This document shows positions 1 through 64,000 of a stretch of 64,000 nt of DNA, piece by piece (position 1 is the stretch's first letter; every line of letters begins with the position of its first letter). The stretch lies in assembly GCF_001441535.1 (NCBI RefSeq), contig NZ_LMAU01000007.1, forward strand, positions 62,001-126,000. The letters run 5' to 3'. The notes beneath the pieces were generated by a model, which saw only the letters and a program-made list of their open reading frames with translations, was not told the DNA's origin and did no database searches. This stretch comes from Tsuneonella troitsensis. GTDB lineage: Bacteria > Pseudomonadota > Alphaproteobacteria > Sphingomonadales > Sphingomonadaceae. Position numbers and translations under genes: made by a program.

Positions 1-29
1 GAACGCGCCAAGCACCTGTCCGCCGACCC

Positions 30-509
30 TCACCACTGGATTTCGCTTCCCGGCACTATGCCGAGTTCGGCGGCGCGCCCCGCCTTCAGTTCGAGGACCG
101 CCGCCGTCAGGTCGAGCGCGCCCACCGGGTCGAGCGAATAGGGCACGGTGTTGGCCCCGACATTGATAACCTTGCGATCGGTGCCGATGAAGATGATGTC
201 GAGCGACATCGGCGTGTTCTTCATCCAGAAGCTGGCCACATCCGGCGGGTTTCGCGGGAAGATCATTCCCTCGTTCGCGCCCATCTCGGTCCGGAACATC
301 AACCCTTTTGCCTGTTCCGCCGACGTGGCGGCCACTTCCGCGCGGATGACGTGTCGCCCGCTCGCAGTGGTCACGGTCACCGGAATGACCTGCAGGCCGG
401 AGACGGGGTGCGTGGCCGGGGCTTGCGCCACGGGTGATGCCTCGGCTGCAGGTTGCGGCGAACAGGCGGCGAGCACGGCGACCAGCGCCAGCGCGACTAT
501 ACGGTTCAT
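30..509 (-). CDS. DUF192 family lipoprotein
   Basis: The 159-residue product has a short hydrophobic leader ending in a LAAC lipobox (Cys16), so it is probably an envelope lipoprotein. The body (about residues 45-159) matches DUF192, a small beta-barrel fold of unknown role; the WMKNTP stretch followed by LDIIFI is the family hallmark. Start: the ATG at 507-509 overlaps the TGA of the upstream recX gene (ATGA), so the two are translationally coupled. The open frame continues upstream, but that part is a shadow of recX. Family assignment is secure; biochemical function is unknown. Confidence 0.85.
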   Translation of the reverse strand: MNRIVALALVAVLAACSPQPAAEASPVAQAPATHPVSGLQVIPVTVTTASGRHVIRAEVAATSAEQAKGLMFRTEMGANEGMIFPRNPPDVASFWMKNTPMSLDIIFIGTDRKVINVGANTVPYSLDPVGALDLTAAVLELKAGRAAELGIVPGSEIQW

Positions 510-1063
510 GGAAACTCCTCGACCTCGTTCGCCCACGCTTCGGCGTCGGCGATACTCGCCGCATCGACTACCGCGCGGGCGGCATCGAATCCATGCCCCG
601 CGCGTAACATGGCGGCGATTTGTTTCTCGCGCGCGGCGCGATCCGGCCCGGCGCTGCCCCACGGCCCGACTCGCCGCCGCGCGGCATAGGCCAGCGCGGC
701 CCGCCGCTGCTCGGCCTCGCCGGCGCGCACATCGTTGCGGATCGCCTCGTCGATGCCCGCCGCGCCGAGCGTCTGGTCGACCCGCCGAACGCCGTATCCG
801 CGCCTGAGAAGACTGCCGCCCTTCGCGCGCGCCCACGCCTCGTCGTCGATGTAGCCCAACTCGACGAATCGCTCGACGATGGCCCGGGGATCGGGCGAGC
901 GATCGCCCTCCCAGCCGCGCTCGCGCAGTTTGCGACCGAGATATTGCTCGACTTTCGCCGCGCTTGTCGCAAAGCGCGCCACATAGGCCAGCGCGAGTTC
1001 TTCGAGCTTGGCTGGACCAAGCGGGGGCGGCGGACGGCGCTCTCTGACGGTTCGGCGGGTCAT
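506..1063 (-). CDS. recX: RecX family regulator of RecA
   Basis: The 185-residue, Arg/Glu-rich helical protein has RecX three-helix repeats: VEQYLGRKLRERGW then VERFVELGYIDDEAWARA, followed by LLRRGYGVRRVDQTL. RecX proteins bind RecA filaments and modulate strand exchange. The C-terminal repeat is shorter than in E. coli RecX, as is common in alphaproteobacteria. The ATG at 1061-1063 starts just before the MTRRTVRE segment; sequence further upstream in frame lacks RecX character. It is not next to recA here, and I saw no convincing LexA box in the 135-bp gap to the divergent ligase gene. Confidence 0.8.
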   Translation of the reverse strand: MTRRTVRERRPPPPLGPAKLEELALAYVARFATSAAKVEQYLGRKLRERGWEGDRSPDPRAIVERFVELGYIDDEAWARAKGGSLLRRGYGVRRVDQTLGAAGIDEAIRNDVRAGEAEQRRAALAYAARRRVGPWGSAGPDRAAREKQIAAMLRAGHGFDAARAVVDAASIADAEAWANEVEEFP

Positions 1064-1198
1064 CGTTCGCCATATTCGTGCCACACTGTGTAACGAATGG
1101 GAAACCTTGGACCACACGCGCGTGAAGGGTCGCGCACCGACGGACTGCATACAGGAAGCGCCAAAGGGGCGCGCAGACAACGGGTTATCGCTCCACAC

Positions 1199-2953
1199 AT
1201 GACAGATTCGAAACTGACGCCGACGCCGAACGACTGCCCGCTGCCGCGGCGCCGGTCGGACTTCGCCACGTTCGCCGATGCCATCGACTACGCCGCGCTC
1301 AGCGAAAAGGGGCTGAACTTCCACGACATGCGCGGCGATCTCGAGCGGGCCTATCCGTTTGCCGAGATGCGCGCCGATGGAATCGCCATGGCCTATCGCC
1401 TGATTGCCGCTGGCATCGAGCGCGGCGACCGCGTTGCCCTGGTGGCCGAAACGAGCCCCGAATTCGCCGCGCTGTTCTGCGGCTGCGTCTATGCCGGTGC
1501 ATGGCCGGTGCCGCTGCCGCTCCCGACCACCTTCGGCGGCAAGGAAAGCTACATCGATCAGCTCGCGGTCCAGCTCGAAAGCTCGGACCCGAAGATGCTG
1601 ATCTATCCCGGCGAGATCGCCGAGATGGCCTTTGCCGCAGCCGAGCGGCAGGGGTGCCAGGGCATCAGCTGGGAAGAATTCGCACAAGGCGATGCCACGG
1701 AGAAGCAGCTCCCCGAACTGCAGCCCGACGACATCTGCTATCTCCAGTATTCGAGCGGATCGACCCGTTTCCCGACCGGCGTCGCGGTCACCCACAAGGC
1801 GCTGCTGCACAACCTCTACGGCCACGCCACCGGGGTGGACCTGGGCATCAACGACCGCGTGGTGAGCTGGCTGCCGTGGTATCACGACATGGGTCTGGTC
1901 GGCTGCTTCCTGTCGCCGATCGCCAACCAGGCAAGCTGCGACTACCTCAAGACCGAACATTTCGCCCGCCGCCCGCTGGCGTGGCTCGACCTGATCAGCC
2001 GCAACCCGGGCAACACGCTCAGCTATTCGCCGACGTTCGGCTACGACATCTGCGCGCGGCGCATCTCATCGCAAAGCCATGTGTCGGAGCGATTCGACCT
2101 GTCGCGCTGGCGCACCGCGGGCAACGGCGCCGACATGATCCGGCCGGACGTGATGCAGAACTTCGTCAACGCCTTCGCCGAAGCCGGCTTCCGGGCGAGC
2201 GCTTTCACGCCGAGCTACGGCTTGGCCGAAGCGACGCTGGCGGTCACCGTCATGCCGCCGGGCGAAGGCATCCGCGTGGAACTGGTGGAGGAAGAGCGGC
2301 TCTCTGGCGCGGAACGCGATCTCAGCCGTCCGGCCCGCTACCGAGCGATCGTCAACTGCGGCAAGCCGCTGCCCGGCATGGAAGTCGAAATTCGCGGCGA
2401 GCATGGCGAGATCAAGGGCGACCACCAGATCGGCAAGGTCTGGTGCCGCGGCGAATCGGTCATGCACTCCTATTTCCGCAACGAGGAAGCCACCAACGAC
2501 TGTCTGGTCGCCAAGGAAGACGGGGAAATCTGGCTCGACACCGGCGACATGGGGTATCTGGGCGACGGCTACCTGTTCATCGTCGGCCGGGCGAAGGACA
2601 TGATCATCATCAACGGCAAGAACCACTGGCCGCAGGACATCGAGTGGGCGGTCGAACAGCTGCCCGGCTTCAACCACGGCGACGTGGCCGCCTTCAGCTT
2701 CGAGACCGACAGCGGCGAGGAAGCGCCCGCGGTCCTGGTGCACTGCCGCGTTTCGGACCCGGAAGAACGACTGCGGCTGCACGAACAGATCCGCGACAAG
2801 GTCCGCTCGATCACCGGGATGAACTGCGTCGTCGAACTGGTGCCCCCGCGGACGCTGCCCCGGACGAGTTCGGGCAAGCTGTCGCGCGCCAAGGCGAAGC
2901 GGCTGTACCTTGCGGGCGAGATCGAACCGATCAAGCTGCTCGAAGCAGCCTAG
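1199..2953 (+). CDS. Fatty acyl-AMP ligase (FAAL/FadD32-like)
   Basis: This 584-residue ANL-superfamily enzyme should activate a fatty acid as acyl-adenylate for transfer to an acyl carrier protein or a lipid/polyketide pathway. Visible core motifs are YSSGSTRFPTG (about residue 183, P-loop), WLPWYHDMGLVG (about 222), SYGLAEAT (about 338), WLDTGDMGYL (about 445), INGKNHWPQDIE and the C-terminal RTSSGKLSR lysine motif (about 554). The WYHDMGL and NHWPQDIE signatures fit FAALs better than ordinary acyl-CoA synthetases. No carrier protein or acyltransferase is adjacent, so the acceptor is unknown. The ATG at 1199 is preferred; an in-frame extension to 1097 is Arg-rich and unlike the family. It ends tail to tail with the DUF389 gene, overlapping 4 nt. 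Confidence 0.85.
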   Translation: MTDSKLTPTPNDCPLPRRRSDFATFADAIDYAALSEKGLNFHDMRGDLERAYPFAEMRADGIAMAYRLIAAGIERGDRVALVAETSPEFAALFCGCVYAGAWPVPLPLPTTFGGKESYIDQLAVQLESSDPKMLIYPGEIAEMAFAAAERQGCQGISWEEFAQGDATEKQLPELQPDDICYLQYSSGSTRFPTGVAVTHKALLHNLYGHATGVDLGINDRVVSWLPWYHDMGLVGCFLSPIANQASCDYLKTEHFARRPLAWLDLISRNPGNTLSYSPTFGYDICARRISSQSHVSERFDLSRWRTAGNGADMIRPDVMQNFVNAFAEAGFRASAFTPSYGLAEATLAVTVMPPGEGIRVELVEEERLSGAERDLSRPARYRAIVNCGKPLPGMEVEIRGEHGEIKGDHQIGKVWCRGESVMHSYFRNEEATNDCLVAKEDGEIWLDTGDMGYLGDGYLFIVGRAKDMIIINGKNHWPQDIEWAVEQLPGFNHGDVAAFSFETDSGEEAPAVLVHCRVSDPEERLRLHEQIRDKVRSITGMNCVVELVPPRTLPRTSSGKLSRAKAKRLYLAGEIEPIKLLEAA

Positions 2954-4476
2954 GCTCCGTCGTCCGCATCGCCCGCGCCGGGCGCACCCCAGTCCATGCG
3001 GATCGGGGCAGCGCCTGCCCGCACGCTGACATCTGTCGCCCCCGCTTCGGACAGGAGCTCGGAGGCGCGGGTCGTTTGCGCGGCGGGTCCGGTCAGGACG
3101 AGCGGCGCGCCGATCCGGCGCGATGCCCATCCGGCAAGCGCCAGCGCCCGCAGGCCGTCGGCAGTCGGCTCGCCATCGGCAAACGATACCGTCGGCAGGG
3201 CACCGGCGAGCGGCACGATCTCCACTGTCCAGTCGGGCGACGATTCCCTGATCCGCCGCTCGAGCGAGCGCCATGTCGCAAGGTCCGCTCCTTCGAGGGA
3301 CGACACCCGCACCAGCGCCCGCCGGTTCTCCCGGTCGATCAGCACTTCCTCGCGCTCGACCCCGGCAAGGACGGCCAGTTGCCGTCCGAGCTGGACCGCT
3401 TCCTGGTCGGCGCGTTGCTGTCGGTCGCGCGCGGCGGCGAGCTGCGCCTCCTCGGCGGCACTCGCGGTCGTTCCGACCCTGTATTGGACGAGCGACAAGT
3501 TTATCGGCTGTCCGATGGCGGCCTCGATCTTCTGGCCGATCCTGCGCTCGGCGCCAGGGTCGAGGCGCGGAGTTAGCACTGCTGCGGAGACGGCGATCGG
3601 CTGCGCGCGGAAATCGAACGTGGCTTCCGACAATCTGGCGGACGAACCGAACGGCCGCACGACCTCCGCCCGGATCACGCGTTGGGCCCGCGTTTCCCAA
3701 CCGATCCGCACCAGCGATAGTCCCAAGGGAACCGCGAGAGCGACAAGCACCCCGAACATGATGATGTTCTGAACCATCGTGTGACGGCCCGACAGGTAGG
3801 TCTTGAACCCGTAAAGCCGCGCGATGAGCGCCGCGAACAGGGCGATCGCCACGAAGTTGGTCACGAACAACAGCAGCGCGCCGGAAAATACCGTCCAGTT
3901 CAGCGTCGCGAGGCCGAAGCCCACCGTCGCCAGCGGCGGCATCAGCGCGGTCGCGATGGCCACGCCCACGACAGCGCCCTCCTTGCCCCGGATCAGCGCA
4001 TATGCGCCTGCGAGGCCCGAGAATACGGCCACCAGCAGGTCGAAGAGGTTGGGCCGGGTCCGCGCCGCGATCTCCGACGTGATCTCCTGGAGCGGCGACA
4101 GGGCCACGATCAGCGCGGTAAAGGTGACGGCGAGCAACGACCCCCAGGCCAGCGACAGACCCGTCTGGCGCATCCACCGATAGTCGGCGGTCGCCAACGC
4201 AAACCCCAGGCCGACGATCGGACCCATCAGCGGCGAGAGCAACATCGCGCCGATGACGACCGCGGGAGAGGACAGCAGTAGGCCAAGGATCGCGATACCC
4301 GCCGACATGGCGGTGAGGAACAGGTAGCGCGCAGACAGCGCCCCCTCGTCACGCCGCTCCGCCATGACCCCGGCATGATCGACCGTGCCGATGACCTGCT
4401 CGGTCCACCAGGTTCGCCAGCGTACGACGATCCGTCCGATACCGAAGCGACTGATCGCCGGCGAACCTGCCCCCAT
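2950..4476 (-). CDS. DUF389 family polytopic membrane protein
   Basis: The 508-residue protein has a hydrophobic half (about residues 50-260) with at least five membrane segments and the DUF389 signature around SSPAVVIGAMLLSPLMGPI and ALMPPLATVGFGL. A long hydrophilic C-terminal part (about 280-508) rich in Arg, Glu and Ala follows, probably periplasmic or cytosolic. Family function is not established. The ATG at 4474-4476 is chosen because GAGGAG lies about 8 nt upstream; the frame remains open to 4554 without a comparable ribosome site. It is divergent from the TelA operon and converges with the acyl-AMP ligase gene. Confidence 0.85.
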   Translation of the reverse strand: MGAGSPAISRFGIGRIVVRWRTWWTEQVIGTVDHAGVMAERRDEGALSARYLFLTAMSAGIAILGLLLSSPAVVIGAMLLSPLMGPIVGLGFALATADYRWMRQTGLSLAWGSLLAVTFTALIVALSPLQEITSEIAARTRPNLFDLLVAVFSGLAGAYALIRGKEGAVVGVAIATALMPPLATVGFGLATLNWTVFSGALLLFVTNFVAIALFAALIARLYGFKTYLSGRHTMVQNIIMFGVLVALAVPLGLSLVRIGWETRAQRVIRAEVVRPFGSSARLSEATFDFRAQPIAVSAAVLTPRLDPGAERRIGQKIEAAIGQPINLSLVQYRVGTTASAAEEAQLAAARDRQQRADQEAVQLGRQLAVLAGVEREEVLIDRENRRALVRVSSLEGADLATWRSLERRIRESSPDWTVEIVPLAGALPTVSFADGEPTADGLRALALAGWASRRIGAPLVLTGPAAQTTRASELLSEAGATDVSVRAGAAPIRMDWGAPGAGDADDGA

Positions 4477-4586
4477 CACGCGTACTCCTCGTTCGGGCCC
4501 GCAAAAAGGCTCCGGTCCGCCAGCCTCTAGCCCGCGAAAGCGCATGGACGCCACCGCCTGCTTGAGGCAAATCGTCGGCTTGAATA

Positions 4587-4616
4587 TTGAAAACTGTGTC
4601 TTACACCCCTAATACA
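4587..4616 (+). promoter_or_regulatory. Sigma70-like promoter with embedded dyad operator (TelA operon)
   Basis: TTGAAA (4587-4592) and TAATAC (4610-4615) are separated by exactly 17 nt, a good sigma70-type promoter 26 nt before the TelA start codon. Overlapping the -10 is an interrupted palindrome, TGTCTTA-N6-TAATACA (4597-4616), with one mismatched pair. A repressor bound there would cover the -10. The arm pattern resembles sites of YtrA-type GntR repressors, but this is from memory and no such regulator gene is adjacent. Confidence 0.6.
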
Positions 4617-4641
4617 GTCGCTGGAGGAGCAAGAGAGCGCA

Positions 4642-5856
4642 ATGTCCACGACCCAGCCCAAGACCGAAACCGCCACGGCGACCGAATTCGAACTGACCCC
4701 GCCCGATCCGGTGCCGGTGGTCACGGCCGCGAAGGCATCGGGCCTTGTCCCGGTTTCCGACGACAAGAAATCCAAGCTGGAGGAAAAGGCCGACGCATTC
4801 GTCGCCGACCTCGTGGCCCAGGATGCGAACTCGCCCGAATTCGGCAAAAAGGTCGACCAGCTGACCAACATGGGCCGCAAGGAAATCATGGCGGCCGCGG
4901 GCATGTCCAACCGCTTCCTCGACCGACCCGTGCGCGCGATGGACAAGGATGAGGGCGTAGGCGCGAACCTCGCCGAACTGCGCCGCGTGGTGGAAGACCT
5001 CGACCCCGGCAAGCGCGGCGCGAAAAGCGGACCGCGCAAGATCCTCGGCATCATCCCGTTCGGCAACAAGCTGACCAACTACTTCCGCAGCTATCAGAGC
5101 GCGCAGACGCATATCCAGTCGATCCTCGGCAACCTGTCGAGCGGCAAGGACGAGCTCCTGATGGACAACGCCGCGATCGACGTCGAACGGCAGAAGCTGT
5201 GGGAGGCGATGGGCAACCTCGAGCAGATGATCCACATTTCGAAGGTGCTCGACGAGAAGCTGGAGGAAAAGGCCGCCGAACTCGACGCGACCGATCCGGC
5301 CAAGGCCAAGGCGCTGCGCGAGACGGCACTGTTCTATGTCCGTCAGCGTTCGCAGGACCTGCTCACCCAGATGGCGGTCAGCGTGCAGGGCTATCTCAGC
5401 CTCGACCTGGTGAAGAAAAACAACGTCGAACTGGTCAAGGGCGTCGACCGCGCCAGCACGACCACCGTCGGCGCGCTGCGCACCGCGGTGACCGTGGCCG
5501 AGGCGATGACCAACCAGCGGCTCGTGCTGAACCAGATCACCGCGCTCAACTCCACGACCGCCGGGATCATCGACAGCACGTCGAAGCTGCTGCGCGAACA
5601 GACCGGCAAGATCCACGAACAGGCCGCCGCTTCGACCATCCCGCTCGAGACCCTGCAGCGCGCGTTCCAGAACATCTACGACACGATGGACGAGGTCGAC
5701 GCGTTCAAGCTGCGGGCGCTCGATTCGATGAAGCAGACGGTGGAGACGCTGTCGGGCGAGGTCGAGAAGTCGAAGGGCTACATTGCGCGCGCCGAGGGCC
5801 AGGCCAAGGCCGCCGCTTCGGTCACTGAATCCAAGCTGCTGACGGTCGAAAATTGA
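4642..5856 (+). CDS. Toxic anion resistance protein, TelA/KlaA family
   Basis: This 404-residue, almost wholly alpha-helical soluble protein matches the TelA family, named for plasmid tellurite resistance but widespread on chromosomes with unclear native role. Characteristic pieces are the MGRKEIMAAAGMSNRFLDRPV segment near residue 75, the IIPFGNKLTNYFRSYQSAQTHI region near 135-155, and long coiled-coil-like helices to the C-terminus. A GGAGGAG ribosome site precedes the ATG. It leads a probable three-gene operon with an XpaC-like membrane protein and a PHA-granule-type protein. The TelA-XpaC pairing recurs in other bacteria, suggesting a joint envelope-stress function; that is inference. Confidence 0.88.
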   Translation: MSTTQPKTETATATEFELTPPDPVPVVTAAKASGLVPVSDDKKSKLEEKADAFVADLVAQDANSPEFGKKVDQLTNMGRKEIMAAAGMSNRFLDRPVRAMDKDEGVGANLAELRRVVEDLDPGKRGAKSGPRKILGIIPFGNKLTNYFRSYQSAQTHIQSILGNLSSGKDELLMDNAAIDVERQKLWEAMGNLEQMIHISKVLDEKLEEKAAELDATDPAKAKALRETALFYVRQRSQDLLTQMAVSVQGYLSLDLVKKNNVELVKGVDRASTTTVGALRTAVTVAEAMTNQRLVLNQITALNSTTAGIIDSTSKLLREQTGKIHEQAAASTIPLETLQRAFQNIYDTMDEVDAFKLRALDSMKQTVETLSGEVEKSKGYIARAEGQAKAAASVTESKLLTVEN

Positions 5857-5872
5857 TCCCGGGAACACCGAC

Positions 5873-6643
5873 TTGTCGAACCTGACCCGCCAGTCCGATC
5901 GCGTCCTCGACGAGGCGCGCCGAGTGCGCGACGACAATCGCGCGGGCGGGCGGCATCGGCGCGAGCTGCCAAGCTCGATCGGCAGGGGCTCGCGCAAACT
6001 GAAGCAGCGCCACCTGTTCAAGAAGCTGCGCAACATCCTGATCGCGATATTCGCGATCTGGATCGGCGCGGGCATCCTTGGGACGATCGTCAGCGGCATC
6101 GGCTTCATGGGCGTGATGGCGCTGATCTTCGCCAGCGTCGTGGCCGTTGCGGTCCTCGGCAAATATCCGAAGATGAAAGTGCCCCAGCGCGCCGACCTGT
6201 CGCGAAGCACCGACGCGCGGCAGCTCGTCGGGCGGACGGAGCTTTGGCTCGAGGCGCAGCGACCCGCGCTTCCTGCGCCCGCGGCCGACATGGTCGGCAA
6301 GATCGGCGTCCAGCTCGATTCGCTCGGCTTGCAGCTCGACGGGATCGACCCCAACCATCCCGCCGCACGCGAGGTACGAACCCTGGTCGGCGAGACGCTG
6401 CCCGAGATGGTCGACAGCTATCGCCGCATTCCGCAGCACCTGCGAGCCGAACAGCGCGCCGGGGCGGCTCCCGACGATCAGCTCGTCGGCGGACTCGGCA
6501 AGATCAGCGATGAGATCGAGCGGGTAACCCGCCAACTGGCCGAGGGCAGCCTCGACGACCTGGCGATCAAGACCCGCTATCTCGACTACAAGTACGGCGG
6601 CGAGGATGTCGCCCTGCCTCCTCCCACCAAGGACATCACCTGA
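5873..6643 (+). CDS. XpaC-like membrane protein (TelA partner)
   Basis: The 256-residue protein has an Arg-rich cytosolic N-terminus, two adjacent membrane helices (about residues 52-72 and 76-98) and a helical C-terminal domain. This layout, and the position directly after telA, fits the XpaC/5-bromo-4-chloroindolyl-phosphate-hydrolysis family, whose real function is unknown. A TTG at 5873 is the only plausible start close to the 16-nt gap; an ATG further in would cut into the N-terminal basic region. Its TGA overlaps the next ATG (ATGA form). Family call is moderately sure, being based on context and topology as much as on motifs. Confidence 0.65.
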   Translation: MSNLTRQSDRVLDEARRVRDDNRAGGRHRRELPSSIGRGSRKLKQRHLFKKLRNILIAIFAIWIGAGILGTIVSGIGFMGVMALIFASVVAVAVLGKYPKMKVPQRADLSRSTDARQLVGRTELWLEAQRPALPAPAADMVGKIGVQLDSLGLQLDGIDPNHPAAREVRTLVGETLPEMVDSYRRIPQHLRAEQRAGAAPDDQLVGGLGKISDEIERVTRQLAEGSLDDLAIKTRYLDYKYGGEDVALPPPTKDIT

Positions 6644-6948
6644 TGCGCGTCGCCATTCCGCACCAGCTCGACAACGACACCGTGCGCGAGCGCCTGCGGT
6701 CCAACACCGGATCGATCGGCGACAGCATACCCGGCGGGGGCGCGGTGCAGACCGCGTGGCCGAGCGAGGACCGGATGACGATGGACATCAGCGCGATGGG
6801 CCAGTCGCTGCGCGCCAACGTCAATCTCGAGCCGGGGCAGGTCGTGCTCAACGTCGATCTTCCGCCCGCGCTCGCCTTCGTCGAGCCGATGATCGCCGGC
6901 GCCATCAAGAGCCAGGGCCACCGGCTGCTGGCCCCGCCCAAGGACTAG
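6643..6948 (+). CDS. Polyhydroxyalkanoic-acid-system family protein (PHA_gran_rgn type)
   Basis: A 101-residue protein starting MRVAIPHQL and ending LLAPPKD. The pattern of a short N-terminal strand, DISAMGQSLRANVNLEPGQVVLNVDLPPAL and a terminal helix resembles the small PHA_gran_rgn family annotated near phasin and PHA genes. No PHA synthase or phasin is nearby, so a role in granules is doubtful here. The start codon overlaps the stop of the XpaC-like gene, so it is the third gene of the TelA operon. It converges with a DUF2721 gene, overlapping 4 nt. Confidence 0.6.
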   Translation: MRVAIPHQLDNDTVRERLRSNTGSIGDSIPGGGAVQTAWPSEDRMTMDISAMGQSLRANVNLEPGQVVLNVDLPPALAFVEPMIAGAIKSQGHRLLAPPKD

Positions 6949-7385
6949 ATCCGCCGGTCCGGTTCCAGGTATTCGTCCGGAATGCGCAGCGCAGCCGACG
7001 CGGCCTGCGTTTCGCGCAGGAACAGGACCAGCGCCCACATCATCAGCCCCACCGCCAGGATGAAGGTCGTGGCGGCCACGCGCTGAAGGTCGGCGCTCAG
7101 CAACTCCTCCACGAACAGCACCGCGACCGTCACGCCGGTCGCAAGGCCGCTCGTCACCAATAGACGCAGCGCCCTGCCCACCAGCTTGATCCGCAGATTG
7201 ACGACGCGCATCTCGCGCACCACCATGTCGTGGTCCACGCCCACGGTCTCGCCGTGCCGCACCTGCAGCGCGCGGCTGCGGTCGACGATCCGGCCGAGGC
7301 GGGTGGAGAGCAGGTTCATGATGTTGCCGATCGCCACCAGTACGAAAACCGGGGCGAGCGCGAGCTGAATGGTCTGGGCGATCAT
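6945..7385 (-). CDS. DUF2721 domain membrane protein
   Basis: The 146-residue protein has an N-terminal membrane segment (ALAPVFVLVAIGNIMNLLSTR), a basic loop with GRIVDRSRAL, and two further hydrophobic helices (about residues 75-95 and 105-130). This is the DUF2721 layout; function unknown. The ATG at 7383-7385 (MIAQTIQ) is chosen because family members start at this point; the frame extends to 7484 but would then overlap the divergent ku ribosome site and start. It stands alone between the TelA operon and the NHEJ operon. Confidence 0.75.
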   Translation of the reverse strand: MIAQTIQLALAPVFVLVAIGNIMNLLSTRLGRIVDRSRALQVRHGETVGVDHDMVVREMRVVNLRIKLVGRALRLLVTSGLATGVTVAVLFVEELLSADLQRVAATTFILAVGLMMWALVLFLRETQAASAALRIPDEYLEPDRRI

Positions 7386-7468
7386 CGCCGTCAGATAGGG
7401 TGCCTTGCCCCGATTGGAAACGAATCGACGCGCCGCGAGTCGAGTCACCAACAAGAGGGGACATTGCA

Positions 7469-8311
7469 ATGGCCGCACGCGCATACTGGCAGGGTCAGAT
7501 CAGGCTGGCGCTCGTTTCGATTCCGGTGGAGATCTACCCCGCGACCAAGTCCGGCGCGGCGATCTCGTTCCGCCAGATCCACGAGCCCAGCGGCAAGCCA
7601 ATCAATTACGAAAAGGTCGTGGCGGGGATCGGTCCGGTCGACCGCGACGAGATCGTCAAGGGATACGAGATCTCGAAGGGCAATTACGTCCTGCTCGACG
7701 ACGACGAGATCGAGGCCGCGAAGGTCGAGAGCAAGCGGACGCTCGAACTGGTGCAGTTCGTCGATTCGAGCGAGATCGACGTGTTCTATTTCGAAAAGCC
7801 CTATTTCGTGGTGCCGCAGGACGAACTGGCCGAGGAAGCCTACATCGTCCTGCGCGACGCGCTGAAGGCGAAGAAGAAGGTCGCGCTGGGTCAGCTGTCG
7901 GTGCGCGGTCGCGAACAGCTCGTCAGCCTCAAGCCCTGCGGCAAGGGGCTCGTCCTCGAAACGCTCCGCTACGAGGACGAGGTTCGCAAGGCGCAGACCT
8001 ATTTCAAGGACATTCCGTCGGCGAAACCCGCCAAGGAAATGCTGGCGCTCGCCGGATCGCTGATCGACCAGAAGACCGCGCCGTTCGAAGCGGGCGAGTT
8101 CCACGACCGCTATGTCGACGCGCTCAAGAAGCTCGTCGAGAAGAAGGCGAAGTCCAAGGGCAAGAAGGTGCTCGAGGATGTCGAGGAACCGTCCACCGGC
8201 GGCAAGTCGAACGTGATCGACCTGATGGCCGCGCTCAAGCAGTCGGTCGGCGGCAAGGAAAAGGCCAAGCCTGCCGCCAAAACTCCGGCAAAAACGCGCA
8301 AGCGGGCCTGA
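7469..8311 (+). CDS. ku: Ku protein, non-homologous end joining
   Basis: The 280-residue homodimeric bacterial Ku opens with RAYWQGQIRLALVSIPVEIY, contains the PFxLxP-like beta-barrel core region, and ends in a Lys-rich tail (KKAKSKGKKVLED, later KTRKRA) typical of the DNA-binding extension. Ku rings hold broken DNA ends and recruit LigD, which lies two genes downstream. Start: the ATG at 7469 follows AAGAGGGG at good spacing; an in-frame ATG at 7400 lacks a ribosome site. The TGA overlaps the next gene's ATG, so ku, the MgtC-like gene and ligD form one operon. Confidence 0.93.
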   Translation: MAARAYWQGQIRLALVSIPVEIYPATKSGAAISFRQIHEPSGKPINYEKVVAGIGPVDRDEIVKGYEISKGNYVLLDDDEIEAAKVESKRTLELVQFVDSSEIDVFYFEKPYFVVPQDELAEEAYIVLRDALKAKKKVALGQLSVRGREQLVSLKPCGKGLVLETLRYEDEVRKAQTYFKDIPSAKPAKEMLALAGSLIDQKTAPFEAGEFHDRYVDALKKLVEKKAKSKGKKVLEDVEEPSTGGKSNVIDLMAALKQSVGGKEKAKPAAKTPAKTRKRA

Positions 8312-8787
8312 TGGACCTGAACCCGCCAACGCTGGTCCACTGGATTCACGTCGACCTGCTCATGCGCCTTTCGGTCGCGGCGGGGCTGGGCCTGCTGCTC
8401 GGCCTCGACCGCGAACTGCGCGGCCATGCGGCGGGGCTGCGAACCCACGGCCTGGTGTGCTTCACCGCCGCGGCGATGACGGTGTCGATCATCGCGCTCT
8501 ACAACCAGCTCGGCGGCGAGCGGATGGATCCGCTGCGGGTGTTCGAAGCGACCGGTTCCTTCATCGGCATCATCGGCGCGGGGCTGATCGTGTTCAGCAA
8601 GGGCCGGATCAAGAACCTGACAACGGCCGCCAACCTCTGGCTCGTCGCGGTGATCGGGATCGCCTGCGGTGCGGGTCAGTGGCCGCTGGTCGCGATCGGG
8701 GTTGGCGTATCGCTAATCATGATGACGTTCCTGTGGTTCGTCGAGACGCGCTGGTTCCCCGACACGGAACGGGCAGCCGACGAATGA
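8311..8787 (+). CDS. MgtC/SapB family membrane protein
   Basis: The 158-residue inner-membrane protein has four to five hydrophobic segments and the MgtC signature: LRLSVAAGLGLLLGLDREL-type opening, then GLRTHGLVCFTAA and IGIIGAGLIV. It is shorter than Salmonella MgtC because the cytosolic C-terminal domain is missing, as in SapB/YhiD-like members. MgtC proteins have been linked to magnesium limitation and ATP synthase control; nothing ties this one to repair. Yet its ATG overlaps the ku stop and its TGA overlaps the ligD ATG, so it is translationally locked into the NHEJ operon. Confidence 0.85.
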   Translation: MDLNPPTLVHWIHVDLLMRLSVAAGLGLLLGLDRELRGHAAGLRTHGLVCFTAAAMTVSIIALYNQLGGERMDPLRVFEATGSFIGIIGAGLIVFSKGRIKNLTTAANLWLVAVIGIACGAGQWPLVAIGVGVSLIMMTFLWFVETRWFPDTERAADE

Positions 8788-11345
8788 GCGCCCGCGATCC
8801 CCTGGCCGAATACAACCGCAAGCGCGATTTCAAGCTGACGGCGGAGCCTGCCGGCAAGCGGGCAAGCTCCAGCGGCGGCAACCGCTTCATCGTCCAGAAG
8901 CACGATGCGACCCGCCTGCATTGGGACCTGCGACTGGAAGCGGACGGCGTGCTGAAAAGCTGGGCGGTGACCAAGGGTCCCTCGCCCGATCCCGAGATCA
9001 AGCGGCTCGCGGTGCGGACCGAGGACCACCCGCTATCCTACGCCGAGTTCGAGGGCACGATCCCCAAGGGCGAATACGGCGGCGGCACCGTGATGCTGTG
9101 GGACCGCGGCACGTGGGAACCGGTCGAGGGCAAGAGCTGGAAGGACATCGACAAGGGCCACCTGCACTTCACGCTGACCGGCGAACGCATGAACGGCGAG
9201 TGGCTGCTGATCCGCCTGAAACCCCGCCCCGGCGAAAAGCGCGAGAACTGGCTGCTGCGCAAGATTTCCGACGAATTCGCCGAAGAGGGCGACCCGTTGG
9301 TCGAACACGCGCTGACCAGCGTGCTGACCGGGCGCACGATGGCCGAGATCGAGGCGGATACCGGCGGCGAGCACTCGCTGCAGGGCAAGAAGGGCGATGC
9401 CTTCGCGGCGGAGATGAAGAAAGCGGCGAAGCACAACGCCAAAGTCCTCCCCGTCACGGGGAGGGGGACCACCCGCAGGGTGGTGGAGGGGGCGGGTCCC
9501 AAGCGCGGGGTGGGAGGATCGAAACCACCGAAATTCCGCGCACCCCAGCTCGCCACGCTCGTCGACAGCGTGCCAGCAGGCAATCGCTGGATGCACGAGA
9601 TCAAATTCGACGGGTACCGCGCGCTGATCGCGGCGGCCGGGGACAAGGTCCACGTCTTCACCCGCAGCGGCAAGGACTGGACCGCCAAGTTCGCTCCGCT
9701 GGTGGGCGCGATCGCCGCGCTCGACCTGCCACCGGTCCTGATCGACGGCGAGATCGTCGCTTACGGGAAGGACGGCAATCCCGATTTTTCGTCGCTCCAG
9801 GCAGTCCTCAAGCGCGGACACGGATCGGAGGGCGAAAAGGACAATCTCAGCTTCCACGCCTTCGACCTGCTCGAAGCCAACGGCGAGAACCTCGCCAAAC
9901 TGCCCAACATCGAGCGGAAGGAACGGCTGGAGGCCCTGCTCAAGGGCGTGCAGCCGCCGGTCCACGTGGCCGATCACGTCATCGGAGCAGGGGAGAAGCT
10001 CTACAAGGCGATGTGCGACGCCGGGCAGGAGGGGATCATTTCCAAGGCCATCGACGCGCCATACCGGTCCAGCCGCAGCAAGAGCTGGGTCAAGGTCAAG
10101 TGCACCCGGCGGCAGGAATTCGTGATCATCGGCTGGAAGAAGTCGTCCGCGAAGGGGCGTCCGTTCTCTTCGCTCCTGCTTGCCCAGCACGAGGGAGATT
10201 CCCTGGTGTACAAGGGCAATGTCGGCACCGGCTTCACGCAGGACACGATGGCAGAGCTGGCGGGCACGTTCGCCAAGCTGGAGCGCAAGACGCCGCCCGC
10301 CGAGGTCGATCGGGTATCGTCGCGCGGAGTCACCTGGCTCAAACCGGATCTCGTGGCAGAGGTCGCGTTCGCCGAATTCACTGCCGACGGCAACGTCCGC
10401 CATGGCAGCTTCCTGGGCCTGCGCGGCGACAAGAAGGCGAGCGCGGTCGTGCCCGAGACGCCCGAAAAGGCGCCCGAGACAGACGACGCGGTGACGATCA
10501 CCAACCCCGACCGGGTGATCTTCCCCGAGAGCGGCCAGACCAAGGGCGAGCTTGCCGAATACTACCAGGCCGTCGCGCCGCTGATGCTGCCATGGGCCGC
10601 GCAGCGCCCGATCAGCCTGGTCCGTTGCCCCCAGGGCCGCGGCAAGAAGTGCTTCTTCCAGAAGCACGACAGCGGATCGTTCGGCCCGCACGTCCACCAC
10701 GTACCGATCGTGGAAAAAGACGGCGGAGCGGAGGATTACCTATACGTCGAGGATGCCGCGGGTCTGATCGCCTGCGTGCAGATGGGCACGATCGAATTTC
10801 ACGGTTGGGGTTCGCGGTCGTCCGCCGTCGAAAAGCCCGACCGGATGATCTTCGACCTCGACCCCGACGAAGGGCTCGATTTCGCGGACGTGAAGACCGC
10901 CGCCAAGGACATTCACGACCGCCTGAGCGACCTCGGCCTTGCCAGCTATGCCATGCTGTCGGGCGGCAAGGGGGTGCACGTGGTGGTGCCGCTGACGCCC
11001 GGCCACTCGTGGGAAGCGCACAAGGATTTCGCCCGCCGCTTTGCCGAGGCGCTGTCGCTGGCCGAGCCGGACCGCTTCGTCGCGACGATGAGCAAGGCCA
11101 AGCGCAAGGGGAAGATCTTCATCGACTGGCTGCGCAACCAGCGCGGCAGCACCGCCGTGCTACCCTATTCGGCACGGGCCCGCGAAGGGGCGCCGGTCGC
11201 GATCCCGATCGCCTGGGGCGAACTCAAGGATTTCGACCACGCGCACCCGTTCTCGATCTCGGACGCGAAGAAGCTGCTGGCCCGCGCGAAGAGCAAGGGA
11301 TTGGCGGGATGGTGCTTTGCCGAGCAGGCGTTGCCCGAGATCTGA
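8784..11345 (+). CDS. ligD: ATP-dependent DNA ligase LigD (phosphoesterase-ligase-polymerase)
   Basis: The 853-residue NHEJ end-processing and ligation enzyme carries all three modules. An N-terminal 3'-phosphoesterase (about residues 25-150) contains FIVQKHDATRLHWDLRLE. The ligase domain (about 250-550) contains HEIKFDGYRAL with the adenylated Lys at about 274. The C-terminal primase-polymerase domain (about 565-853) contains the FDLDPDEG metal motif and SGGKGVHVVVPL. The order PE-LIG-POL is the Pseudomonas/alphaproteobacterial arrangement. The linker between PE and ligase contains translated repeat DNA (separate entry). The ATG at 8784 overlaps the stop of the MgtC-like gene. Confidence 0.95.
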   Translation: MSARDPLAEYNRKRDFKLTAEPAGKRASSSGGNRFIVQKHDATRLHWDLRLEADGVLKSWAVTKGPSPDPEIKRLAVRTEDHPLSYAEFEGTIPKGEYGGGTVMLWDRGTWEPVEGKSWKDIDKGHLHFTLTGERMNGEWLLIRLKPRPGEKRENWLLRKISDEFAEEGDPLVEHALTSVLTGRTMAEIEADTGGEHSLQGKKGDAFAAEMKKAAKHNAKVLPVTGRGTTRRVVEGAGPKRGVGGSKPPKFRAPQLATLVDSVPAGNRWMHEIKFDGYRALIAAAGDKVHVFTRSGKDWTAKFAPLVGAIAALDLPPVLIDGEIVAYGKDGNPDFSSLQAVLKRGHGSEGEKDNLSFHAFDLLEANGENLAKLPNIERKERLEALLKGVQPPVHVADHVIGAGEKLYKAMCDAGQEGIISKAIDAPYRSSRSKSWVKVKCTRRQEFVIIGWKKSSAKGRPFSSLLLAQHEGDSLVYKGNVGTGFTQDTMAELAGTFAKLERKTPPAEVDRVSSRGVTWLKPDLVAEVAFAEFTADGNVRHGSFLGLRGDKKASAVVPETPEKAPETDDAVTITNPDRVIFPESGQTKGELAEYYQAVAPLMLPWAAQRPISLVRCPQGRGKKCFFQKHDSGSFGPHVHHVPIVEKDGGAEDYLYVEDAAGLIACVQMGTIEFHGWGSRSSAVEKPDRMIFDLDPDEGLDFADVKTAAKDIHDRLSDLGLASYAMLSGGKGVHVVVPLTPGHSWEAHKDFARRFAEALSLAEPDRFVATMSKAKRKGKIFIDWLRNQRGSTAVLPYSARAREGAPVAIPIAWGELKDFDHAHPFSISDAKKLLARAKSKGLAGWCFAEQALPEI
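9446..9490 (+). repeat. REP-like double palindrome inside ligD
   Basis: Two perfect 7-bp hairpins stand side by side: CCTCCCC (9446-9452) with GGGGAGG (9458-9464), and ACCACCC (9468-9474) with GGGTGGT (9478-9484), followed by a run of purines. This resembles the extragenic palindromic repeats scattered between genes of sphingomonads and Caulobacter. Here it is translated in frame as the Gly/Arg-rich linker (about residues 221-240) between the phosphoesterase and ligase domains of LigD. Confidence 0.65.
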
Positions 11346-11347
11346 CG

Positions 11348-12139
11348 CTAGAGCCCTTCGGCGATGTCCATCCGGCCCGCATCGCCAACCGAGCTTCCCC
11401 CGTCGACGTCGAGGATGGTGCCGGTGACATAGGCGGCCGAGGGCGAGGAAAGGAACACGGCCGCCTCGGCGATCTCCTCGATCTGGCCCCAGCGTTTCAG
11501 AGGTATGCGATGCTCGCTCGCCTGCCGCAGCGCGGGATTGGGCGCGAGCCGGGCCATGCCTTCGGTCCCGTCGATCGGCCCGGGCGAGATGCCGTTCACG
11601 CGCACGTGCGGGCCCCACTCGATCGCCAGCGTGCGGATGACCTGGTTCACCCCCGCCTTCGCGGCACAGGCATGTACCTGCAATGCCATCGCCTGTTCCG
11701 CCTGACCCGCGGTGATCGCGATCAGCGAGGCGGGCGTGTTCAAAAGGTCGTGGCACGCGCGGAAGGTATTGAATGTGCCGAGCAGGTCGATGTCGACCAC
11801 CGTCTTGAACGCATTGGCCGACATGCCGAGCGCGGGGGCGAGGAAGTTGCCCGCCGCCCCCGCCACCACGATGTCGAACGCGCCGAACCGGTCGCTGGCG
11901 GTCTCCAGCGCGCCGCGGATCGCCGCGAAATCGCGCACGTCGGCGCTGAGGCCCAGGGCATGGTGCCCGATCGCCTCGGCCGCGCGGACCGCCTTGTCGG
12001 GATCGCGCCCGCAGACCGCCACGTGCGCACCGAGCGAGGCGAACCGCTTGGCTATGCCGAGGTTGATCCCGCTCGTCCCGCCGGCCACGAACGCGACCTT
12101 GCCTTCGAGCAGGCCGTCGCGGAATGCCGATCCGTTCAC
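11348..12139 (-). CDS. SDR family, 2,4-dienoyl-CoA reductase-like (peroxisomal DECR type)
   Basis: The 263-residue short-chain dehydrogenase has a GGTSGINLGIA cofactor motif near residue 20, GAAGNFLAPAL near 95, and the segment LQVHACAAKAGVNQVIRTLAIEWGP near 165-190. The last two features are those of the DECR2-type NADPH-dependent 2,4-dienoyl-CoA reductase, where the usual catalytic Tyr is absent and Lys is kept. It would remove double bonds during beta-oxidation of unsaturated acyl-CoAs, which fits the acyl-CoA dehydrogenase gene 13 bp upstream. The start is GTG (12137-12139), preceded by GGGGAGAAG. Confidence 0.8.
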   Translation of the reverse strand: MNGSAFRDGLLEGKVAFVAGGTSGINLGIAKRFASLGAHVAVCGRDPDKAVRAAEAIGHHALGLSADVRDFAAIRGALETASDRFGAFDIVVAGAAGNFLAPALGMSANAFKTVVDIDLLGTFNTFRACHDLLNTPASLIAITAGQAEQAMALQVHACAAKAGVNQVIRTLAIEWGPHVRVNGISPGPIDGTEGMARLAPNPALRQASEHRIPLKRWGQIEEIAEAAVFLSSPSAAYVTGTILDVDGGSSVGDAGRMDIAEGL

Positions 12140-12152
12140 AGCGCTTCTCCCC

Positions 12153-13316
12153 TTACATCGACCGGGCGATGAGCATCTTCATGATCTCGTTCGATCCGCC
12201 GAAGATGCGCGTGATGCGGCTGTCGCGATACATCTTTGCGATCGCGTATTCGTTGATGTAGCCCCAGCCGCCGTGGAACTGCAGGCACTTGTCGACGACT
12301 TCGCCCTGCAGTTCGGTGACCCAGTACTTCGCGATCGACGCGGTGGTTACGTCGAGCTCGCCCTTCAGCACCTTGGCCGTGCAATCGTTGAGGAACACCT
12401 TGGCGGCGGTCGCCTTCGCCTTGAGGTCGGCGAGCACGAACTGGGTGTTCTGGAAGTCCCAGATGGTCTTGCCGAACGCCTTGCGCTGCTTGACGTATTC
12501 GACCGTGGTATCGAGCGCCTTCTCGATCGTGGTCATGGCGCCGATCGCGATGACGAGGCGTTCCTGCGGCAGCTCGCCCATCAGCTGGTAGAACCCGCGC
12601 CCCTCGACCCCGCCGAGCACGTTGTCGCCGGGGATGAACACGTCGTCGAAGAACAGCTCGCTCGTGTCGGACGCGTCCTGGCCGATCTTGTCGAGCTTCT
12701 TGCCGCGGCGGAACCCTTCGGCGCCCTCGGTTTCGAGGCACATCAGGCTGATGCCCTTGGCGCCCTCCTTGGGGTCGGTCTTGGCGACGACGATGATGAA
12801 GTTCGCCAGCTGGCCGCTGGAAATGAACGTCTTCGCGCCGCTGAGGCGATAGCCGTTGCCGTCCTTGATCGCGGTCGTCGTGATGCTCTGCAGGTCAGAT
12901 CCGGCGCCCGGCTCGGTCATCGCGATCGCGCTGATGAGCTCGCCCGAGACGAGCTTGGGCAGCCACTTCTTCTTCTGCTCTTCCGTGCCGTGCCGCACGA
13001 CATAGGGCAGGATGATCACGTTGTGCAGCGAGGCGGCGAAACCGTCGACGCCCTTTTCGGCCTGCTGGTCGAGCACCACGAGATCGTGGCGGAAATCGCC
13101 CCCGTGACCGCCGTATTCGACCGGAACCGTCATGCCGAGCAGGCCCGCGGCCCCGGCCTCGCGCCAGAACTCTGCCTCGACCTGCCCGTCCTCGCGCCAT
13201 TTCTCGACCCGCTTGGCCGGCGCGTGCTGTTCGTAGAACTTGCCGACCGCATCGCGGAAGATGGCGATTTCCTCGTCCTGCATGAACTCGGGATCGGGAA
13301 CGTCTACGACGGGCAT
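12153..13316 (-). CDS. Acyl-CoA dehydrogenase (long-chain type)
   Basis: The 387-residue FAD flavoprotein shows AMTEPGAGSDLQSI (acyl-CoA/FAD contact), QRKAFGKTIWDFQNTQF, CLQFHGGWGYINEYAIAKMYRD and a C-terminal FGGSNEIMKMLIAR. The LPQERLV segment places a Glu where long-chain acyl-CoA dehydrogenase keeps its catalytic base, unlike the short/medium-chain class. It catalyses the first alpha,beta-desaturation of beta-oxidation and passes electrons to ETF. It heads a two-gene operon with the dienoyl-CoA reductase-like SDR. The ATG at 13314-13316 has a GAGAGGA ribosome site. Confidence 0.9.
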   Translation of the reverse strand: MPVVDVPDPEFMQDEEIAIFRDAVGKFYEQHAPAKRVEKWREDGQVEAEFWREAGAAGLLGMTVPVEYGGHGGDFRHDLVVLDQQAEKGVDGFAASLHNVIILPYVVRHGTEEQKKKWLPKLVSGELISAIAMTEPGAGSDLQSITTTAIKDGNGYRLSGAKTFISSGQLANFIIVVAKTDPKEGAKGISLMCLETEGAEGFRRGKKLDKIGQDASDTSELFFDDVFIPGDNVLGGVEGRGFYQLMGELPQERLVIAIGAMTTIEKALDTTVEYVKQRKAFGKTIWDFQNTQFVLADLKAKATAAKVFLNDCTAKVLKGELDVTTASIAKYWVTELQGEVVDKCLQFHGGWGYINEYAIAKMYRDSRITRIFGGSNEIMKMLIARSM

Positions 13317-13411
13317 GGAAAGGGTCCTCTCGATTGATTCTGCTATTGGCGCGAGCGTATCAGGCGGGTAGCGATCCGCAACCGAATTTTCCGCTTACGT
13401 AAAGGGCAGGC

Positions 13412-14287
13412 ATGGAACTGATTGGCCCCACCTCGCAAAGCTACATCAGCCAGCGCACCCGGCTCCATTATGCCGACTGGGGCAATCCGGATGCGCCCCC
13501 GCTGATCCTGCTGCATGGCGGGCGCGACCACTGCCGCAACTGGGACTGGACCGCCGAACACTTTCGCAAGGACTGGCACGTCATCTGCCCGGACCTGCGC
13601 GGCCACGGCGACAGCGAATGGAACAACAACGGCCACTACCCGGTGATGGGCTACGTCTATGACCTCGCGCAGTTGATCCACCAGTTGAGCCTCGCCCCGG
13701 TCACGATCGTCGCGCACTCGCTGGGCGGCAATATCGCGACCCGTTACACCGGCCTTTATCCGGACAGCGTGCGGCGGCTGGTGACGATCGAGGGGCTCGG
13801 CCCCAGCCCCAAGATGATCGAGCAGCGCCGTGCGAAGCCGTACGGCGACCAGTGGACAAGCTGGATCGACAAGAAGCGCGAGGCCAGCGCCCGCTCGGTC
13901 AAGAGATACGCCACGTTTGCCGACGCGCTCGAGCGGATGCGCGAGGCGAACAGCTATCTGTCGGACGAACAGGCCCGCCACCTCACGCTGCACGCGGTGA
14001 TGCGGAACGAGGACGGCACCTTCAGCTGGAAGTTCGATCCCCACCTCCACGCCTGGCCGCCGGACGACGTGCCGACCAAAGGGCAGCAGGCGCTATGGGC
14101 GGCGATCACCTGCCCAACGTTGATGATTTACGGCGCGGATTCGTGGGCCAGCAATCCGGAAACGGACGGCCGGCTGCAATACTTCGGCGATAACGTGACG
14201 GTGAGCGAGTACGAGCGCGCCGGCCACTGGGTCCATCACGACCGGTTCGACGATTTCATCGCGGAAGTGGCGGCGTTCATCGCCTGA
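13412..14287 (+). CDS. Alpha/beta hydrolase
   Basis: The 291-residue single-domain alpha/beta hydrolase has an oxyanion HGG loop (LILLHGGRDHCRNW), nucleophile elbow AHSLGGN with Ser at about 103, acid region YGADSW and catalytic His in RAGHWVHHD. A lid of about 70 residues rich in Arg and Lys lies between the elbow and the Asp. The substrate cannot be told; its neighbours suggest a lipid ester or acyl thioester. It is divergent from the acyl-CoA dehydrogenase operon and is probably expressed alone. Confidence 0.85.
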   Translation: MELIGPTSQSYISQRTRLHYADWGNPDAPPLILLHGGRDHCRNWDWTAEHFRKDWHVICPDLRGHGDSEWNNNGHYPVMGYVYDLAQLIHQLSLAPVTIVAHSLGGNIATRYTGLYPDSVRRLVTIEGLGPSPKMIEQRRAKPYGDQWTSWIDKKREASARSVKRYATFADALERMREANSYLSDEQARHLTLHAVMRNEDGTFSWKFDPHLHAWPPDDVPTKGQQALWAAITCPTLMIYGADSWASNPETDGRLQYFGDNVTVSEYERAGHWVHHDRFDDFIAEVAAFIA

Positions 14288-14381
14288 CGATCATCGCGCG
14301 GGAACCACCTGATGCGCGGCGGGTCTAGTCTATCACGCTCGGTCGCCAGGTCGCGTTCCGAGGCGAACGAGGAGATTGAGA

Positions 14382-14513
14382 ATGAGGAAAATTCTTGTGG
14401 CGCTCGCCGTATCGAGCGGTCTGCTGCTTTCGGCGTGCAACACCGTCCGCGGTGCGGTCGACGACGTGGAATCGGTGGGCGATTGCGCTGACGGTCGGCC
14501 CGGCAACTGCTGA
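14382..14513 (+). CDS. Entericidin-like small lipoprotein
   Basis: A 43-residue open frame with a basic N-terminus, hydrophobic stretch and LLSACN lipobox, then a short mature part NTVRGAVDDVESVGD followed by a Cys-containing tail. The NTxRGxxxDVESVGD pattern is that of the entericidin EcnA/EcnB family, the cell-envelope antidote/toxin lipoproteins of proteobacteria. A GAGGAG ribosome site lies upstream, and a strong terminator follows 25 nt after the stop. No second ecn copy is next to it. The tail with two Cys residues is unusual. Confidence 0.8.
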   Translation: MRKILVALAVSSGLLLSACNTVRGAVDDVESVGDCADGRPGNC

Positions 14514-14538
14514 TCGCCAAAAGCCAGACGAAATGAAG

Positions 14539-14575
14539 GCGGCGCCGCTCGATCAGGTCGAGCGGCGCCGCTTTC
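14539..14575. terminator. Bidirectional intrinsic terminator
   Basis: A perfect 14-bp G+C-rich stem (14539-14552 with 14558-14571) and 5-nt loop is followed by TTTC on the plus strand. It lies between the converging entericidin and AMACR-type genes and can serve both. Confidence 0.75.
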
Positions 14576-14586
14576 ACATCCGAACC

Positions 14587-15735
14587 TCAGGCGACCGTGC
14601 CGGCCTGGCGCAACCCCGCGACTTCTTCCGCCCCCATCCCCAGCGAGCCGAGGATTTCCTCGGTCTGGTCACCCGGCATCGGAGCAGGTTGTGGGGCAGC
14701 AGTGACGGTTCCCGAATAGCGCGGCGCGGGAGCCGGCTGCATTGCACCCCCGACATCGACGAACGTCCCGCGCGCCGCGTTGTGCGGGTGGGCCACCGCC
14801 TCGCTCATGGTCAGAACCGGGGCATAGCAGACGTCGGTATGCTCCATCAGCGCATCCCATTCGGCGCGGGTCTTCGACTTGAACAGTTCGGCGAGCTTGT
14901 CCTTGAGCGGTCCCCACGCCTTGCGGTCGTGCTGGGCATCGAACGCGGGATCGTCGGTAAGGCCCGCGCGGGCGCGCAGTTCGGCGTAGAACTGCGGCTC
15001 GATGCTGCCGATGCTGACGAACTTGCCGTCCGCAGTTTCGTAGGTGTCGTAGAAGTGCGCGCCGGTATCGAGCATGTTGGCGCCCAGGTCCTCCGACCAG
15101 ACGCCCATGGCCTTCATGCCGTGCATCATGCTCATGAGCACCGCGGTCCCGTCGGTCATCGCGGCGTCGATCACCTGTCCCGAACCTCCGCGCGCGACGT
15201 TGAGCAGGGCCGCGACCATCCCGAACGCGAGCATCATCCCACCGCCGCCGAAATCGCCGACCATGTTGATCGGCGGGGTCGGCTTGCCTCCGGCGCGGCC
15301 GAAATGCGCCAGCGCCCCGGCGAGCGCGATGTAGTTGATGTCGTGCCCGGCATAGGGGGCATAGGGCCCCGTCTGGCCCCAGCCGGTCATGCGCCCATAG
15401 ACAAGCTTCGGATTGTCGCCGAGCAGTTCGTCCGGACCCAGGCCGAGCCGCTCCATCACTCCGGGGCGAAAGCCCTCTATGATCCCATCGGCGCTGGCGC
15501 ACAGTTTCCGGGCCAGCGCGACGCCCTCGGCGCTCTTGAGGTCGATCGCGATCGACTTGCGCCCGCGGGCGAGCACGTCCCTGGATGTCACCGGTTGCGA
15601 GCCTCCGCGCGTTCCGCTGGCCCGGTCGATCCGGATCACCTCGGCACCATGGTCGGCGAGCATCATCCCGCAGAACGGCCCCGGACCGATGCCCGCGAAC
15701 TCGACGATGCGGATGCCGGCAAGAGGTCCCGCCAT
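14587..15735 (-). CDS. CaiB/BaiF CoA-transferase family, alpha-methylacyl-CoA racemase type
   Basis: The 382-residue family III CoA-transferase fold protein lacks the Asp of true transferases and has the alpha-methylacyl-CoA racemase residues: His in AGHDINY, Asp in MVGDFGGGGM and Glu in GSIEPQFY. AMACR epimerises 2-methyl-acyl-CoAs so that branched chains or sterol side chains can enter beta-oxidation. It lies 4 nt downstream of a crotonase gene, in one operon divergent from a thiolase gene, which supports this role. N-terminal PLAGIRIVEFAGIGPGPF is family-typical. Confidence 0.88.
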   Translation of the reverse strand: MAGPLAGIRIVEFAGIGPGPFCGMMLADHGAEVIRIDRASGTRGGSQPVTSRDVLARGRKSIAIDLKSAEGVALARKLCASADGIIEGFRPGVMERLGLGPDELLGDNPKLVYGRMTGWGQTGPYAPYAGHDINYIALAGALAHFGRAGGKPTPPINMVGDFGGGGMMLAFGMVAALLNVARGGSGQVIDAAMTDGTAVLMSMMHGMKAMGVWSEDLGANMLDTGAHFYDTYETADGKFVSIGSIEPQFYAELRARAGLTDDPAFDAQHDRKAWGPLKDKLAELFKSKTRAEWDALMEHTDVCYAPVLTMSEAVAHPHNAARGTFVDVGGAMQPAPAPRYSGTVTAAPQPAPMPGDQTEEILGSLGMGAEEVAGLRQAGTVA

Positions 15736-15739
15736 CGCT

Positions 15740-16513
15740 TTACTTGCCCTTCCAGTTGGGCGCGCGCTTCTCGGCGAAGGCGAGGCTGCCTTCGCGCGCG
15801 TCCTCGCTCATGAAGACCTGCGGCATCAGTTCCGCCTGCTTGTTCCAGCGGTCGGCGTAGGACCAGTCGGGCGATTCGTTGATCACCTGCTTCGACACGC
15901 GCACCGCGACCGGCCCGTTGGCGGTAACCTTTGCCGCGAGCTCAAGCGCGGCATCGAGCGCCGCCCCATCGGTGACGCGGTTGACCAGGCCGAGGTCGTA
16001 GGCGCGCTGGGCGTCGATGAATTCGCCGGTCAGCGCCAGTTCCATCGCGATCTTGGGCGGGATCATCTGCGGCAGTTTCACCAGGCCGCCAGCCGCTGCC
16101 GCGAGCCCGCGCTTGGCTTCCGGAATGCCGAACTTCGCGTTCGCATTGGCGACGACCAGGTCGCAACTGATCATCAGTTCGAACCCGCCCGCGAGCGCGT
16201 ATCCCTCGACTGCGGCGATCAGCGGCTTGACCGGCCCTTTCTCGGTGATCCCGCCGAAACCGCGCCCGTCGACGCTGGGTCGCTCGCCACGCAGGAAGCC
16301 CTTCAGGTCCATCCCCGAACAGAACGTACCGCCGGCACCGGTCAAAATTGCGACCCGCAGGCTGTCGTCGCTATCCAGCCGGTCCATCGCCGCGGCGATG
16401 CCCTGCGCCGCGGCCTGGTTCATCGCGTTCTTCGCTTCGGGCCGGTTGATCGTGACGATCAGCACGCCGTCACGCACTTCGGTCAGCAGTTCTGCAGTCT
16501 CGGCTTCCGACAA
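15740..16513 (-). CDS. Enoyl-CoA hydratase/isomerase (crotonase) family protein
   Basis: This 257-residue crotonase has an oxyanion-hole region TFCSGMDLKGF and AAVEGYALAGGFELMISCD, and a Glu in the GIPEAKRGL segment at the usual catalytic position. It probably hydrates enoyl-CoAs in beta-oxidation alongside the AMACR-type protein just downstream. I chose the TTG at 16511-16513 because GGGAG sits 7 nt upstream and the resulting length is normal for the family. A GTG at 16519 lies too close to that site, and the frame also extends to a TTG at 16564. Confidence 0.85.
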   Translation of the reverse strand: MSEAETAELLTEVRDGVLIVTINRPEAKNAMNQAAAQGIAAAMDRLDSDDSLRVAILTGAGGTFCSGMDLKGFLRGERPSVDGRGFGGITEKGPVKPLIAAVEGYALAGGFELMISCDLVVANANAKFGIPEAKRGLAAAAGGLVKLPQMIPPKIAMELALTGEFIDAQRAYDLGLVNRVTDGAALDAALELAAKVTANGPVAVRVSKQVINESPDWSYADRWNKQAELMPQVFMSEDAREGSLAFAEKRAPNWKGK

Positions 16514-16616
16514 GGTCACTCTCCCATTTCGCTTTGCAACTGGTCTTGTGCCGGTTGTCCCCAAGGCTTACGCTTGCGTCAACCTGATTCCCGATAACGA
16601 GAGAGGATTTGACGAC

Positions 16617-17870
16617 ATGGCCGAGGCCTACATCATCGATGCGGTTCGCACGCCCCGCGGCGTGGGCAAGCCCGGCAAGGGCGCGCTGAGCCACCTGCAC
16701 CCGCAGCACCTCGCCGCCACCGTCCTCAAGGCGATCAAGGAGCGCAACCACCTCGACACGGCGACGGTCGACGACATCGTCTGGTCGACGAGCAGCCAGA
16801 ACGGCAAGCAGGGCGGCGACCTCGGGCGCATGGCGGCGCTGTCGGCAGGCTACGATGTGAAGGCCAGCGGCACCACGCTGGACCGGTTCTGCGGCGGCGG
16901 GATCAGCGCGGTCAACTTCGCTGCCGCCAGCGTGATGAGCGGGATGGAAGACTGCGTCATCGCGGGCGGCACCGAGATGATGAGCTACACCGCCGCCTAT
17001 GCCGCCGAGCAGGCCAACGCGGGACTTCCGCCGCGCCTGATGGGTTCGGGCCACGAGGCGCTCGACGAGCTCCACCCGCAGAGCCACCAGGGCGTGTGCG
17101 GCGATGCCATCGCGACGATCGAGGGGATCGATCGCCAGGCGCTCGACGACCTGGCGCTCGTCAGCCAGCAGCGCGCCGACCGCGCGATCAAGGAAGGCCG
17201 CTTCGACAAGTCGTTGGTGCCGGTCCACAATCCGGACGGAACGGTGGCACTGGACCGCGAGGAGTTTCCCCGGCCCGAGACCACTGCCGAAGGTCTCGCC
17301 GCCCTCCAGCCGAGCTTTGCCAAGATCGCCGACTTCGAGATCGGCGGGACGACGTTCCGCAAGCAGATCAACCGGCGCTATCCCGATCTCGAGATCCAGC
17401 ATTTCCACCATGCGGGCAACAGCTCGGGCGTGGTCGACGGCGCGGCGGCGCTGCTGATCGCCTCGCCCGAGTACGCCGAAAAGAACGGCCTCAAGCCGCG
17501 GGCGCGCATCGTGGCCTACTGCAACCAGGGCGACGATCCGACGCTGATGCTCAACGCGCCGGTTCCGGCGGCGAAGAAGGTGCTCGAGAAAGCCGGTCTG
17601 ACCAAGGACGATATCGACGTCTGGGAGATCAACGAGGCGTTCGCGGTCGTGGCCGAGAAGTTCATCCGCGACCTCGATCTGGACCGCGAGAAGGTCAACA
17701 TCAACGGCGGCGCGATGGCGCTGGGCCACCCGATCGGCGCGACCGGATCGATCTTGGTCGGCACCGCGCTCGACGAACTCGAACGCTCGGGCGGCCGCTA
17801 TGGCCTGATCACCATGTGCGCGGCCGGCGGCATGGCCCCGGCCCTGATCATCGAGCGGATCGAGGGGTAG
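16617..17870 (+). CDS. Acetyl-CoA C-acyltransferase (thiolase)
   Basis: The 417-residue thiolase has an active-site Cys at about residue 92 in DRFCGGGISA, and the C-terminal pair GHPIGATG (His) and CAAGGMAP (Cys). It cleaves 3-ketoacyl-CoA to acetyl-CoA plus shortened acyl-CoA, or condenses acetyl-CoA. A GAGAGGA ribosome site precedes the ATG. It is divergent from the crotonase-AMACR operon, completing a local beta-oxidation set apart from 3-hydroxyacyl-CoA dehydrogenase, which is not in the window. Confidence 0.92.
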   Translation: MAEAYIIDAVRTPRGVGKPGKGALSHLHPQHLAATVLKAIKERNHLDTATVDDIVWSTSSQNGKQGGDLGRMAALSAGYDVKASGTTLDRFCGGGISAVNFAAASVMSGMEDCVIAGGTEMMSYTAAYAAEQANAGLPPRLMGSGHEALDELHPQSHQGVCGDAIATIEGIDRQALDDLALVSQQRADRAIKEGRFDKSLVPVHNPDGTVALDREEFPRPETTAEGLAALQPSFAKIADFEIGGTTFRKQINRRYPDLEIQHFHHAGNSSGVVDGAAALLIASPEYAEKNGLKPRARIVAYCNQGDDPTLMLNAPVPAAKKVLEKAGLTKDDIDVWEINEAFAVVAEKFIRDLDLDREKVNINGGAMALGHPIGATGSILVGTALDELERSGGRYGLITMCAAGGMAPALIIERIEG

Positions 17871-17958
17871 TCCATCGGCCCGCGGGCGATGGGATCAGCC
17901 GCAGGCGAGAGGAGTGGCGTGCGCGCGATGCCGCGCCCTTCCCCGCACTGACGACGGG

Positions 17959-18480
17959 CTACTCGTCTACCCGGACGAGCGCCGTTTCCTCGGGCGAACC
18001 CGGTCCATTGGCGGATCGGTAGATCTCCCCCCGGATCGGCCGGGCGGGATTCGAAAGATCGAACCACAACTCGTGCTGATACGATTCCGTCGCGGGATCG
18101 AGATCGGTCGCGTCGCGGAAAGTGAAGTGCAGTCGTCGCTCCGTCTTTCCGGAGGCGAACAGGCGCGGCTGGTTGCCTTGCGGGCAATAGTGCGTCGCGA
18201 TCAGGCCGGGGCCGTCGCGGTGATAGATCGTGAGCGAATGCGGACGCCCCCGTACCTCCCAGCTTTCGACCAGGACCGTGCCGCGCGCCGTGAGATAGAA
18301 CTTGATCCGCAAGGGACTGTCGGTCTCCCCGGCCGGTTTCCACGTGCCGACAAGCTGCGACAGGGCCTCGAACGGGCCGATCGCGCCGGGCACCTCCGCC
18401 GTCGGGGCTTGGGCAGCAGACGACGCGTTCGCCAAGCCGGTGGCCTGCAGGAACACGAACGCGGCAATCAAATACTTCAT
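17959..18480 (-). CDS. Secreted hypothetical protein, lipocalin-like
   Basis: A 173-residue protein with a Sec signal peptide (MKYLIAAFVFLQATGLANA). The mature part opens with FEALSQLVGTWKPAGE and continues as alternating beta strands (KFYLTARGTVLVESWEV, LTIYHRDGPGLIATHYC). A small LVGTWK-type opening before a beta-barrel is common to DUF1579/lipocalin-like proteins; no exact family is claimed. The ATG at 18478-18480 gives a clean signal peptide, although the frame opens to 18579. It is divergent from hppD, and its own promoter shares that intergenic space. Confidence 0.6.
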   Translation of the reverse strand: MKYLIAAFVFLQATGLANASSAAQAPTAEVPGAIGPFEALSQLVGTWKPAGETDSPLRIKFYLTARGTVLVESWEVRGRPHSLTIYHRDGPGLIATHYCPQGNQPRLFASGKTERRLHFTFRDATDLDPATESYQHELWFDLSNPARPIRGEIYRSANGPGSPEETALVRVDE

Positions 18481-18572
18481 GCTGGCCAGGGCTTCCCCAA
18501 AGTCGATCGGAGCCTCCCCTACCCGACCTGCACACGCGTCGCCAGCGGCCGCCAAATCGGGCCCGAACCGAT

Positions 18573-18616
18573 TTGACACCGGGGCGGCAAACCGCTATTT
18601 AGTTTCAAACGAAACC
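18573..18616 (+). promoter_or_regulatory. hppD promoter with dyad
   Basis: TTGACA (18573-18578) and TATTTA (18596-18601) are separated by exactly 17 nt. Immediately downstream is GTTTC-N4-GAAAC (18602-18615), a perfect inverted repeat overlapping the probable transcription start. This is a candidate operator for a dimeric repressor of tyrosine catabolism; the regulator gene is not in the window. Confidence 0.6.
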
Positions 18617-18636
18617 ACATCTCGCGGAGACCTGCC

Positions 18637-19737
18637 ATGGCCGACCTGTTCGAAAATCCCGCCGGCCTAGACGGCTTCGAATTCGTCGAGTTCTGCGCTC
18701 CCGAAAAGGGCGTGCTCGAACCGGTGTTCGAGGCGATGGGCTTTACCCGCGTGGCCCAGCACCGCTCGAAGGACGTCCACCTCTGGCGCCAGGGCGGGAT
18801 CAACCTGATCGCCAATTACGAACCGAAGAGCGCCGCCTGGTACTTCGCCCGCGAACACGGCCCAAGCGCCTGCGGCATGGCGTTCCGCGTCCGCGATGCG
18901 CGCAAGGCTTACGCTCATTTGCTCGAAAAGGGTGCCGAGCCGGTCGCGGTCGAGACCGGGCCGATGGAACTGCACGTCCCCGCCATTCGCGGCATCGGCG
19001 GGGCGATTCTCTACCTCGTCGATCGCTACACCGATGAAAACGGTGAGGGATTGACCATCTACGACGTCGATTTCGACTATCTTCCGGGCGTAGAAATTCA
19101 TCCTGAAGGTGCGGGTTTCGACCGCATCGATCACCTGACGCACAACGTCTACGGCGGGCGGATGAAGTACTGGGCGGACTACTACGAGACGCTGTTCAAC
19201 TTCCGCGAGATCCGCTTTTTCGACATCAAGGGCGAATATACCGGCCTGACCAGCAAGGCGCTGACCGCACCCGACGGCAAGATCCGCATCCCGCTCAACG
19301 AAGAGGGCAAGAGCGGCGGCGGCCAGATCGAGGAATTCCTGCGTGAATTCAACGGCGAAGGCATCCAGCACATCGCGCTGATCTGCGACGATCTGCCCAA
19401 GGCCTGGGACAAGCTCAAGCAGCTCGGCGTGCCCTTCATGACCGCGCCCCCGGCCACCTATTACCAGATGCTCGAGGAGCGCCTGCCCGGCCACGGCGAG
19501 GATGCCGAAGCGCTCAAGACGCGCGGTATCCTGCTCGACGGTACGACCGAAGGCGGCCAGCCGCGGCTTCTCCTGCAGATTTTCGCGCAGGCGCAAGTCG
19601 GCCCGGTCTTCTTCGAGTTCATCCAGCGCAAGGGCGACGAGGGCTTCGGCGAGGGGAACTTCAAGGCCCTGTTCGAAAGCATGGAGCGCGACCAGATCGA
19701 ACGCGGCGCGCTCGAGGTGAAGGAACCGGCGGAATGA
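18637..19737 (+). CDS. hppD: 4-Hydroxyphenylpyruvate dioxygenase
   Basis: The 366-residue non-heme Fe(II) dioxygenase converts 4-hydroxyphenylpyruvate to homogentisate in tyrosine degradation. The facial triad is visible: His166 in [11 protein letters not shown], His245 in [10 protein letters not shown] and Glu327 in [10 protein letters not shown]. Two VOC modules are present, and the C-terminal helix [19 protein letters not shown] closes the active site as in Pseudomonas HppD. It forms an operon with a second, small VOC protein (ATGA overlap). The promoter carries a dyad just upstream. Confidence 0.96.
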
Positions 19738-20306
19738 ACGCAAACCCCATCAAGCACCCAGTTTCGCTCGGGGGCATCCATCACGCGGCCTACCGCTGCA
19801 AGGACGCCAAGGAGACGGTCGAATGGTACGGCCGCGTTCTCGGCATGGACTACACGACCGCCTTCGCCGAAGATCACGTGCCCTCGACCGGGGCATACGA
19901 CCCATACATGCACGTCTTTCTTGACGCCGGTAACGGCAACGTCCTCGCGTTCTTCGAGCTGCCTCACCAGAAAGACATGGGCCGCGACGAGAACACGCCA
20001 GCCTGGGTCCAGCACTTGGCATTCAAGGTCGGCAGCGAGGCGGAACTTCTCGCTGCCAAGGAGCACGTCGAAGCGCAGGGGATCGAGGTGCTTGGTCCGA
20101 CGCACCACGGGATCTTCAAGTCGATCTATTTCTTCGATCCCAATGGTCACCGGGTCGAGCTCGCGACCGACATCGGCACCGATGAGCAATATGCCGAGCT
20201 GAAGCGTGTCGCGCCGATCATGCTTGAGGAGTGGAGCGAGACCAAGAAAGCACCGCGCCACGCCGACTGGCTTCACGAGATCGCCCGCAAAGAGCATGCA
20301 GAATGA
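19734..20306 (+). CDS. VOC (glyoxalase/dioxygenase) superfamily protein
   Basis: The 190-residue single-chain vicinal-oxygen-chelate protein shows likely metal ligands in [21 protein letters not shown] and [12 protein letters not shown], in two betaalphabetabetabeta units. It starts inside the hppD stop codon (ATGA), so the two are co-translated. Related proteins next to hppD or hmgA genes are often annotated as biphenyl-dioxygenase-like or glyoxalases with unknown substrate. A role in aromatic amino acid catabolism is inferred from position only. Confidence 0.75.
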
Positions 20307-20368
20307 CGCAGTCACGGCGCCCGGGATTCAATTCGGGACGCAGTAACGGCGTCCCGGCTTCAATTCGT
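20305..20368 (+). repeat. Tandem 32-bp imperfect repeat with hairpin after the VOC gene
   Basis: Two consecutive 32-bp units (20305-20336 and 20337-20368) agree at about 27 positions, both opening GACGCAGT and containing TTCAATTCG. The junction also forms a hairpin, GGGACGC (20335-20341) with GCGTCCC (20350-20356). There is no T-run, so it is at best a weak terminator. The repeat begins within the stop codon of the VOC gene. Confidence 0.55.
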
Positions 20369-20432
20369 TAGTCTGGAATGGGCGCCCTCGGATTCAGCAC
20401 TTTTCGAGGGAGATCTCGCCTCCGCCGATCAT

Positions 20433-20729
20433 CTACATGCGAGCCGTGTAGCTCCAGACACAATCCCACCCCAGCCAAAATCCCAGCGGCGCTCCCGCCT
20501 CCGAACACCAGATTGCTCGCAGCAGCCTATAGTGACTGAGCGCCGTTGCGATATCCGCAAGGAGGCCCCTGCATCGCACGGCTACACTTAGATCCAGTGT
20601 TAAGAAAAAGTCGCTGGCTGTGATCAGGCCGGCACCGGGGCCCACGTATTGACTTTCCACCAGAATGAAGGAATTCAGCGCATGTTTCAGGCGCTGATGC
20701 GCAGTTGATTGGTCGACGCCTTGCCCCAC
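20433..20729 (-). CDS. Possible hypothetical protein
   Basis: A 98-residue open frame beginning with GTG. The product has mixed polar and hydrophobic character (FFLTLDLSVAVRCRGLLADIA, then APLGFWLGWDC) and G/C-rich third codon positions, so it may be real. I recognise no family. It overlaps the divergent next gene by about 20 nt at the start, so at least one of the two starts is wrong. It is the only coding candidate in the roughly 400-nt stretch after the tandem repeat. Confidence 0.3.
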   Translation of the reverse strand: MGQGVDQSTAHQRLKHALNSFILVESQYVGPGAGLITASDFFLTLDLSVAVRCRGLLADIATALSHYRLLRAIWCSEAGAPLGFWLGWDCVWSYTARM

Positions 20730-21149
20730 TCACAAACAGCCAGGGAGTGGTCAGGCAAGGTCGCAGCGTTTGTCCTGTTTTGCGAGGATTTCGATCCAGC
20801 TGAAGACCTCGGCGATGTTATCGTTCGCCTTGCCGGCCTGTTAGCGATCGCACCGTCTCCAGTGGCGAAATTATTGGGCTCTCAACCCAGGCGTGGTGTT
20901 GTCGACCGCCAGCTGGCCGCGGAGGCCTTCGAAAGCGCCGCTCTGACACTGGTAGGCTCCGAGATCGGATACCTACTGTCGCGATCTCCAAACGGAACAG
21001 CTGTCGCCTCGACCTGGATTCCCGGAATGGGTGAAGAGCACACGCTGAAAGCGGCCGACCCGGTTCCGGCGCTGTGCGGAGCCATTGCGCTCACCTGCCT
21101 GAGCATAGTCTCGGCACATCCGTCTGTTTCCCGCTCGCCGGCCAGTTAA
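20709..21149 (+). CDS. Conserved-looking hypothetical protein
   Basis: A 146-residue soluble protein beginning with TTG at 20709 or at a later start. The C-terminal half, LVGSEIGYLLSRSPNGTAVASTWIPGMGEEHTL, has the look of small uncharacterised sphingomonad proteins. The N-terminal half is helical and acidic (FCEDFDPAEDLGDVIVRLAGLL). Its TAA overlaps the stop of the convergent FixJ-like gene by 4 nt, a typical close packing of real genes. Function unknown. Confidence 0.5.
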   Translation: MVDALPHSQTAREWSGKVAAFVLFCEDFDPAEDLGDVIVRLAGLLAIAPSPVAKLLGSQPRRGVVDRQLAAEAFESAALTLVGSEIGYLLSRSPNGTAVASTWIPGMGEEHTLKAADPVPALCGAIALTCLSIVSAHPSVSRSPAS

Positions 21150-21781
21150 TCGAGATCCGCCTCTGTAACGAGGCGCACGACTTCGGTTGAGGATCGAGCT
21201 TCAAGGCGATCAATTACATTAGCCCGATGAATTTCGACGGTTCGCGGACTAATGCCAAGGTGGTTTGCTATCTCCTTGCTCGAATAGCCATGGGCCAAAC
21301 CGCGCATAACTTGGTGTTCGCGTGGTGACAGCCGGGAAATGAGTTTCAGGGCGCGTGCACGTCGCTCCCGACGCATGTGCTCCGCGTTCGTCCGCCCGAT
21401 CGCTTCGGGAAGGCGAGCCGCAACGGCGTCCGGATCGAATGGCAAGCGCCAGTAGTCGACTGCACCGGCCCGGATCGCATCTACCACCCGCTCGAGCGTG
21501 GCTTCGGCCGAAACGGCAACGAGCGGAAACCAATCCCCCCGCTGGGTCATCAACGCGGCCGACTTCTCTATCGCATCCTCTTCGTCGTGCACGAGAAGCA
21601 TCGAACGCCTACCGGGCCAGTATCGCTCCAGTTCTGTCGTGTCTTCCACCGGGACAGTGTAGGCAAACCAAGAGATGCTGTTGAAGAGGGTCGCTCGCAG
21701 GCGAGCATCGCTGGCGACGACGACGACCGACCTGACTTCGTCCAGTTCGTTCCGATCGAGCATGGGGGAGATGGAGTTCAT
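21146..21781 (-). CDS. FixJ/NarL-type regulator with degenerate receiver
   Basis: The 211-residue protein has a receiver-like N-terminal domain (about 15-125) and a LuxR-type HTH at the C-terminus (RLSPREHQVMRGLAHGYSSKEIANHLGISPRTVEIHR). The receiver is altered: the acidic pair reads ASD, the residue after the phospho-acceptor position VHD is EED instead of a xMP turn, and the switch Lys is Leu (RLPFD). Phosphorylation control is therefore doubtful. It is the last gene of a six-gene minus-strand run and probably regulates that locus or the next one. Confidence 0.8.
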   Translation of the reverse strand: MNSISPMLDRNELDEVRSVVVVASDARLRATLFNSISWFAYTVPVEDTTELERYWPGRRSMLLVHDEEDAIEKSAALMTQRGDWFPLVAVSAEATLERVVDAIRAGAVDYWRLPFDPDAVAARLPEAIGRTNAEHMRRERRARALKLISRLSPREHQVMRGLAHGYSSKEIANHLGISPRTVEIHRANVIDRLEARSSTEVVRLVTEADLD

Positions 21782-21809
21782 ATCTTTGCGGACCCTGACA
21801 GTTGATCAA

Positions 21810-22241
21810 TTATATGCTGGAGGCGTTCAGCTCGGTAAGTAGATTGACCATCGTAGCCAGACCCTTCGGGGTCAGGCGAAGGTTGCGAACGCGCAGGTCG
21901 GTGGGGCATGGTATGGTCTCGACCAAGCCAAGCTGCGTGAGTGTGCCAAGCCAACGCAGAGCCGTCGCCATCGGAGCGCCTGATGCGTCACAAGCACGGG
22001 TCGTGGACAGTGTTCCGCCGCGCGCGGTTGCGGCGAACAGGGCAAGGAGAATGTTCCAAGCTGGTTCGCTCAGCAATTCGGTAGGCAGGAATAGCGCCCG
22101 TCTCGCCCTAGCGTCATGGATCCGGTCGGCATAATCGGCGAGATGTCGCAGTTGGGCAGGGCTCCGTGGTAGACTAGTGTTGTAGCGCCCGATCATACGT
22201 CGTTCTTCACAGGCAGATGTCGGTCGCAACGGCAGCGCCAT
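21810..22241 (-). CDS. Winged-helix DNA-binding protein (MarR-like)
   Basis: A 143-residue protein with a helical N-terminus (LRHLADYADRIHDARARRALF), a wHTH core (ELLSEPAWNILLALFAATARGGTL, then SGAPMATALRWLGTLTQLGLVET) and a wing ending LTPKGLATMVNLLTEL. The recognition-helix/wing arrangement is MarR-like. The ATG at 22239-22241 has GGGAAG upstream; an alternative ATG at 22196 gives a shorter product starting MIGRYN. It lies between the RadC-like gene and the FixJ-like gene in the same direction. Its target is unknown. Confidence 0.7.
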   Translation of the reverse strand: MALPLRPTSACEERRMIGRYNTSLPRSPAQLRHLADYADRIHDARARRALFLPTELLSEPAWNILLALFAATARGGTLSTTRACDASGAPMATALRWLGTLTQLGLVETIPCPTDLRVRNLRLTPKGLATMVNLLTELNASSI

Positions 22242-22276
22242 CTCGTCGCCGACTTCCCTCGTGTCCTGCTGTTCGC

Positions 22277-22600
22277 TCACAGGAGACCTCGCCGCCGCAT
22301 GCTGACCATCGACTTGCGCCCAATCACGAAGTGATCGTGCACCACCAGGCCAATTGGCCGGCAAAGCGCCACGAGCTGCCGCGTAGCGACTACGTCGTTG
22401 GCGCTCGGACAGGGGTCTCCCGAGGGGTGATTGTGGAAGAGCAGCATCCCGCGGGCGTTGTTTGCGAGCGCAGTCTCGATCAAATCGCGATAATCGATGG
22501 TGATTCCGTTGTGATCGCCGGCGCGTATGAAATTGCTTATGTATTGTCCGTCGGCGTCGTGGAGCGTGAATGCGAGATGTTCGATCCGCGCGCGAGACAA
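22277..22600 (-). CDS. RadC-like JAB domain protein
   Basis: At least 107 residues form the JAMM/JAB metalloprotease-like domain of RadC/DUF2466: FHNHPSGDPCPSAND carries the His-x-His and Asp metal ligands, and VVHDHFVIG and SMRRRGLL follow as usual. The N-terminal helix-hairpin-helix part of full RadC is absent, as in phage- and island-borne short versions. The only canonical start is the TTG at 22600, but codon character of the same frame extends about 30 codons further upstream, where it overlaps the membrane-protein gene. So the true start, or a frameshift, is unresolved. Role: unknown; RadC is no longer considered a repair protein. Confidence 0.7.
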   Translation of the reverse strand: MSRARIEHLAFTLHDADGQYISNFIRAGDHNGITIDYRDLIETALANNARGMLLFHNHPSGDPCPSANDVVATRQLVALCRPIGLVVHDHFVIGRKSMVSMRRRGLL

Positions 22601-23091
22601 CTGGGTGATGGCCGCTGCCAGGACGCTGCCGTCGCCCGTCCAGATGACCCCGTCGACGATCCGGACTGCATCCTCGCACGCAATCGGGATCGATAATTGG
22701 TCGTGCCGATGATCAGGAGGACGAAAACCAGAAAGGTCGGCATTGTCTTCATCGCTGCGTAGACACGCGGGTCTACCGCCACGTGGACCGCTCGGGCGAA
22801 ATGCGCGGAGAGGCTGAGCAATTGCAGGGCTGCGGCTAGTAATGGCCAGTACCTCCGGGCACGAAGCCCTATCCAGACGAACCCCGCAAAACCGATCAGG
22901 TCCTGTGCGAGAGCCAGAGGATTGAGAACATCGAAGCGCGATGGAACGAAGGGCTCAAGTGCCATCCGAAAAAGAAAGAAGCCGAGGAGGAGACCCGCAC
23001 CGACCCTTTCCGCACCCCCGCCCTTCGACCATGCGAAGACGAGTGCGAATGCCATGACCGCGTAGAATGCGACAAGAAGTACCGCGGTCAT
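22537..23091 (-). CDS. Small polytopic membrane protein, hypothetical
   Basis: The frame encodes 184 residues, but only the first 135 or so look like protein: four hydrophobic helices (TAVLLVAFYAVMAFALVFAW, AGLLLGFFLFRMALEPF, AQDLIGFAGFVWIGL, MPTFLVFVLLIIGT). The remaining Ser/Thr/Arg-rich tail overlaps the coding frame of the RadC-like gene and may be an artefact of a lost stop or a frameshift. No known family is recognised. It sits between a small soluble gene and the RadC-like gene in one run. Confidence 0.6.
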   Translation of the reverse strand: MTAVLLVAFYAVMAFALVFAWSKGGGAERVGAGLLLGFFLFRMALEPFVPSRFDVLNPLALAQDLIGFAGFVWIGLRARRYWPLLAAALQLLSLSAHFARAVHVAVDPRVYAAMKTMPTFLVFVLLIIGTTNYRSRLRARMQSGSSTGSSGRATAASWQRPSPSCLARGSNISHSRSTTPTDNT

Positions 23092-23104
23092 GGCAACGCG
23101 AATA

Positions 23105-23425
23105 TCATGCGGCTACGCGGTCCTCGTCTTCGATAGCGGTCGTCCACTCCGGGCAATCGGTCGGGGTGTCGGCGGTCTCGGCGATTCGACTCAGATCTTC
23201 ATGCGCACGGATCAGATCCTGGCGCGCGGCGATCATCTTTGCTTGAGCGGCAGCGACCTTTGCGATTGCGCGGTGACCTGTGATGGCGGGCTGACCCGTG
23301 GCGACGCGTGCGGTCGTCAGGTGGGCCATGAGAGTGCCCGTGTCGGCAATAGCGGAATCAATGCCGTTCTCACTTGCGAGCAGGCTTCGACCGATGCGCA
23401 GCGCGGCGATTTGGGGTGTCATCAT
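23105..23425 (-). CDS. Small helical hypothetical protein
   Basis: A 106-residue, Ala-rich, probably all-helical soluble protein with the pattern PQIAALRIGRSLLASE at the start and AKMIAARQDLIRAHEDLSRIAE in the middle. Proteins of this shape are frequent in sphingomonad accessory loci, but I can assign no function. GGAGACGAAG precedes the ATG at a good distance. It lies 13 bp upstream of the membrane-protein gene and downstream of the membrane-anchored HTH gene. Confidence 0.6.
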   Translation of the reverse strand: MMTPQIAALRIGRSLLASENGIDSAIADTGTLMAHLTTARVATGQPAITGHRAIAKVAAAQAKMIAARQDLIRAHEDLSRIAETADTPTDCPEWTTAIEDEDRVAA

Positions 23426-23473
23426 CTTCGTCTCCGGAGGCCCACGGGCCGGGGTTGCTGGACGAAGGCTTCG

Positions 23474-23992
23474 CTAGACAATCTCCGAAAATGCCTGGGC
23501 CACTGCGAGCCCGCAAAGCAGCACCATCGCCAGGGCGAGGGCGAGCAGCGGAATCGCGGCAATTCTCCAGGCCTTCCCGAACCGTGCATCGAGAGCCTCC
23601 AGACCCTCCGGTGCGACCTGGTCCCGAAACTCGAACGGCTCACTGGCGAGCACGTCGGAGAGTCTGAATTGGGTCGACCTTGGCAGGTCTGGCACGGTGT
23701 CTGGCGAAGTGATCAGGTACTCGTCACGGGCCAAAAATCGGGGGGGCCAATTTTCGGCCCCCTCGTCACGAAGGTAGATGAACACCTGTGCGGTTTCGTT
23801 CCGGTCGCGCGTACGCCACTTTCCTCGAACGAGCTTGATTTGTTTGTCGACGGTGTTGGGTGTCATTCCGAGATCGAGCGCAATCTGCTTGCTCGACTTG
23901 TGCTGCGCAAGATGTGCGAGAATTTCCCGTTGCTTTGCTGTCAGCTGCTCCAGGGAGCGGTTCAGCTCGAATGTCTGCGATATGACGTTCAT
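23474..23992 (-). CDS. Membrane-anchored LuxR-type HTH protein
   Basis: The 172-residue protein carries an N-terminal LuxR/GerE-like HTH (LTAKQREILAHLAQHKSSKQIALDLGMTPNTVDKQI, about residues 17-55), a polar linker of about 80 residues and a single C-terminal membrane helix (IPLLALALAMVLLCGLAVAQAF). No receiver or ligand domain is present. Such tail-anchored HTH regulators could be released by proteolysis or act at the membrane; which applies is not visible. It is the first gene of the six-gene run ending with the FixJ-like regulator. Confidence 0.75.
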   Translation of the reverse strand: MNVISQTFELNRSLEQLTAKQREILAHLAQHKSSKQIALDLGMTPNTVDKQIKLVRGKWRTRDRNETAQVFIYLRDEGAENWPPRFLARDEYLITSPDTVPDLPRSTQFRLSDVLASEPFEFRDQVAPEGLEALDARFGKAWRIAAIPLLALALAMVLLCGLAVAQAFSEIV

Positions 23993-24270
23993 CGTGGCAC
24001 CCTTAAATCAGGCGATAACCAATCGTCAGTCGAAATTCAAACGCATCCAAGACCGCTTGGGTCCGCCGCGAACGACGCCATTGTTTCGCCATTCAATTTT
24101 TCTGAGCCTTATCGGGGCGGCGAGTTGCGATCTTGGTATTTCGACCATCGGCGTGCGCGCCTTCCACCAATTAGATGCGCTCCGTGATGGGGCCGGGTCC
24201 AAGACCTGTCCGTATCCAACAGCCCGCGCTTCGCTTCCAAGCCCTCATTATGGAGAAGATTGAAATCGGA

Positions 24271-24304
24271 CTTATGCTTTTTGTAACCTGTCCTTAAGCA
24301 TAAG
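24271..24304. promoter_or_regulatory. Inverted repeat and CtrA-like site upstream of receiver-YaiO operon
   Basis: A perfect 8-bp inverted repeat, CTTATGCT (24271-24278) and AGCATAAG (24297-24304), spans an 18-nt spacer. Within it lies GTAA-N7-TTAA (24283-24297), one base off the CtrA consensus TTAA-N7-TTAA. The site ends about 20 nt before the start codon of the receiver gene. The rest of the 330-nt gap upstream (24,000-24,270) shows nothing recognisable. Confidence 0.5.
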
Positions 24305-24324
24305 GGTTTCATCGGGTAAGGGTC

Positions 24325-24711
24325 ATGCCCCAGACCTCTCCCAAGATTCTCATCGCCGACGACGAACCGCTACTCACTGAATTACTGGAATTCCGCTTGT
24401 CCGCTCGCGGGTACCAGACAATCGTCGCGCGTGATGGCCGGGAAGCGCTGGCCATACTTGCCGATGACAAGCCTCAAGCCGTGTTGCTGGACATGATGAT
24501 GCCGGTCCATGATGGACTCGAGGTTCTGCGCCGTATGCGAGCGAGCGATCAGCACGCATCGACCCCTGTCATCATGCTAACAGCCCGCAGGGGAGAAGCC
24601 GACGTCATCGGAGCGCTTGAACAGGGCGCCGACGATTACCTGGTCAAGCCGTTCCTTCCCGAAGAATTGCTGGTTCGCCTAGCCCGGCTCCTCGCTGGAA
24701 AGACAGCATGA
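24325..24711 (+). CDS. Single-domain response regulator
   Basis: A 128-residue stand-alone CheY-like receiver with an acidic pair ADDE (11-13), phospho-acceptor Asp56 in LLDMMMPVHDG, Thr in MLTARRG and switch Lys in LVKPFLPEEL. All residues for phosphorylation are intact, and there is no output domain. It opens the operon with the YaiO-like porin, HEAT protein and GT2 synthase, overlapping the next gene by 4 nt. Its likely phosphodonor is the HPt protein encoded tail to tail at the other end of the locus. Confidence 0.92.
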   Translation: MPQTSPKILIADDEPLLTELLEFRLSARGYQTIVARDGREALAILADDKPQAVLLDMMMPVHDGLEVLRRMRASDQHASTPVIMLTARRGEADVIGALEQGADDYLVKPFLPEELLVRLARLLAGKTA

Positions 24712-25733
24712 GCCTTGGGCAATCGTCTCTTCGCCTCGCGGCGACGCTGGCGCTCGCGATCCTGTCAACGGGCGCGATGGCGCAACAGGCCAACCCATAC
24801 GAGGCGGGCGTAGCTGCACGATTGAATGGCAAGCCCGCTGATGCCAAACGCCTTCTCGAGCGCTGGTTGTCGGAGCATCCGGACGACATCGACGCCCGGT
24901 TGCAGCTTGCCTATGCCGAGCTTGCACTCGGCAGCCTCGACGAAGCGGAAGCTGGCTTCAGGGCCGTCCTGCTTGCCGCACCCGACTATGTCGACGCGCG
25001 GTCCGGCCTCGACCAGGTCCGCGAACGCCGTGTGCAAGCAGGCGAATCTCGCACGGCGCAGATTGCGCTTGAGGGAGCATTGAGCGACCTGTCGGGAAAT
25101 CAGCAGGGATGGACCGAGGCGGCTCTCGACGTTGAAATCCCGACGGGGGACACAATCCTTGGCGGCCGCGTGAGCCATTACCGCCGCTTTGGCCTTGAGG
25201 ACCTTGAGTTCACCGGACGCGTCGGATTCCATCCGTCAGAAAACCTGTGGCTGCGCTTGCACATGGGCACCGCGCCTCATGCAGATTTTCGGCCGCAGTT
25301 CGAGATCGGAGGCGGGGCGGACCTGCGGCTTGCTACGACGAGCGGAACCGTTCTCACCATCGATACGGCTTACCAGAAGTTTCCTTTGCAGGATGTCGTC
25401 AGCATCAACCCTGGCATCGTCCAGTATTTCGATGAAGGTCGCACTTGGCTGACCCTTCGCGGGATTGGTACGGTCGCCGGCGATGGTCCCCTCGAGATTG
25501 GCGCACTCGTGCGGTTTGATCATGCTCCGAGGGACCGCTGGCGACTCTTCGCAGGGGCAGCGACCGGCCCCGATACCGACTTGGGCATTGTCACACGGGT
25601 TAAAGCTCTCTTCGGCGGCATCGAGGCGCCGCTGGGAGGAGTCGTATCTGGCAGTGCTGCGCTTTCACGCGAGTGGCGCGAGGTCGGAGACAATCGAACA
25701 GAGCTGCGCGTGACCCTTAAGGCGCGGTTTTGA
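24708..25733 (+). CDS. YaiO-like outer-membrane beta-barrel with TPR domain
   Basis: A 341-residue exported protein: signal peptide 1-25 (cut after AMAQ), one to two TPR units (about 30-105; NPYEAGVAARLNGKPADAKRL, IDARLQLAYAELALGSLDEA), then an antiparallel strand-rich region (about 120-341) ending in KARF, the terminal-Phe signal for outer-membrane insertion. This is the YaiO layout. TPR plus barrel in one chain parallels PgaA, BcsC and AlgK-AlgE, which guide polysaccharides out. With a GT2 synthase two genes downstream, an export-pore role is likely but inferred. Confidence 0.8.
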   Translation: MSLGQSSLRLAATLALAILSTGAMAQQANPYEAGVAARLNGKPADAKRLLERWLSEHPDDIDARLQLAYAELALGSLDEAEAGFRAVLLAAPDYVDARSGLDQVRERRVQAGESRTAQIALEGALSDLSGNQQGWTEAALDVEIPTGDTILGGRVSHYRRFGLEDLEFTGRVGFHPSENLWLRLHMGTAPHADFRPQFEIGGGADLRLATTSGTVLTIDTAYQKFPLQDVVSINPGIVQYFDEGRTWLTLRGIGTVAGDGPLEIGALVRFDHAPRDRWRLFAGAATGPDTDLGIVTRVKALFGGIEAPLGGVVSGSAALSREWREVGDNRTELRVTLKARF

Positions 25734-26764
25734 CCGCTACGCTCCAGTCGCTGTGGGAAGTATCGCTGCTGCTGTGCGTTTTCGCACTGCTCGCTATCGC
25801 GGGGCTGTTGCTCGCGCGGGTGGTGGGCGAGCGAAAAGCCAACAAGCGGGAAAGCCTGCGCCGGCAATTGCTACCGCAACTTCTACGCGGTGAGCCTGTG
25901 CCAGTCGAGAGATCGCGCGTGGCGCGTCGAATGGCTGCCGACCTGACAATCGAACTCGCCGAACTCGTACAAGGAAATGATCGTGAAGGCTTTCTCGCGG
26001 CGGCCTCCCTCGCCGGTGCCGACGCAGAACTAGTGCGCCGGCTGCGTTCCAACGCCGCGCAGGACCGTCTCGTTGCGGCGGAAACGCTCGCGATGTTCCC
26101 GCCGTATGCGTCCGCCGTGTCCGCCGTCGCACTGAGCGATCGCAACGCCGACGTTCGCCTCGGTGCCGCGCTTGCACTGGCACAGGAAGGTCGTGCACCG
26201 CCAGTGGGCAAACTCGTCCGTAGCCTCGGTATTGGCTCGAAAGAGCAATCCCTGCTTGTCGTTTCGCTGATGCGCGATCTTGCGCGCACCAATCCTCACG
26301 CAGTCGAGGCCCTGCTGTATGATCTCGAGGTACCCGATACCGCCAAGCTGGCCGCCACGGATGCACTGGCGGAGAGCAGCAGCGTTGATCATGAAGCATT
26401 AGTCGCCTGGATGGCCGAGGCGTCCGAAGAAGATAGTGACCTCAGACCGCGCATTTTCCGTGCGCTGGGGCAGCTGGGTCATCCGTCTGGCCACGTCGCA
26501 ATTCTCGCAGGGCTCGACAGCGAACGATGGCAGGTGCGCAGCGCCGCAGCAGAAGCCGTGGGCCGCTCGGCACTGCATTCCGCGATTCCGCGGATTGTCC
26601 AGCTGCTTGCCGACGATCAATGGTGGGTACGCTTCCGGGCAGCCGAAGCGCTGACCCGCCTTGGCGCAGAGGGACGTCTCGCTCTTCAGCGCGCGGCTGC
26701 CGACCCTAATTGGATCGTGCGCGAGGCGGCTAGTACCATCCTGGCCGAGCAGGCCGCGGCATGA
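25730..26764 (+). CDS. Membrane-anchored HEAT-repeat protein
   Basis: A 344-residue protein with an N-terminal membrane helix (about 9-30, SLLLCVFALLAIAGLLLARVV), a basic linker, and at least five HEAT-type helical pairs (about 90-340), such as HVAILAGLDSERWQVRSAAAEAVGR and RIVQLLADDQWWVRFRAAEALTRLG. HEAT arrays act as scaffolds. It lies between the outer-membrane barrel and the synthase, so it may tie export and synthesis together. The start is TTG, overlapping the preceding stop (TTGA); its own stop overlaps the synthase ATG. Confidence 0.8.
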   Translation: MTATLQSLWEVSLLLCVFALLAIAGLLLARVVGERKANKRESLRRQLLPQLLRGEPVPVERSRVARRMAADLTIELAELVQGNDREGFLAAASLAGADAELVRRLRSNAAQDRLVAAETLAMFPPYASAVSAVALSDRNADVRLGAALALAQEGRAPPVGKLVRSLGIGSKEQSLLVVSLMRDLARTNPHAVEALLYDLEVPDTAKLAATDALAESSSVDHEALVAWMAEASEEDSDLRPRIFRALGQLGHPSGHVAILAGLDSERWQVRSAAAEAVGRSALHSAIPRIVQLLADDQWWVRFRAAEALTRLGAEGRLALQRAAADPNWIVREAASTILAEQAAA

Positions 26765-28200
26765 TCGGCCCTCCAGCGTGGGCTGATCAATGGATGATCG
26801 GCGCGGCAGAACTCATCGCACTGATCGTGATCCTCACGGGGCTGTTGCAGATCGGCTTCTATCTAATTCAGCTGATCTTCGCAGCGATAGCCCTTTCATT
26901 TCGTCCTCCGGTACCGAGGGGTGCAACCTTGTGGCGGCGCTATTCCGACCAGGCCCCGCCGATTTCCATTTTAGCGCCAGCCTTTAACGAGGAGCTGACC
27001 GTCGTGGAGAGCGTGCGTTCGCTGCTATCGCTCCAATATCCCGATTTCGAGATACTCCTGATAAACGATGGGTCGAAGGACGGCACCCTCGCCAGACTCA
27101 TTGACGCGTTTGGGCTGGCGCCTGTCGCGCGTTATGTCGACAACGCGGTTCCGCACGCCGCCATTCGAGGATTTTACGCCAATCCCGCCCTTCCCCGTCT
27201 CCTCGTCATAGACAAGGACAATGGCGGCAAGGCGGATGCGCTGAATGCCGGCATAAACGCCAGCCGCACCCCGTTGTTCTGCGCGATAGACGCGGATTCG
27301 ATTCTCGAGCCCGATGCGCTGCTCAGGGTCGTTCGCCCGTTCATCGACGAACCCAACCTCACCATCGCCGCGGGCGGAACGATCCGGATCGCCAACGGGT
27401 GCACGATCGATTCAGGACGCGTGATCGATGTCCGTTTGCCCCGCAACTTCCTCGCTCTGGTCCAGATCATGGAATACTTGCGCGCGTTCCTGATGGCGCG
27501 CCTTGCACTCGGCAAAATGCAGGTTCTGACGGTCATCTCGGGTGCGTTTGGATTGTTCAGCCGACAACGTGTCGTCGAGGTCGGCGGATACAGCCACGCA
27601 ACGGTCGGCGAGGACATGGAGCTCGTTATAAAGCTGCATCGGCACATGCGTGACATCGGCACGCCCTACCGGATCGAATTCATTGCCGAACCCGTTTGCT
27701 GGACGGAATGTCCAGAAGACCTCGCGGTACTCGGCCGCCAGAGAAGCCGGTGGCAACGCGGCGCACTCGAGTGCTTTTCCAAGCACAAAGATATGTTCTT
27801 CAACCCGCGCTACGGACGGATCGGATTCATCGGGTTCGGCCAGATTCTGCTGGTGGATGTCGTGGGGCCCGTAGTCGAGGTCCTGGGATACCTGCTGGTC
27901 CCATTGCTCTACGGGCTCGGCCTACTGGCCTTGCCATGGCTGCTGGCCTTCCTGTCGGTGACCGTTACCTTCGGGGTCTTCGTAAGCGTAGCGACCCTCA
28001 TCCTGGAGGAAGTGCAACTCCGGCGGTTCCCGCGAGCTCGTGCCATTCCAGTGCTGGCGGCGATCGCCGTGGTCGAGAACCTTGGCTACCGCCAGCTGTC
28101 CAATTTGTGGCGAATGCAGGGTTGGTGGCAGTTCCTGCGCAAGCAGCAGGCTTGGGGTACTATGACCCGCAAGGGCTTTGGGGTACCCCCCTCCTCCTAA
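26761..28200 (+). CDS. Processive-type family 2 glycosyltransferase (polysaccharide synthase)
   Basis: The 479-residue integral membrane GT2 has a helix at about 15-45, a cytosolic catalytic domain (65-335) and three to four C-terminal helices (345-440). Motifs are KDNGGKADALNAG (about 150), DADS (about 176), GEDMEL (about 283) and RQRSRWQRG, the R/QxxRW signature of processive synthases such as PgaC, hyaluronan and cellulose synthases (about 326). No PilZ domain is attached, so direct c-di-GMP control is not indicated. The product sugar is unknown. It is the last plus-strand gene of the locus and overlaps the HPt stop by 4 nt. Confidence 0.88.
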   Translation: MIGPPAWADQWMIGAAELIALIVILTGLLQIGFYLIQLIFAAIALSFRPPVPRGATLWRRYSDQAPPISILAPAFNEELTVVESVRSLLSLQYPDFEILLINDGSKDGTLARLIDAFGLAPVARYVDNAVPHAAIRGFYANPALPRLLVIDKDNGGKADALNAGINASRTPLFCAIDADSILEPDALLRVVRPFIDEPNLTIAAGGTIRIANGCTIDSGRVIDVRLPRNFLALVQIMEYLRAFLMARLALGKMQVLTVISGAFGLFSRQRVVEVGGYSHATVGEDMELVIKLHRHMRDIGTPYRIEFIAEPVCWTECPEDLAVLGRQRSRWQRGALECFSKHKDMFFNPRYGRIGFIGFGQILLVDVVGPVVEVLGYLLVPLLYGLGLLALPWLLAFLSVTVTFGVFVSVATLILEEVQLRRFPRARAIPVLAAIAVVENLGYRQLSNLWRMQGWWQFLRKQQAWGTMTRKGFGVPPSS

Positions 28201-28466
28201 AGAGAGTCTAGCAGGCGCAGCAAACGATCGGTTGCCAGCCGGGGATCGTCCCCTCGCTCTATCGCGTCTTCCAACTCGATCGCTGCCTGGCCGAGGGAGG
28301 GATGGCCGAACATGCCAGCGATACCCGCTAACTTGTGGGCCAACTCGCCGAGTGCTGCCATATTGCCCTCACTTACCAGGACGCGCACCGCTTCAGCTTG
28401 CCCGGGTGCCTGCGCCGCGAACCGTTGGGCGAGGTCCGCCAGCTTGTCCTCCAGAGGATTGTTCAC
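28197..28466 (-). CDS. Histidine phosphotransfer (HPt) protein
   Basis: An 89-residue four-helix HPt with phospho-accepting His44 in LAHKLAGIAGMFG. It is the shuttle between the receiver of the hybrid kinase (two genes upstream) and downstream receivers, namely its operon partner and perhaps the stand-alone receiver at 24325. The ATG overlaps by 4 nt the stop of the adjacent receiver gene. The position tail to tail with the synthase gene suggests the relay controls that machine. Confidence 0.85.
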   Translation of the reverse strand: MNNPLEDKLADLAQRFAAQAPGQAEAVRVLVSEGNMAALGELAHKLAGIAGMFGHPSLGQAAIELEDAIERGDDPRLATDRLLRLLDSL

Positions 28467-28825
28467 AGGAGACTACGCACCTGCGCCGCCAAAGTCATCG
28501 GATCGAATGGCTTAGCAATAACCCCGATGGCATCGAGCGTCTGGAAGGTCTGAATCTCGTTGCGCTGGGCGCGTGCAGTGACGAACACCACCGGGATTGG
28601 AGCTGTCGACGGATCGGCGCGCAATCGGCTGAGGACTTCGGGTCCGTCCATACACGGCATCATTACGTCGAGAAGGATCAGGCCCGGCGTCCAATCCTGG
28701 ATCATCGCGAGCGCCTCGGTGCCGCCAGCGGCGGTTCGCACCTCGAAATGGGGATCGAGCGAGAGCGCCATCTCCGCGATTTCGCGGATATCGGGTTCGT
28801 CGTCGACGTAGAGGACACGGGTCAT
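28463..28825 (-). CDS. Single-domain response regulator
   Basis: A 120-residue CheY-like receiver: VDDEPD (8-10 acidic pair), Asp53 in LILLDVMMPCMDG, Thr in VVFVTARAQ and Lys in VIAKPFDP. There is no output domain. The ATG at 28823-28825 overlaps the kinase TGA by 4 nt, and the stop overlaps the HPt ATG by 4 nt, so kinase, receiver and HPt are one translationally coupled unit. Confidence 0.88.
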   Translation of the reverse strand: MTRVLYVDDEPDIREIAEMALSLDPHFEVRTAAGGTEALAMIQDWTPGLILLDVMMPCMDGPEVLSRLRADPSTAPIPVVFVTARAQRNEIQTFQTLDAIGVIAKPFDPMTLAAQVRSLL

Positions 28826-30933
28826 GCGGCCTCCCGCTCTGCGCGCGCCACAAGCGCCATCGTCGTTTCGACGAGGGTGGCAATGGGGCTGCGGCTCTTG
28901 ACCAGGACAGCGTCGACGTCGGACGTGTCCGGGGGGTCGTCCAGCGCGGTGAAGACCACAATCGGAATGCCGGGCACCGCTTTTCTCAATTCGGGGACGA
29001 GGTCCAGGCCGTTGTCTGGAGGAACGACTGCGTCGACGACAACCCCGGCAAATGTCTGCCTTGCGATTTCCCGGCGCGCGTCCGCGAGCGAGTTGACCGA
29101 AACGAGCGCCGCGCGATGGACGAAAGCACTCGCGACGACCGACAGGCAATCCTGATCGTCGTCGATGTGGAGCAGGACTGGCAAGCCCGCATCGCCCCCC
29201 GATTGAAGGGGAGTGTCGTCGCAATCTGCCATGGGAAGCTCGACAGTAAATATCGTCCCGCCGCCGGCGCGGTCTGCGAAGCCCAGTGTTCCGTTATGCC
29301 GCTCAGCTATTTCCTTGGCGATGGTGAGTCCAAGACCGGTCCCTCCGCGCCGCCGGCTGTCCGAGCCGTCGGCCATTGCGAATTTGCCGAAAATTCGGGC
29401 GCGGAAGGCCTTTGGGATGCCCGCTCCGCGGTCCAGAACGGATATCCTCGCTTGGCCGTTGACCGTATCGATGGCCACTTCGACTGTTCCTCCTTCGGGC
29501 GAGTGCTTGATCGCGTTCGAAACGAGATTGGTCAGCAATTGCTCGAGCCGATCAGGATCGCCCATTATCGTGACGGGCCACGGCGGGATGGACACCGCCA
29601 GCGTGACCGAGTGCGCCTCACCGAATGACTGGTTCGCCGCGACTGTTCGATCAACTAGTGGTCCGAGCGGCAATCGACGCAGGTCAAACTGCATCTTGCC
29701 GGATTCAATCTTCTCTATGTCGAGGATATCGTTGATCAGGCGGATCAACCGCTCGCAATTGCTATGAGCGATCGAGACCAACCGCGCAGCCTTATCGCCA
29801 AGGGGTCCGGCCGCTCCGGCAGAGAGGAGACCAAGCGACCCTCCGATCGATGTAAGCGGGGTGCGTAGTTCGTGGCTAACGGTCGAGACAAACTCGGTCT
29901 TCATGGCCTCGATACGCCGCCGTTCGGTCACGTCCCGAATGACGACGACGTAGGAGACCTCCTCGCGGTCGGAGAGCCGGCTGATCGAAACGTCGGTAGC
30001 GAGCGTTGAGCGATCGCTCCGGCGGCCAATAAACTCCTGACGCTGGCCCGACCCTTCCTCGCCCGCCGCACCGACGACCCGAAGCCACGCGAGGCTTTCT
30101 GCAAAGGGAACCGGCTTCGCCATCAGGTCGGTGTTGTGCATGCCCACCAGTTCATCCTGAGTGTACCCGAATAACCGCGTCACACTGGGGTTGACCTCGC
30201 GGATGTAGCCCTCGTCATCAAGCACAAGCATGCCATCAACCGCGCTGTTGAGGATCGCGCGATTGCGCCTGCTGAGACGGCGGATGCGTTCGAGCGCGGC
30301 GCGGCGAAGGCTCATTGTGCGCCAGATGAAGACTGCCAAGATGCCTAGGAGCAGGGCCAGCCCACCCAGGGCACCGTTGATCAGCCTCTCGGCGGTCTGC
30401 CGGCTCGTGTTTCTTGCCTCGGTGAGCTCGCTGAGGCGCGCGCCCTCGATCCGGTCGAGCCGCGCGATCTCCGCGCGGATAGAATCCATGAGCCGCCTGC
30501 CCTCGCCGCCAGCGACCATGCGTTTCGCGGCTTCCTGCTGTCCGTTCGCAACAAGATCGATCGTGCGTTCCGCGAACTGAATTTTTCGGTCTGACAACTG
30601 CCGGATCGCGGAAAGTCCACCGACCGAGCTATCGCTTGACGCAGAACCCTGAAATCTTGCCGCGATACGCGCCCTCGCCTGGTCGTAAGGTGCAAGAAAA
30701 CTCGGGTCGCCCGTGACGACGTATCCACGCTGCCCTACTTCGATATCCTGATAATCCGAAAGCATCCGAAGCAGATCCTGCCGTGCAGAAGCCGATTGCT
30801 CGACGGAAGCCCGCAGGTTGCGGCTCTCTGCGAATTCGCGCTGGATCTCCACGAACACGAACAGCAGGCTCGCCGGGACAGCAAGCAGCGTCAGCCATGC
30901 GAGAATTTGCTTTAGGACAGTCTGTCGTGCCAT
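28822..30933 (-). CDS. Hybrid sensor histidine kinase (CHASE3-PAS-HisKA-HATPase-REC)
   Basis: The 703-residue membrane kinase has an N-terminal helix (10-30), a periplasmic helical CHASE3-like domain (about 40-175, with QDIEVGQRGYVVTGD), a second helix (about 185-205), PAS (about 225-335, SAVDGMLVLDDEGYIREVNP), HisKA with SHELRTPLTS (His about 354), HATPase (GDPDRLEQLLTNLVSNAIKHS, RGGTGLGLTIAKEI) and a C-terminal receiver with Asp at about 634 in VVVDAVVPPDNG. CHASE3 ligands are unknown. It starts the kinase-receiver-HPt operon facing the exopolysaccharide-type operon. Confidence 0.92.
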   Translation of the reverse strand: MARQTVLKQILAWLTLLAVPASLLFVFVEIQREFAESRNLRASVEQSASARQDLLRMLSDYQDIEVGQRGYVVTGDPSFLAPYDQARARIAARFQGSASSDSSVGGLSAIRQLSDRKIQFAERTIDLVANGQQEAAKRMVAGGEGRRLMDSIRAEIARLDRIEGARLSELTEARNTSRQTAERLINGALGGLALLLGILAVFIWRTMSLRRAALERIRRLSRRNRAILNSAVDGMLVLDDEGYIREVNPSVTRLFGYTQDELVGMHNTDLMAKPVPFAESLAWLRVVGAAGEEGSGQRQEFIGRRSDRSTLATDVSISRLSDREEVSYVVVIRDVTERRRIEAMKTEFVSTVSHELRTPLTSIGGSLGLLSAGAAGPLGDKAARLVSIAHSNCERLIRLINDILDIEKIESGKMQFDLRRLPLGPLVDRTVAANQSFGEAHSVTLAVSIPPWPVTIMGDPDRLEQLLTNLVSNAIKHSPEGGTVEVAIDTVNGQARISVLDRGAGIPKAFRARIFGKFAMADGSDSRRRGGTGLGLTIAKEIAERHNGTLGFADRAGGGTIFTVELPMADCDDTPLQSGGDAGLPVLLHIDDDQDCLSVVASAFVHRAALVSVNSLADARREIARQTFAGVVVDAVVPPDNGLDLVPELRKAVPGIPIVVFTALDDPPDTSDVDAVLVKSRSPIATLVETTMALVARAEREAA

Positions 30934-31194
30934 CGGGTCTATCTACCGGCAAAGAATGACGAATTGTCTACCCGGTTCTTACGCAGACCCGGCATCAATC
31001 GAGACTATTCGACCTGAATTCGGACGAGGCAAGTCCGCCCGGTCCATAACGAAGTTCGCACCAAGCTGCCCAACCGACATCGCCTGATCAAATATCCCAA
31101 GTAACGGCAAGTGGGGCTCGATCTCTCAGATCGCGTTCCCCGCCCGTTCTAGGCAGATGCTGGTTGTCCATTGCGACCTCGTATCCGTCCGTGC
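30934..31194. other. Intergenic, no gene recognised
   Basis: This stretch between the kinase start and the terminator of the next minus-strand gene has short open frames only. It must contain the promoter of the kinase operon, but I see no clear -35/-10 or dyad. Confidence 0.5.
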
Positions 31195-31226
31195 GAAAAG
31201 CCCGGGCCGATTGCTCGGCCCGGGCT
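31195..31226 (-). terminator. Intrinsic terminator of the PRC-like protein gene
   Basis: A perfect 12-bp stem (31199-31210 with 31215-31226), loop of 4 nt, is followed on the minus strand by TTTTCGC. It lies about 30 nt after the stop codon of the gene ending at 31255. Confidence 0.8.
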
Positions 31227-31254
31227 TCCCGGGAGACCATGCCGAGCGGTTGGA

Positions 31255-32049
31255 TCAGTCGGCGCGGTCGGGATTCTCGCGTTGCTGTTCCTGGCGACGC
31301 GCCGTCTTCTCCAGCTTGCCCTCGCTCATCGCGGAGATAAGCAGCGCGCCTTCGCCGGTGAAGTTGGCGGCGGGAACGGTTGCCGCACCATCGTCGGTCA
31401 TGACGACGACCTGATGAACCTGTCCCCGTGCGTCGGCGAGTACCCCGCTCACGGTGCCGATCCGTTCGCCGTCGTCGTCGCTGACAGGCATTCCGCGAGC
31501 GATATCGAAGCTGCCTGCCGCCTGGCCTGCGGCGCTCCCGGCAAGCGCTAGCTGCCCAGCGGCACCCGAGAATACACCGCTCGCGGCAGCCGAGCCGGAA
31601 CTGGCTACCGCGCCTATGATCTTGCGCCCCGCGCCGGCTGCGCCGCGAGCGGTGCCAACCGCGCTGCCCGCGAGACCTCGGACCGCATCGGTCCCGAGCA
31701 GCTGCGCTTCGGCCCTACCCGATCCGCTTGCCTCTCCGCGGCCTGCGACCGAACTGCCAACGCTGCCTACCGACGCGCCGATCGACTGGTCGAGCGATCC
31801 CGAGCCCTCGGCGTCGGCACTGCGACTGGCAGCCACGCGACCCGATTTGCGATCAACTGTCTGTGTTCCTCGCGTCTCACCGCGTGCCGCACCCGTGCCC
31901 CGCGTGACCGTCTCGACGGAGCGGATAGGAAGGTCGAGCGAGCCGGCGCCCCGCAGCGTGCCGCCAAGGCTTCCGCCACCAAGAAGCTGTGCCTGGCCCG
32001 GTGCGGCGATCAGGAGGAGCGCAGCGGTGCCGAAAAAAATGATCTTCAT
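31255..32049 (-). CDS. Secreted Gly/Ser/Ala-rich protein with PRC-barrel-like end
   Basis: A 264-residue protein with a signal peptide (MKIIFFGTAALLLIAAPGQAQ), a low-complexity middle (about 25-185) of Gly, Ser, Ala and Arg, and a C-terminal segment (about 190-250; DDDGERIGTVSGVLADARGQVHQVVVMTDDG) resembling a PRC-barrel strand set. PRC barrels bind in varied complexes; here the exported location suggests an envelope role. It stands alone with its own terminator, downstream of the subtilase gene and in the same direction. Function unknown. Confidence 0.65.
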   Translation of the reverse strand: MKIIFFGTAALLLIAAPGQAQLLGGGSLGGTLRGAGSLDLPIRSVETVTRGTGAARGETRGTQTVDRKSGRVAASRSADAEGSGSLDQSIGASVGSVGSSVAGRGEASGSGRAEAQLLGTDAVRGLAGSAVGTARGAAGAGRKIIGAVASSGSAAASGVFSGAAGQLALAGSAAGQAAGSFDIARGMPVSDDDGERIGTVSGVLADARGQVHQVVVMTDDGAATVPAANFTGEGALLISAMSEGKLEKTARRQEQQRENPDRAD

Positions 32050-32168
32050 CGGTCTGTTCCTTTTCCGTTGTAGGACCGGAGGCGTCTTGCCGTCCGCTGC
32101 TCAGAAAACGGACCGACCTTTCCGATCCATCCGCGGCGTCTTGGAAAAAGTGTGCATCACTCCGATAT

Positions 32169-33368
32169 TCAACGACATTTTCCGCACAGGAGACCACGAC
32201 CGTAGACACTGTCGGCGCCCTTCTTGCCCAAGTCGATAGCCTCGTTGTCGGCCGCCGCGCGCCAGTCTCCGCCGATTGCGGCCGCGATCCGCGCGGCCGC
32301 CAGAGGTGCCGCGAATGATGTACCTCGCAGCCTGATCCGCCGCCCCCTGGCGTCGAATCCGGTCATGTCGGCAGCGGGAGCAGCATAGTCGAGGTCAAGC
32401 GCGCGCCCGGCCTCGATTAGCGCACGATCACGGCCGTCGACGCCAGTCACTGCGATGACGCCGGGATAGCTGGCCGGGTAGGCATATGGTGAGGCCGGGC
32501 CATCATTGCCGACCGGGGCGACAATCACCACGCCCTTTCCTCGCGCTGCGGCCACCGCCCGCGACAGTAGCAAATTGTCGGCACCGACGAGGCTCATGGT
32601 AATGACCTTCACTCCATCCGCGACCAGCCATCCCAGGGCGCGCGCGACGGCGGTTGCACTGCCGCCGGCCGGATCGGTACCATAGACATCCGCCACCGCG
32701 ATGGACCGCACACCGGCACGCCTGAGCAGCGAGACCACTGCGCTGCCGTGGTTGCTGGGCGCCGGGGCGCCCCTTGCGAAGCCCTTGCTCGCTGCGACCC
32801 TCTGACTTTCACCTGGCGCACCATCGATCACGCCCACGCGGGCTGATATCGGCGCTGCTTCGGCTTTGAGGTCAGCGGCACTTGGGGCCCGCCCCGCTTG
32901 CTCGTAGACATGGTCGGGTGTCCAGCGCACGCCAGGTGCGGCGCGATCCATCAGCGCGGAGACCTCTCGCATCCTGACGCCGGGAGGGAGCTGCAGACGT
33001 GTGACCGGTAGATCCAGCCCCTCGATCGCCTCCCGCTCGAGTACGCGGAACCCCAGAATGCGGAGCCCAGAGAGTGCAGGTTCACCGGGCTCGAACATCA
33101 GGATCTCGCCCCGTCGTGCCGGGTAGCCATCCGCTGTGAGTTCCAGGAGCTTTGGATTGGCGCGCACGAGCTTCTCGATCCGCCCCGCGCGCAGTTGCGT
33201 GAGCTCCCGCGCGCTGAAAACCACCGGCTCGACCGTGCCCATGGCGCGGTCAATAACCCGGTCTATACCGCCGGTGGGCAAGGGCACGCCCGGCAAGCCC
33301 AGCTGCGCTAAGGCGGCTCCCGGGAGGAACAGCAGCAGCACGGCGAGGCAGGAAAATCGCTTCAGCAT
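32169..33368 (-). CDS. S8 (subtilisin-like) serine peptidase, exported
   Basis: A 399-residue exported protease: signal peptide 1-21 (PGAALAQ), a pro-region to about 165, and an S8 domain with Asp in ARVGVIDGAPG, His in NHGSAVVSLL, the oxyanion Asn in APVGNDGP and catalytic Ser in RGTSFAAPLAA. The Asp motif deviates from the usual DTG. It ends LLCGKC, close to its last catalytic element. It is divergent from the ECF sigma/anti-sigma genes with only 118 bp between start codons, so the protease may be a target or a sensor of that pair. Confidence 0.85.
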   Translation of the reverse strand: MLKRFSCLAVLLLFLPGAALAQLGLPGVPLPTGGIDRVIDRAMGTVEPVVFSARELTQLRAGRIEKLVRANPKLLELTADGYPARRGEILMFEPGEPALSGLRILGFRVLEREAIEGLDLPVTRLQLPPGVRMREVSALMDRAAPGVRWTPDHVYEQAGRAPSAADLKAEAAPISARVGVIDGAPGESQRVAASKGFARGAPAPSNHGSAVVSLLRRAGVRSIAVADVYGTDPAGGSATAVARALGWLVADGVKVITMSLVGADNLLLSRAVAAARGKGVVIVAPVGNDGPASPYAYPASYPGVIAVTGVDGRDRALIEAGRALDLDYAAPAADMTGFDARGRRIRLRGTSFAAPLAAARIAAAIGGDWRAAADNEAIDLGKKGADSVYGRGLLCGKCR

Positions 33369-33486
33369 CGTTCATCCAGTGACGTTTTTGGGCTTAACCT
33401 GGATGGAACGTAGCGGGTCAGCCGTTTCATCCATAGGAACCCCGAAGAGAAGGGCCGGTCCGATCGCCAACGGGTTTGAAGACGAG

Positions 33487-33951
33487 ATGGTCAAGCTGCT
33501 CCCCCGGCTCCGTCGCTTCGCTGCAGGGCTGGCGCGCGACCGTGTCGATGGCGACGACCTGGTTCAATTGACGGTGGAACGAGCGCTGACCTCTCGTGCG
33601 CAATGGCAGGAGGGTACGCGGCTCGACAGCTGGATGTACCGTATTATGCGCAATATCTGGATCGACGAGGGCCGCAGCCGCACGCGCCGCGCACAGACGT
33701 TTATCGGTGAAGAGGCGGGCCTCGCCATTGGACGCGATGGAGGGCAGGAAGCTGTGGCCGAACTCGGGACGATTGGCCGCGCCATGCAGCAGCTTCCTGA
33801 CGAACAGCGCGAGGCCGTGATGCTTGTCCTAGTCGAGGGCTACAAATATGCGGAAGCCGCCGACATCGTCGGCTGCCCGGTCGGCACGTTGACCTCGCGA
33901 CTGGGCAGAGGACGCGAAGCCTTGATGGCAATGCTGGGAGAAGCGGCATGA
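33487..33951 (+). CDS. ECF-type RNA polymerase sigma factor
   Basis: A 154-residue two-domain sigma factor: region 2 (LPRLRRFAAGLARDRVDGDDLVQLTVERAL, then LDSWMYRIMRNIWIDEGRSR) and region 4 (QLPDEQREAVMLVLVEGYKYAEAADIVGCPVGTLTSRLGRGREAL). The ATG at 33487 is preceded by GAAGACGAG; an in-frame ATG at 33403 would add 28 residues unlike the family. The start is therefore provisional. Its stop overlaps the anti-sigma ATG. It likely directs envelope-stress genes, possibly its own promoter and the divergent subtilase. Confidence 0.85.
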   Translation: MVKLLPRLRRFAAGLARDRVDGDDLVQLTVERALTSRAQWQEGTRLDSWMYRIMRNIWIDEGRSRTRRAQTFIGEEAGLAIGRDGGQEAVAELGTIGRAMQQLPDEQREAVMLVLVEGYKYAEAADIVGCPVGTLTSRLGRGREALMAMLGEAA

Positions 33952-34655
33952 CCCAAGATCCGGATACCCTGCGCGCTTATGTAGACGGAGAGCTCGATGA
34001 GGTGACGGCCTCGCGATTGGCTAAAGCGGCCGAAGTTGATCCCGAGCTGGCCGCCCGGATTGCGGCCGAAACCCGGCTGCGCGATATCCTCAGCGCCCAT
34101 TTCGACCCGGTGCTTGCAGAGCAAGTGCCGCAGCGCCTCGTCCTGCCGATCGAGACGTCGCGCAAGGTCGTTTCGCTCCAGGATCGGAGGCCGCTTCGGT
34201 CGATCGTGCCAACTCGCATGGTGCGGTGGGCCGTTCCCGCCATGGCGGCTGCCCTTGCCCTCACAGTATTTTTGCCTGGAAGCGGGGGACCCACCGAGAC
34301 GCGAGACGGCCTGATTTTCGCTGCGAACGATTTGGCAGAGGCGCTCGATACGCAGCTCGTTGCAGACCGGGTTGCCGGGAACGACACGCGCATTCTGCTC
34401 AGCTTCGCCGACAAAGAGGGAACGCTGTGCCGCGCCTTCGCGCGGACCGACCTGTCAGGCATCGCATGTATGGATGACACCGGTTGGCACTTGCGGATCC
34501 AACAGGGCGGGGTCGACATCAGGCCCGGCGACTATCGCCAGGCAAGTTCCGTCGACAATGCGATCATGGCCTCGGCACAGGAGATGGCGGTTGGACCGGC
34601 GTTCGACGCGGAACAGGAGCGCTTGGCGCGCGCGCAATCATGGCGTCCCCGGTAA
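33948..34655 (+). CDS. Membrane anti-sigma factor
   Basis: The 235-residue protein has a cytosolic N-terminus (LRAYVDGELDEVTASRLAKAAEVDPELAARI) typical of sigma-binding anti-sigma domains, one membrane helix at about 97-113 (MVRWAVPAMAAALALTVFL) and a periplasmic C-terminal domain (about 120-235). No HxxxCxxC zinc motif is visible, so it is not a ZAS protein. It is coupled by ATGA to the ECF sigma gene, the standard arrangement for a regulator holding its sigma at the membrane. Confidence 0.85.
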   Translation: MTQDPDTLRAYVDGELDEVTASRLAKAAEVDPELAARIAAETRLRDILSAHFDPVLAEQVPQRLVLPIETSRKVVSLQDRRPLRSIVPTRMVRWAVPAMAAALALTVFLPGSGGPTETRDGLIFAANDLAEALDTQLVADRVAGNDTRILLSFADKEGTLCRAFARTDLSGIACMDDTGWHLRIQQGGVDIRPGDYRQASSVDNAIMASAQEMAVGPAFDAEQERLARAQSWRPR

Positions 34656-34690
34656 CTCCAACGAACTGAGCGTAAAAGTCCTCGTGGCGG

Positions 34691-35335
34691 TCATGGAAGT
34701 TCACGGAGTCCCGTGGTCGCATAATGACTCAATCGCTGGCGTTTAAAACGCGCGAAGGTTGAAACGGGGGCGAAAGGTTCGCCTTCCTTTTTTTCTCTCT
34801 CGCGCAGGTCAAAGTGTTGCCGGATGTGATCGAGCACTGACGGATAGAGCCGTGTCGTGAACTCGATGCCGATCCGGTCGTCGCGCCGCCACCGGGCGAC
34901 AGCCTCGAGCGGGCCGATCGGGCCGATCTTGATCGTCAGGCGGTTACCCGATTCGAGCTTCTCGGCGTCGTCGGAGAACGGGCAGCCGGTTTCCGACAGG
35001 TCGGTGATGACGAGCTCGCGCGAGCCGGCGGTCGTATAGATCCGTCCGACGATCGCGATCTTGTGCCGGTCCGCAGCGCGCTCCATGGAAGTGCGCGGCG
35101 GGGGTGGCGCTGCGGGCGGGCGGCCGGGCGGCGGTTCGGGGGCGGGATCTTGCGGGGGCGGCGGTGGTGCGGGTTCGCCGGCTTCGGCAGGCACTGCATT
35201 CGTCTGGCTGCCCAGGAACTGCGCCAGGGCAGCACGGACCGCGGACTCCTCGCCCAGATTCACCGCGGGCTTCCCGCTGAGCCAGCATGCCCAGAGCGAT
35301 CCGTTTCTGGCCACGAAGAACAGATCGTCATCCAT
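34691..35335 (-). CDS. PilZ domain protein
   Basis: The 214-residue protein has an N-terminal alpha/beta segment (DDDLFFVARNGSLWACWLSGKP), a Pro-rich linker and a PilZ domain from about residue 95 with RAADR (RxxxR) and DLSETG (D/NxSxxG), the two c-di-GMP-binding motifs. It may thus be a diguanylate receptor. Start is chosen at the ATG 35333-35335 where the conserved-looking part begins; the frame also allows GTG at 35395. It converges with the anti-sigma gene. Confidence 0.7.
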   Translation of the reverse strand: MDDDLFFVARNGSLWACWLSGKPAVNLGEESAVRAALAQFLGSQTNAVPAEAGEPAPPPPPQDPAPEPPPGRPPAAPPPPRTSMERAADRHKIAIVGRIYTTAGSRELVITDLSETGCPFSDDAEKLESGNRLTIKIGPIGPLEAVARWRRDDRIGIEFTTRLYPSVLDHIRQHFDLREREKKEGEPFAPVSTFARFKRQRLSHYATTGLRELP

Positions 35336-35395
35336 CCCGTCGGAATGCGGAGCATCGCCATGCGGGTCAACCGGGGGTGGGATAGGTAAAGTCAC

Positions 35396-35690
35396 CTAGC
35401 AAAGCCGTTCGTTCGGCGACCCGATCCGTATTGTCCACTAGGCCCGCCGCGAGACAATCGCAATTGCCCGCCTGTACGAAACGATGTGCCCGGGTAGAGT
35501 TCCCTTGGGTCGCCCCGGCACGAACGGCTCTGGACATCTTCGTTGACCCTGAATCACAGCCGAGGTCGGCCCGGACGCGCGAGATCACCGCTTCGTCTGG
35601 ACCGGTTTCGTGCCTCGGGTCCGACTGTGCCGGCAAATACCCCTGGGGTGGAACCATTACTTACGCGAGTTCGGCAGATTTGTGGTGCTC
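35396..35690. other. Intergenic, nothing recognised
   Basis: About 295 nt between the PilZ gene and the DUF1996 gene. Short open frames exist on both strands but none has codon bias, ribosome site or family motif. This is where G+C content begins to fall, and it may be the left edge of an inserted segment. Confidence 0.4.
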
Positions 35691-36962
35691 TTAATGCAGC
35701 ATGTCAGCCATTGGTGTTGCCGATCGAGGGTTGGGGTTGATCCAGCCATAAGATGGCTGTGAGGCGCCTATGAGCTGGAAGCCGTTGCCTAAGTCACCGC
35801 CGCTGCAGTCCAAGCCCTTGTTGATGCAGTTATCAAGCCACATCCGCTTCACGGACCCGACCCACTGTTCCATATAGTCGGAATGCAGCGTCTCACCGGG
35901 CTTAGCACCGGCTTTCATGTGGTCGCTAGAAAGGCGCAAGCGAGAGCGCTTCGTCCCTCCCGATATCGTCGCGTACATGTCCTCCGTGACTGTCCATGCG
36001 ACCTTGCTTTCATTCTGAGGTATTACATAGGGATGTGTCGCAGGACACTTCAGGTATCCCCAACTGCCGTAATCAGCGTACGCAAGGTGCGAGCGGTGGT
36101 TTGGCGTATCAAGATGCTTTCCATCCCAGCAGTTTGGCGCAGCCATGTCCGCCACAAGGGTGTCCCCCGCCTTGCAACCCGACTGGAAAACTGCGTCAAG
36201 ATCGCTGTAGTGGCCACCTGTGCCACCAGTGCAGTACCAGCTTGCACCCTGCCCCGGAGTGTCCGGATTGGTCGGGTCCCAGCCGAATACCTTTCGTAAG
36301 CCATTGGGTAGACCAACACATTTCCCTTGAAACGTCGCACTACCAGGCGTGCAACGGGCAGAGCTCGCCATCGGGCGCTTGTAGTAGACAGCGATCCAGT
36401 CGCCATTACGGACATACCCTTTGTCGTCGATGAGTGCGGGCATCCAATAGGCTGATCTGTTGAGCGTATGCGGGCCATAGTTGCAGTTTGAGTTGCCAAC
36501 GGAGGCCGCTAGAGACGACATCGTAGTGTTCGCATCGACGCTGGAAGGTCCCCAAAACAGGTGCAGGTGGGATGCTCCGCTTTTGCCAGGCTTTACGAGT
36601 GGGTCATCGTACCGTAGCGGACCTTCCGCCCCGCACGTCAGGCGAAATGCCCCTTCCTCGGCGCCATACAGACTGGGTATTGCCCCTGTGCCCCAAGAAA
36701 GTTGTAGCCCGTGTGCGACGGGAAAGCTCGCTACCAAGTCAGGGGCCCCGTCGAGGGTCGGTGACAAGACGTAGCCATCTCCCGAGCTAACAGCAGTCGT
36801 GGGAGTGGGCGTAGGAGTGGGGCTGGGTTGTGCGTCAGAGATCTTTTCTCGGCTCTTGCCACCTTTTGCGGCGGTAGAGACTTCGCCCTCACCTTCGTCA
36901 GGGACACAGCCGGACAACAACAGTGCTGTGACCATCACAAGCATCGAGCTAAATTTGCGCAT
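35691..36962 (-). CDS. DUF1996 domain lipoprotein
   Basis: A 423-residue exported lipoprotein: basic start, hydrophobic stretch and lipobox LLLSGC (Cys about 19), a Thr/Pro linker (PSPTPTPTPTT) at about 50, then a DUF1996-like domain with SHLHLFWGPSSVDANTT, RSAYWMPALID, FPNGLRKVFGW-like NGLRKVFGWDP and NHRSHLAYADYG. DUF1996 is best known in fungi and actinobacteria as secreted proteins of unknown, perhaps metal- or glycan-related, function. The ATG at 36960-36962 follows GTGGGGGAC. G+C is lower than in core genes, consistent with acquisition. Confidence 0.82.
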   Translation of the reverse strand: MRKFSSMLVMVTALLLSGCVPDEGEGEVSTAAKGGKSREKISDAQPSPTPTPTPTTAVSSGDGYVLSPTLDGAPDLVASFPVAHGLQLSWGTGAIPSLYGAEEGAFRLTCGAEGPLRYDDPLVKPGKSGASHLHLFWGPSSVDANTTMSSLAASVGNSNCNYGPHTLNRSAYWMPALIDDKGYVRNGDWIAVYYKRPMASSARCTPGSATFQGKCVGLPNGLRKVFGWDPTNPDTPGQGASWYCTGGTGGHYSDLDAVFQSGCKAGDTLVADMAAPNCWDGKHLDTPNHRSHLAYADYGSWGYLKCPATHPYVIPQNESKVAWTVTEDMYATISGGTKRSRLRLSSDHMKAGAKPGETLHSDYMEQWVGSVKRMWLDNCINKGLDCSGGDLGNGFQLIGASQPSYGWINPNPRSATPMADMLH

Positions 36963-37161
36963 ACAGTCCCCCACTTGAGGAGACTTTGCAGGACGTTGGT
37001 TAATTCCGGCCTTACGGCCTCAGTGAACGAATTTAACCGGACGCCCTTGCTGGCGGCGCCGGTCCGCTCAGGACAGCCTTCAACCTAAGGCTGACGATGG
37101 TCAAAGCGGAAGTCATTTAAGGCGAAATCCGGCCGGTTAAGATGATATCGCCATTATTATG

Positions 37162-37177
37162 CTAATTCCTCATTAAC
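37162..37177 (+). promoter_or_regulatory. CtrA-like binding site upstream of ctrA-type gene
   Basis: CTAA-N7-TTAAC (37162-37177) differs in one base from the CtrA consensus TTAA-N7-TTAAC and lies 47 nt upstream of the GTG of the CtrA-type gene. In Caulobacter ctrA is autoregulated, so a self-bound site is expected. Further TTAA copies occur nearby (37,135-37,140 and 37,031) without the N7 partner. Confidence 0.55.
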
Positions 37178-37223
37178 CATTTTCGCTCACTCCAAGGAAG
37201 ACCAGCCTATGAGGAGGTAACCC

Positions 37224-37919
37224 GTGCGCATTCTGCTGATTGAAGACGAGCCGACGACGGCCAAGGCAATTGAGCTGCTGCTCACAATCGAAGGGTTCAA
37301 TGTCTATTCGACCGATCTGGGCGAGGAGGGCCTGGATCTCGGCAAGCTCTACGACTACGACGCCATACTGCTCGACCTTCACCTGCCTGATATGCACGGT
37401 TACGACGTGCTCAAGAAGCTACGCGTGGCCAAGGTGCAAACGCCGGTCCTGATCCTCTCGGGCAATTGCGAAATGGACAGCAAGATCCGGAGTTTCGGCT
37501 TCGGCGCAGACGACTACGTGACAAAGCCATTTCATCGAGAGGAACTGGTCGCGCGCATCCACGCGGTAGTCCGCCGGTCAAAAGGCCATTCGCAGTCCTT
37601 AATCCGCACTGGCAAATTGGCCGTCAACCTCGACGCTAAGACCGTTGAAGTCGACGGCGCACGTGTGCACCTGACAGCCAAGGAATATGCGATAGTGGAG
37701 CTCCTTTCCCTCAGGAAAGGCAGCACGCTAACCAAGGAAATGTTCCTGAACCACCTCTATGGAGGAATGGACGAACCCGAGGGCAAGATCATCGATGTAT
37801 TCATCTGCAAGCTGCGCAAGAAGCTGGCCCATGCGAGCGGGGGCGAGAACTACATCAATACGGTGTGGGGCCGAGGCTATAACCTACGCGATTCTGAGGA
37901 AGAATTGAAGGCTGCGTGA
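37224..37919 (+). CDS. ctrA: CtrA-type OmpR-family response regulator
   Basis: The 231-residue receiver-plus-winged-helix regulator is close to alphaproteobacterial CtrA throughout: [33 protein letters not shown], Asp51 in [55 protein letters not shown] and [13 protein letters not shown]. CtrA controls cell-cycle, motility and envelope genes. Differences from the usual invariant text ([19 protein letters not shown]) and a position among accessory genes leave open that this is a second, diverged copy. Start is GTG, preceded by GAGGAGG at 37211-37217. Confidence 0.82.
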
Positions 37920-38291
37920 CGGTGCCGGCGTAAAAGAAAATCAGCGGCAAGTTGCGGACATCGGCAGCATGAGGCCGCTTTCCTTGCAATTTAAGGCACT
38001 TATCAATCGACGGTCATTTCCCTGATCGCTTCGAAGATACTTTCCCCGGCGGCGAGCCGCTTGTCACAGAATAGCGGGAGAGATTGCGGACCGATGTTTG
38101 GGAGCTTTGCGCGAAATGACTTGGCTGCGGAGCATATCCCGAGCGCAGGCAGATTATCGCCTCGACATGATGCGCAGACTCAACATTGGCACGCGGGATC
38201 TCGGGCGCGGCCTGTTCGTCTCAAAGCACAAGAGGGACGGCAATGATGGCCCAGCTACTCGACCCCATCCGGCCACTCTGATCATTGAAAA
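37920..38291. other. Intergenic with weak hairpin, no gene recognised
   Basis: About 370 nt after the CtrA-type gene. A GCGGC...GCCGC pair with a large loop at about 37,947-37,980, followed by TTTCC, may be a weak terminator. Short open frames have no ribosome site or bias. No other structure is seen. Confidence 0.4.
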
Positions 38292-39185
38292 CTATGGCTC
38301 GACGGGGCCGAAAGATTGCTCGTGGTTCGCGACCTCCTTCAGCATTTCAATGAGATTGGCCCGCCAATGAACCGCAGGCTCCCCGAGCACTTTCCTGGTC
38401 TGTGAGCAATCCAGGAGTGAGAAGCGCGGACGCCTCGCAGGCGTGGGGTAGTCAGCCGTACTGATCGGCACGACGTTGACGCTTGCCTCGAGCAAGCCAA
38501 GCCGGTTGGCTTCCTCTTTAATCGCTACGGCAAAATCGTACCAGCTGGCCACTCCGGCATCGGTGTGGTGCCAAATGCCACTCTTCTTCTGGATGCCCAG
38601 TTGCCAAACGGTGCTTGCGAGCCCCGCTACCCACGTTGGTGATCCGATCTGATCTGAGACCACTCGAACTTCCTCTCGCGACCGCATGACTCGCAGCATC
38701 GTATTGACGAAATTCGCCCCTTGTCGCCCGTATACCCATGACGTTCTGACGACTGTTGCGGAAGCCCCCGCGGCATCCTCGCCGTCGGACTTGGTGCGAC
38801 CATAAACTGAAAGCGGATTGCGCTGATCTTCGGGTTTATACGCTCTAGAGGTGCTGCCATCGAAAACGAAGTCGGTCGAGACGTGGACAAAATGCGCCCC
38901 GCATGCGCGCCCGGCTTCAGATAGCGCTCCCACCGCGCGAGCGTTGACCGCATACGCAGTATCAGGCTCGGATTCGGCACGATCGACCGCAGTATAAGCG
39001 GCCGCATTGATCAACAAGTTAGGGACGTGCATCGCGACAACGTCCCGAATGGCGCCCTCGTCGTTCAAGTCGAGCTCGTGCCGGGAAATGCCCGTGCATT
39101 GCCAATTTGCCGGAACTCGCTGCAAAAGCGCGCGTCCGAGTTGACCAGTTGATCCGATAATCAAGGCTCTAGGAGGAACTGTCAT
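38292..39185 (-). CDS. rfbD: dTDP-4-dehydrorhamnose reductase family (RmlD-like)
   Basis: The 297-residue extended-SDR protein has IIGSTGQLGRALL (NADPH), NAAAYTAVDRAE, STDFVFDG and the catalytic YGRTK pair, the RmlD/RfbD pattern, plus the C-terminal TPARRPRFSLLD strand that RmlD proteins share. It would make dTDP-L-rhamnose from the 4-keto sugar. RmlA, RmlB and RmlC are not in the window, so it may serve a pathway encoded elsewhere or reduce another dTDP/UDP-sugar. The ATG at 39183-39185 is preferred over a GTG at 39203. Confidence 0.85.
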   Translation of the reverse strand: MTVPPRALIIGSTGQLGRALLQRVPANWQCTGISRHELDLNDEGAIRDVVAMHVPNLLINAAAYTAVDRAESEPDTAYAVNARAVGALSEAGRACGAHFVHVSTDFVFDGSTSRAYKPEDQRNPLSVYGRTKSDGEDAAGASATVVRTSWVYGRQGANFVNTMLRVMRSREEVRVVSDQIGSPTWVAGLASTVWQLGIQKKSGIWHHTDAGVASWYDFAVAIKEEANRLGLLEASVNVVPISTADYPTPARRPRFSLLDCSQTRKVLGEPAVHWRANLIEMLKEVANHEQSFGPVEP

Positions 39186-39230
39186 AGGCCCGCGCCTGTG
39201 CACGGCTCCAGACTGCGGTCAAGGCAACAA

Positions 39231-39419
39231 TCACCAAATTGAAGCGATGACCCGTCCCGCGTTTGCCCAAGCAACCGCCACGATAAGCCCGATCACGAGG
39301 ACTTCCGGCACACGCCTCCATATGGGGCGAGTGTCGATGCGGCGGTTCTTCCGCTGCACATCGACGATCCCCCGAAACTGGGTCTGATTCCGCACGGGAG
39401 GCAGCTTGTCTTGCGGCAT
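39231..39419 (-). CDS. Possible small single-helix membrane protein
   Basis: A 62-residue open frame with a basic N-terminal half (QRKNRRIDTRPIWRR) and one membrane helix (VLVIGLIVAVAWANAGRV). G/C-rich third positions support coding, but no ribosome site is evident and no family is known to me. It lies between the pilus chaperone gene and the RmlD-like gene, both in the same direction. Confidence 0.35.
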   Translation of the reverse strand: MPQDKLPPVRNQTQFRGIVDVQRKNRRIDTRPIWRRVPEVLVIGLIVAVAWANAGRVIASIW

Positions 39420-39525
39420 TCGGGATCCATGGCTGGTAAGGACCTAAGAAAGCAAGCGTGATGTGACAAAGACCCCTTCGAAAGCGGCAGGCCCAACCCT
39501 GCGACGCCCACTGAATCCGAGAGGT

Positions 39526-40215
39526 TCAAAATGCCAGTTTCGTCACCCGTGATCCCCGGGCCACAGAAAAGTGCGCTGGAGTGTCGTGGGGAAGGGTCTG
39601 CTCCCAGATCGCCCCGGCATAGAGTCTCTTGGCGGGTAGCGCGCGGCAGTCCTTGCCCTCCCCATCACATTGCTTGCCGTCGAAAATCTCCTGCGAAGCG
39701 TTGCCCTCGTTGCGTATTAGCAGGGCTCTCCCGACCCGCTCACTTGTGAGCGCATCGGTCGCTTGTGCCGGGCGGGCAAGTACCAGTACGTCGTAGCCCA
39801 CCAGAACCTTGACCGCACTCACCTCGGACGTCACTTCTCCCGCGACCGGCCTGATTGCGACCCGGTAAACACGCTCGCGCGCGGGCCGGACGCCAGCCAA
39901 AGCTACACGGATCACGCGCCGCTCACCGGGAGCGAGGACTATCCGCTGGGGGGATACCAGCAACCCCGCTGCTAGCGGATCCCGCGCATCGACGCGGCTC
40001 TCTTCTCTCGTGCCAGGATTGAGAATCTCGAATGGCTCGGCCAGGACATACATGCGTTCAGACCCGGTATTCGAGACCTCGATATCATCGCGAGGTGCCT
40101 CGTTAGGTTCGAGGTCCACGATGACCTGGCTCAGAACCATGTCCGCACTTGCTGCCGAGGGTGAAAGCATCGCGAGACTGGCAAGCAGTACATGTCCAGC
40201 AACGAAGCTACGCAT
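39526..40215 (-). CDS. Periplasmic pilus chaperone (alternate chaperone-usher type)
   Basis: A 229-residue exported protein with a signal peptide (to SAASA), an N-terminal immunoglobulin-like domain (SQVIVDLEPNEAPRDDIEVSNTGSERMYVLAE, then SPQRIVLAPGERRVIRVAL) and a second domain ending RVTKLAF. The layout is PapD-like, with features of the CS1/TcfB alternate family. It abuts the usher stop, which lies one base away, and closes the pilus operon. It would hold pilin subunits in the periplasm and hand them to the usher. Confidence 0.82.
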   Translation of the reverse strand: MRSFVAGHVLLASLAMLSPSAASADMVLSQVIVDLEPNEAPRDDIEVSNTGSERMYVLAEPFEILNPGTREESRVDARDPLAAGLLVSPQRIVLAPGERRVIRVALAGVRPARERVYRVAIRPVAGEVTSEVSAVKVLVGYDVLVLARPAQATDALTSERVGRALLIRNEGNASQEIFDGKQCDGEGKDCRALPAKRLYAGAIWEQTLPHDTPAHFSVARGSRVTKLAF

Positions 40216-42789
40216 TCAATTTCCCTTTCCTTTGGGCGTGTTGACCAGCTGCGAAAGTTGCTGGCTGGTGCCATCGATTTGATCCTCGCAGCATATGACT
40301 GCGCCCAAACGGACTACAGATTTGTCGGTACTCGACTCCTCCGGGAGTTCGAGTGCGTAGCGTGCGCCGGTGGAGGTCATCACCTCGAGCGTCACCCCTT
40401 CTGGTACCTCGAGCTGGAAGTACCCTGCGTCGTCCGTCTGGGTCCAGACACCCCGGCCCGTGATTGTAGCCCTTGCAATCGGCGCGCCGCTCAAATCCAT
40501 GAGCTGCCCGAACTTGATGACGACCGGTGCGGCAACCCACCTAAGCTGAGTGACCGATCCCGGGTACAGGCCGATTTCTCTCGGCGACCTGTCGTATGAC
40601 ACCAGATCGGCCCCGACGGGTCGGACACGGACATTATAGGCTCTGTACGCTTCGAGGCGAAGATAGGCAGGACGCGGTCCATTGACGTATCCTGATACGT
40701 GGTCGTTGACGAGAATGTCGAACCGGTCGCCTTCCCTCGCGCCCGCTATCTGCGCGACTATCACGCTGCCCGTCGTCGATTTGCCGATCGGCCGTGCAGG
40801 TGCACCGCCGCCGGCCACGAACGTCGTCTGCAGACCGACCGTATACTGGGTGCTCGCGTTGCCCTCTCGTTCGGTCCGCGACAGATCTCCCGCGACAGAG
40901 GCGAACGGATGTGTGAATTCTAGCGAGGCAAGTGCGCTTTCCTCATTGGGACTGTGCTCGTAGCCAGCTCCTGCCGCCAACTCTCCACCAAGGACATCGC
41001 CGCTCCACCCGCCGGACACCGATCCGGCGGCCCCGCTACCTCTCTGGTCATCCTCGATCGAGGACTTCCTGATCCCGCCCAGCGCAGTGATTCCCCCGCG
41101 CCGGCCTGTGAACCGCAGTGCGACACCTGCAAAACCGGCGGTACCGGATTCGGTCGCCGTAAAATCGCTGCGAAGCGTCAGAACGGCCGTTCCCATCCGG
41201 GCCGCATCCCATTCGATCGCCGGTCCAACCGCGTACTTGAGTTCGCCCTTGGCCTCGTCGCGAAGGAACATCGTACCAAGCAGGCGGAAATTGCCGCGGG
41301 TAAATGACACTAGTCCGCCCGCCTGCGTATAGCCCCGCCCGGTCACGCGGCTCGTCTCACCCAATCCGGATGGCACACCCTGAATGAAGGGATTCGAAGC
41401 TCCGACTGTGTTGCTTTCTGCCGCCGACAAGGCCCGTAAATCGAAACTGTAATTAAACGGGCCGGACCCCGTCGAGTTAACGCGAACTAGGCTTCCCAGG
41501 CGCCCATCGCTGCTCGCAAGGATTGCCGCTCGCGCCTGCGCGATGCCGGACAGGATGGTTACTCCTACCTCGGCAGACTGAAAGGGGTCTCCCAGCGAAA
41601 CCTGACCGTCCAGGGCTAGTCCCTGGGACAACCGCCTCGCATAACCACCCTGCAGCAGGAAACCGTCGGATGCGACTGCAATGGCGTCGCGGTGGCTACC
41701 GGCATTGACCCCGCCAAACAGATAAAAATCGCTGCGCCCGAGCGAAGGGATCCGGCGATTTTTGGAATAGAACCGTCGTTCCTCGCGTATGAGGTCGCCA
41801 GGTTCATCGATGCGAAGCGTCAGCTCATAGCTGCCCTCCGGTAGACCCGAAGTGTCGATCTGCTGGCTTCCCGCCTCATAGATCTTCGAGCTGACGACCC
41901 GGCCATCGTATAACGCGTCAACGCGGGCCCGTCGGTCGAGGTAAACAATGACCGGACTGCCAAAGAGCTGTTCCCGATCGCGGCGCGTGTCGATCTGGCT
42001 CTCGATACCAAGCCCCACGATACGCGTGCTTCCCACGAGGCTATTGCCGGCCGTCCAGAACAACCCGGCGCTGTACCGGCGCTCAGGCTTGTCCCATTCG
42101 GCGACCATCCGGTCCACTGAAATGCCGTTGCCGTCCTGAAAACTGAAGTCTGCACGCAGTCGCTGCTCGCCTCTCGCCACGACGAGCTGGTTCTGGATGT
42201 TGACGTATCGCTCACCGCCCTCGCTCTGGCCCGAAACGAACCCTCCAATCGAATTGACCAGCGATAGCTGGCGAGCCGGCACGGGCAGGTATCGCTCCTC
42301 GATGCGGTCTTCAATTCTGACGAAACGGGGATTGAGAAAGATATCCAGTCGGAAGCGGTCTCGCGAAAAGATCACGCCAACATCATTGGGAGCGAGGCGG
42401 CCACACCTCAAGCGATCACTCGAGGGAGTGCAGGCAAGATCGCCGTTTGCGGGAAGCGGCAAGCTGATCGTCTGGAGAACTGCACTCGCATCAGCGAGGG
42501 AGGGCAGGATACTGACAACTGCGGCCGGCTCAGCGAACGTGACCTGGTCGGGGCTGACGCGCACAATGGCCTCGCCCCGGCGGATGCCGCCAAAATATAC
42601 GTCCACCATCAATTCATGATCGCGGGTCAGGTCCGAGAAGCCGTCGGGCTCTCCGACCGCGATCATCGGCGAAGAAGCCGCTGCTATCGCGGGGACACAA
42701 GCGGAAGCCATCGCCGCAACAAGGAGCCGCATCCGCCACGCCGAAGTCCCTCGACCGGGTGAGCTCGATGCCACGGTCTGGACCTTCAC
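40216..42789 (-). CDS. Outer-membrane usher (CS1/TcfC-like)
   Basis: An 857-residue usher with a signal region, an N-terminal domain holding a likely disulfide (LACTPSSDRLRCGRLA), a long strand-rich barrel (about 180-640), and C-terminal beta-sandwich domains (about 690-850, DLSGAPIARATITGRGVWTQTDDAGYFQLEVPEG). The size and the FYSKNRRIPSLGRSDFYLFGG start of the barrel match TcfC/CS1-type ushers rather than classical FimD. It translocates and assembles pilins made by the two genes upstream. Its ATG overlaps the second pilin stop. Confidence 0.85.
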   Translation of the reverse strand: MKVQTVASSSPGRGTSAWRMRLLVAAMASACVPAIAAASSPMIAVGEPDGFSDLTRDHELMVDVYFGGIRRGEAIVRVSPDQVTFAEPAAVVSILPSLADASAVLQTISLPLPANGDLACTPSSDRLRCGRLAPNDVGVIFSRDRFRLDIFLNPRFVRIEDRIEERYLPVPARQLSLVNSIGGFVSGQSEGGERYVNIQNQLVVARGEQRLRADFSFQDGNGISVDRMVAEWDKPERRYSAGLFWTAGNSLVGSTRIVGLGIESQIDTRRDREQLFGSPVIVYLDRRARVDALYDGRVVSSKIYEAGSQQIDTSGLPEGSYELTLRIDEPGDLIREERRFYSKNRRIPSLGRSDFYLFGGVNAGSHRDAIAVASDGFLLQGGYARRLSQGLALDGQVSLGDPFQSAEVGVTILSGIAQARAAILASSDGRLGSLVRVNSTGSGPFNYSFDLRALSAAESNTVGASNPFIQGVPSGLGETSRVTGRGYTQAGGLVSFTRGNFRLLGTMFLRDEAKGELKYAVGPAIEWDAARMGTAVLTLRSDFTATESGTAGFAGVALRFTGRRGGITALGGIRKSSIEDDQRGSGAAGSVSGGWSGDVLGGELAAGAGYEHSPNEESALASLEFTHPFASVAGDLSRTEREGNASTQYTVGLQTTFVAGGGAPARPIGKSTTGSVIVAQIAGAREGDRFDILVNDHVSGYVNGPRPAYLRLEAYRAYNVRVRPVGADLVSYDRSPREIGLYPGSVTQLRWVAAPVVIKFGQLMDLSGAPIARATITGRGVWTQTDDAGYFQLEVPEGVTLEVMTSTGARYALELPEESSTDKSVVRLGAVICCEDQIDGTSQQLSQLVNTPKGKGN

Positions 42790-43274
42790 TCAGGCGCGAT
42801 GGTGATGGACAGGACACCGCTGTATGAGCCGGCGCGCGCATTCTGCAGAACCTGGTCCCGAAGCCGGATGGTGAGGCTTGCCGATGTCGGAGGTCCACTG
42901 TTGCAGGTCTGCTGTTTTACGCTTGAGACGAACCCAGGTGTGGCAGCTCCTGGAATGAGGCTGGTACCGCTGGTGGCGCCAGGCGCATCCGCCCACAGGA
43001 CATCGTAAGCCAACTGCGAAGTTCCGGACACCAGCACAAAAGCATTTCCGGCCCCACCTCCCGCGGCGATGACAGAATAGCGTTCGATGCGGCTGGACGT
43101 GAATGCGCACACGCTTTGGCTGAGCGAAGTGTCAGCAAGGCTGGTCACAAGACCGAAGCTCACGTCCGCGAGGCCTGTTAGCCGCGCCCGCTCCTGCGCC
43201 TGCGCGGTGGCCGGCACGAGCATCGTCGCATAACAAGCGATCACAGGCCCGATAAGGAGAACCACGTACCTCAT
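42786..43274 (-). CDS. Minor or tip pilin, paralogue of the first pilin
   Basis: A 162-residue exported protein: signal peptide to about residue 26, then strands LTGLADVSFGL, an SVCAFTSS...QQTCNSG Cys pair, and a final VLSITIAPE strand. It aligns along its length with the neighbouring pilin (ARxxGLxDxxF at the start of the mature part, SGxxxSASL near the end), so both derive from one ancestor. It is shorter in the N-terminal donor region. It sits after a terminator and just before the usher, so lower abundance (tip or initiator role) is plausible. Confidence 0.72.
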   Translation of the reverse strand: MRYVVLLIGPVIACYATMLVPATAQAQERARLTGLADVSFGLVTSLADTSLSQSVCAFTSSRIERYSVIAAGGGAGNAFVLVSGTSQLAYDVLWADAPGATSGTSLIPGAATPGFVSSVKQQTCNSGPPTSASLTIRLRDQVLQNARAGSYSGVLSITIAPE

Positions 43275-43297
43275 GGGAACGTGGTAAAAAGTTTTGG

Positions 43298-43312
43298 TTA
43301 AGATTTGCTTGA
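43298..43312 (-). promoter_or_regulatory. CtrA-like site before the second pilin gene
   Basis: Read on the minus strand, TCAA-N7-TTAAC, one base off the CtrA consensus, lies about 24-38 nt upstream of the start codon of the second pilin and downstream of the terminator of the first. It could drive pilin-usher-chaperone transcription independent of read-through. Confidence 0.4.
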
Positions 43313-43318
43313 GACAGC

Positions 43319-43356
43319 AAAAACCCGCCGCGGAGTATGAACTCCTCGGCGGGTCG
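43319..43356 (-). terminator. Intrinsic terminator between the two pilin genes
   Basis: On the minus strand, ACCCGCCG pairs with CGGCGGGT (43347-43354 with 43323-43330), extended inside by a GGAGT/ACTCC stem, and is followed by TTTTG. It starts about 20 nt after the major pilin stop. Partial read-through would leave more major-pilin mRNA than usher mRNA, as in other pilus operons. Confidence 0.8.
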
Positions 43357-43374
43357 TTTTGGGGGATGCCAGGA

Positions 43375-43941
43375 TCAGAGCGGAGTGACGAGAAGTGTCA
43401 GCGTGCCCGTGTAACTGGACCCGGCGCTCATGGTGCCAAGGTTAGCGGTGTCAAGCCCAACGATCAGGCTTGCGCTGGCGCTGGGTCCGCTCGCACAATT
43501 CTGGTTAGTGGCGGTAGAGGTGAATGAAGATGACGCGGAGCCGGCGGTGAGCGTCGTTCCCGTCAGAGCCCCCGATGCACCCGCCCATTGCACCTGGTAA
43601 GGAACGGTAGCGCCGCCGTTGCTTAGGGTGAAGGCCGAGCCCGTGCCGCTGCCACTTGCGGTGATTGTATAGGCCTTGGTCGCGGTATTGCTCCACACGC
43701 ACACATTCTGCGCCGCGCTCGCTGCGCTCGCGGGATCCTGGTTAGTGAAGTCGATATCCGAAAGTCCCGAGATGCGCGCCCGGTTGGGAACTGACGCCGT
43801 GATCGAGACAGTACCCGTGGAGGTGGCGCCGAGCGTACCGTCGGTCGCCGCGAGGGCGGGCATAGAGGAGATCGCGGCAGCAAGTGCGAGCGAGCCGACG
43901 ACGGCGCGCGGCGCCAAACTTGCAATCTTCATTCTGGTCAC
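43375..43941 (-). CDS. Major pilin subunit
   Basis: A 188-residue exported protein: signal peptide to about 32 (MPALAAT), a Thr/Ser-rich mature N-terminus (GATSTGTVSITASVPN) that could serve as donor strand, a Cys pair in QNVCVWSNT and NQNCASG, and a hydrophobic final strand SYTGTLTLLVTPL. Composition (Ser, Thr, Ala, Gly) is typical of fimbrial or spore-coat-U-like subunits. It is the first gene of the pilus operon and is followed by a terminator, consistent with the major subunit. Confidence 0.75.
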   Translation of the reverse strand: MTRMKIASLAPRAVVGSLALAAAISSMPALAATDGTLGATSTGTVSITASVPNRARISGLSDIDFTNQDPASAASAAQNVCVWSNTATKAYTITASGSGTGSAFTLSNGGATVPYQVQWAGASGALTGTTLTAGSASSSFTSTATNQNCASGPSASASLIVGLDTANLGTMSAGSSYTGTLTLLVTPL

Positions 43942-44190
43942 TCCGGTCGTTCCTGTGATTGGTATCCGGAGTTTTACGTAGCCAAGGTTAATATCTTGTT
44001 GTGCATCTCAACGAGCAGGGATCGGGCCCCTGCCCGATGACACCATCTCTAGCGATACTTCAGGCGGGGCGTCCGTCTCGCTATTTCGCCGATTGCCGAG
44101 AACCAATCTTCCTGCGACGGACGCGCAGGGAGTGCCCGAGCCTAGTAGGTCCATTCTCCCCAAGTACGCGCAAACGATGGGAGGTCGTCC

Positions 44191-45009
44191 GTGAACCAGG
44201 TGGGACAGAGCCAAGTCAACGAGTGGCGCCAGGCGATCGGCCGCACGGAAGAGCGATCGGAGCGACTTGGCACAGAATCGCTGCGCCGCTTTGCCTTGGC
44301 GGTGGGATCCCATGCCGCCGTCGAAAAAGCCGCGCCGCCGCTATCCCATTGGGCATTCTTCCTACCCGCACCCGAGGATGAAGCGATCGGCGCCGATGGC
44401 CACCCCACGCGGGGTGGGTTTCTGCCTGGTATTACGCTGCCGCGCAGGATGTTCGCGGCGAGCAAATTGGAGTTCGGTGCGCCTCTCTTACTGGAAACGG
44501 ATGCACGCCTCGTTTCGCGCATTGCAGACGTGAAGCACAAGCGGGGGCGCAGCGGCGATCTCGTGTTCGTCGAAGTCGAGCGAACGATTGAGCAGAACGG
44601 TAAGGTAAGTGTGCGCGAGCAGCAAAGCCTCGTCTATCGTGGAGAGGGAGAACCCACGGCGCTGCCCGAGGCGCTTCCCATACTGCCTGCAGGCGAAGTA
44701 TGGTTTCCGAATGCGGTCAACCTGTTCCGCTTTTCCGCAGCGACATTCAACGCGCACCGCATTCATTACGACCTGGGCTATGCCCGGGAAATTGAAGGGT
44801 ACCCGGCACTCGTGGTCCACGGCCCATTTACCGCTACCAAACTGGCTGCCGTCGCCATGCGCAATGGACCGCTGAAGCGCTTTTCCTTTCGCGCGCTTGC
44901 GCCGATTTTCCTCGGCCAGCCGATCTATCTCCGCTCCGCCGGCGACATGGTAGAAGCAGTTCGGTGCGATGGAGTTGTCGCAATGCAAGCCAGATTCGTC
45001 CTCGCCTGA
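44191..45009 (+). CDS. MaoC/HTD2-like acyl dehydratase
   Basis: The 272-residue double-hotdog-type protein has an N-terminal half with LSHWAFFLPAPEDEAIGADGHP and PRRMFAASKLEFGAPL, and a C-terminal half with FSAATFNAHRIHYDLGYAREIEGYPALVVHGPF, the dehydratase signature with His and Asp. The family includes mesaconyl-C4-CoA hydratase and mitochondrial HTD2. The substrate could be a 3-hydroxyacyl-CoA or a C4/C5 dicarboxyl-CoA. It starts with GTG after GGGAGG. The neighbours give no clue, and it seems monocistronic. Confidence 0.8.
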   Translation: MNQVGQSQVNEWRQAIGRTEERSERLGTESLRRFALAVGSHAAVEKAAPPLSHWAFFLPAPEDEAIGADGHPTRGGFLPGITLPRRMFAASKLEFGAPLLLETDARLVSRIADVKHKRGRSGDLVFVEVERTIEQNGKVSVREQQSLVYRGEGEPTALPEALPILPAGEVWFPNAVNLFRFSAATFNAHRIHYDLGYAREIEGYPALVVHGPFTATKLAAVAMRNGPLKRFSFRALAPIFLGQPIYLRSAGDMVEAVRCDGVVAMQARFVLA

Positions 45010-45243
45010 CTCCTCGTGACAGATCTCGACCGATTGTTCGTTGATGAGTGGATGCCGGGTGGCGGCACTCATTGACCAAGCCTCGGGCCATTATCGGCTA
45101 ATCTAGCCACCTGGCGCTGGGTCAGCCGGCCTGTTCTGATCGGAAAAGGAAAACGGGAAACAATGGCTCGTATCTCTCAGACGTGCCGGCCACCAAATAG
45201 CGCAACTTCGCACTCCTATTGAGACAAGAGAAACCAGTGGGGC

Positions 45244-46101
45244 CTAGCCGTCCGCTGCCACTCCGAGTAATTTCCGCTGCCTTTGCTTCATAAAACAGTA
45301 CAAGCGACTAAATGGTCTCAGTAAAAATGGAACGTTGGCAATTGGATCGGTACGCAGGGAGTAATGATTTTTGAAGTGATCCTTGTGAACATATTCCCCG
45401 GAAATGCTGTAGTGCAGTCCTATCTCTGAATTATTGCCAATGCGTCGATGAGGGAGATCATCCGACAAGGGCATAATCGCTTGGGTGTAAGCTATGGGCC
45501 CGGTAACCCGCAATACGCCAACGCGACCTATGCCTTGGCGCCACGGCCTATATCCTTCGACGTTGCTGAGCACCTTTGCGATAACGCGCCGGAGGAAAGG
45601 ATGCCCTGGGGCTGCAATGATATGCCATTGCTGCAGCTCCCCCTGAGGCCATCGCGCAAGCTCTTTATGAAGACCAAAACCTGGATATGATCCACCAGCC
45701 TTGTTATCCCAATGCGATATTATAAATGAATCATTTTTCGAAATGGCCTGCTCTATAGGACGATCGAAGTAGCTCTTAATGTCTAGATACACCCCGCCCA
45801 CACAATACATCAGTAAATATCGGAAAAGATCGGCCCTCGCAGCCCCATAATGCGGATTAATGCGGCAATAAATACTTAAAACCTGCTTGCCGAAAAATTC
45901 ATCGATGACATGCTCGCAAGCAGAGTCATCGTAGAAACGATACTCCCAGCCTGGATTCATGGCCCGTAAACGGTCAACGTTATCCTTCAAGTGAGAAGGC
46001 AGGTTTCCCGTCCAGAAAGTTTGATGAATAATCTTGGGAAGCTCATCCGACATGCGGATCAAGGGAAGTGCCGACATCCAGAACGCTTCGCGCTTCATCA
46101 T
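45244..46101 (-). CDS. GT32-type glycosyltransferase (OCH1/capsular-like)
   Basis: A 285-residue soluble transferase with PKIIHQTFWTGNLP at the start, YGAARADLFRYLLMYCVGGVYLDIKSYFDRPI in the middle and GPIAYTQAIM towards the end. These are the Gly_transf_sug/GT32 features; the DxD motif reads DIK, a variant also found in other bacterial members. Substrate unknown, probably a surface polysaccharide. GGAGG precedes two consecutive ATGs (46099 and 46096). The gene is clearly more A+T-rich than its neighbours, suggesting transfer. Confidence 0.8.
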   Translation of the reverse strand: MMKREAFWMSALPLIRMSDELPKIIHQTFWTGNLPSHLKDNVDRLRAMNPGWEYRFYDDSACEHVIDEFFGKQVLSIYCRINPHYGAARADLFRYLLMYCVGGVYLDIKSYFDRPIEQAISKNDSFIISHWDNKAGGSYPGFGLHKELARWPQGELQQWHIIAAPGHPFLRRVIAKVLSNVEGYRPWRQGIGRVGVLRVTGPIAYTQAIMPLSDDLPHRRIGNNSEIGLHYSISGEYVHKDHFKNHYSLRTDPIANVPFLLRPFSRLYCFMKQRQRKLLGVAADG

Positions 46102-46475
46102 CGGTCCTCCGTTTGTCCAGTATGGGCGGTTGACGCGCCATCTCAGCCCCAAGGTTGGTATACGACGATTACTTACAATCGACTACTGGTCTCAATATGT
46201 GGTGACAAGACAGCTGCGCTCCAGTTCAGGCGTCGAAAAGTCCAGCTACGGTGGGAGCCGTTCCCAAGTTCCTGGTTTGCTCATGAGACGCGGGCCGGAG
46301 GTGGATGGACAAAAATTTGCACCACCATCCAGGTCCCGGCTGACGGCAGCGACGATCGGAAAGTGTGTTCAATCATTTGGCAAGCTCGAGGGATTATCAA
46401 ACCTTTTGATACTGAGACGGCGTGATGATCGAGACCGCTCATGGTAGGCGTTGACCGGCAAGTTTCGCTAAGGAT
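46102..46475. other. Intergenic, nothing recognised
   Basis: This 374-nt A+T-richer gap between divergent glycosyltransferase and HAD-membrane genes should hold both promoters. I see no clean promoter, dyad or gene; overlapping open frames look non-coding. Confidence 0.4.
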
Positions 46476-47939
46476 ATGTGGCAGTCTCAGATGGCGACTC
46501 CAAATGCCAGCGGCTCGGATCTCGACTTAATGGCGCCCGCCGAAGCACTCAGTATCCTCGATGATGCGGCTTGCCCGATCATCGTAGACCTGGACGAGAC
46601 GCTATTTCTCCACAATTCTACAGAGGAGTTCCTCAGGCTCGCCCAGCCAATCCTGATCGGCGAAATTCTGCTTCGTGGTCTGGAGTTCGTGCGGCCCTGG
46701 CGGTGGCTCGGAGGTCCAACTTGTCGCGACACCTGGCGTGTTCTGATTGTGATCGCATTCCTGCCTTGGACGTATGCGCGCTGGCGCAGATATTGTGCCG
46801 TTGAGGTGCCGCGCCGCCTCAATACTCCGCTGAGAGATGCGCTTCTTCGGGCACCCGGCCCCCTCATCATCGCCAGCAATGGGTACCGACGCTTGATACG
46901 TCCGATGCTTCCATTCCTAGGCCTTCCCCATGCCACGCTGGTAGCCTGTGAACTGCGGCGGCCTTCGCACCGCCGTGATGGAAAGCTTGCACTCGTATTG
47001 TCGCACGTCGACCCGGAGATAGTTGAACGTTCTGTAGTCGTCACAGATTCCCTGGATGACCGCAAACTGCTGGACCGATGCGCCGTACCTTGCCTGGTGA
47101 CATGGGATGCGGCTGAATTGAGACCTGCACTCCAGAACCGCATCTATATACCGGGCGATTACCTTGCGAAGGTCAAACAACCGAATTCCTTAGCTCGGCA
47201 GCGGCTCGTACGAGAAACATTGGCGATCTGGATAATTGCCGCGTTAACAAGCGAGGCACCGAGCGTTCCGCTGTTCGCTGGCCTAGTATTTTTGTTTCTT
47301 TCTTTTTGGTCGGTTTACGAAGCAGGCTACCACGACAATGACCGTTGCGCGGCCCGTTATGAGGACGATCCTGGCCTAACCGCAGAGGCGAGAGTTTTCG
47401 AGGATCCACGGTTCGAATGGAAAGCCTGGATCTCAGCATCATTTTTCGGGACTGGTGGCATCCTGCTGATCGACGGCCTGGATCGTCCGTTAGCCTTTCT
47501 GATTTGGACCGCGACGCTGCTGGCCACGCGAGGAACATATTGGCTGTACAACCGGATCGACAAGGACACTCGCATCTGGCTTTATCTGCCACTCCAGTGC
47601 TTTCGTTATGCTGCTTTCGTAGGGCTGATTGCGATCGGCCCCGTCGGCTGGGCCCTGAGCTTGTCGATGATAATCCCAGCCTGGATGGACTACGTGAATT
47701 ATCGTTATGGTCGATCGTACGGCGTCACGAGCTTCCCAACAACGCCGACGCGCACCTATCGACTCGTGTTGTTTTGCATGCTGCTTATCCCGATTGCCAT
47801 GGTCGGTGGTCTTGTTGAGATCTGGACTTTGGCCACACCGGCAGCGCTTATTTGGTTAGGACTACTGGTGTGGCGAAAAGACTGGCAAGGTCTGTATGCC
47901 CGCGCGCATCGCCTGGATCGCAAGAATTCCAATTCGTAG
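46476..47939 (+). CDS. HAD-like phosphatase fused to a polytopic membrane domain
   Basis: The 487-residue protein has a HAD domain (about 30-225) with DLDET (nucleophile Asp38), IIASNG and VTDSLDD, and a C-terminal membrane domain (about 245-470) with seven or so helices. Between helices lies VYEAGYHDNDRC...EDDP, recalling the ND-containing loop of UbiA-like prenyltransferases, though the full NDxxDxxxD motif is absent. The design resembles HAD-UbiA fusions that act on lipid-linked sugars or polyprenyl groups. In an EPS region, processing of a lipid carrier is a reasonable but unproven guess. Confidence 0.65.
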   Translation: MWQSQMATPNASGSDLDLMAPAEALSILDDAACPIIVDLDETLFLHNSTEEFLRLAQPILIGEILLRGLEFVRPWRWLGGPTCRDTWRVLIVIAFLPWTYARWRRYCAVEVPRRLNTPLRDALLRAPGPLIIASNGYRRLIRPMLPFLGLPHATLVACELRRPSHRRDGKLALVLSHVDPEIVERSVVVTDSLDDRKLLDRCAVPCLVTWDAAELRPALQNRIYIPGDYLAKVKQPNSLARQRLVRETLAIWIIAALTSEAPSVPLFAGLVFLFLSFWSVYEAGYHDNDRCAARYEDDPGLTAEARVFEDPRFEWKAWISASFFGTGGILLIDGLDRPLAFLIWTATLLATRGTYWLYNRIDKDTRIWLYLPLQCFRYAAFVGLIAIGPVGWALSLSMIIPAWMDYVNYRYGRSYGVTSFPTTPTRTYRLVLFCMLLIPIAMVGGLVEIWTLATPAALIWLGLLVWRKDWQGLYARAHRLDRKNSNS

Positions 47940-48421
47940 TAAGTTCATTATCTGTGTCTTCCAGAACGGGGGCTTTGTGGGACACAATCAAGGACGGGAT
48001 GTCGGGTTCGGCTGGATGAGTCAGGTCGTCCCAGTGCGGAACGATGCCCATGTGCAGCGTTGTCACATGACACTGAACGCTTTTGAATTTGGCACCATGC
48101 ACGCCTTCACCACCGAATCGCAATTGATTGCACATTACATCAGGCAGCAGGCTGACCACTGCATAGAAGTGTCGCATGCGGTGCCAAACGACATGTGCCT
48201 CGATGGAACGCCGAGGGAAATGTGGATGGCGATGGCCGGGGTGTTATCTAGCGTAGCCGACGATATCGAGAACGGGCGACACCTATCTCAAGGGCAAACT
48301 GGGCAGCTTGAACGGGGTGCGGCATCCAGCGATTGAGCCCGCTTCGCGACGTTGTCGTCGTTAGCTCACCTAAGGTTTTCGCCAGCCACACACCTGCGCG
48401 ACACTTGCAGCGCATTCCGCA
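47940..48421. other. Intergenic, no clear gene
   Basis: A stretch after the HAD-membrane gene. A plus-strand open frame to 48336 ends AGVLSSVADDIENGRHLSQG but lacks start signals and bias over its first half. It could be decayed coding DNA. No repeat or terminator is obvious. Confidence 0.35.
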
Positions 48422-48598
48422 TCATCGATCCTGGTACGGGCCGCCCGTAACATCATTGACGGTGCACAAGATCCCGTGAATCTCTTTTCCCCAGTAAATT
48501 AGAGGCATCGGTTGACCCGTTAGTCGGTTTAGCTTTCTCTCCTCACTGAGGCAGCTAACACTTGGCGGATTGACCAATGGGTGATCGATACCAGCCAA
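48422..48598 (-). CDS. Possible short hypothetical protein
   Basis: A 58-residue minus-strand frame starting with TTG reads like folded protein (HPLVNPPSVSCLSEERKLNRL, then PMPLIYWGKEIHGILCTVND). It overlaps the first codons of the divergent unknown gene by 22 nt, so one start may be wrong. No ribosome site is evident. Included because nothing else explains this part of the gap. Confidence 0.25.
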   Translation of the reverse strand: MAGIDHPLVNPPSVSCLSEERKLNRLTGQPMPLIYWGKEIHGILCTVNDVTGGPYQDR

Positions 48599-49878
48599 TC
48601 GTAACTTACGCAGGACGTCCTACGCACAGGCAGGTCGGGAGGAGTCTTGGCCAGAGCATTCGGGCCAACTCAAAAGGTCTGGCAAGCACTGCTGGCGCAA
48701 CGTCTATTGCCCTCGCGGCCTACGCAGTCCTCTATTCCGGCATGCCTCCTGTCGTTTCCGGACGGGCAAACGTTGAGGGCGGTGTCAGAGACGGCGCTAT
48801 AGAGAGAGTGGGTACGAGACGGACGCCCCCTATTGCCAACCGTTCGTCAGCCTCTGCTTTCAAGGACCAAGTCACTTTAAATAGGGTTGGGTTTGCTGGA
48901 ACCATAGGCCCGGTGCCCCAAGGAGCGCGGTCGGCGACCCTGCCCTTCAAGAGCCCTGCCATTGACCCTCCTTTGAACGATGCGGGATCGGGCAGCGAAC
49001 TTCTTACTTATTCCGCTCTGCCGAAGCAGAACCCTGGGCAGATGATCGTCCCTCCACCTGCCGCCGAGAGCAGGGCAGCTGGAAAAATTGAGCAGTTCGC
49101 GATTGGGGCGCCTCCCTCCCAGCTCGCCGCTGATCAAGGGAACAGATTACCATCCAACACCAACCGGCTTTCGAATGATACCTTGGCGGGAAATCTATCA
49201 GTCCCGACCAGTTTGCTGCTGGCCGGGTCTTCTTCCGATGATGGGTCAGATAAGTCACTGGTCGACTTGGCAGGCAAGCAGGTTACCGTTGAAGCGCCTG
49301 GTTCCGATCTTGAAGCGACGGGATCCATCCAATCTGCGGTCATCGCCGAGGCCATGGATAGCTCGGCGATAGAGCGAGCTTCCGCGACGGGCATCCCGCC
49401 AACCGCTCTGATCGACGCTGACGAAAACCAATCGGCAACTGTCGATCGCGGACGCAGTTCCGAAATGCGACCGAAGACCAACGACGTTTCCCGATTGCGT
49501 CAGATTCGCTCATCGTTAGAGCGTCTTGACGGGAAGTCACAGAATCCACAGGTGGACCGAACCCCGCATCACCGCTCTGTAGAAAGAAAGAATGACGGAC
49601 CGAGGAAGGTTGAGGTCCTCGCCCAATCGGGCGAGAGCTTCGGCGAAAGCCTTGAGCTGCAGATCCATGACGGGGAGCTGGTCTCCGTTCGCCTGAGCGA
49701 GCTCATCTCATTGTTTGAAGACAGGCTGGATAGATCGCTATTTGTCTGGTTGAAGACTTCTGCTGCGGCCGAGAAATACGTTACTTCGGAAACCCTCGCG
49801 AAGGCAGGCATCCGGCTGACCTACGATAACACGACAAGGCAAGCGATATTGTCGGTCTCCGATAGTGCGGCGCGCTAA
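48577..49878 (+). CDS. Unknown single-membrane-helix protein with long disordered region
   Basis: The 433-residue protein has a short polar N-terminus, one hydrophobic helix (about 38-55, TSIALAAYAVLYSGMPPVV), a low-complexity Ser/Pro/Asp stretch of about 280 residues and a compact C-terminal domain (about 345-433; LELQIHDGELVSVRLSELISLFEDRL, then AGIRLTYDNTTRQAILSV). A periplasmic tether with a small end domain is suggested. No family is recognised. It precedes a PEP-CTERM protein and an L,D-transpeptidase, so a cell-surface role is plausible. Confidence 0.55.
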   Translation: MGDRYQPIVTYAGRPTHRQVGRSLGQSIRANSKGLASTAGATSIALAAYAVLYSGMPPVVSGRANVEGGVRDGAIERVGTRRTPPIANRSSASAFKDQVTLNRVGFAGTIGPVPQGARSATLPFKSPAIDPPLNDAGSGSELLTYSALPKQNPGQMIVPPPAAESRAAGKIEQFAIGAPPSQLAADQGNRLPSNTNRLSNDTLAGNLSVPTSLLLAGSSSDDGSDKSLVDLAGKQVTVEAPGSDLEATGSIQSAVIAEAMDSSAIERASATGIPPTALIDADENQSATVDRGRSSEMRPKTNDVSRLRQIRSSLERLDGKSQNPQVDRTPHHRSVERKNDGPRKVEVLAQSGESFGESLELQIHDGELVSVRLSELISLFEDRLDRSLFVWLKTSAAAEKYVTSETLAKAGIRLTYDNTTRQAILSVSDSAAR

Positions 49879-50412
49879 GCCGAAGCTTTCCCGCAGCCTT
49901 GCGCCGCTGCGTTTGTCAGTCGCATTCGCTGTTTGGTCGAAACTGAGGGTCCGCGGGTGTCGGTAATCGGGCTCGAGGACGGACCTCGGTGGTCGACGTC
50001 AACGAGGTCCCTTTCAAAAAGTCTGGGGTTGCAACGAACTTCCCGAGCCGTTCGCGGCGCCAGAGGGTTCCCGGGTAGGCACGCGTAATATCCGGGCAAT
50101 TTCGGCTTCTCCGTAGGACTTCTTCAGGAGCGTAGACGCTTCGCGTCCGGGAAAGGCTGACTTCGAAGTCGCCACTTCGGGTTGCCCCCTGAAGGGAGGA
50201 TTCCCGCGGCGCGATCCTTCCGCGACCGGCTCGGTCATCCGGGTTCAGAATGATATCTAGGATTGCCAATTCCGTCGTTGATCTCTCGGCCGCTTGTGCC
50301 AATCGGGTACATCGTCCCAAAATGGGCCACCAAGCTCGGGACGAATCCGTGCCTCGAGCGTTAACCGGGTGTATGCTCTCCGCTTACGCGATTCGAAAAG
50401 TCTGATGCTATC
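49879..50412. other. Intergenic, possible decayed coding DNA
   Basis: 534 nt between two plus-strand genes. Minus-strand open frames here (up to 134 codons) show no ribosome site, bias or motif. Promoter elements for the PEP-CTERM gene are expected but not recognised. Confidence 0.4.
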
Positions 50413-51192
50413 ATGATAATCACCGCTGCCGACCAACCATCTAGCCGATCACGGGCCTGGCTACGTCCAGCATTGCTGGCAGCGGCGGCGTTGGGTTTGG
50501 CGGCCGCGATTCCTATCGCAAGCGCCCTTCTGTCCGAGGACAGCCAGGTGCCTGGCGCCGCCCAGGTTCGCAACGTTTTTGACATGCTCGCAAACCGTTC
50601 GCCTGGAGAGCGCATTACTGGCAACCTCAACAAGTCGAAATCTTCAGCAAGTATTTCGAAGCTGGGGGGCGACGATGGCGACGAGCTGAGGCAACGCGCG
50701 CTGGGCAAAGTCTTCCCTACTCCTCCAGCCCCCCCGGGTGCAGCTCGAGGACCAGACGAGCCCGTCTTCTTCGCGTCGGAAGAACAACCCTCGACACCTG
50801 ATATGCTTGAGGGGCCATTTGGCACGTCAGATCTGGTGGGAGGTGGTCCCATTATCGGCGCGGGTGGCTTTATCGGGATTCCAGTTGCCGGCGGCGGATC
50901 CGGCGGTGGGAATGGCGGCGGACCTTCGGGTGGCGGCAGCGATGGCGGCACTGGAGGTCCGCCACCTTCACCTCCACCATTCTCCGCGGTGCCTGAGCCA
51001 TCAACATGGGCCATGTTGTTACTAGGGTTTGGTCTCATCGGCGCGGGAATGCGTCGAAGGAGGGCTTATCGATTTGAAGGTGAGGCGCAGGGCTGCAGAC
51101 GCGGCGACGACTGCCTCGAATCCCAAGCACTGCCAACTGACTTCGCTGCAAACAGGGCATCGGGGATCGGGGCCGTCATGCGTTTGATGTGA
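50413..51192 (+). CDS. PEP-CTERM sorting-domain protein with C-terminal extension
   Basis: A 259-residue exported protein: basic start and hydrophobic helix (about 16-42), a variable middle rich in Pro and Gly (GGGSGGGNGGGPSGGG), and the sorting tripartite signal VPEPSTWAMLLLGFGLIGAGMRRRR at about 192-216. PEP-CTERM proteins are processed by exosortase and are tied to exopolysaccharide loci; exosortase itself is not in the window. Oddly, about 43 residues follow the Arg cluster, where the family stops within a few. A stop exists in another frame just after the cluster, so a small frameshift is possible. Confidence 0.78.
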   Translation: MIITAADQPSSRSRAWLRPALLAAAALGLAAAIPIASALLSEDSQVPGAAQVRNVFDMLANRSPGERITGNLNKSKSSASISKLGGDDGDELRQRALGKVFPTPPAPPGAARGPDEPVFFASEEQPSTPDMLEGPFGTSDLVGGGPIIGAGGFIGIPVAGGGSGGGNGGGPSGGGSDGGTGGPPPSPPPFSAVPEPSTWAMLLLGFGLIGAGMRRRRAYRFEGEAQGCRRGDDCLESQALPTDFAANRASGIGAVMRLM

Positions 51193-51199
51193 GTCGGCA

Positions 51200-51880
51200 G
51201 TGCGTGTTGTCAAACCCACCCTGATTGTCGCGACGCTGGCAGTCTTTGTGTGCATGGGTTTGGTGGCCGCCCAAGGATCAAGCACAGCTCGGGAGATACT
51301 GACGCTTGATGATCGGGACAACGCTGTTGCTACAGCGCCGGCTTGGTCCGAACAGGATGCCAACAAGCGAATTCACCTAACTCCCTTGGAGGCAATGACT
51401 GCCGCAGAAGACGGCACTCTGGCGGGCAACCTCAAATCGCTACTCAAAGTCGACCGACAACTCGCTTACGGGGAGTTTCTGTGGGACGCGGACGGGGTGC
51501 CCCCTGGCGAGTTGTTGATCCGTGTAGATCTGCGAACGCAACTCATGTCCGTCTTTCAGGGCGGTCATGAAATTGGTACCGCTGTGATTTTGTACGGTGC
51601 GGATAGCCATATGACCCCTATGGGATCCTTCCCGATTGCGGAGAAAAATCGAGACTATCATTCGCGAACATATGACGCACCGATGCCATACAGTTTGCGA
51701 CTGACGGAGGACGGTGTGGCAATCCATGGAAGTGATGTCCGGCGCGGGTCAGCAACTCACGGCTGCGTTGGCATCCCGCTGGAGTTCGCCTCGCTTCTCT
51801 TTGAAAAAGCGAAGCAAGGGGATGTCGTGCAGATCGTGCGCTCCCAGAGAGATCCGGACAGAGCAAGCAGATTGATGTAA
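51200..51880 (+). CDS. L,D-transpeptidase (YkuD family)
   Basis: A 226-residue exported protein with an N-terminal hydrophobic helix and YkuD catalytic motif: AIHGSDVRRGSATHGCVGIP carries the His and catalytic Cys (HGx...SHGC type, here THGC). LDTs form 3-3 cross-links in peptidoglycan or attach lipoproteins. The region before (LLIRVDLRTQLMSVFQGGHEIGT) is the usual YkuD opening. Start is a GTG; the gene lies 7 nt after the PEP-CTERM gene, so the two are probably co-transcribed. Confidence 0.85.
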   Translation: MRVVKPTLIVATLAVFVCMGLVAAQGSSTAREILTLDDRDNAVATAPAWSEQDANKRIHLTPLEAMTAAEDGTLAGNLKSLLKVDRQLAYGEFLWDADGVPPGELLIRVDLRTQLMSVFQGGHEIGTAVILYGADSHMTPMGSFPIAEKNRDYHSRTYDAPMPYSLRLTEDGVAIHGSDVRRGSATHGCVGIPLEFASLLFEKAKQGDVVQIVRSQRDPDRASRLM

Positions 51881-51934
51881 ACCATTTCGTGACAAGTTTC
51901 TGCGAGACACCTCTTTGTTTTCGAGGGGTCTCGT

Positions 51935-52462
51935 ATGGAAGCATTCAGGCTTGGCAAGCGCGCAGCCGCCGCTTCTCTTCTGGCTGTCGCGCCCATAATC
52001 CTTGGCAGCACTGGCCTGCGCACCAACTTCGACGAACGCATACTTGCTGCGCACAATCGTGAGAGGTCCGCGGTCGGCGTGCCTCCGCTTCAATGGAACG
52101 ACGAATTGGCGGCCGGGGCCAAGCAATGGGCCAATCATCTCGCGCGGACCGGATCTTTCGAACACTCGCCTGATGAACCAGGTGCGGAGCCAATAGGTGA
52201 AAACCTATGGGGCGGAACGCCGGACGCCTATGCTCCGGATGCTATGGTGGGGCTCTGGATCTCCGAAAAGCAGCATTTCAAAACAGGCATTTTCCCATCA
52301 AACAGCCGGACCGGGAAGGTGGATGACGTCGGCCATTACACGCAGCTGATATGGCGCAAATCGGCGGAAGTCGGTTGCGCTCTCAGTCGCGGTCGGAGTG
52401 AGGAGGTCCTCGTCTGCAGGTACAGCGATGCAGGCAATGTCATGGGCGAAAACCCCCTATAG
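51935..52462 (+). CDS. CAP/SCP-like (PR-1) domain secreted protein
   Basis: A 175-residue protein with an N-terminal hydrophobic signal-like stretch and one CAP domain: ILAAHNRERSAVGVPPLQWNDELAAGAKQWAN, GENLWGG, VGHYTQLIWRKSAEVGCAL and VCRYSDAGNVMGENP. The His/Glu pair in HYTQLIW and GENLW is conserved. Bacterial CAP proteins are exported and of unclear function. GAGGGG precedes the ATG. It follows the L,D-transpeptidase gene in the same direction. Confidence 0.88.
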   Translation: MEAFRLGKRAAAASLLAVAPIILGSTGLRTNFDERILAAHNRERSAVGVPPLQWNDELAAGAKQWANHLARTGSFEHSPDEPGAEPIGENLWGGTPDAYAPDAMVGLWISEKQHFKTGIFPSNSRTGKVDDVGHYTQLIWRKSAEVGCALSRGRSEEVLVCRYSDAGNVMGENPL

Positions 52463-52865
52463 TTCCCACGGCTCCAACAAGGATTGAGCACTCGTCATAT
52501 TCATACGATGGCGCGCGCGAAACCTGCCGACGCATGGGCCAGAGACGCTTCGCCTTCCATCAGTACCTCGATACGCACATAGGCATTGCCTTAGCCGCGT
52601 CATGAGGTGTTCGAAGAGCGGCGTGCCAGCAATGCTGCCCACTGAATAGGTTCCGCAACTGCTTGCCCGCTCGGCCAGAAAAATTGAAAGGGGGGTAAAG
52701 CGATGTTCCACGTCAGGGAGCTGCGCGAGCTGGCTTCTGCCTGGATGGTTTTTCTGATAGTTAGAACTCCCGGAGGCTCATCGCGTCGACCCAATTCGAG
52801 CGCCCTACGGAACCGTTCTGCTTTTTGGCGATATTCCTCAAGAATACTGCAATGAGACGCTGGTA
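52463..52865. other. Intergenic, nothing certain
   Basis: 403 nt after the CAP gene. A minus-strand frame contains EEYRQKAERFRRALELGRRDE, which resembles small helical proteins, but lacks a convincing start and end. It may be a remnant. No terminator hairpin is visible after the CAP gene. Confidence 0.35.
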
Positions 52866-53636
52866 ATGAATGCCCATACTGCACTTTCCACGCCAGTCTC
52901 TAGTCGGCGCGCGGAAGGAGCAACACCAAGCCCCGAAAGAATCTATGCAATCGGGGACGTCCACGGCCGGGCGGATCTATTTGCAATGATGCTGCGGGCA
53001 ATCCAGCGAGATGGCCAATCGCGCGGAGCCAGTGCGACCAAGATCATCATCCTAGGCGACCTGATTGATCGCGGGCCACGCTCGCGGGATATGATCGAAA
53101 TGGTAAGGCGTTTTGACGAGGGCACGAGCGGCGTCGTCACTCTGCGTGGCAATCATGAGGAACTGCTGGTCCGCTCGGCAGCGGGCAGCGATGCCGCACA
53201 GCGGATCTGGTTGCGAAACGGGGGCGCGGCGACTTTGCTCAGTTTCGGGTTGCACCCTGACCGTCTGCGGGGTCTTTCAGCCCCCGAGCGAGCGAGAAGG
53301 ATCACGCAAGCCGTTGGCACGCCGAACCTCGAGTGGATCGGAGCCCTGCCGACCCACTTCATCTCCGGAGATTATTTCTTCTGTCATGCAGGCATCAAGC
53401 CAGGGCTTGACCTGAACAAGCAGAGGACCCGCGACCTGCTGTGGATCCGGGACGAATTTCTCCAAAGCGAAGTGGAACACGGAGCGATCGTTGTTCACGG
53501 CCACGCCGAGACAGACGAGCCCGAATTCAGGCATAACCGCATAAACATCGACACGGCAGCCTACCGAACCGGCCGGCTCACCGCGATCGGGCTAGAGGGA
53601 CCGGAGCGGTGGATTCTTTCTGTTGAGCAGAAATGA
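52866..53636 (+). CDS. Metallophosphoesterase (PPP-like Ser/Thr phosphatase family)
   Basis: The 256-residue cytosolic calcineurin-fold phosphoesterase has all metal-site motifs: GDVHGRADL, GDLIDRGP, LRGNHEE, FCHAGI and VVHGHAE. The arrangement is that of bacterial PrpA/lambda-phosphatase-like Ser/Thr phosphatases or ApaH-like enzymes. Substrate unknown. A similar phosphatase occurs in many alphaproteobacterial EPS clusters. It ends against a bidirectional terminator. Confidence 0.85.
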   Translation: MNAHTALSTPVSSRRAEGATPSPERIYAIGDVHGRADLFAMMLRAIQRDGQSRGASATKIIILGDLIDRGPRSRDMIEMVRRFDEGTSGVVTLRGNHEELLVRSAAGSDAAQRIWLRNGGAATLLSFGLHPDRLRGLSAPERARRITQAVGTPNLEWIGALPTHFISGDYFFCHAGIKPGLDLNKQRTRDLLWIRDEFLQSEVEHGAIVVHGHAETDEPEFRHNRINIDTAAYRTGRLTAIGLEGPERWILSVEQK

Positions 53637-53651
53637 TCGTTAGCAGACCTG

Positions 53652-53672
53652 CGGCAGTTTCTGGAACTGCCG
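53652..53672. terminator. Hairpin between converging phosphoesterase and DsbA-like genes
   Basis: CGGCAGTT (53652-53659) and AACTGCCG (53665-53672) form a perfect 8-bp stem with a 5-nt loop, in the 40-nt gap between two stop codons. T-runs are short on both sides, so termination may be partial. Confidence 0.6.
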
Positions 53673-53676
53673 TTGC

Positions 53677-54342
53677 TTAGGGTTGCCGGACTTCCCTCAA
53701 CACTCGCGCGAAATCTGATCGAGGCAAAGCGCCTTCGATCACTCGGTCTCCTATCACATACCCTGGCGTACCTCGAAAGCCCAGTGAGACAGCCTCTCGA
53801 CTATTTTCCGCGAGCAGCCGACGAGTCTCCGCGGCGTGTGCCTCAATGTCATCGACGATTTGCTCCCAGTCTCCACCTGACTCCTCAACGGCGGTGCGCA
53901 ACTTGCCCTCGGTCAACGGAAGTGGGGTTGCCATGAGCTTGTCGCGCACCTCCAAATAGAGGTCCTGCCGCTTTGCCGCTAACGCGACTTCCGATGCTCG
54001 CTGCGATTTGGCTCCGAGAATGGGCCATTCCTTATATACGACTCTCACGTTTCCATCTCTCTCTGCTGCAGCGCGCAAGTCCGGTTCGCTCTGACGGCAA
54101 AGAGGACACTGAAAATCGCTATATATCACGACGGCGATATCAGCTTTTCCGCGGCGGGTTTCGAAATTGCCTGATGGAAGCAGTGCTCTGGCAACGATCT
54201 CGGGCTCTCGCCCCTCCGTCCCAATGGGACGCGATTGATCCAAGGAATAGCCGACCAGGACTCCGATCGCCAATACGCCAACGAGTTCTGCCTTACGGAC
54301 TCTCTGCATTCCCTTGGATACCAACCTCGAATTTGTGGTCAC
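53677..54342 (-). CDS. DsbA-like thiol oxidoreductase, membrane-anchored
   Basis: A 221-residue protein with an N-terminal membrane helix (ELVGVLAIGVLVGYSL), a thioredoxin fold with active site SDFQCPLCRQSEP (CPLC) and the cis-Pro loop GTPGYVIG. It belongs to the DsbA/DsbG-like family that oxidises or isomerises disulfides of exported proteins. No DsbB-like partner lies nearby. The GTG at 54340-54342 has AGGA upstream; an ATG at 54309 sits too near its purine run. It may fold Cys-containing exported proteins of this island. Confidence 0.82.
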   Translation of the reverse strand: MTTNSRLVSKGMQRVRKAELVGVLAIGVLVGYSLDQSRPIGTEGREPEIVARALLPSGNFETRRGKADIAVVIYSDFQCPLCRQSEPDLRAAAERDGNVRVVYKEWPILGAKSQRASEVALAAKRQDLYLEVRDKLMATPLPLTEGKLRTAVEESGGDWEQIVDDIEAHAAETRRLLAENSREAVSLGFRGTPGYVIGDRVIEGALPRSDFARVLREVRQP

Positions 54343-54483
54343 CTATTTGAGTGTCCTGATACCTAAAGTGCTTTCACGCTGGCTGTGAAACCATTGGTTG
54401 ACCGAGAATTCCTTGAGTTTGCCCCCGGAAAATCAGATGCACCGTACCTTAAAGCCGATCGGGTGTGTTTGGAGGAGAAAAGA

Positions 54484-55821
54484 GTGCGTTGGGCCGGGCT
54501 CGCGATCATCCTGCTGACCTTGCCGTTGTTTGTGGCCATATTGAGTTCGAACACCGCAAGGCGAGATGGGGCAGTCATGGCCATCGGCGCCATGCTCTTC
54601 TGCGTAGGCGAGATATCTCCCTCCGCTGCTTTTTATGTGTGGCCCGAATGGCAGGGTCTCTCAAAGGGGATGTTTCTGTCGCTCGTCGACAGCTTGGCGC
54701 TAGCGCTTCTTTTCACCCGCCCGTCAGGCCGCTATCGAATATCTTTCTTGCCCCTCATCGCATTGTTTTTCATCACGATAATCCTGTCGCTTTTTTCGGC
54801 CAGTATCAAGATCGCCGGGGTCTTTATCGTCTTTCAGACCTTGCAGATGATCGTGTTGTTCATTGCATTGGCAAGCGAACTCCACAGGCCGCAAGCGCTC
54901 CGCGCGCTTATGAAGGGCCTGGCAATTGGACTTGTGATTCAGGCGCTGTTCGTGATCCGCCAGAAGGTAGCTGGGATGATCCAAGCACCTGGGACCTTTG
55001 ATCACCAGAACGTGCTGGGCTTGGCAGTCGAACTCAGCGTTTTGCCGCTCATTGCATCGGTACTGGAGGGTGAACGTAGCAAAATTGTCTACCTTGGCAT
55101 TATTGCAGGGGCCATTTGCATCGCAGGAGGCGGTTCGCGGGGCTCACTTGGCTTCTTCGCTTTGGGCGCAATCCTGCTGATCCTCGCGAGCTTGATTCGG
55201 CGCGGGACAGCTCGAAAATGGCAGATGCTTGTCTTGGGGGGGCTTGCGGCCGGGATAATGGCTCCGTTCGCTATTGGAACGCTTAGCGAGCGGTTCGGAG
55301 GCGGCGAGTTCACCACTGAAGAAACCGCGCGAGTAGCCTTGGCGGACGCCGCGCGAGGCATGTCAGCAGACCACCCATTGGGGGTGGGCGCAAACAATTT
55401 TGTTCCGGTCAGCAATTTGGGGGGCTACCTCGACAAAGTAGGGACAACCCTCACTTTCGCAACCCGATCACAACCGGTACACAACGCATATCTCGTAGCT
55501 AGAGCCGAGAGAGGTTGGGCTGGCGAGATCGCGCTCATTCTACTCCTGGGAGGAATTGCTACCGCTGCGTTTCTCACTGCATTCAGGAATACCCGCGCTA
55601 CTCACTCTGGAGTCGCGCTGGGGTCAGGAGCCGCCCTGGTTGCGGTTGGCCTTCATAGCAACTTCGAGTACGCGGTGCTTACATCCAGCATCCTATCGCT
55701 GGTTTTTGTCAACGCCGCTTTGGTGTCTTCGTCGCGAGCGAGAGAAATTCAATCTCGGGTACGAGCCGCTCGAGTGCCGTTGAATCCTCACCCCGTTCCA
55801 CCGGTCGAGGAAGGGGTTTAA
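54484..55821 (+). CDS. O-antigen ligase/polymerase-like membrane protein
   Basis: A 445-residue protein with about eleven membrane helices and the Wzy_C/WaaL-type periplasmic loop (GMSADHPLGVGANNF, and QPVHNAYLVARAERG with conserved His). It would polymerise or ligate the polysaccharide made by the downstream transferases. The GTG at 54484 is chosen because GGAGGAG lies 6 nt upstream and the product begins with a membrane helix; the frame also opens to a GTG at 54385. The last residues (NPHPVPPVEEG) are unlike the rest and may stem from read-through into non-coding DNA. Confidence 0.82.
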   Translation: MRWAGLAIILLTLPLFVAILSSNTARRDGAVMAIGAMLFCVGEISPSAAFYVWPEWQGLSKGMFLSLVDSLALALLFTRPSGRYRISFLPLIALFFITIILSLFSASIKIAGVFIVFQTLQMIVLFIALASELHRPQALRALMKGLAIGLVIQALFVIRQKVAGMIQAPGTFDHQNVLGLAVELSVLPLIASVLEGERSKIVYLGIIAGAICIAGGGSRGSLGFFALGAILLILASLIRRGTARKWQMLVLGGLAAGIMAPFAIGTLSERFGGGEFTTEETARVALADAARGMSADHPLGVGANNFVPVSNLGGYLDKVGTTLTFATRSQPVHNAYLVARAERGWAGEIALILLLGGIATAAFLTAFRNTRATHSGVALGSGAALVAVGLHSNFEYAVLTSSILSLVFVNAALVSSSRAREIQSRVRAARVPLNPHPVPPVEEGV

Positions 55822-55880
55822 GCGAAAGGCGAGCACTCCTCTGTCCGTCCATTCCCAATAGCGCCTGAGGAATTCCCTCT

Positions 55881-56969
55881 TTGACCGATGACCGCCTTGC
55901 GAATGACCCTTGCGCGCGCGAAGATCGAAGCATCCGCAAAGTCTCGATAGCTTTGGCCACCTACAATGGTGCTCCATTCCTGGAGCAACAGCTGCGCACG
56001 ATATCTGAGCAAACCCATCCGCCGCACGAACTCGTTGTCTGCGACGATTGCTCGAGCGACGATACTATGCCGCTTTTGCAGGAATTCGCGGATAAAGCAC
56101 ATTTTCGAGTAAGATTATTCAGAAATTCATCGCAACTAGGTTATGCTCGGAATTTTCGACGTGCCTCATCGTTGTGCGAGGGAGATTTGATTGCATTTGC
56201 GGATCAAGATGATTTCTGGGATGAAGAAAAGATCGCCAGAATGAACATCTGCTTTGACGATCCACAGGTCATGCTCGCGTTTCATAACGCGCGTATTGTT
56301 GACATTGACCGAATTGGGAATTCGCAATTGTATAGAGGGGCTCTTGAATGCGAACGATTGAGCGCCTCCCCATTTACTCCGTTTCACCATTCATATGGAA
56401 TGACTCAAGTTTTTCGAAGTGATTTGCGCCGCTTTGACGAATTTTGGAACCTTTCCCTAAACGACGTGGCTGATCCTTTGGATATTATGTCGCATGATCA
56501 GTGGTATTTTTTTCTTGCCTCGCTTACCGGGAAGGTTTTGTTCGTGGACAGCGTTCTGGTTGGCTACCGTCAACACGCGAGCAATTCGGTGGGTGCGAAT
56601 CCCCGTAACACTCGATTTGCGCAGAAAATTCTAGGACGGCTTGAGCATTATGGTAGGCAGGACCAGCGCGGTGCAGAAGCCGCGCTGGCGCGGGCGACCA
56701 TTGCCCGCGCGATTGCCCTGGATCACCCTTCTCTGAAGGAGCGGGCATGCTGGATTGCTAGTAAGTACGAGGGTTTGGCAACCAAGCTGGAGCGACGTGC
56801 CGCCGCCTATATGGCGCATTCTCTCGCCGATAGAATGCAGGCTCTGATCCGATCGGTCTCAAATGGTGATTACGGTGACTGGCCCTGGGGCTTCAAGAAA
56901 GCTTCAATCGCTCGCGATCTGCTTTTTGGGGTCTTTCTTGGCCGAGCTTATGAGCAGAAGTGGAACTGA
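55881..56969 (+). CDS. Family 2 glycosyltransferase (rhamnosyl/galactosyl-like)
   Basis: A 362-residue GT-A transferase with VSIALATYNGAPFLEQQLRTI, CDDCSSDDT and AFADQDDFWDEEKI, characteristic of the WfgD/WcaA-type GT2s of O-antigen clusters. Later GYRQHASNSVGA is a frequent feature of this subgroup. TTG start at 55881 preceded by GAGGAA. The A+T-rich middle (56,040-56,500) differs from the neighbours. Its TGA overlaps the next ATG (TGATG). Confidence 0.85.
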   Translation: MTDDRLANDPCAREDRSIRKVSIALATYNGAPFLEQQLRTISEQTHPPHELVVCDDCSSDDTMPLLQEFADKAHFRVRLFRNSSQLGYARNFRRASSLCEGDLIAFADQDDFWDEEKIARMNICFDDPQVMLAFHNARIVDIDRIGNSQLYRGALECERLSASPFTPFHHSYGMTQVFRSDLRRFDEFWNLSLNDVADPLDIMSHDQWYFFLASLTGKVLFVDSVLVGYRQHASNSVGANPRNTRFAQKILGRLEHYGRQDQRGAEAALARATIARAIALDHPSLKERACWIASKYEGLATKLERRAAAYMAHSLADRMQALIRSVSNGDYGDWPWGFKKASIARDLLFGVFLGRAYEQKWN

Positions 56970-57745
56970 TGGAGGCCATTAATACACTCTGGTTCGAAGG
57001 ACCGCTGGGCTACATCGAGCGCCTCAGCATCGCTTCCGCGATGGCTCAAGGTCATCCCGTGACCGTTTTCTCGTACAAGCCAGAAACCCTCGAAGGCGTG
57101 CCGACGGGTGTGGAAGTTCGAAACGCGGCCGATGTCATGAGCGACAGGAATCGGGTCCTCCTCTTCGACGGGAAGTTCAAGGCGCTGGGATCCGACTTTT
57201 TTCGCTATGAGATATTTGCTCAGCAATTGGGCTATTGGATGGACCTTGATGTTATCCTGCTCGGCCCTCTCGACTTCGCGAGCGACTATGTGTTTGGGTG
57301 GGAGCACGACACGTCAATAAATGGCGCGATCCTGAAATTGCCCGCCAAGTCAGCCATGCTCGAGGAGTTGCGCAACATACCGGCCACTGACTGGCTACCT
57401 CCCTTTTTCGGCCCACGACGCACTCTTGGATACTGGTGGACGAAGCTGCGCAAGCGAGAAGTCAAGCTCGAAGACTTGCCTTGGGGTGTGGCGGGTCCGG
57501 CGATGATCACCTACCTGGCTCGCAAGTATGACAAGCTAGAACTCGCTCAGCCACGCCCGGTGTTCTATCCGCTCCCTTACGAGCGCGCTCTCGACCTGTT
57601 TGACGATGCGGAGATCGTGGAGGCAACCTTGGCACCGGAAACCAGAGCCATCCACATGTGGCACTCGCGCCTATCCGAGTGGCATGACCGGCGACCGCCC
57701 AAGGGTTCATATATGGACAATGCTTGCCGCGCCTTCGACATCTAG
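56969..57745 (+). CDS. Glycosyltransferase-like protein with DXD motif
   Basis: The 258-residue protein has WFEGPLGYIERLSIASAMAQGHPVTVFSY and FFRYEIFAQQLGYWMDLDVILLGPL, where YWMDLDV is the DXD metal site, and ends HMWHSRLSEWHDRRPP. It is close in plan to bacterial GT32-like/alpha-1,4-galactosyltransferase domains. It starts at ATG 56969 inside the preceding TGATG; an upstream GTG at 56960 is less likely. It probably adds one residue to the repeat unit. Confidence 0.72.
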   Translation: MEAINTLWFEGPLGYIERLSIASAMAQGHPVTVFSYKPETLEGVPTGVEVRNAADVMSDRNRVLLFDGKFKALGSDFFRYEIFAQQLGYWMDLDVILLGPLDFASDYVFGWEHDTSINGAILKLPAKSAMLEELRNIPATDWLPPFFGPRRTLGYWWTKLRKREVKLEDLPWGVAGPAMITYLARKYDKLELAQPRPVFYPLPYERALDLFDDAEIVEATLAPETRAIHMWHSRLSEWHDRRPPKGSYMDNACRAFDI

Positions 57746-57921
57746 GTTGCCCCGATCCATCTCGCAATCGCAGCTCCATTTCGACGCTGGCGCCGCGCAA
57801 AATGCGGTCTACCCTTCGACAATCGGTATGCTGAAATGTCGGGTAATGGGACGACCAGTGAATTTCTTGGGATTTATCGACCGGGGCGCCTAAACGCCGC
57901 GTAGCGACAAAGGAGGCGCAG

Positions 57922-58626
57922 ATGGCCATAGCGAAGGAGAAAGCATGGAATACCTCGATGGAGCAGTTCGGTGATGAGCTGAAAGCGATTGTTGAGAGGT
58001 ATGACCATGCGGACCTCCTGGAGCTTGGTGCCGGACGGTGGCCCTCGTTTCGTCTCGACGAGATGCCCTCGAGTATCCGTAGCTATACCGTGAATGACAT
58101 CAGCGCGGAGGAACTGGCTCTACTACCGGAAGGCTACGATAAGGCCCGCTTCGACGTGAGCGGCGACGCCTCCGAGTTTGCCAATTCCTATGACGTTGTA
58201 TTCTCGCGGTTTCTAGCCGAGCATGTCCCCGACGGAGAGGCAATGCATCGCAATGTCTACAAGGTGCTGCGTCAGGGAGGTCGTGCCTTTCATCTCATTC
58301 CTACGCTTTATGCGGTCCCGTTCCTTGTTAACAAGTATCTGCCGGATTCCATCTCAAGCCGCGTCCTTAAGACTTTCAGCCCTCGCCGCTCGATCAGTCC
58401 GAAATTTCCAGCACCCTATTCTGCTTGCTACGCCAACCCGGACCGAATGATAAAGCTTCTCAAATCAGTCGGTTATCGTGAAGTGACTTTCCGCAATTTC
58501 TATGGCCATTTCTACTACGAAAAAATTCCGGTCCTGAGAGCTGTGCACGAGAGATTCTCGGAGTTCGCAGCGGACCGTGAATGGAATTTTTTCGGTACCT
58601 ACGCTTATATTCAGGCCACGAAATAG
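57922..58626 (+). CDS. SAM-dependent methyltransferase (class I)
   Basis: A 234-residue Rossmann methyltransferase: LLELGAGRWPSFRL (SAM loop), YTVNDISAEELALLPEGY and YDVVFSRFLAEHVPDGEAMHRNVYKVLRQGGRAFHLIPTLYAVP. The Methyltransf_11-like core is followed by a domain with two short aromatic stretches (NFYGHFYYEKIPVL). AAAGGAGG precedes the ATG. In this cluster it may methylate a sugar or the polysaccharide end. It is separated by 176 nt from the DXD transferase gene, without visible terminator. Confidence 0.8.
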   Translation: MAIAKEKAWNTSMEQFGDELKAIVERYDHADLLELGAGRWPSFRLDEMPSSIRSYTVNDISAEELALLPEGYDKARFDVSGDASEFANSYDVVFSRFLAEHVPDGEAMHRNVYKVLRQGGRAFHLIPTLYAVPFLVNKYLPDSISSRVLKTFSPRRSISPKFPAPYSACYANPDRMIKLLKSVGYREVTFRNFYGHFYYEKIPVLRAVHERFSEFAADREWNFFGTYAYIQATK

Positions 58627-58649
58627 GCCCATAGCCTCGCATTTTTCTC

Positions 58650-60053
58650 ATGGGATCTCCCGTGCCCCGCGCACATATTGCACAGCTTGTCAGTTCTTTG
58701 CGATCGCGTCCCATTGCCGGTCAAGTCGGATGGGTGATTGTGCCCTTTGGCCTGCAGCAGATAATTCGCCTGGCGACGCAAATCGTACTTGCTCGGCTTC
58801 TGGCCCCCGAGATGTTCGGCTTGATGCTCTTGGTGAATGCCCTCCGCACTGGCGTCGAGCTACTATCCGACATCGGTATAGGTCAGAGTGTCGTTCGCTC
58901 ACCTAACGGGGATGCGCGGGATTTCCTGCGTGTGGCCTGGACACTCCAGGTGTTGCGGGGCGCTCTTCTCAGCATAACCGTCTTCGCTCTCGCTTGGCCA
59001 ATCGCCAGCCTTTACGATCAGCCCGACCTCCTCCCGATCCTGTTCGTCATAAGTCCAATTTTCCTTATTTCAGGTCTTCTATCGCCTTCGCTCTTTACGA
59101 TGCAGCGCCATTTGATGTTGAAACGGCGTGCGGCTTACGACTTTGCCAGCTTGATCTTTCAGTGCGTTTGTACGATCGCGTTGGCAGCAGTAATGCAGAG
59201 CGTTTGGGCCCTGGTCTGGGGCTTGCTTCTAAGCACGATCTTCACGACAGTACTCAGCTATGCTTTTGGTGGCGGCAAGTACTCACGCCTGGCGTGGAGT
59301 CGACAGCATGCCACAGAAATTCTTCATTTTGGGAAGTGGATATTTCTTTCTACGGCGATTTACTATGCAGCCACCAGCTTTGACCGCATGTATTTCGTCG
59401 GAGTTCTTTCCCTGGCGCTTGCAGGCGTTTTCGGTGTTGCGCGAACTTTCTCCGACATGCTCGGCGCGCTGGCTCAGCGCGCCGGTTCATATCTTGTATT
59501 TCCCAAGATAGCCGCACTGAGGGAGCGTCGCAGTCAAGCCGCACCGCGTCTTCGTATCGCCCGCCGCAACACGCTTGCTCTGGTCGCTGTCGTCACCGGG
59601 ATTGGTATGGCTGTTTCCGACGAGTTTATTTTCATCGCATACGACGCCCGTTATCATGCTGCGGCCTTTATAATCCCTGTTTTGCTCTTCGGAGTGTGGT
59701 TCAGCATATTGTCTTCGTTCGCAGATGCTATGCTGATGGGATGCGGCCGCCCGGCGCCGGGCGCCTGGTCAAATGGGGCGAAATTCGCAGTAATGCTTGT
59801 CGGCCTTCCTTTTGCCCTTGCTTCCGGGAGCATGGTCGAGGCGCTAGCCGTTTTGGTGCTCGCCGAAGCAGTACGTTGGCTGGTTTTAACCTGGTCATCG
59901 CATGACGAAGGCTTCGCGCGTCTGAGCGACGATATCTACCTGACGGTGGGGGTTCTCGCTGTCGCAATTATTGCCAAGCTGTTGCTGGGATCTGCAGGCG
60001 TCGTTCCCACTCCCGCCGAATGGTGGCATTCTCGTAGCCTTCTACATGGTTAG
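58650..60053 (+). CDS. Wzx-like polysaccharide flippase
   Basis: A 467-residue MATE/MVF-type transporter with 12-14 predicted membrane helices and the oligosaccharide-flippase opening GWVIVPFGLQQIIRLATQIVLARLLAPEMFGLMLL; FDRMYFVGVLSLALAGVFGVAR in the middle is characteristic. It would flip the lipid-linked repeat unit across the inner membrane. It overlaps the downstream GT2 by 8 nt. The ATG at 58650 lacks a strong ribosome site; a nearby GTG (58662) is possible. Confidence 0.87.
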   Translation: MGSPVPRAHIAQLVSSLRSRPIAGQVGWVIVPFGLQQIIRLATQIVLARLLAPEMFGLMLLVNALRTGVELLSDIGIGQSVVRSPNGDARDFLRVAWTLQVLRGALLSITVFALAWPIASLYDQPDLLPILFVISPIFLISGLLSPSLFTMQRHLMLKRRAAYDFASLIFQCVCTIALAAVMQSVWALVWGLLLSTIFTTVLSYAFGGGKYSRLAWSRQHATEILHFGKWIFLSTAIYYAATSFDRMYFVGVLSLALAGVFGVARTFSDMLGALAQRAGSYLVFPKIAALRERRSQAAPRLRIARRNTLALVAVVTGIGMAVSDEFIFIAYDARYHAAAFIIPVLLFGVWFSILSSFADAMLMGCGRPAPGAWSNGAKFAVMLVGLPFALASGSMVEALAVLVLAEAVRWLVLTWSSHDEGFARLSDDIYLTVGVLAVAIIAKLLLGSAGVVPTPAEWWHSRSLLHG

Positions 60054-61020
60054 ACATCCACCCACCACTGCAGTAGTTGTCATCGGCCGCAACGAGGGCG
60101 AGCGCCTGGTTCGCTGCCTTCAATCGTTGCAGCGAACGGGCTGTCCCGTCATTTATGTCGACAGCTCCTCTACCGACGGCAGCGTCGAGACGGCCTCAGC
60201 TATGGGGGCGAGGATAATTCGGCTTGACCTCGAGCGCCCCTTTACAGCTGCCCGCGCCCGGGCCGAGGGTGTTGCGGAGCTTGTGGCTCACTCCCCCCCC
60301 CTTGAAAATGTGATGTTTATTGATGGTGATTGCGAACTTGAGGAAGGCTTTCTGGATTCTGCCGAGCGGTTCCTCTTGGAAAATAGTGAGTGGGGAGCGG
60401 TATGCGGGCGCCGCCGCGAGCGATTTCCTGAGGCATCCGTCTACAACCGCATAATTGACCGTGAATGGGATACCCCGATTGGCGAGGCCGAGGCATGCGG
60501 GGGAGATGCACTTTTTCGCTTCGTTGCCTATCACGATGCTGGCGGCTTCAATCCGGAGATGATTGCTGGCGAAGAGCCCGAGCTTTGTGCGCGGTTACGA
60601 AGCAGAGGCTGGAAGGTCATGCGCCTCGACGTTCCAATGACAGTACACGACGCCGCAATGTACCGATTCTCACAATGGTGGCGCCGCGCAATCCGCAGCG
60701 GGATGGGATATGCACAAGCCTGGAACAAGACCCGAAGCCAGCGCGAGGGACGATTATACGTGCGCGAGTTAGCGCGTGCCATAGCCTGGGCTGGCGTACT
60801 GCCATCTATCGCGATCATTCTCGCGGTCGCGTCCACGCCTTGGTTGTTGCTCATGTGGCCAGCGCTGGTGCTACTTCAGTACCTGCGGCTGGTGCGTCGC
60901 GACGGAGCTTTTTCAGGCTTTCTTTCAATCGCTGGAAAGTATGCCGAGTTGGTGGGCATCCTCAGGTACATGCTGCGCTCGCAGCAGCAGTCGCAACAGA
61001 CGCCGGTCACCTACAAATGA
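60046..61020 (+). CDS. Membrane-associated family 2 glycosyltransferase
   Basis: A 324-residue protein: GT-A domain with VVVIGRNEGERLVRCLQSL, VIYVDSSSTDGS and VMFIDGDCELEEGFL (DxD), then EACGGDALFRF and GEEPELCARLRSRGW, and two C-terminal membrane helices (about 245-300). It resembles the ExoA/AglE-like transferases in EPS clusters. The ATG overlaps the flippase stop region by 8 nt; an in-frame upstream ATG is inside the flippase gene. Confidence 0.84.
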   Translation: MVRHPPTTAVVVIGRNEGERLVRCLQSLQRTGCPVIYVDSSSTDGSVETASAMGARIIRLDLERPFTAARARAEGVAELVAHSPPLENVMFIDGDCELEEGFLDSAERFLLENSEWGAVCGRRRERFPEASVYNRIIDREWDTPIGEAEACGGDALFRFVAYHDAGGFNPEMIAGEEPELCARLRSRGWKVMRLDVPMTVHDAAMYRFSQWWRRAIRSGMGYAQAWNKTRSQREGRLYVRELARAIAWAGVLPSIAIILAVASTPWLLLMWPALVLLQYLRLVRRDGAFSGFLSIAGKYAELVGILRYMLRSQQQSQQTPVTYK

Positions 61021-62276
61021 ACGAAGGGCTGTCCTCCAGCACCGGAAGCTGGCCGCCGGTTGGCTATGTCGTAACCCACTATCCCAAGCTGGCCCAGACG
61101 TTCATTGCCAACGAAATTCTCGCAGTCGAGAATGCTGGACTCCCGATCCGCATTTTCGCGATGAACCCCCCAGATGCAGTGGAGCGAAATTATCCTGATG
61201 CCGCGTCCAGCATCGCCCGAACCACTTACCTCAAACCCGCGATCTGGGCTGGCATCCGAGCTCTCCTGACGCAATCGCTGCGTCATCCTGTCGGTATGAG
61301 CCGTGTTTGGCAAAAAGCGCTGGCAAGTGGGGGTGGATCACCATCGAGGACTATGCGCCGGCTGTCACATCTGGCGCAGGCAGCGTTAGTCTCGCGGCAC
61401 GCCCTGCGCGATGGCATTACACGGCTCCATGCTCATTTCGGGCTCGCCCCCGCTACGATCAGCTGGCTAGCCGCGGACATCATGCGCGCTTCCGGCAGTA
61501 GCGAGGCGACTTTCAGCTTCACGGTTCATGGATTTCACGACTTCACCGACCAGGCCGAGAGCCGTCTCGATCTCAAGGCCGAAGACGCAGCGCTGGTTAT
61601 ATGCATCAGCGATTTCACGCGTTCTCAACTCTGCCTCGTTTCCCCACCGAAGCTGTGGCCGAAGTTCCGTGTCGTGCGCTGCGGCATCGATTCCGAAGCG
61701 CTTCCCTACCGTGACCCACCACCTTTGAGCTCCGAGCCCCGCCTGGTAGCGATCGGGAGGCTTTCTTCCGAGAAAGGATATGGAATTCTGCTGGAGGCCC
61801 TTGTGAAGGTTCGCAGGGCAGGAATAAATGCAAGCCTGCAAATAATTGGAGACGGGCCCGAGCGCGCATGGCTTGAAACACGGATTGCCGCACTGGAACT
61901 GGACGGAATTGCTTCTCTTGCTGGAGAATTGGAGCCACGTGAAGTCAAGCGCGAGCTTGCAGACAGCGACGTGTTTGTCATGGCATCTTTCAGCGAGGGC
62001 TTGCCGATCTCGATAATGGAAGCAATGGCGATCGGCGTTCCTGTTGTTACCACATGGATCGCTGGAATCCCGGAACTGGCCAGTAACGGCGAGACTGCCT
62101 TGACGGCAGCTCCGGCTGATCCTGATGGTCTCGCCCATGCGATCATGTCGCTGCTTGGTGAAGAGTCGCGCCGCCTGACGCTTGCTCGCGCGGCCCGGGC
62201 GCGGGTAGAAGTCCAGCACGATCTGGCTCGAACCGGTGAGGCGTTGGCTCACCTATTCGAGTTGCGAGACGCCTGA
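61017..62276 (+). CDS. Family 4 glycosyltransferase
   Basis: The 419-residue GT-B transferase has an N-terminal acceptor domain (VVTHYPKLAQTFIANEILAVENAGLPI, typical of exopolysaccharide GT4s) and a C-terminal nucleotide-sugar domain with AIGRLSSEKGYGILLEAL, LQIIGDGPERAWLE and the EX7E element SEGLPISIMEAMAIGVPVV. Its start overlaps the previous stop (ATGA), and its TGA overlaps the next ATG. The sugar is unknown. Confidence 0.9.
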   Translation: MNEGLSSSTGSWPPVGYVVTHYPKLAQTFIANEILAVENAGLPIRIFAMNPPDAVERNYPDAASSIARTTYLKPAIWAGIRALLTQSLRHPVGMSRVWQKALASGGGSPSRTMRRLSHLAQAALVSRHALRDGITRLHAHFGLAPATISWLAADIMRASGSSEATFSFTVHGFHDFTDQAESRLDLKAEDAALVICISDFTRSQLCLVSPPKLWPKFRVVRCGIDSEALPYRDPPPLSSEPRLVAIGRLSSEKGYGILLEALVKVRRAGINASLQIIGDGPERAWLETRIAALELDGIASLAGELEPREVKRELADSDVFVMASFSEGLPISIMEAMAIGVPVVTTWIAGIPELASNGETALTAAPADPDGLAHAIMSLLGEESRRLTLARAARARVEVQHDLARTGEALAHLFELRDA

Positions 62277-63334
62277 TGACGTGCTCACCTTTACGGACGG
62301 CCGTGATCGGCTGCGGTGCCATCGCATATGAACACCTGCCATTCCTCGCTCGGTCACCCTCAGCCCTGCCCGTCGCCCTGTGCGATCAGTCACCCGCGAT
62401 GATGGCGGCGGCCGCGGCCGCCTTCGATTTGAAGGTCAACCTCTACGCGAACGCGGAGGAGATGCTTCTGGCGGAGAGGCCTGATGTCGTTCATGTGCTC
62501 ACACCGCCTCAGACACATAGCCGCCTGGTGCGCGCAGCCCTCGACACCGATGCGCACGTTATCTGCGAAAAGCCGATGACGGGTTCGGCCGACGAAACGG
62601 CCGCATTGATCGAGGCCGCTCGGAACGCGGGAAAGCTACTTGTCGAAAGCAGGAACCTTTTATTCAATGACAGTATCATCGACCTCCGCGCCAGGATTCA
62701 GGCAGGAGCGCTGGGCGACGTGCGCGAATGTGATATCCTTCTGAGCCTTGATTTCCTGGCCGGCCCGTTCGGCGATCTCAATCTCAATGGGCCCAGCACC
62801 GGCCTTCCCGGCGGAGCGGTGCAGGACTTCCTCCCTCATCTTGTCTACCTTTTTCAGGCGCTGACGGGCTCGGAGGCCGCAGACTCTGTAATGGGAGAAT
62901 ACATCAACCGCAGCGGCAACCGGAGAGCGGGTTTCGATTTCTGCGACGTTCTGGTGCGCAGCGGACCAACGAGGGGACGGCTGCGGGTTGCAGCGGACGT
63001 AGAGCCAAGTGCGTTCCGAATTGCAGTACGGGGTACTCTGGCCAGCATCGAGACAGATCTCTACAATCCCTATATTCGCCTGGAGGGTCCACCTTACGTC
63101 GGCAAGACATATGCGCTTGGCCAGATCCGAGGCGGATTTGGACTGGTAAAGTCAGGGGCGGACAATCTTCGCAACAAGGTCCGTCAGCATGGTACGATGC
63201 ACGGTATGCCGCGCATGCTTGAGGCAATTTACACTGCAATTCGAGAAGGAAATGAGCCGCCGATCACTGCTCGCGAAATGATGGCAACAGCCGAGTTGAC
63301 CGATCAAATTGTTGCGCTTGGCCAGCGGCCATGA
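62276..63334 (+). CDS. Gfo/Idh/MocA-family oxidoreductase
   Basis: A 352-residue NAD(P)-dependent dehydrogenase: Rossmann motif TAVIGCGAIAYEHLPFL, then VVHVLTPPQTHSRLVRAALD and HVICEKPMTGS with the conserved Lys. The C-terminal domain (about 130-340) holds the substrate site. Family members oxidise sugars or act as WlbA/WbpB-type nucleotide-sugar 3-dehydrogenases. In this cluster a role in making a modified sugar precursor is likely. It is coupled to both neighbours by overlapping stop/start codons. Confidence 0.87.
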   Translation: MTCSPLRTAVIGCGAIAYEHLPFLARSPSALPVALCDQSPAMMAAAAAAFDLKVNLYANAEEMLLAERPDVVHVLTPPQTHSRLVRAALDTDAHVICEKPMTGSADETAALIEAARNAGKLLVESRNLLFNDSIIDLRARIQAGALGDVRECDILLSLDFLAGPFGDLNLNGPSTGLPGGAVQDFLPHLVYLFQALTGSEAADSVMGEYINRSGNRRAGFDFCDVLVRSGPTRGRLRVAADVEPSAFRIAVRGTLASIETDLYNPYIRLEGPPYVGKTYALGQIRGGFGLVKSGADNLRNKVRQHGTMHGMPRMLEAIYTAIREGNEPPITAREMMATAELTDQIVALGQRP

Positions 63335-64000
63335 AGGTCTTCCTAACCGGCGCTGGTGGGTTCCTTGGCAGCGCAATTACAAATGCCGCGGCAGCGAGTG
63401 GACATTCGGTCCTCGCATTGTACCGGCCATGCTCTCGGATTGAGCCTCCTTCCGAGCTGGTCGAACCCGTCAAGGGTGACCTGCGCCAGCGGGGCGATTG
63501 GACCGAAAAACTGGCCGAAGCAAACTGCGTTGTACATTGCGCAGCCGCCGCATCGGGCGACCTCGCAACGCAACTGACGGGTACTGTGCTGGCGACCGAG
63601 AACCTTCTGGCGGCGTTGCCTGAAGGTCTTCAGCGCTTCGTTCATATCTCAAGCTTTTCCGTCTACGACTTCAGCGCTCCTGGACCGTTCGGCAGGCTTG
63701 ATGAGGAAAGTGTGCTCGAGCCGCACCCCCTTCGGCGAGACGCATATACGCAAACCAAGCTGATACAGGAGCGGATGATCCGCGCGCATTGCAACGCGAA
63801 GGATATTCCCCTCGTCGTGCTTCGGCCCGGTGCAATTTACCGAACTGCTGCTGACTGGGACTATGGGCGGGCTCTTCGGGCAGGTCCATTTGATCTCATA
63901 TTTGGCCCGCTAAGCTCAATGCGACTCGTCCATGTCGATGACTGCGCGAGCGCGGTGATCGCGGCGATCGATGCGCCCCTTGAACGCGAGTTGGTAATCA
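63331..64000 (+). CDS. NAD-dependent epimerase/dehydratase (partial, runs off the right end)
   Basis: The first 223 codons of an extended SDR: cofactor motif FLTGAGGFLGSAI, Asp of VKGDLRQRGDW, VHCAAAASGD, HISSFSVYD and the catalytic YTQTK. It probably epimerises or dehydrates a nucleotide sugar for the cluster. The ATG overlaps the preceding TGA (ATGA). The C-terminal substrate domain lies outside the window, so the specific activity cannot be given. Confidence 0.85.
   Translation, partial: MKVFLTGAGGFLGSAITNAAAASGHSVLALYRPCSRIEPPSELVEPVKGDLRQRGDWTEKLAEANCVVHCAAAASGDLATQLTGTVLATENLLAALPEGLQRFVHISSFSVYDFSAPGPFGRLDEESVLEPHPLRRDAYTQTKLIQERMIRAHCNAKDIPLVVLRPGAIYRTAADWDYGRALRAGPFDLIFGPLSSMRLVHVDDCASAVIAAIDAPLERELVI

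Follow-up and report, generated by a model that had tools for sequence, protein, structure and literature searches.

Control of synthase-dependent polysaccharides by c-di-GMP, via the synthase or a partner subunit, is well known (PMC12802240). A phosphorylated single-domain receiver acting on an EPS enzyme also has a precedent in Myxococcus xanthus, where EpsZ, the transferase that initiates EPS synthesis, is stimulated post-translationally by EpsW~P. The target there, however, is an initiating phosphoglycosyl transferase of the Wzx/Wzy pathway, and the accessible part of the source mentions neither a GT2 synthase nor a HEAT partner (PMC12802240). In this study, we analyzed a seven-gene locus in a 64,000-nucleotide stretch of Tsuneonella troitsensis DNA (the window). 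We read it, with a probability of about 0.6, as a synthase-dependent exopolysaccharide system in which a HEAT protein is the synthase partner and a phosphorylated receiver sets the output. The polysaccharide synthesis and export machine is well supported, and we infer a phosphorelay switch over it. Among the matches listed in searches of a literature collection, none described the system.

Locus layout and relation to described systems

The genes of the locus are as follows.

24325-24711, + strand: RR1, stand-alone receiver, 128 aa (PF00072, 100 bits)
24708-25733, + strand: YaiO-type TPR plus barrel protein (TPR_19, 40 bits; TIGR04390, 62.8 bits)
25730-26764, + strand: HEAT protein, TTG start (HEAT_2, 58 bits)
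26761-28200, + strand: GT2 membrane glycosyltransferase (PF00535, 75 bits)
28197-28466, - strand: HPt phosphotransfer protein, 89 aa, GTG start (PF01627, 42 bits)
28463-28825, - strand: RR2, second stand-alone receiver (PF00072, 88.6 bits)
28822-30933, - strand: hybrid histidine kinase, CHASE3-PAS-HisKA-HATPase-receiver (Pfam domains)

The sequence-only reading had described an overlapping receiver, TPR-barrel, HEAT and GT2 set that meets a kinase-receiver-HPt operon head-on. The genes were found at these coordinates and, with the starts as chosen, all junctions are 4-nt overlaps, including the convergent one between GT2 and HPt. The RR2 start, a chosen ATG at 28825 in an open frame that extends farther upstream, overlaps the kinase stop as ATGA. 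The same gene order was found in other genomes of the family, in 12/12 of those where the HEAT match is strong. A LuxR/sigma-like HTH gene lies on the other strand at 23474-23992, about 330 nt upstream of RR1.

The locus resembles PgaABCD/IcaA in its PgaC-like GT2 (26% identity to E. coli PgaC, E=5.6e-28 by BLASTP) and in its porin of TPR plus barrel. It differs by its HEAT and phosphorelay genes, and its GT2 falls far under the cut-off of PgaC/IcaA, its best NCBIfam match (131.8 against 422.3 bits). E. coli PgaB and PgaD showed no significant BLASTP match to the seven window proteins, and tblastn with PgaB at 1e-6 gave no match in the window or in 93 related loci. The likeness to Bcs and PelB lies in a BcsA-like GT2 fold and in TPR plus barrel, as in BcsC and PelB, whereas Pfam shows neither PilZ nor BcsB in the seven window proteins, and the YaiO-type protein has five TPR helices rather than a long TPR arm, with a barrel of 14 strands by manual count. 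The E. coli yaiO-yaiP-yaiS genes likewise place an outer-membrane YaiO near a GT2, but they lack HEAT, receiver and HPt and have a putative deacetylase. E. coli YaiP aligned with the GT2 at 25% identity (E=1.9e-10), and E. coli YaiO had no BLASTP match to the YaiO-type window protein. Plain membership in the Pga, Bcs or Yai systems was ruled out by the absent parts and the scores.

Predicted synthase, HEAT partner and pore

The GT2 carries the motifs ND103G, D177xD179, GE284D285 and Q327RSR330W331. D103 is kept in 78 of 79 GT2s, and DxD, ED and QxxRW are kept in 79/79. Helices were modeled at residues 6-46, 321-341, 349-385, 391-420 and 428-459, which corresponds to a predicted topology with one long helix at the N-terminus, three at the C-terminus and an additional interface helix. 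Hyaluronan synthase and BcsA ranked top when the model was searched with Foldseek, with TM-scores of 0.43-0.60. In a tree, 52 cassette GT2s lay on one side of a branch with an SH-aLRT of 99, the seven outgroup GT2s having long branches. The GT2 had been proposed to be a processive synthase, and the motifs and modeled fold of such enzymes are present; on this basis it is a predicted membrane-bound synthase of the same kind as PgaC, hyaluronan synthase and BcsA. In a haloarchaeal copy, a sugar-phosphate nucleotidyltransferase and glmS come next, which points to an amino sugar. These precursor genes are not general, as the 93 loci and the window gave one weak glmS match and no nucleotidyltransferase match.

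The HEAT protein has a single N-terminal hydrophobic helix at residues 11-29, followed by six K/R within 15 residues. Since there is one transmembrane helix, and the positive-inside rule orients it, the HEAT solenoid is predicted to be cytoplasmic. Of 561 confirmed relatives, the 80 best were used for the linkage count; these named loci span at least 12 bacterial phyla and include an archaeon. The HEAT gene stands immediately 5' of GT2 in 77/80 of them, and contig ends account for two of the three others. The same adjacency was found in 13/13 phylum-wide matches, of which G000, G091 and G423 are shared with other counts, and HEAT and GT2 overlap by 4 nt in 55 of 79 cases. These loci are not independent, as several come from Mesorhizobium strains and L062 and L063 are one strain. 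A HEAT profile searched against 85 loci (1.31 Mb) matched nothing outside the gene upstream of GT2. It also gave no match in control stretches of E. coli DNA that carry pgaC, yaiP and nfrB, nor in a small control of five more distant GT2 loci with flanks of about 1.5 kb. The HEAT, barrel and GT2 genes thus occur together in other genomes, and chance clustering was ruled out by the order in the 12 family genomes and by the HEAT-GT2 adjacency in both sets. That HEAT and GT2 recur as neighbors in numerous bacterial phyla, and in some archaea as well, suggests a widespread, unnamed secretion system. Of the three outcomes that would have refuted the sequence-only reading, two, the absence of these genes together from other genomes and a GT2 without processive-synthase topology, were thus not observed.

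The YaiO-type protein matched the TIGR04390 YaiO domain well above its cut-off of 32 bits, and PF19413 (YaiO) slightly below its cut-off (23.0 against 23.9 bits). Its model (pLDDT 92.8, pTM 0.75) shows a signal-like N-terminal helix, the TPR helices at residues 30-110 and the C-terminal barrel. The top PDB matches of the model were PelBC, BcsC and OmpG, with modest TM-scores of 0.43-0.54 by query length; PelBC came first (0.46) and BcsC second (0.43), with ordinary porins close behind. The proposed likeness to EPS porins was therefore borne out in the TPR-fused porin build of the model, and the protein is presumed to be the polymer pore. As expected for an outer-membrane pore, a YaiO profile match was obtained in 43/57 diderm loci and in 0/9 loci (one strain contributing two) of actinobacteria, Bacillota and an archaeon. 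For distant phyla, the numbers given for YaiO, RR, HPt and kinase are minimum values, since 13 family rows (8 sequences for HPt and 12 for the kinase) went into the profiles.

The probable phosphorelay and competing readings

The part list of a multistep phosphorelay is complete by Pfam and alignments, with HisKA, HATPase, HPt and receivers and their phospho-sites. The hybrid kinase has two hydrophobic helices, and its C-terminal receiver scored 29.7 bits, slightly below the cut-off of 30.2. The HPt gene is one of two genomic HPt matches at E <= 0.01, and its phospho-His is kept in 30/30 aligned sequences. When the nearest upstream receivers were aligned, the phospho-acceptor D56 was kept in 69/70 and K108 in 70/70. 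RR1 is presumed to be the output receiver of the relay. The expected linkage of HPt, receiver and kinase to the cassette is often found in related loci, with varied arrangements and fusions. HPt and kinase are convergent, tandem, upstream or fused relative to the cassette; HPt-REC-REC and HPt-REC-GGDEF-REC proteins lie just 5' of it in other phyla, and in L017 only the terminal receiver remains of the kinase. In the 66 loci whose upstream flank measures 4 kb or more, a same-strand upstream receiver was found in 60 and was without a match in six, while 35 had no HPt match and 21 no kinase match, both of these profiles being small. Among loci L016-L134, with the E. coli ones excluded and at E <= 1e-4, no HEAT-receiver or HEAT-GT2 fusion was found. 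A receiver-barrel single frame was seen in this set only in L028, where the receiver that is joined to the barrel has lost its acceptor Asp. The L017 and L028 cases, the loci without a receiver, HPt or kinase match, and the TM-scores of the GT2 and barrel models count against the reading favored here.

An output domain is absent from RR1, and single-domain receivers may work within phosphorelays or as sinks (PMC12802240). In one competing account, the locus does encode an export machine, but RR1 leaves HEAT and GT2 untouched and serves as an intermediate of the relay or as a sink for phosphate, with control being transcriptional. The second receiver of the kinase operon, RR2, and the nearby HTH gene fit this account. 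RR1, however, is co-translated with the machine and not with the kinase, an upstream receiver recurs in most related loci as counted above, and the HTH gene is not a conserved neighbor, being present in only 1/93 related loci. RR1 is also more tightly kept than HEAT (41-81% against 24-66% identity), although receivers are generally well conserved. We consider this account unlikely, and a second one, concerning the product, somewhat more so. A short NodC-like oligosaccharide or glycolipid, instead of a secreted polymer, is possible because the synthase is small, with four long membrane helices, and the NodC model matches the GT2 weakly (37.8 bits against a cut-off of 550). Against a short product stand the co-transcribed TPR-barrel gene, the almost invariant QxxRW and other GT2 motifs, the polymerizing synthases as best fold matches, and PgaC/IcaA as the best NCBIfam match, though a sub-cut-off one.

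The least probable of the three accounts holds that the real allosteric signal of this locus, as of others, is c-di-GMP and that the phosphorelay acts only upstream. The genome has 8 GGDEF matches elsewhere, an intact GGEEF motif is kept between the receivers of 7/17 double-receiver proteins of related loci, and a GGDEF query matches 12/93 of these loci, including the sphingomonad L028 and L029 and the alphaproteobacterial L030, with its MHYT-PAS-GGDEF-EAL protein. The same query gave no match in the window, and the seven window proteins have no Pfam match to PilZ, GGDEF or BcsB and none to PgaD. The earlier proposal of control "instead of c-di-GMP" thus holds for this locus and not family-wide; c-di-GMP may matter elsewhere, as the relatives with GGEEF indicate. 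The stated lack of a deacetylase or hydrolase is likewise true of this locus but does not extend to related ones, in which PF01522-like deacetylases (6/93, three of them query seeds) and a glycosidase-like protein (13/93) were found. Two recurrent neighbor families had no Pfam or NCBIfam match of weight, and phmmer with one member of each gave no match. The profile of one matched a putative GH97 chain (E=6.9e-9); that of the second matched nothing convincing.

Proposed mechanism and significance

In the synthase-dependent system that we favor, the GT2 would polymerize a nucleotide sugar, most likely UDP-N-acetylhexosamine, and push the growing chain over the inner membrane, and the YaiO-type barrel would let the polymer out. 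HEAT and GT2 would form an obligate pair, with HEAT in the place of PgaD or BcsB of other systems. A periplasmic signal would be sensed by the CHASE3 kinase, and phosphate would pass from the kinase to its own receiver, to HPt and to RR1. RR1~P might then dock on HEAT and turn polymer synthesis up or down, RR2 being a second phosphate target and perhaps a sink. Control of a membrane enzyme by a receiver through a HEAT solenoid is not known from other systems.

A broader view, which we put at slightly below even odds, is that these loci form a distinct class of system in bacterial phyla and some archaea. In this class, a tethered cytoplasmic HEAT protein would be both the obligate synthase partner and the receiver dock, the phosphorelay would set the glycan directly, and a pore would be present only in diderms. 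The GT2-HEAT module, mostly with a phospho-receiver, occurs in sphingomonads, rhizobia, Bacillus, Clostridium, Neomarinimicrobiota and haloarchaea, and current annotation splits it into 'HEAT repeat', 'response regulator' and 'family 2 glycosyltransferase'. If the proposal is true, it would add a second general route that ties polysaccharide machines directly to two-component signaling, and a surface polymer would become predictable in many genomes.

Gene layout and predicted proteins of the locus

Seven genes in two head-on operons occupy positions 24325-30933 of the window. The locus and its neighbours are as follows.

Within 24325-30933, + strand, in order: RR1 (stand-alone receiver), YaiO-type TPR-barrel, membrane-anchored HEAT protein, GT2 synthase
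Within 24325-30933, - strand, in order: hybrid kinase, RR2 (second stand-alone receiver), HPt
21146-21781: LuxR-type regulator, near the next ORF
22277-22600, - strand: short ORF; its product, which contains the motif HNHPSGDP, is taken to resemble RadC/JAB proteins
23474-23992, - strand: LuxR/sigma-like HTH protein, ~330 nt upstream of RR1 on the opposite strand, with a match in 1 of 93 related loci
32169-33368, - strand: subtilase-family protein, followed by the next entry; both adjoin the kinase operon
31255-32049, - strand: small protein, PRC-barrel match slightly below cut-off

With the chosen start codons, every adjacent gene pair overlaps by 4 nt, including the convergent GT2/HPt pair. 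Domain scans of the seven proteins matched the domain content given in the sequence-only reading, which had taken the locus for a minimal exopolysaccharide machine under phosphorelay control. The HEAT gene starts with TTG. By hydropathy, its product has a single hydrophobic helix (residues 11-29) with six Lys/Arg in the next 15 residues. The positive-inside rule is a basis for placing the domains of membrane proteins. Because these residues trail the helix, the HEAT solenoid is predicted to lie on the cytoplasmic side.

The GT2 model (pLDDT 93.0, pTM 0.91) combines a GT-A-like domain with one long helix at the N-terminus, three long helices at the C-terminus and an interface helix that bears QRSRW. 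In Foldseek the top match was Chlorella virus hyaluronan synthase, with BcsA in eighth place; the synthase matches had TM-scores between 0.43 and 0.60. The YaiO-type model (pLDDT 92.8, pTM 0.75) has five TPR helices and a barrel of 14 strands by manual count. Its best Foldseek matches were PelBC (TM-score 0.46), BcsC (0.43) and OmpG (0.54), in that order, with ordinary porins close behind. Since the TM-scores are modest and porins score nearby, this result supports but does not prove an exopolysaccharide pore. The barrel profile matched 43 of 57 diderm loci and none of nine loci from actinobacteria, Bacillota and an archaeon, a grouping assigned from record titles in which two of the nine are one strain. 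We consider the cassette a putative polysaccharide synthesis and export machine (probability about 0.8). Its individual parts are of known kinds, and a literature search at title and abstract level found no published description of the combination. Annotation of the plasmid records is generic ('HEAT repeat domain-containing protein', 'response regulator', 'glycosyltransferase family 2 protein').

Association of the HEAT protein with GT2

The HEAT protein had 14 matches at E <= 1e-5 in 149 family genomes, its own genome counted. The order RR1-YaiO-HEAT-GT2 was preserved in all 12 other strong matches (L003-L014), which bears out the earlier expectation that barrel, HEAT and GT2 genes co-occur elsewhere. 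The thirteenth match, G019, has HEAT and GT2, with a receiver lacking the acceptor Asp (by eye) in frame with the barrel. At L028:6354-7694, one frame encodes a receiver without the acceptor Asp, a proline/alanine-rich stretch and a YaiO barrel.

The pairing was also found across phyla. A scan of named genomes with a GT2 alignment gave 561 confirmed relatives, the best 80 of which were taken as loci; HEAT lay immediately 5' of GT2 in 77 of these 80, although some HEAT matches were weak (the one in L101, a Thermoplasmatota locus, scored 25 bits). Two of the misses (L067 and L095) have just 61 and 301 nt of sequence 5' of GT2. The third (L058) has a truncated GT2 and no HEAT match in 9 kb. This Brevundimonas lutea GT2 (L058:9031-10146) is missing ~100 N-terminal residues; HPt is present and HEAT, barrel and receiver matches are all absent from the locus, which is either decayed or misassembled. 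HEAT was present in four of five further class-wide loci, the fifth (L112) stopping at a contig edge. Phylum-wide, GT2 had 13 matches at E <= 1e-100, each with HEAT upstream. Such GT2s occurred in 13 of 398 phylum genomes and, at E <= 1e-90, in 7 of 385 class genomes; the distribution of the system is therefore patchy. Thirteen plasmid records matched at E <= 1e-60; Mesorhizobium, Erythrobacter, Deinococcus and three haloarchaea are among their hosts. In all six inspected, a HEAT protein lies beside GT2 by annotation or score, the Emticicia one falling below the Pfam cut-off (25.0 vs 27.7 bits).

Across 85 loci (1.31 Mb), all matches of the HEAT profile fell within the gene 5' of GT2. As small controls, five more distant GT2 loci (L128-L132, ~1.5 kb flanks) and the pgaC, yaiP and nfrB regions of E. 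coli gave no HEAT match. The 4-nt overlap was found at 55 of 79 HEAT/GT2, 10 of 44 YaiO/HEAT and 19 of 39 RR/YaiO junctions, counts biased toward short overlaps by picking the start codon nearest the junction. A quick-method tree, in which the sequences are labelled with thirteen phyla (twelve bacterial, one archaeal), split 52 cassette GT2s from seven outgroups on long branches (SH-aLRT 99). Adjacency and translational coupling across phyla suggest that HEAT is probably an obligate partner of GT2.

Putative product and neighbouring genes

Three hints favour an amino-sugar polymer as the putative product. PgaC/IcaA is the nearest named sequence family to GT2, but far below cut-off; E. coli PgaC and GT2 align at 26% identity. 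Polysaccharide deacetylases occur in 6 of 93 related loci, three of them query seeds; Pfam confirmed those in L021, L023 and L037. A haloarchaeal receiver-HEAT-GT2 set (L136, Halosolutus gelatinilyticus plasmid) precedes a sugar-phosphate nucleotidyltransferase and glmS. The single PF01522 match in the window's own genome is on a different contig.

Two further protein families neighbour the cassette. One (L046:4197-5774 and relatives, 13 of 93 loci) had no Pfam match of weight, whereas a profile built from it hit a putative GH97 chain in the PDB (E=6.9e-9). The other (L103:10356-13574, L084:5191-7350 and relatives, 12 of 93 loci) had no match in a Pfam scan; in Bacillus its member has a 4-nt overlap with the stop of GT2, in Clostridium it lies just 5' of the receiver, and the family also occurs in Neomarinimicrobiota and Gemmatimonadota.

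Linked signalling genes

Of the 66 loci that extend 4 kb or more upstream, 60 have a receiver upstream on the same strand, 45 a kinase match and 31 an HPt match. As the window's own 2.9 Mb genome has just two HPt matches, finding one next to the cassette is more than background. The linkage persists while the arrangement varies. In the five close family relatives (L016-L020), a convergent HPt always follows GT2, a full-length kinase comes next in four, and ORF picking found RR2 in three; in L017 the kinase is reduced to its terminal receiver (L017:11061-11417, - strand), with cassette and HPt otherwise complete. In the more distant group (L021-L027), large hybrid kinases adjoin the cassette in five of seven, two of them (L022, L024) bearing an HPt domain at E <= 1e-5. 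Mesorhizobium and one Labrys have a convergent HPt and an upstream kinase, Brevundimonas has tandem relay genes downstream, and Sphingobium has fused kinase-receiver-HPt proteins. In other phyla, a single upstream protein can hold HPt and two receivers, and HPt was found in 5 of 10 upstream proteins scanned.

A precedent is EpsW of Myxococcus xanthus, a single-domain receiver that in its phosphorylated form stimulates the EPS-initiating transferase EpsZ post-translationally (PMC12802240). Together with co-translation, conservation and the linked relay genes, this precedent gives roughly even odds that phosphorylated RR1 would directly control HEAT-GT2.

On the Erythrobacter aureus plasmid (L138), the cassette sits inside a cluster of flagellar genes, close to a gene for a PilZ protein, a setting that suggests a motile-to-attached switch. 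An MHYT-PAS-GGDEF-EAL protein is encoded some kb from the cassette at L030:8984-11929 (- strand), and ORFs that cluster with it come from five loci in all (L029, L030, L031, L034 and L105). A GGDEF query matched 12 of 93 related loci and had no match in the window. The GGEEF motif between receivers is retained in 7 of 17 double-receiver proteins. Ancestral control may have joined a phosphorelay with c-di-GMP, and the lineage of the window may have kept the relay alone.
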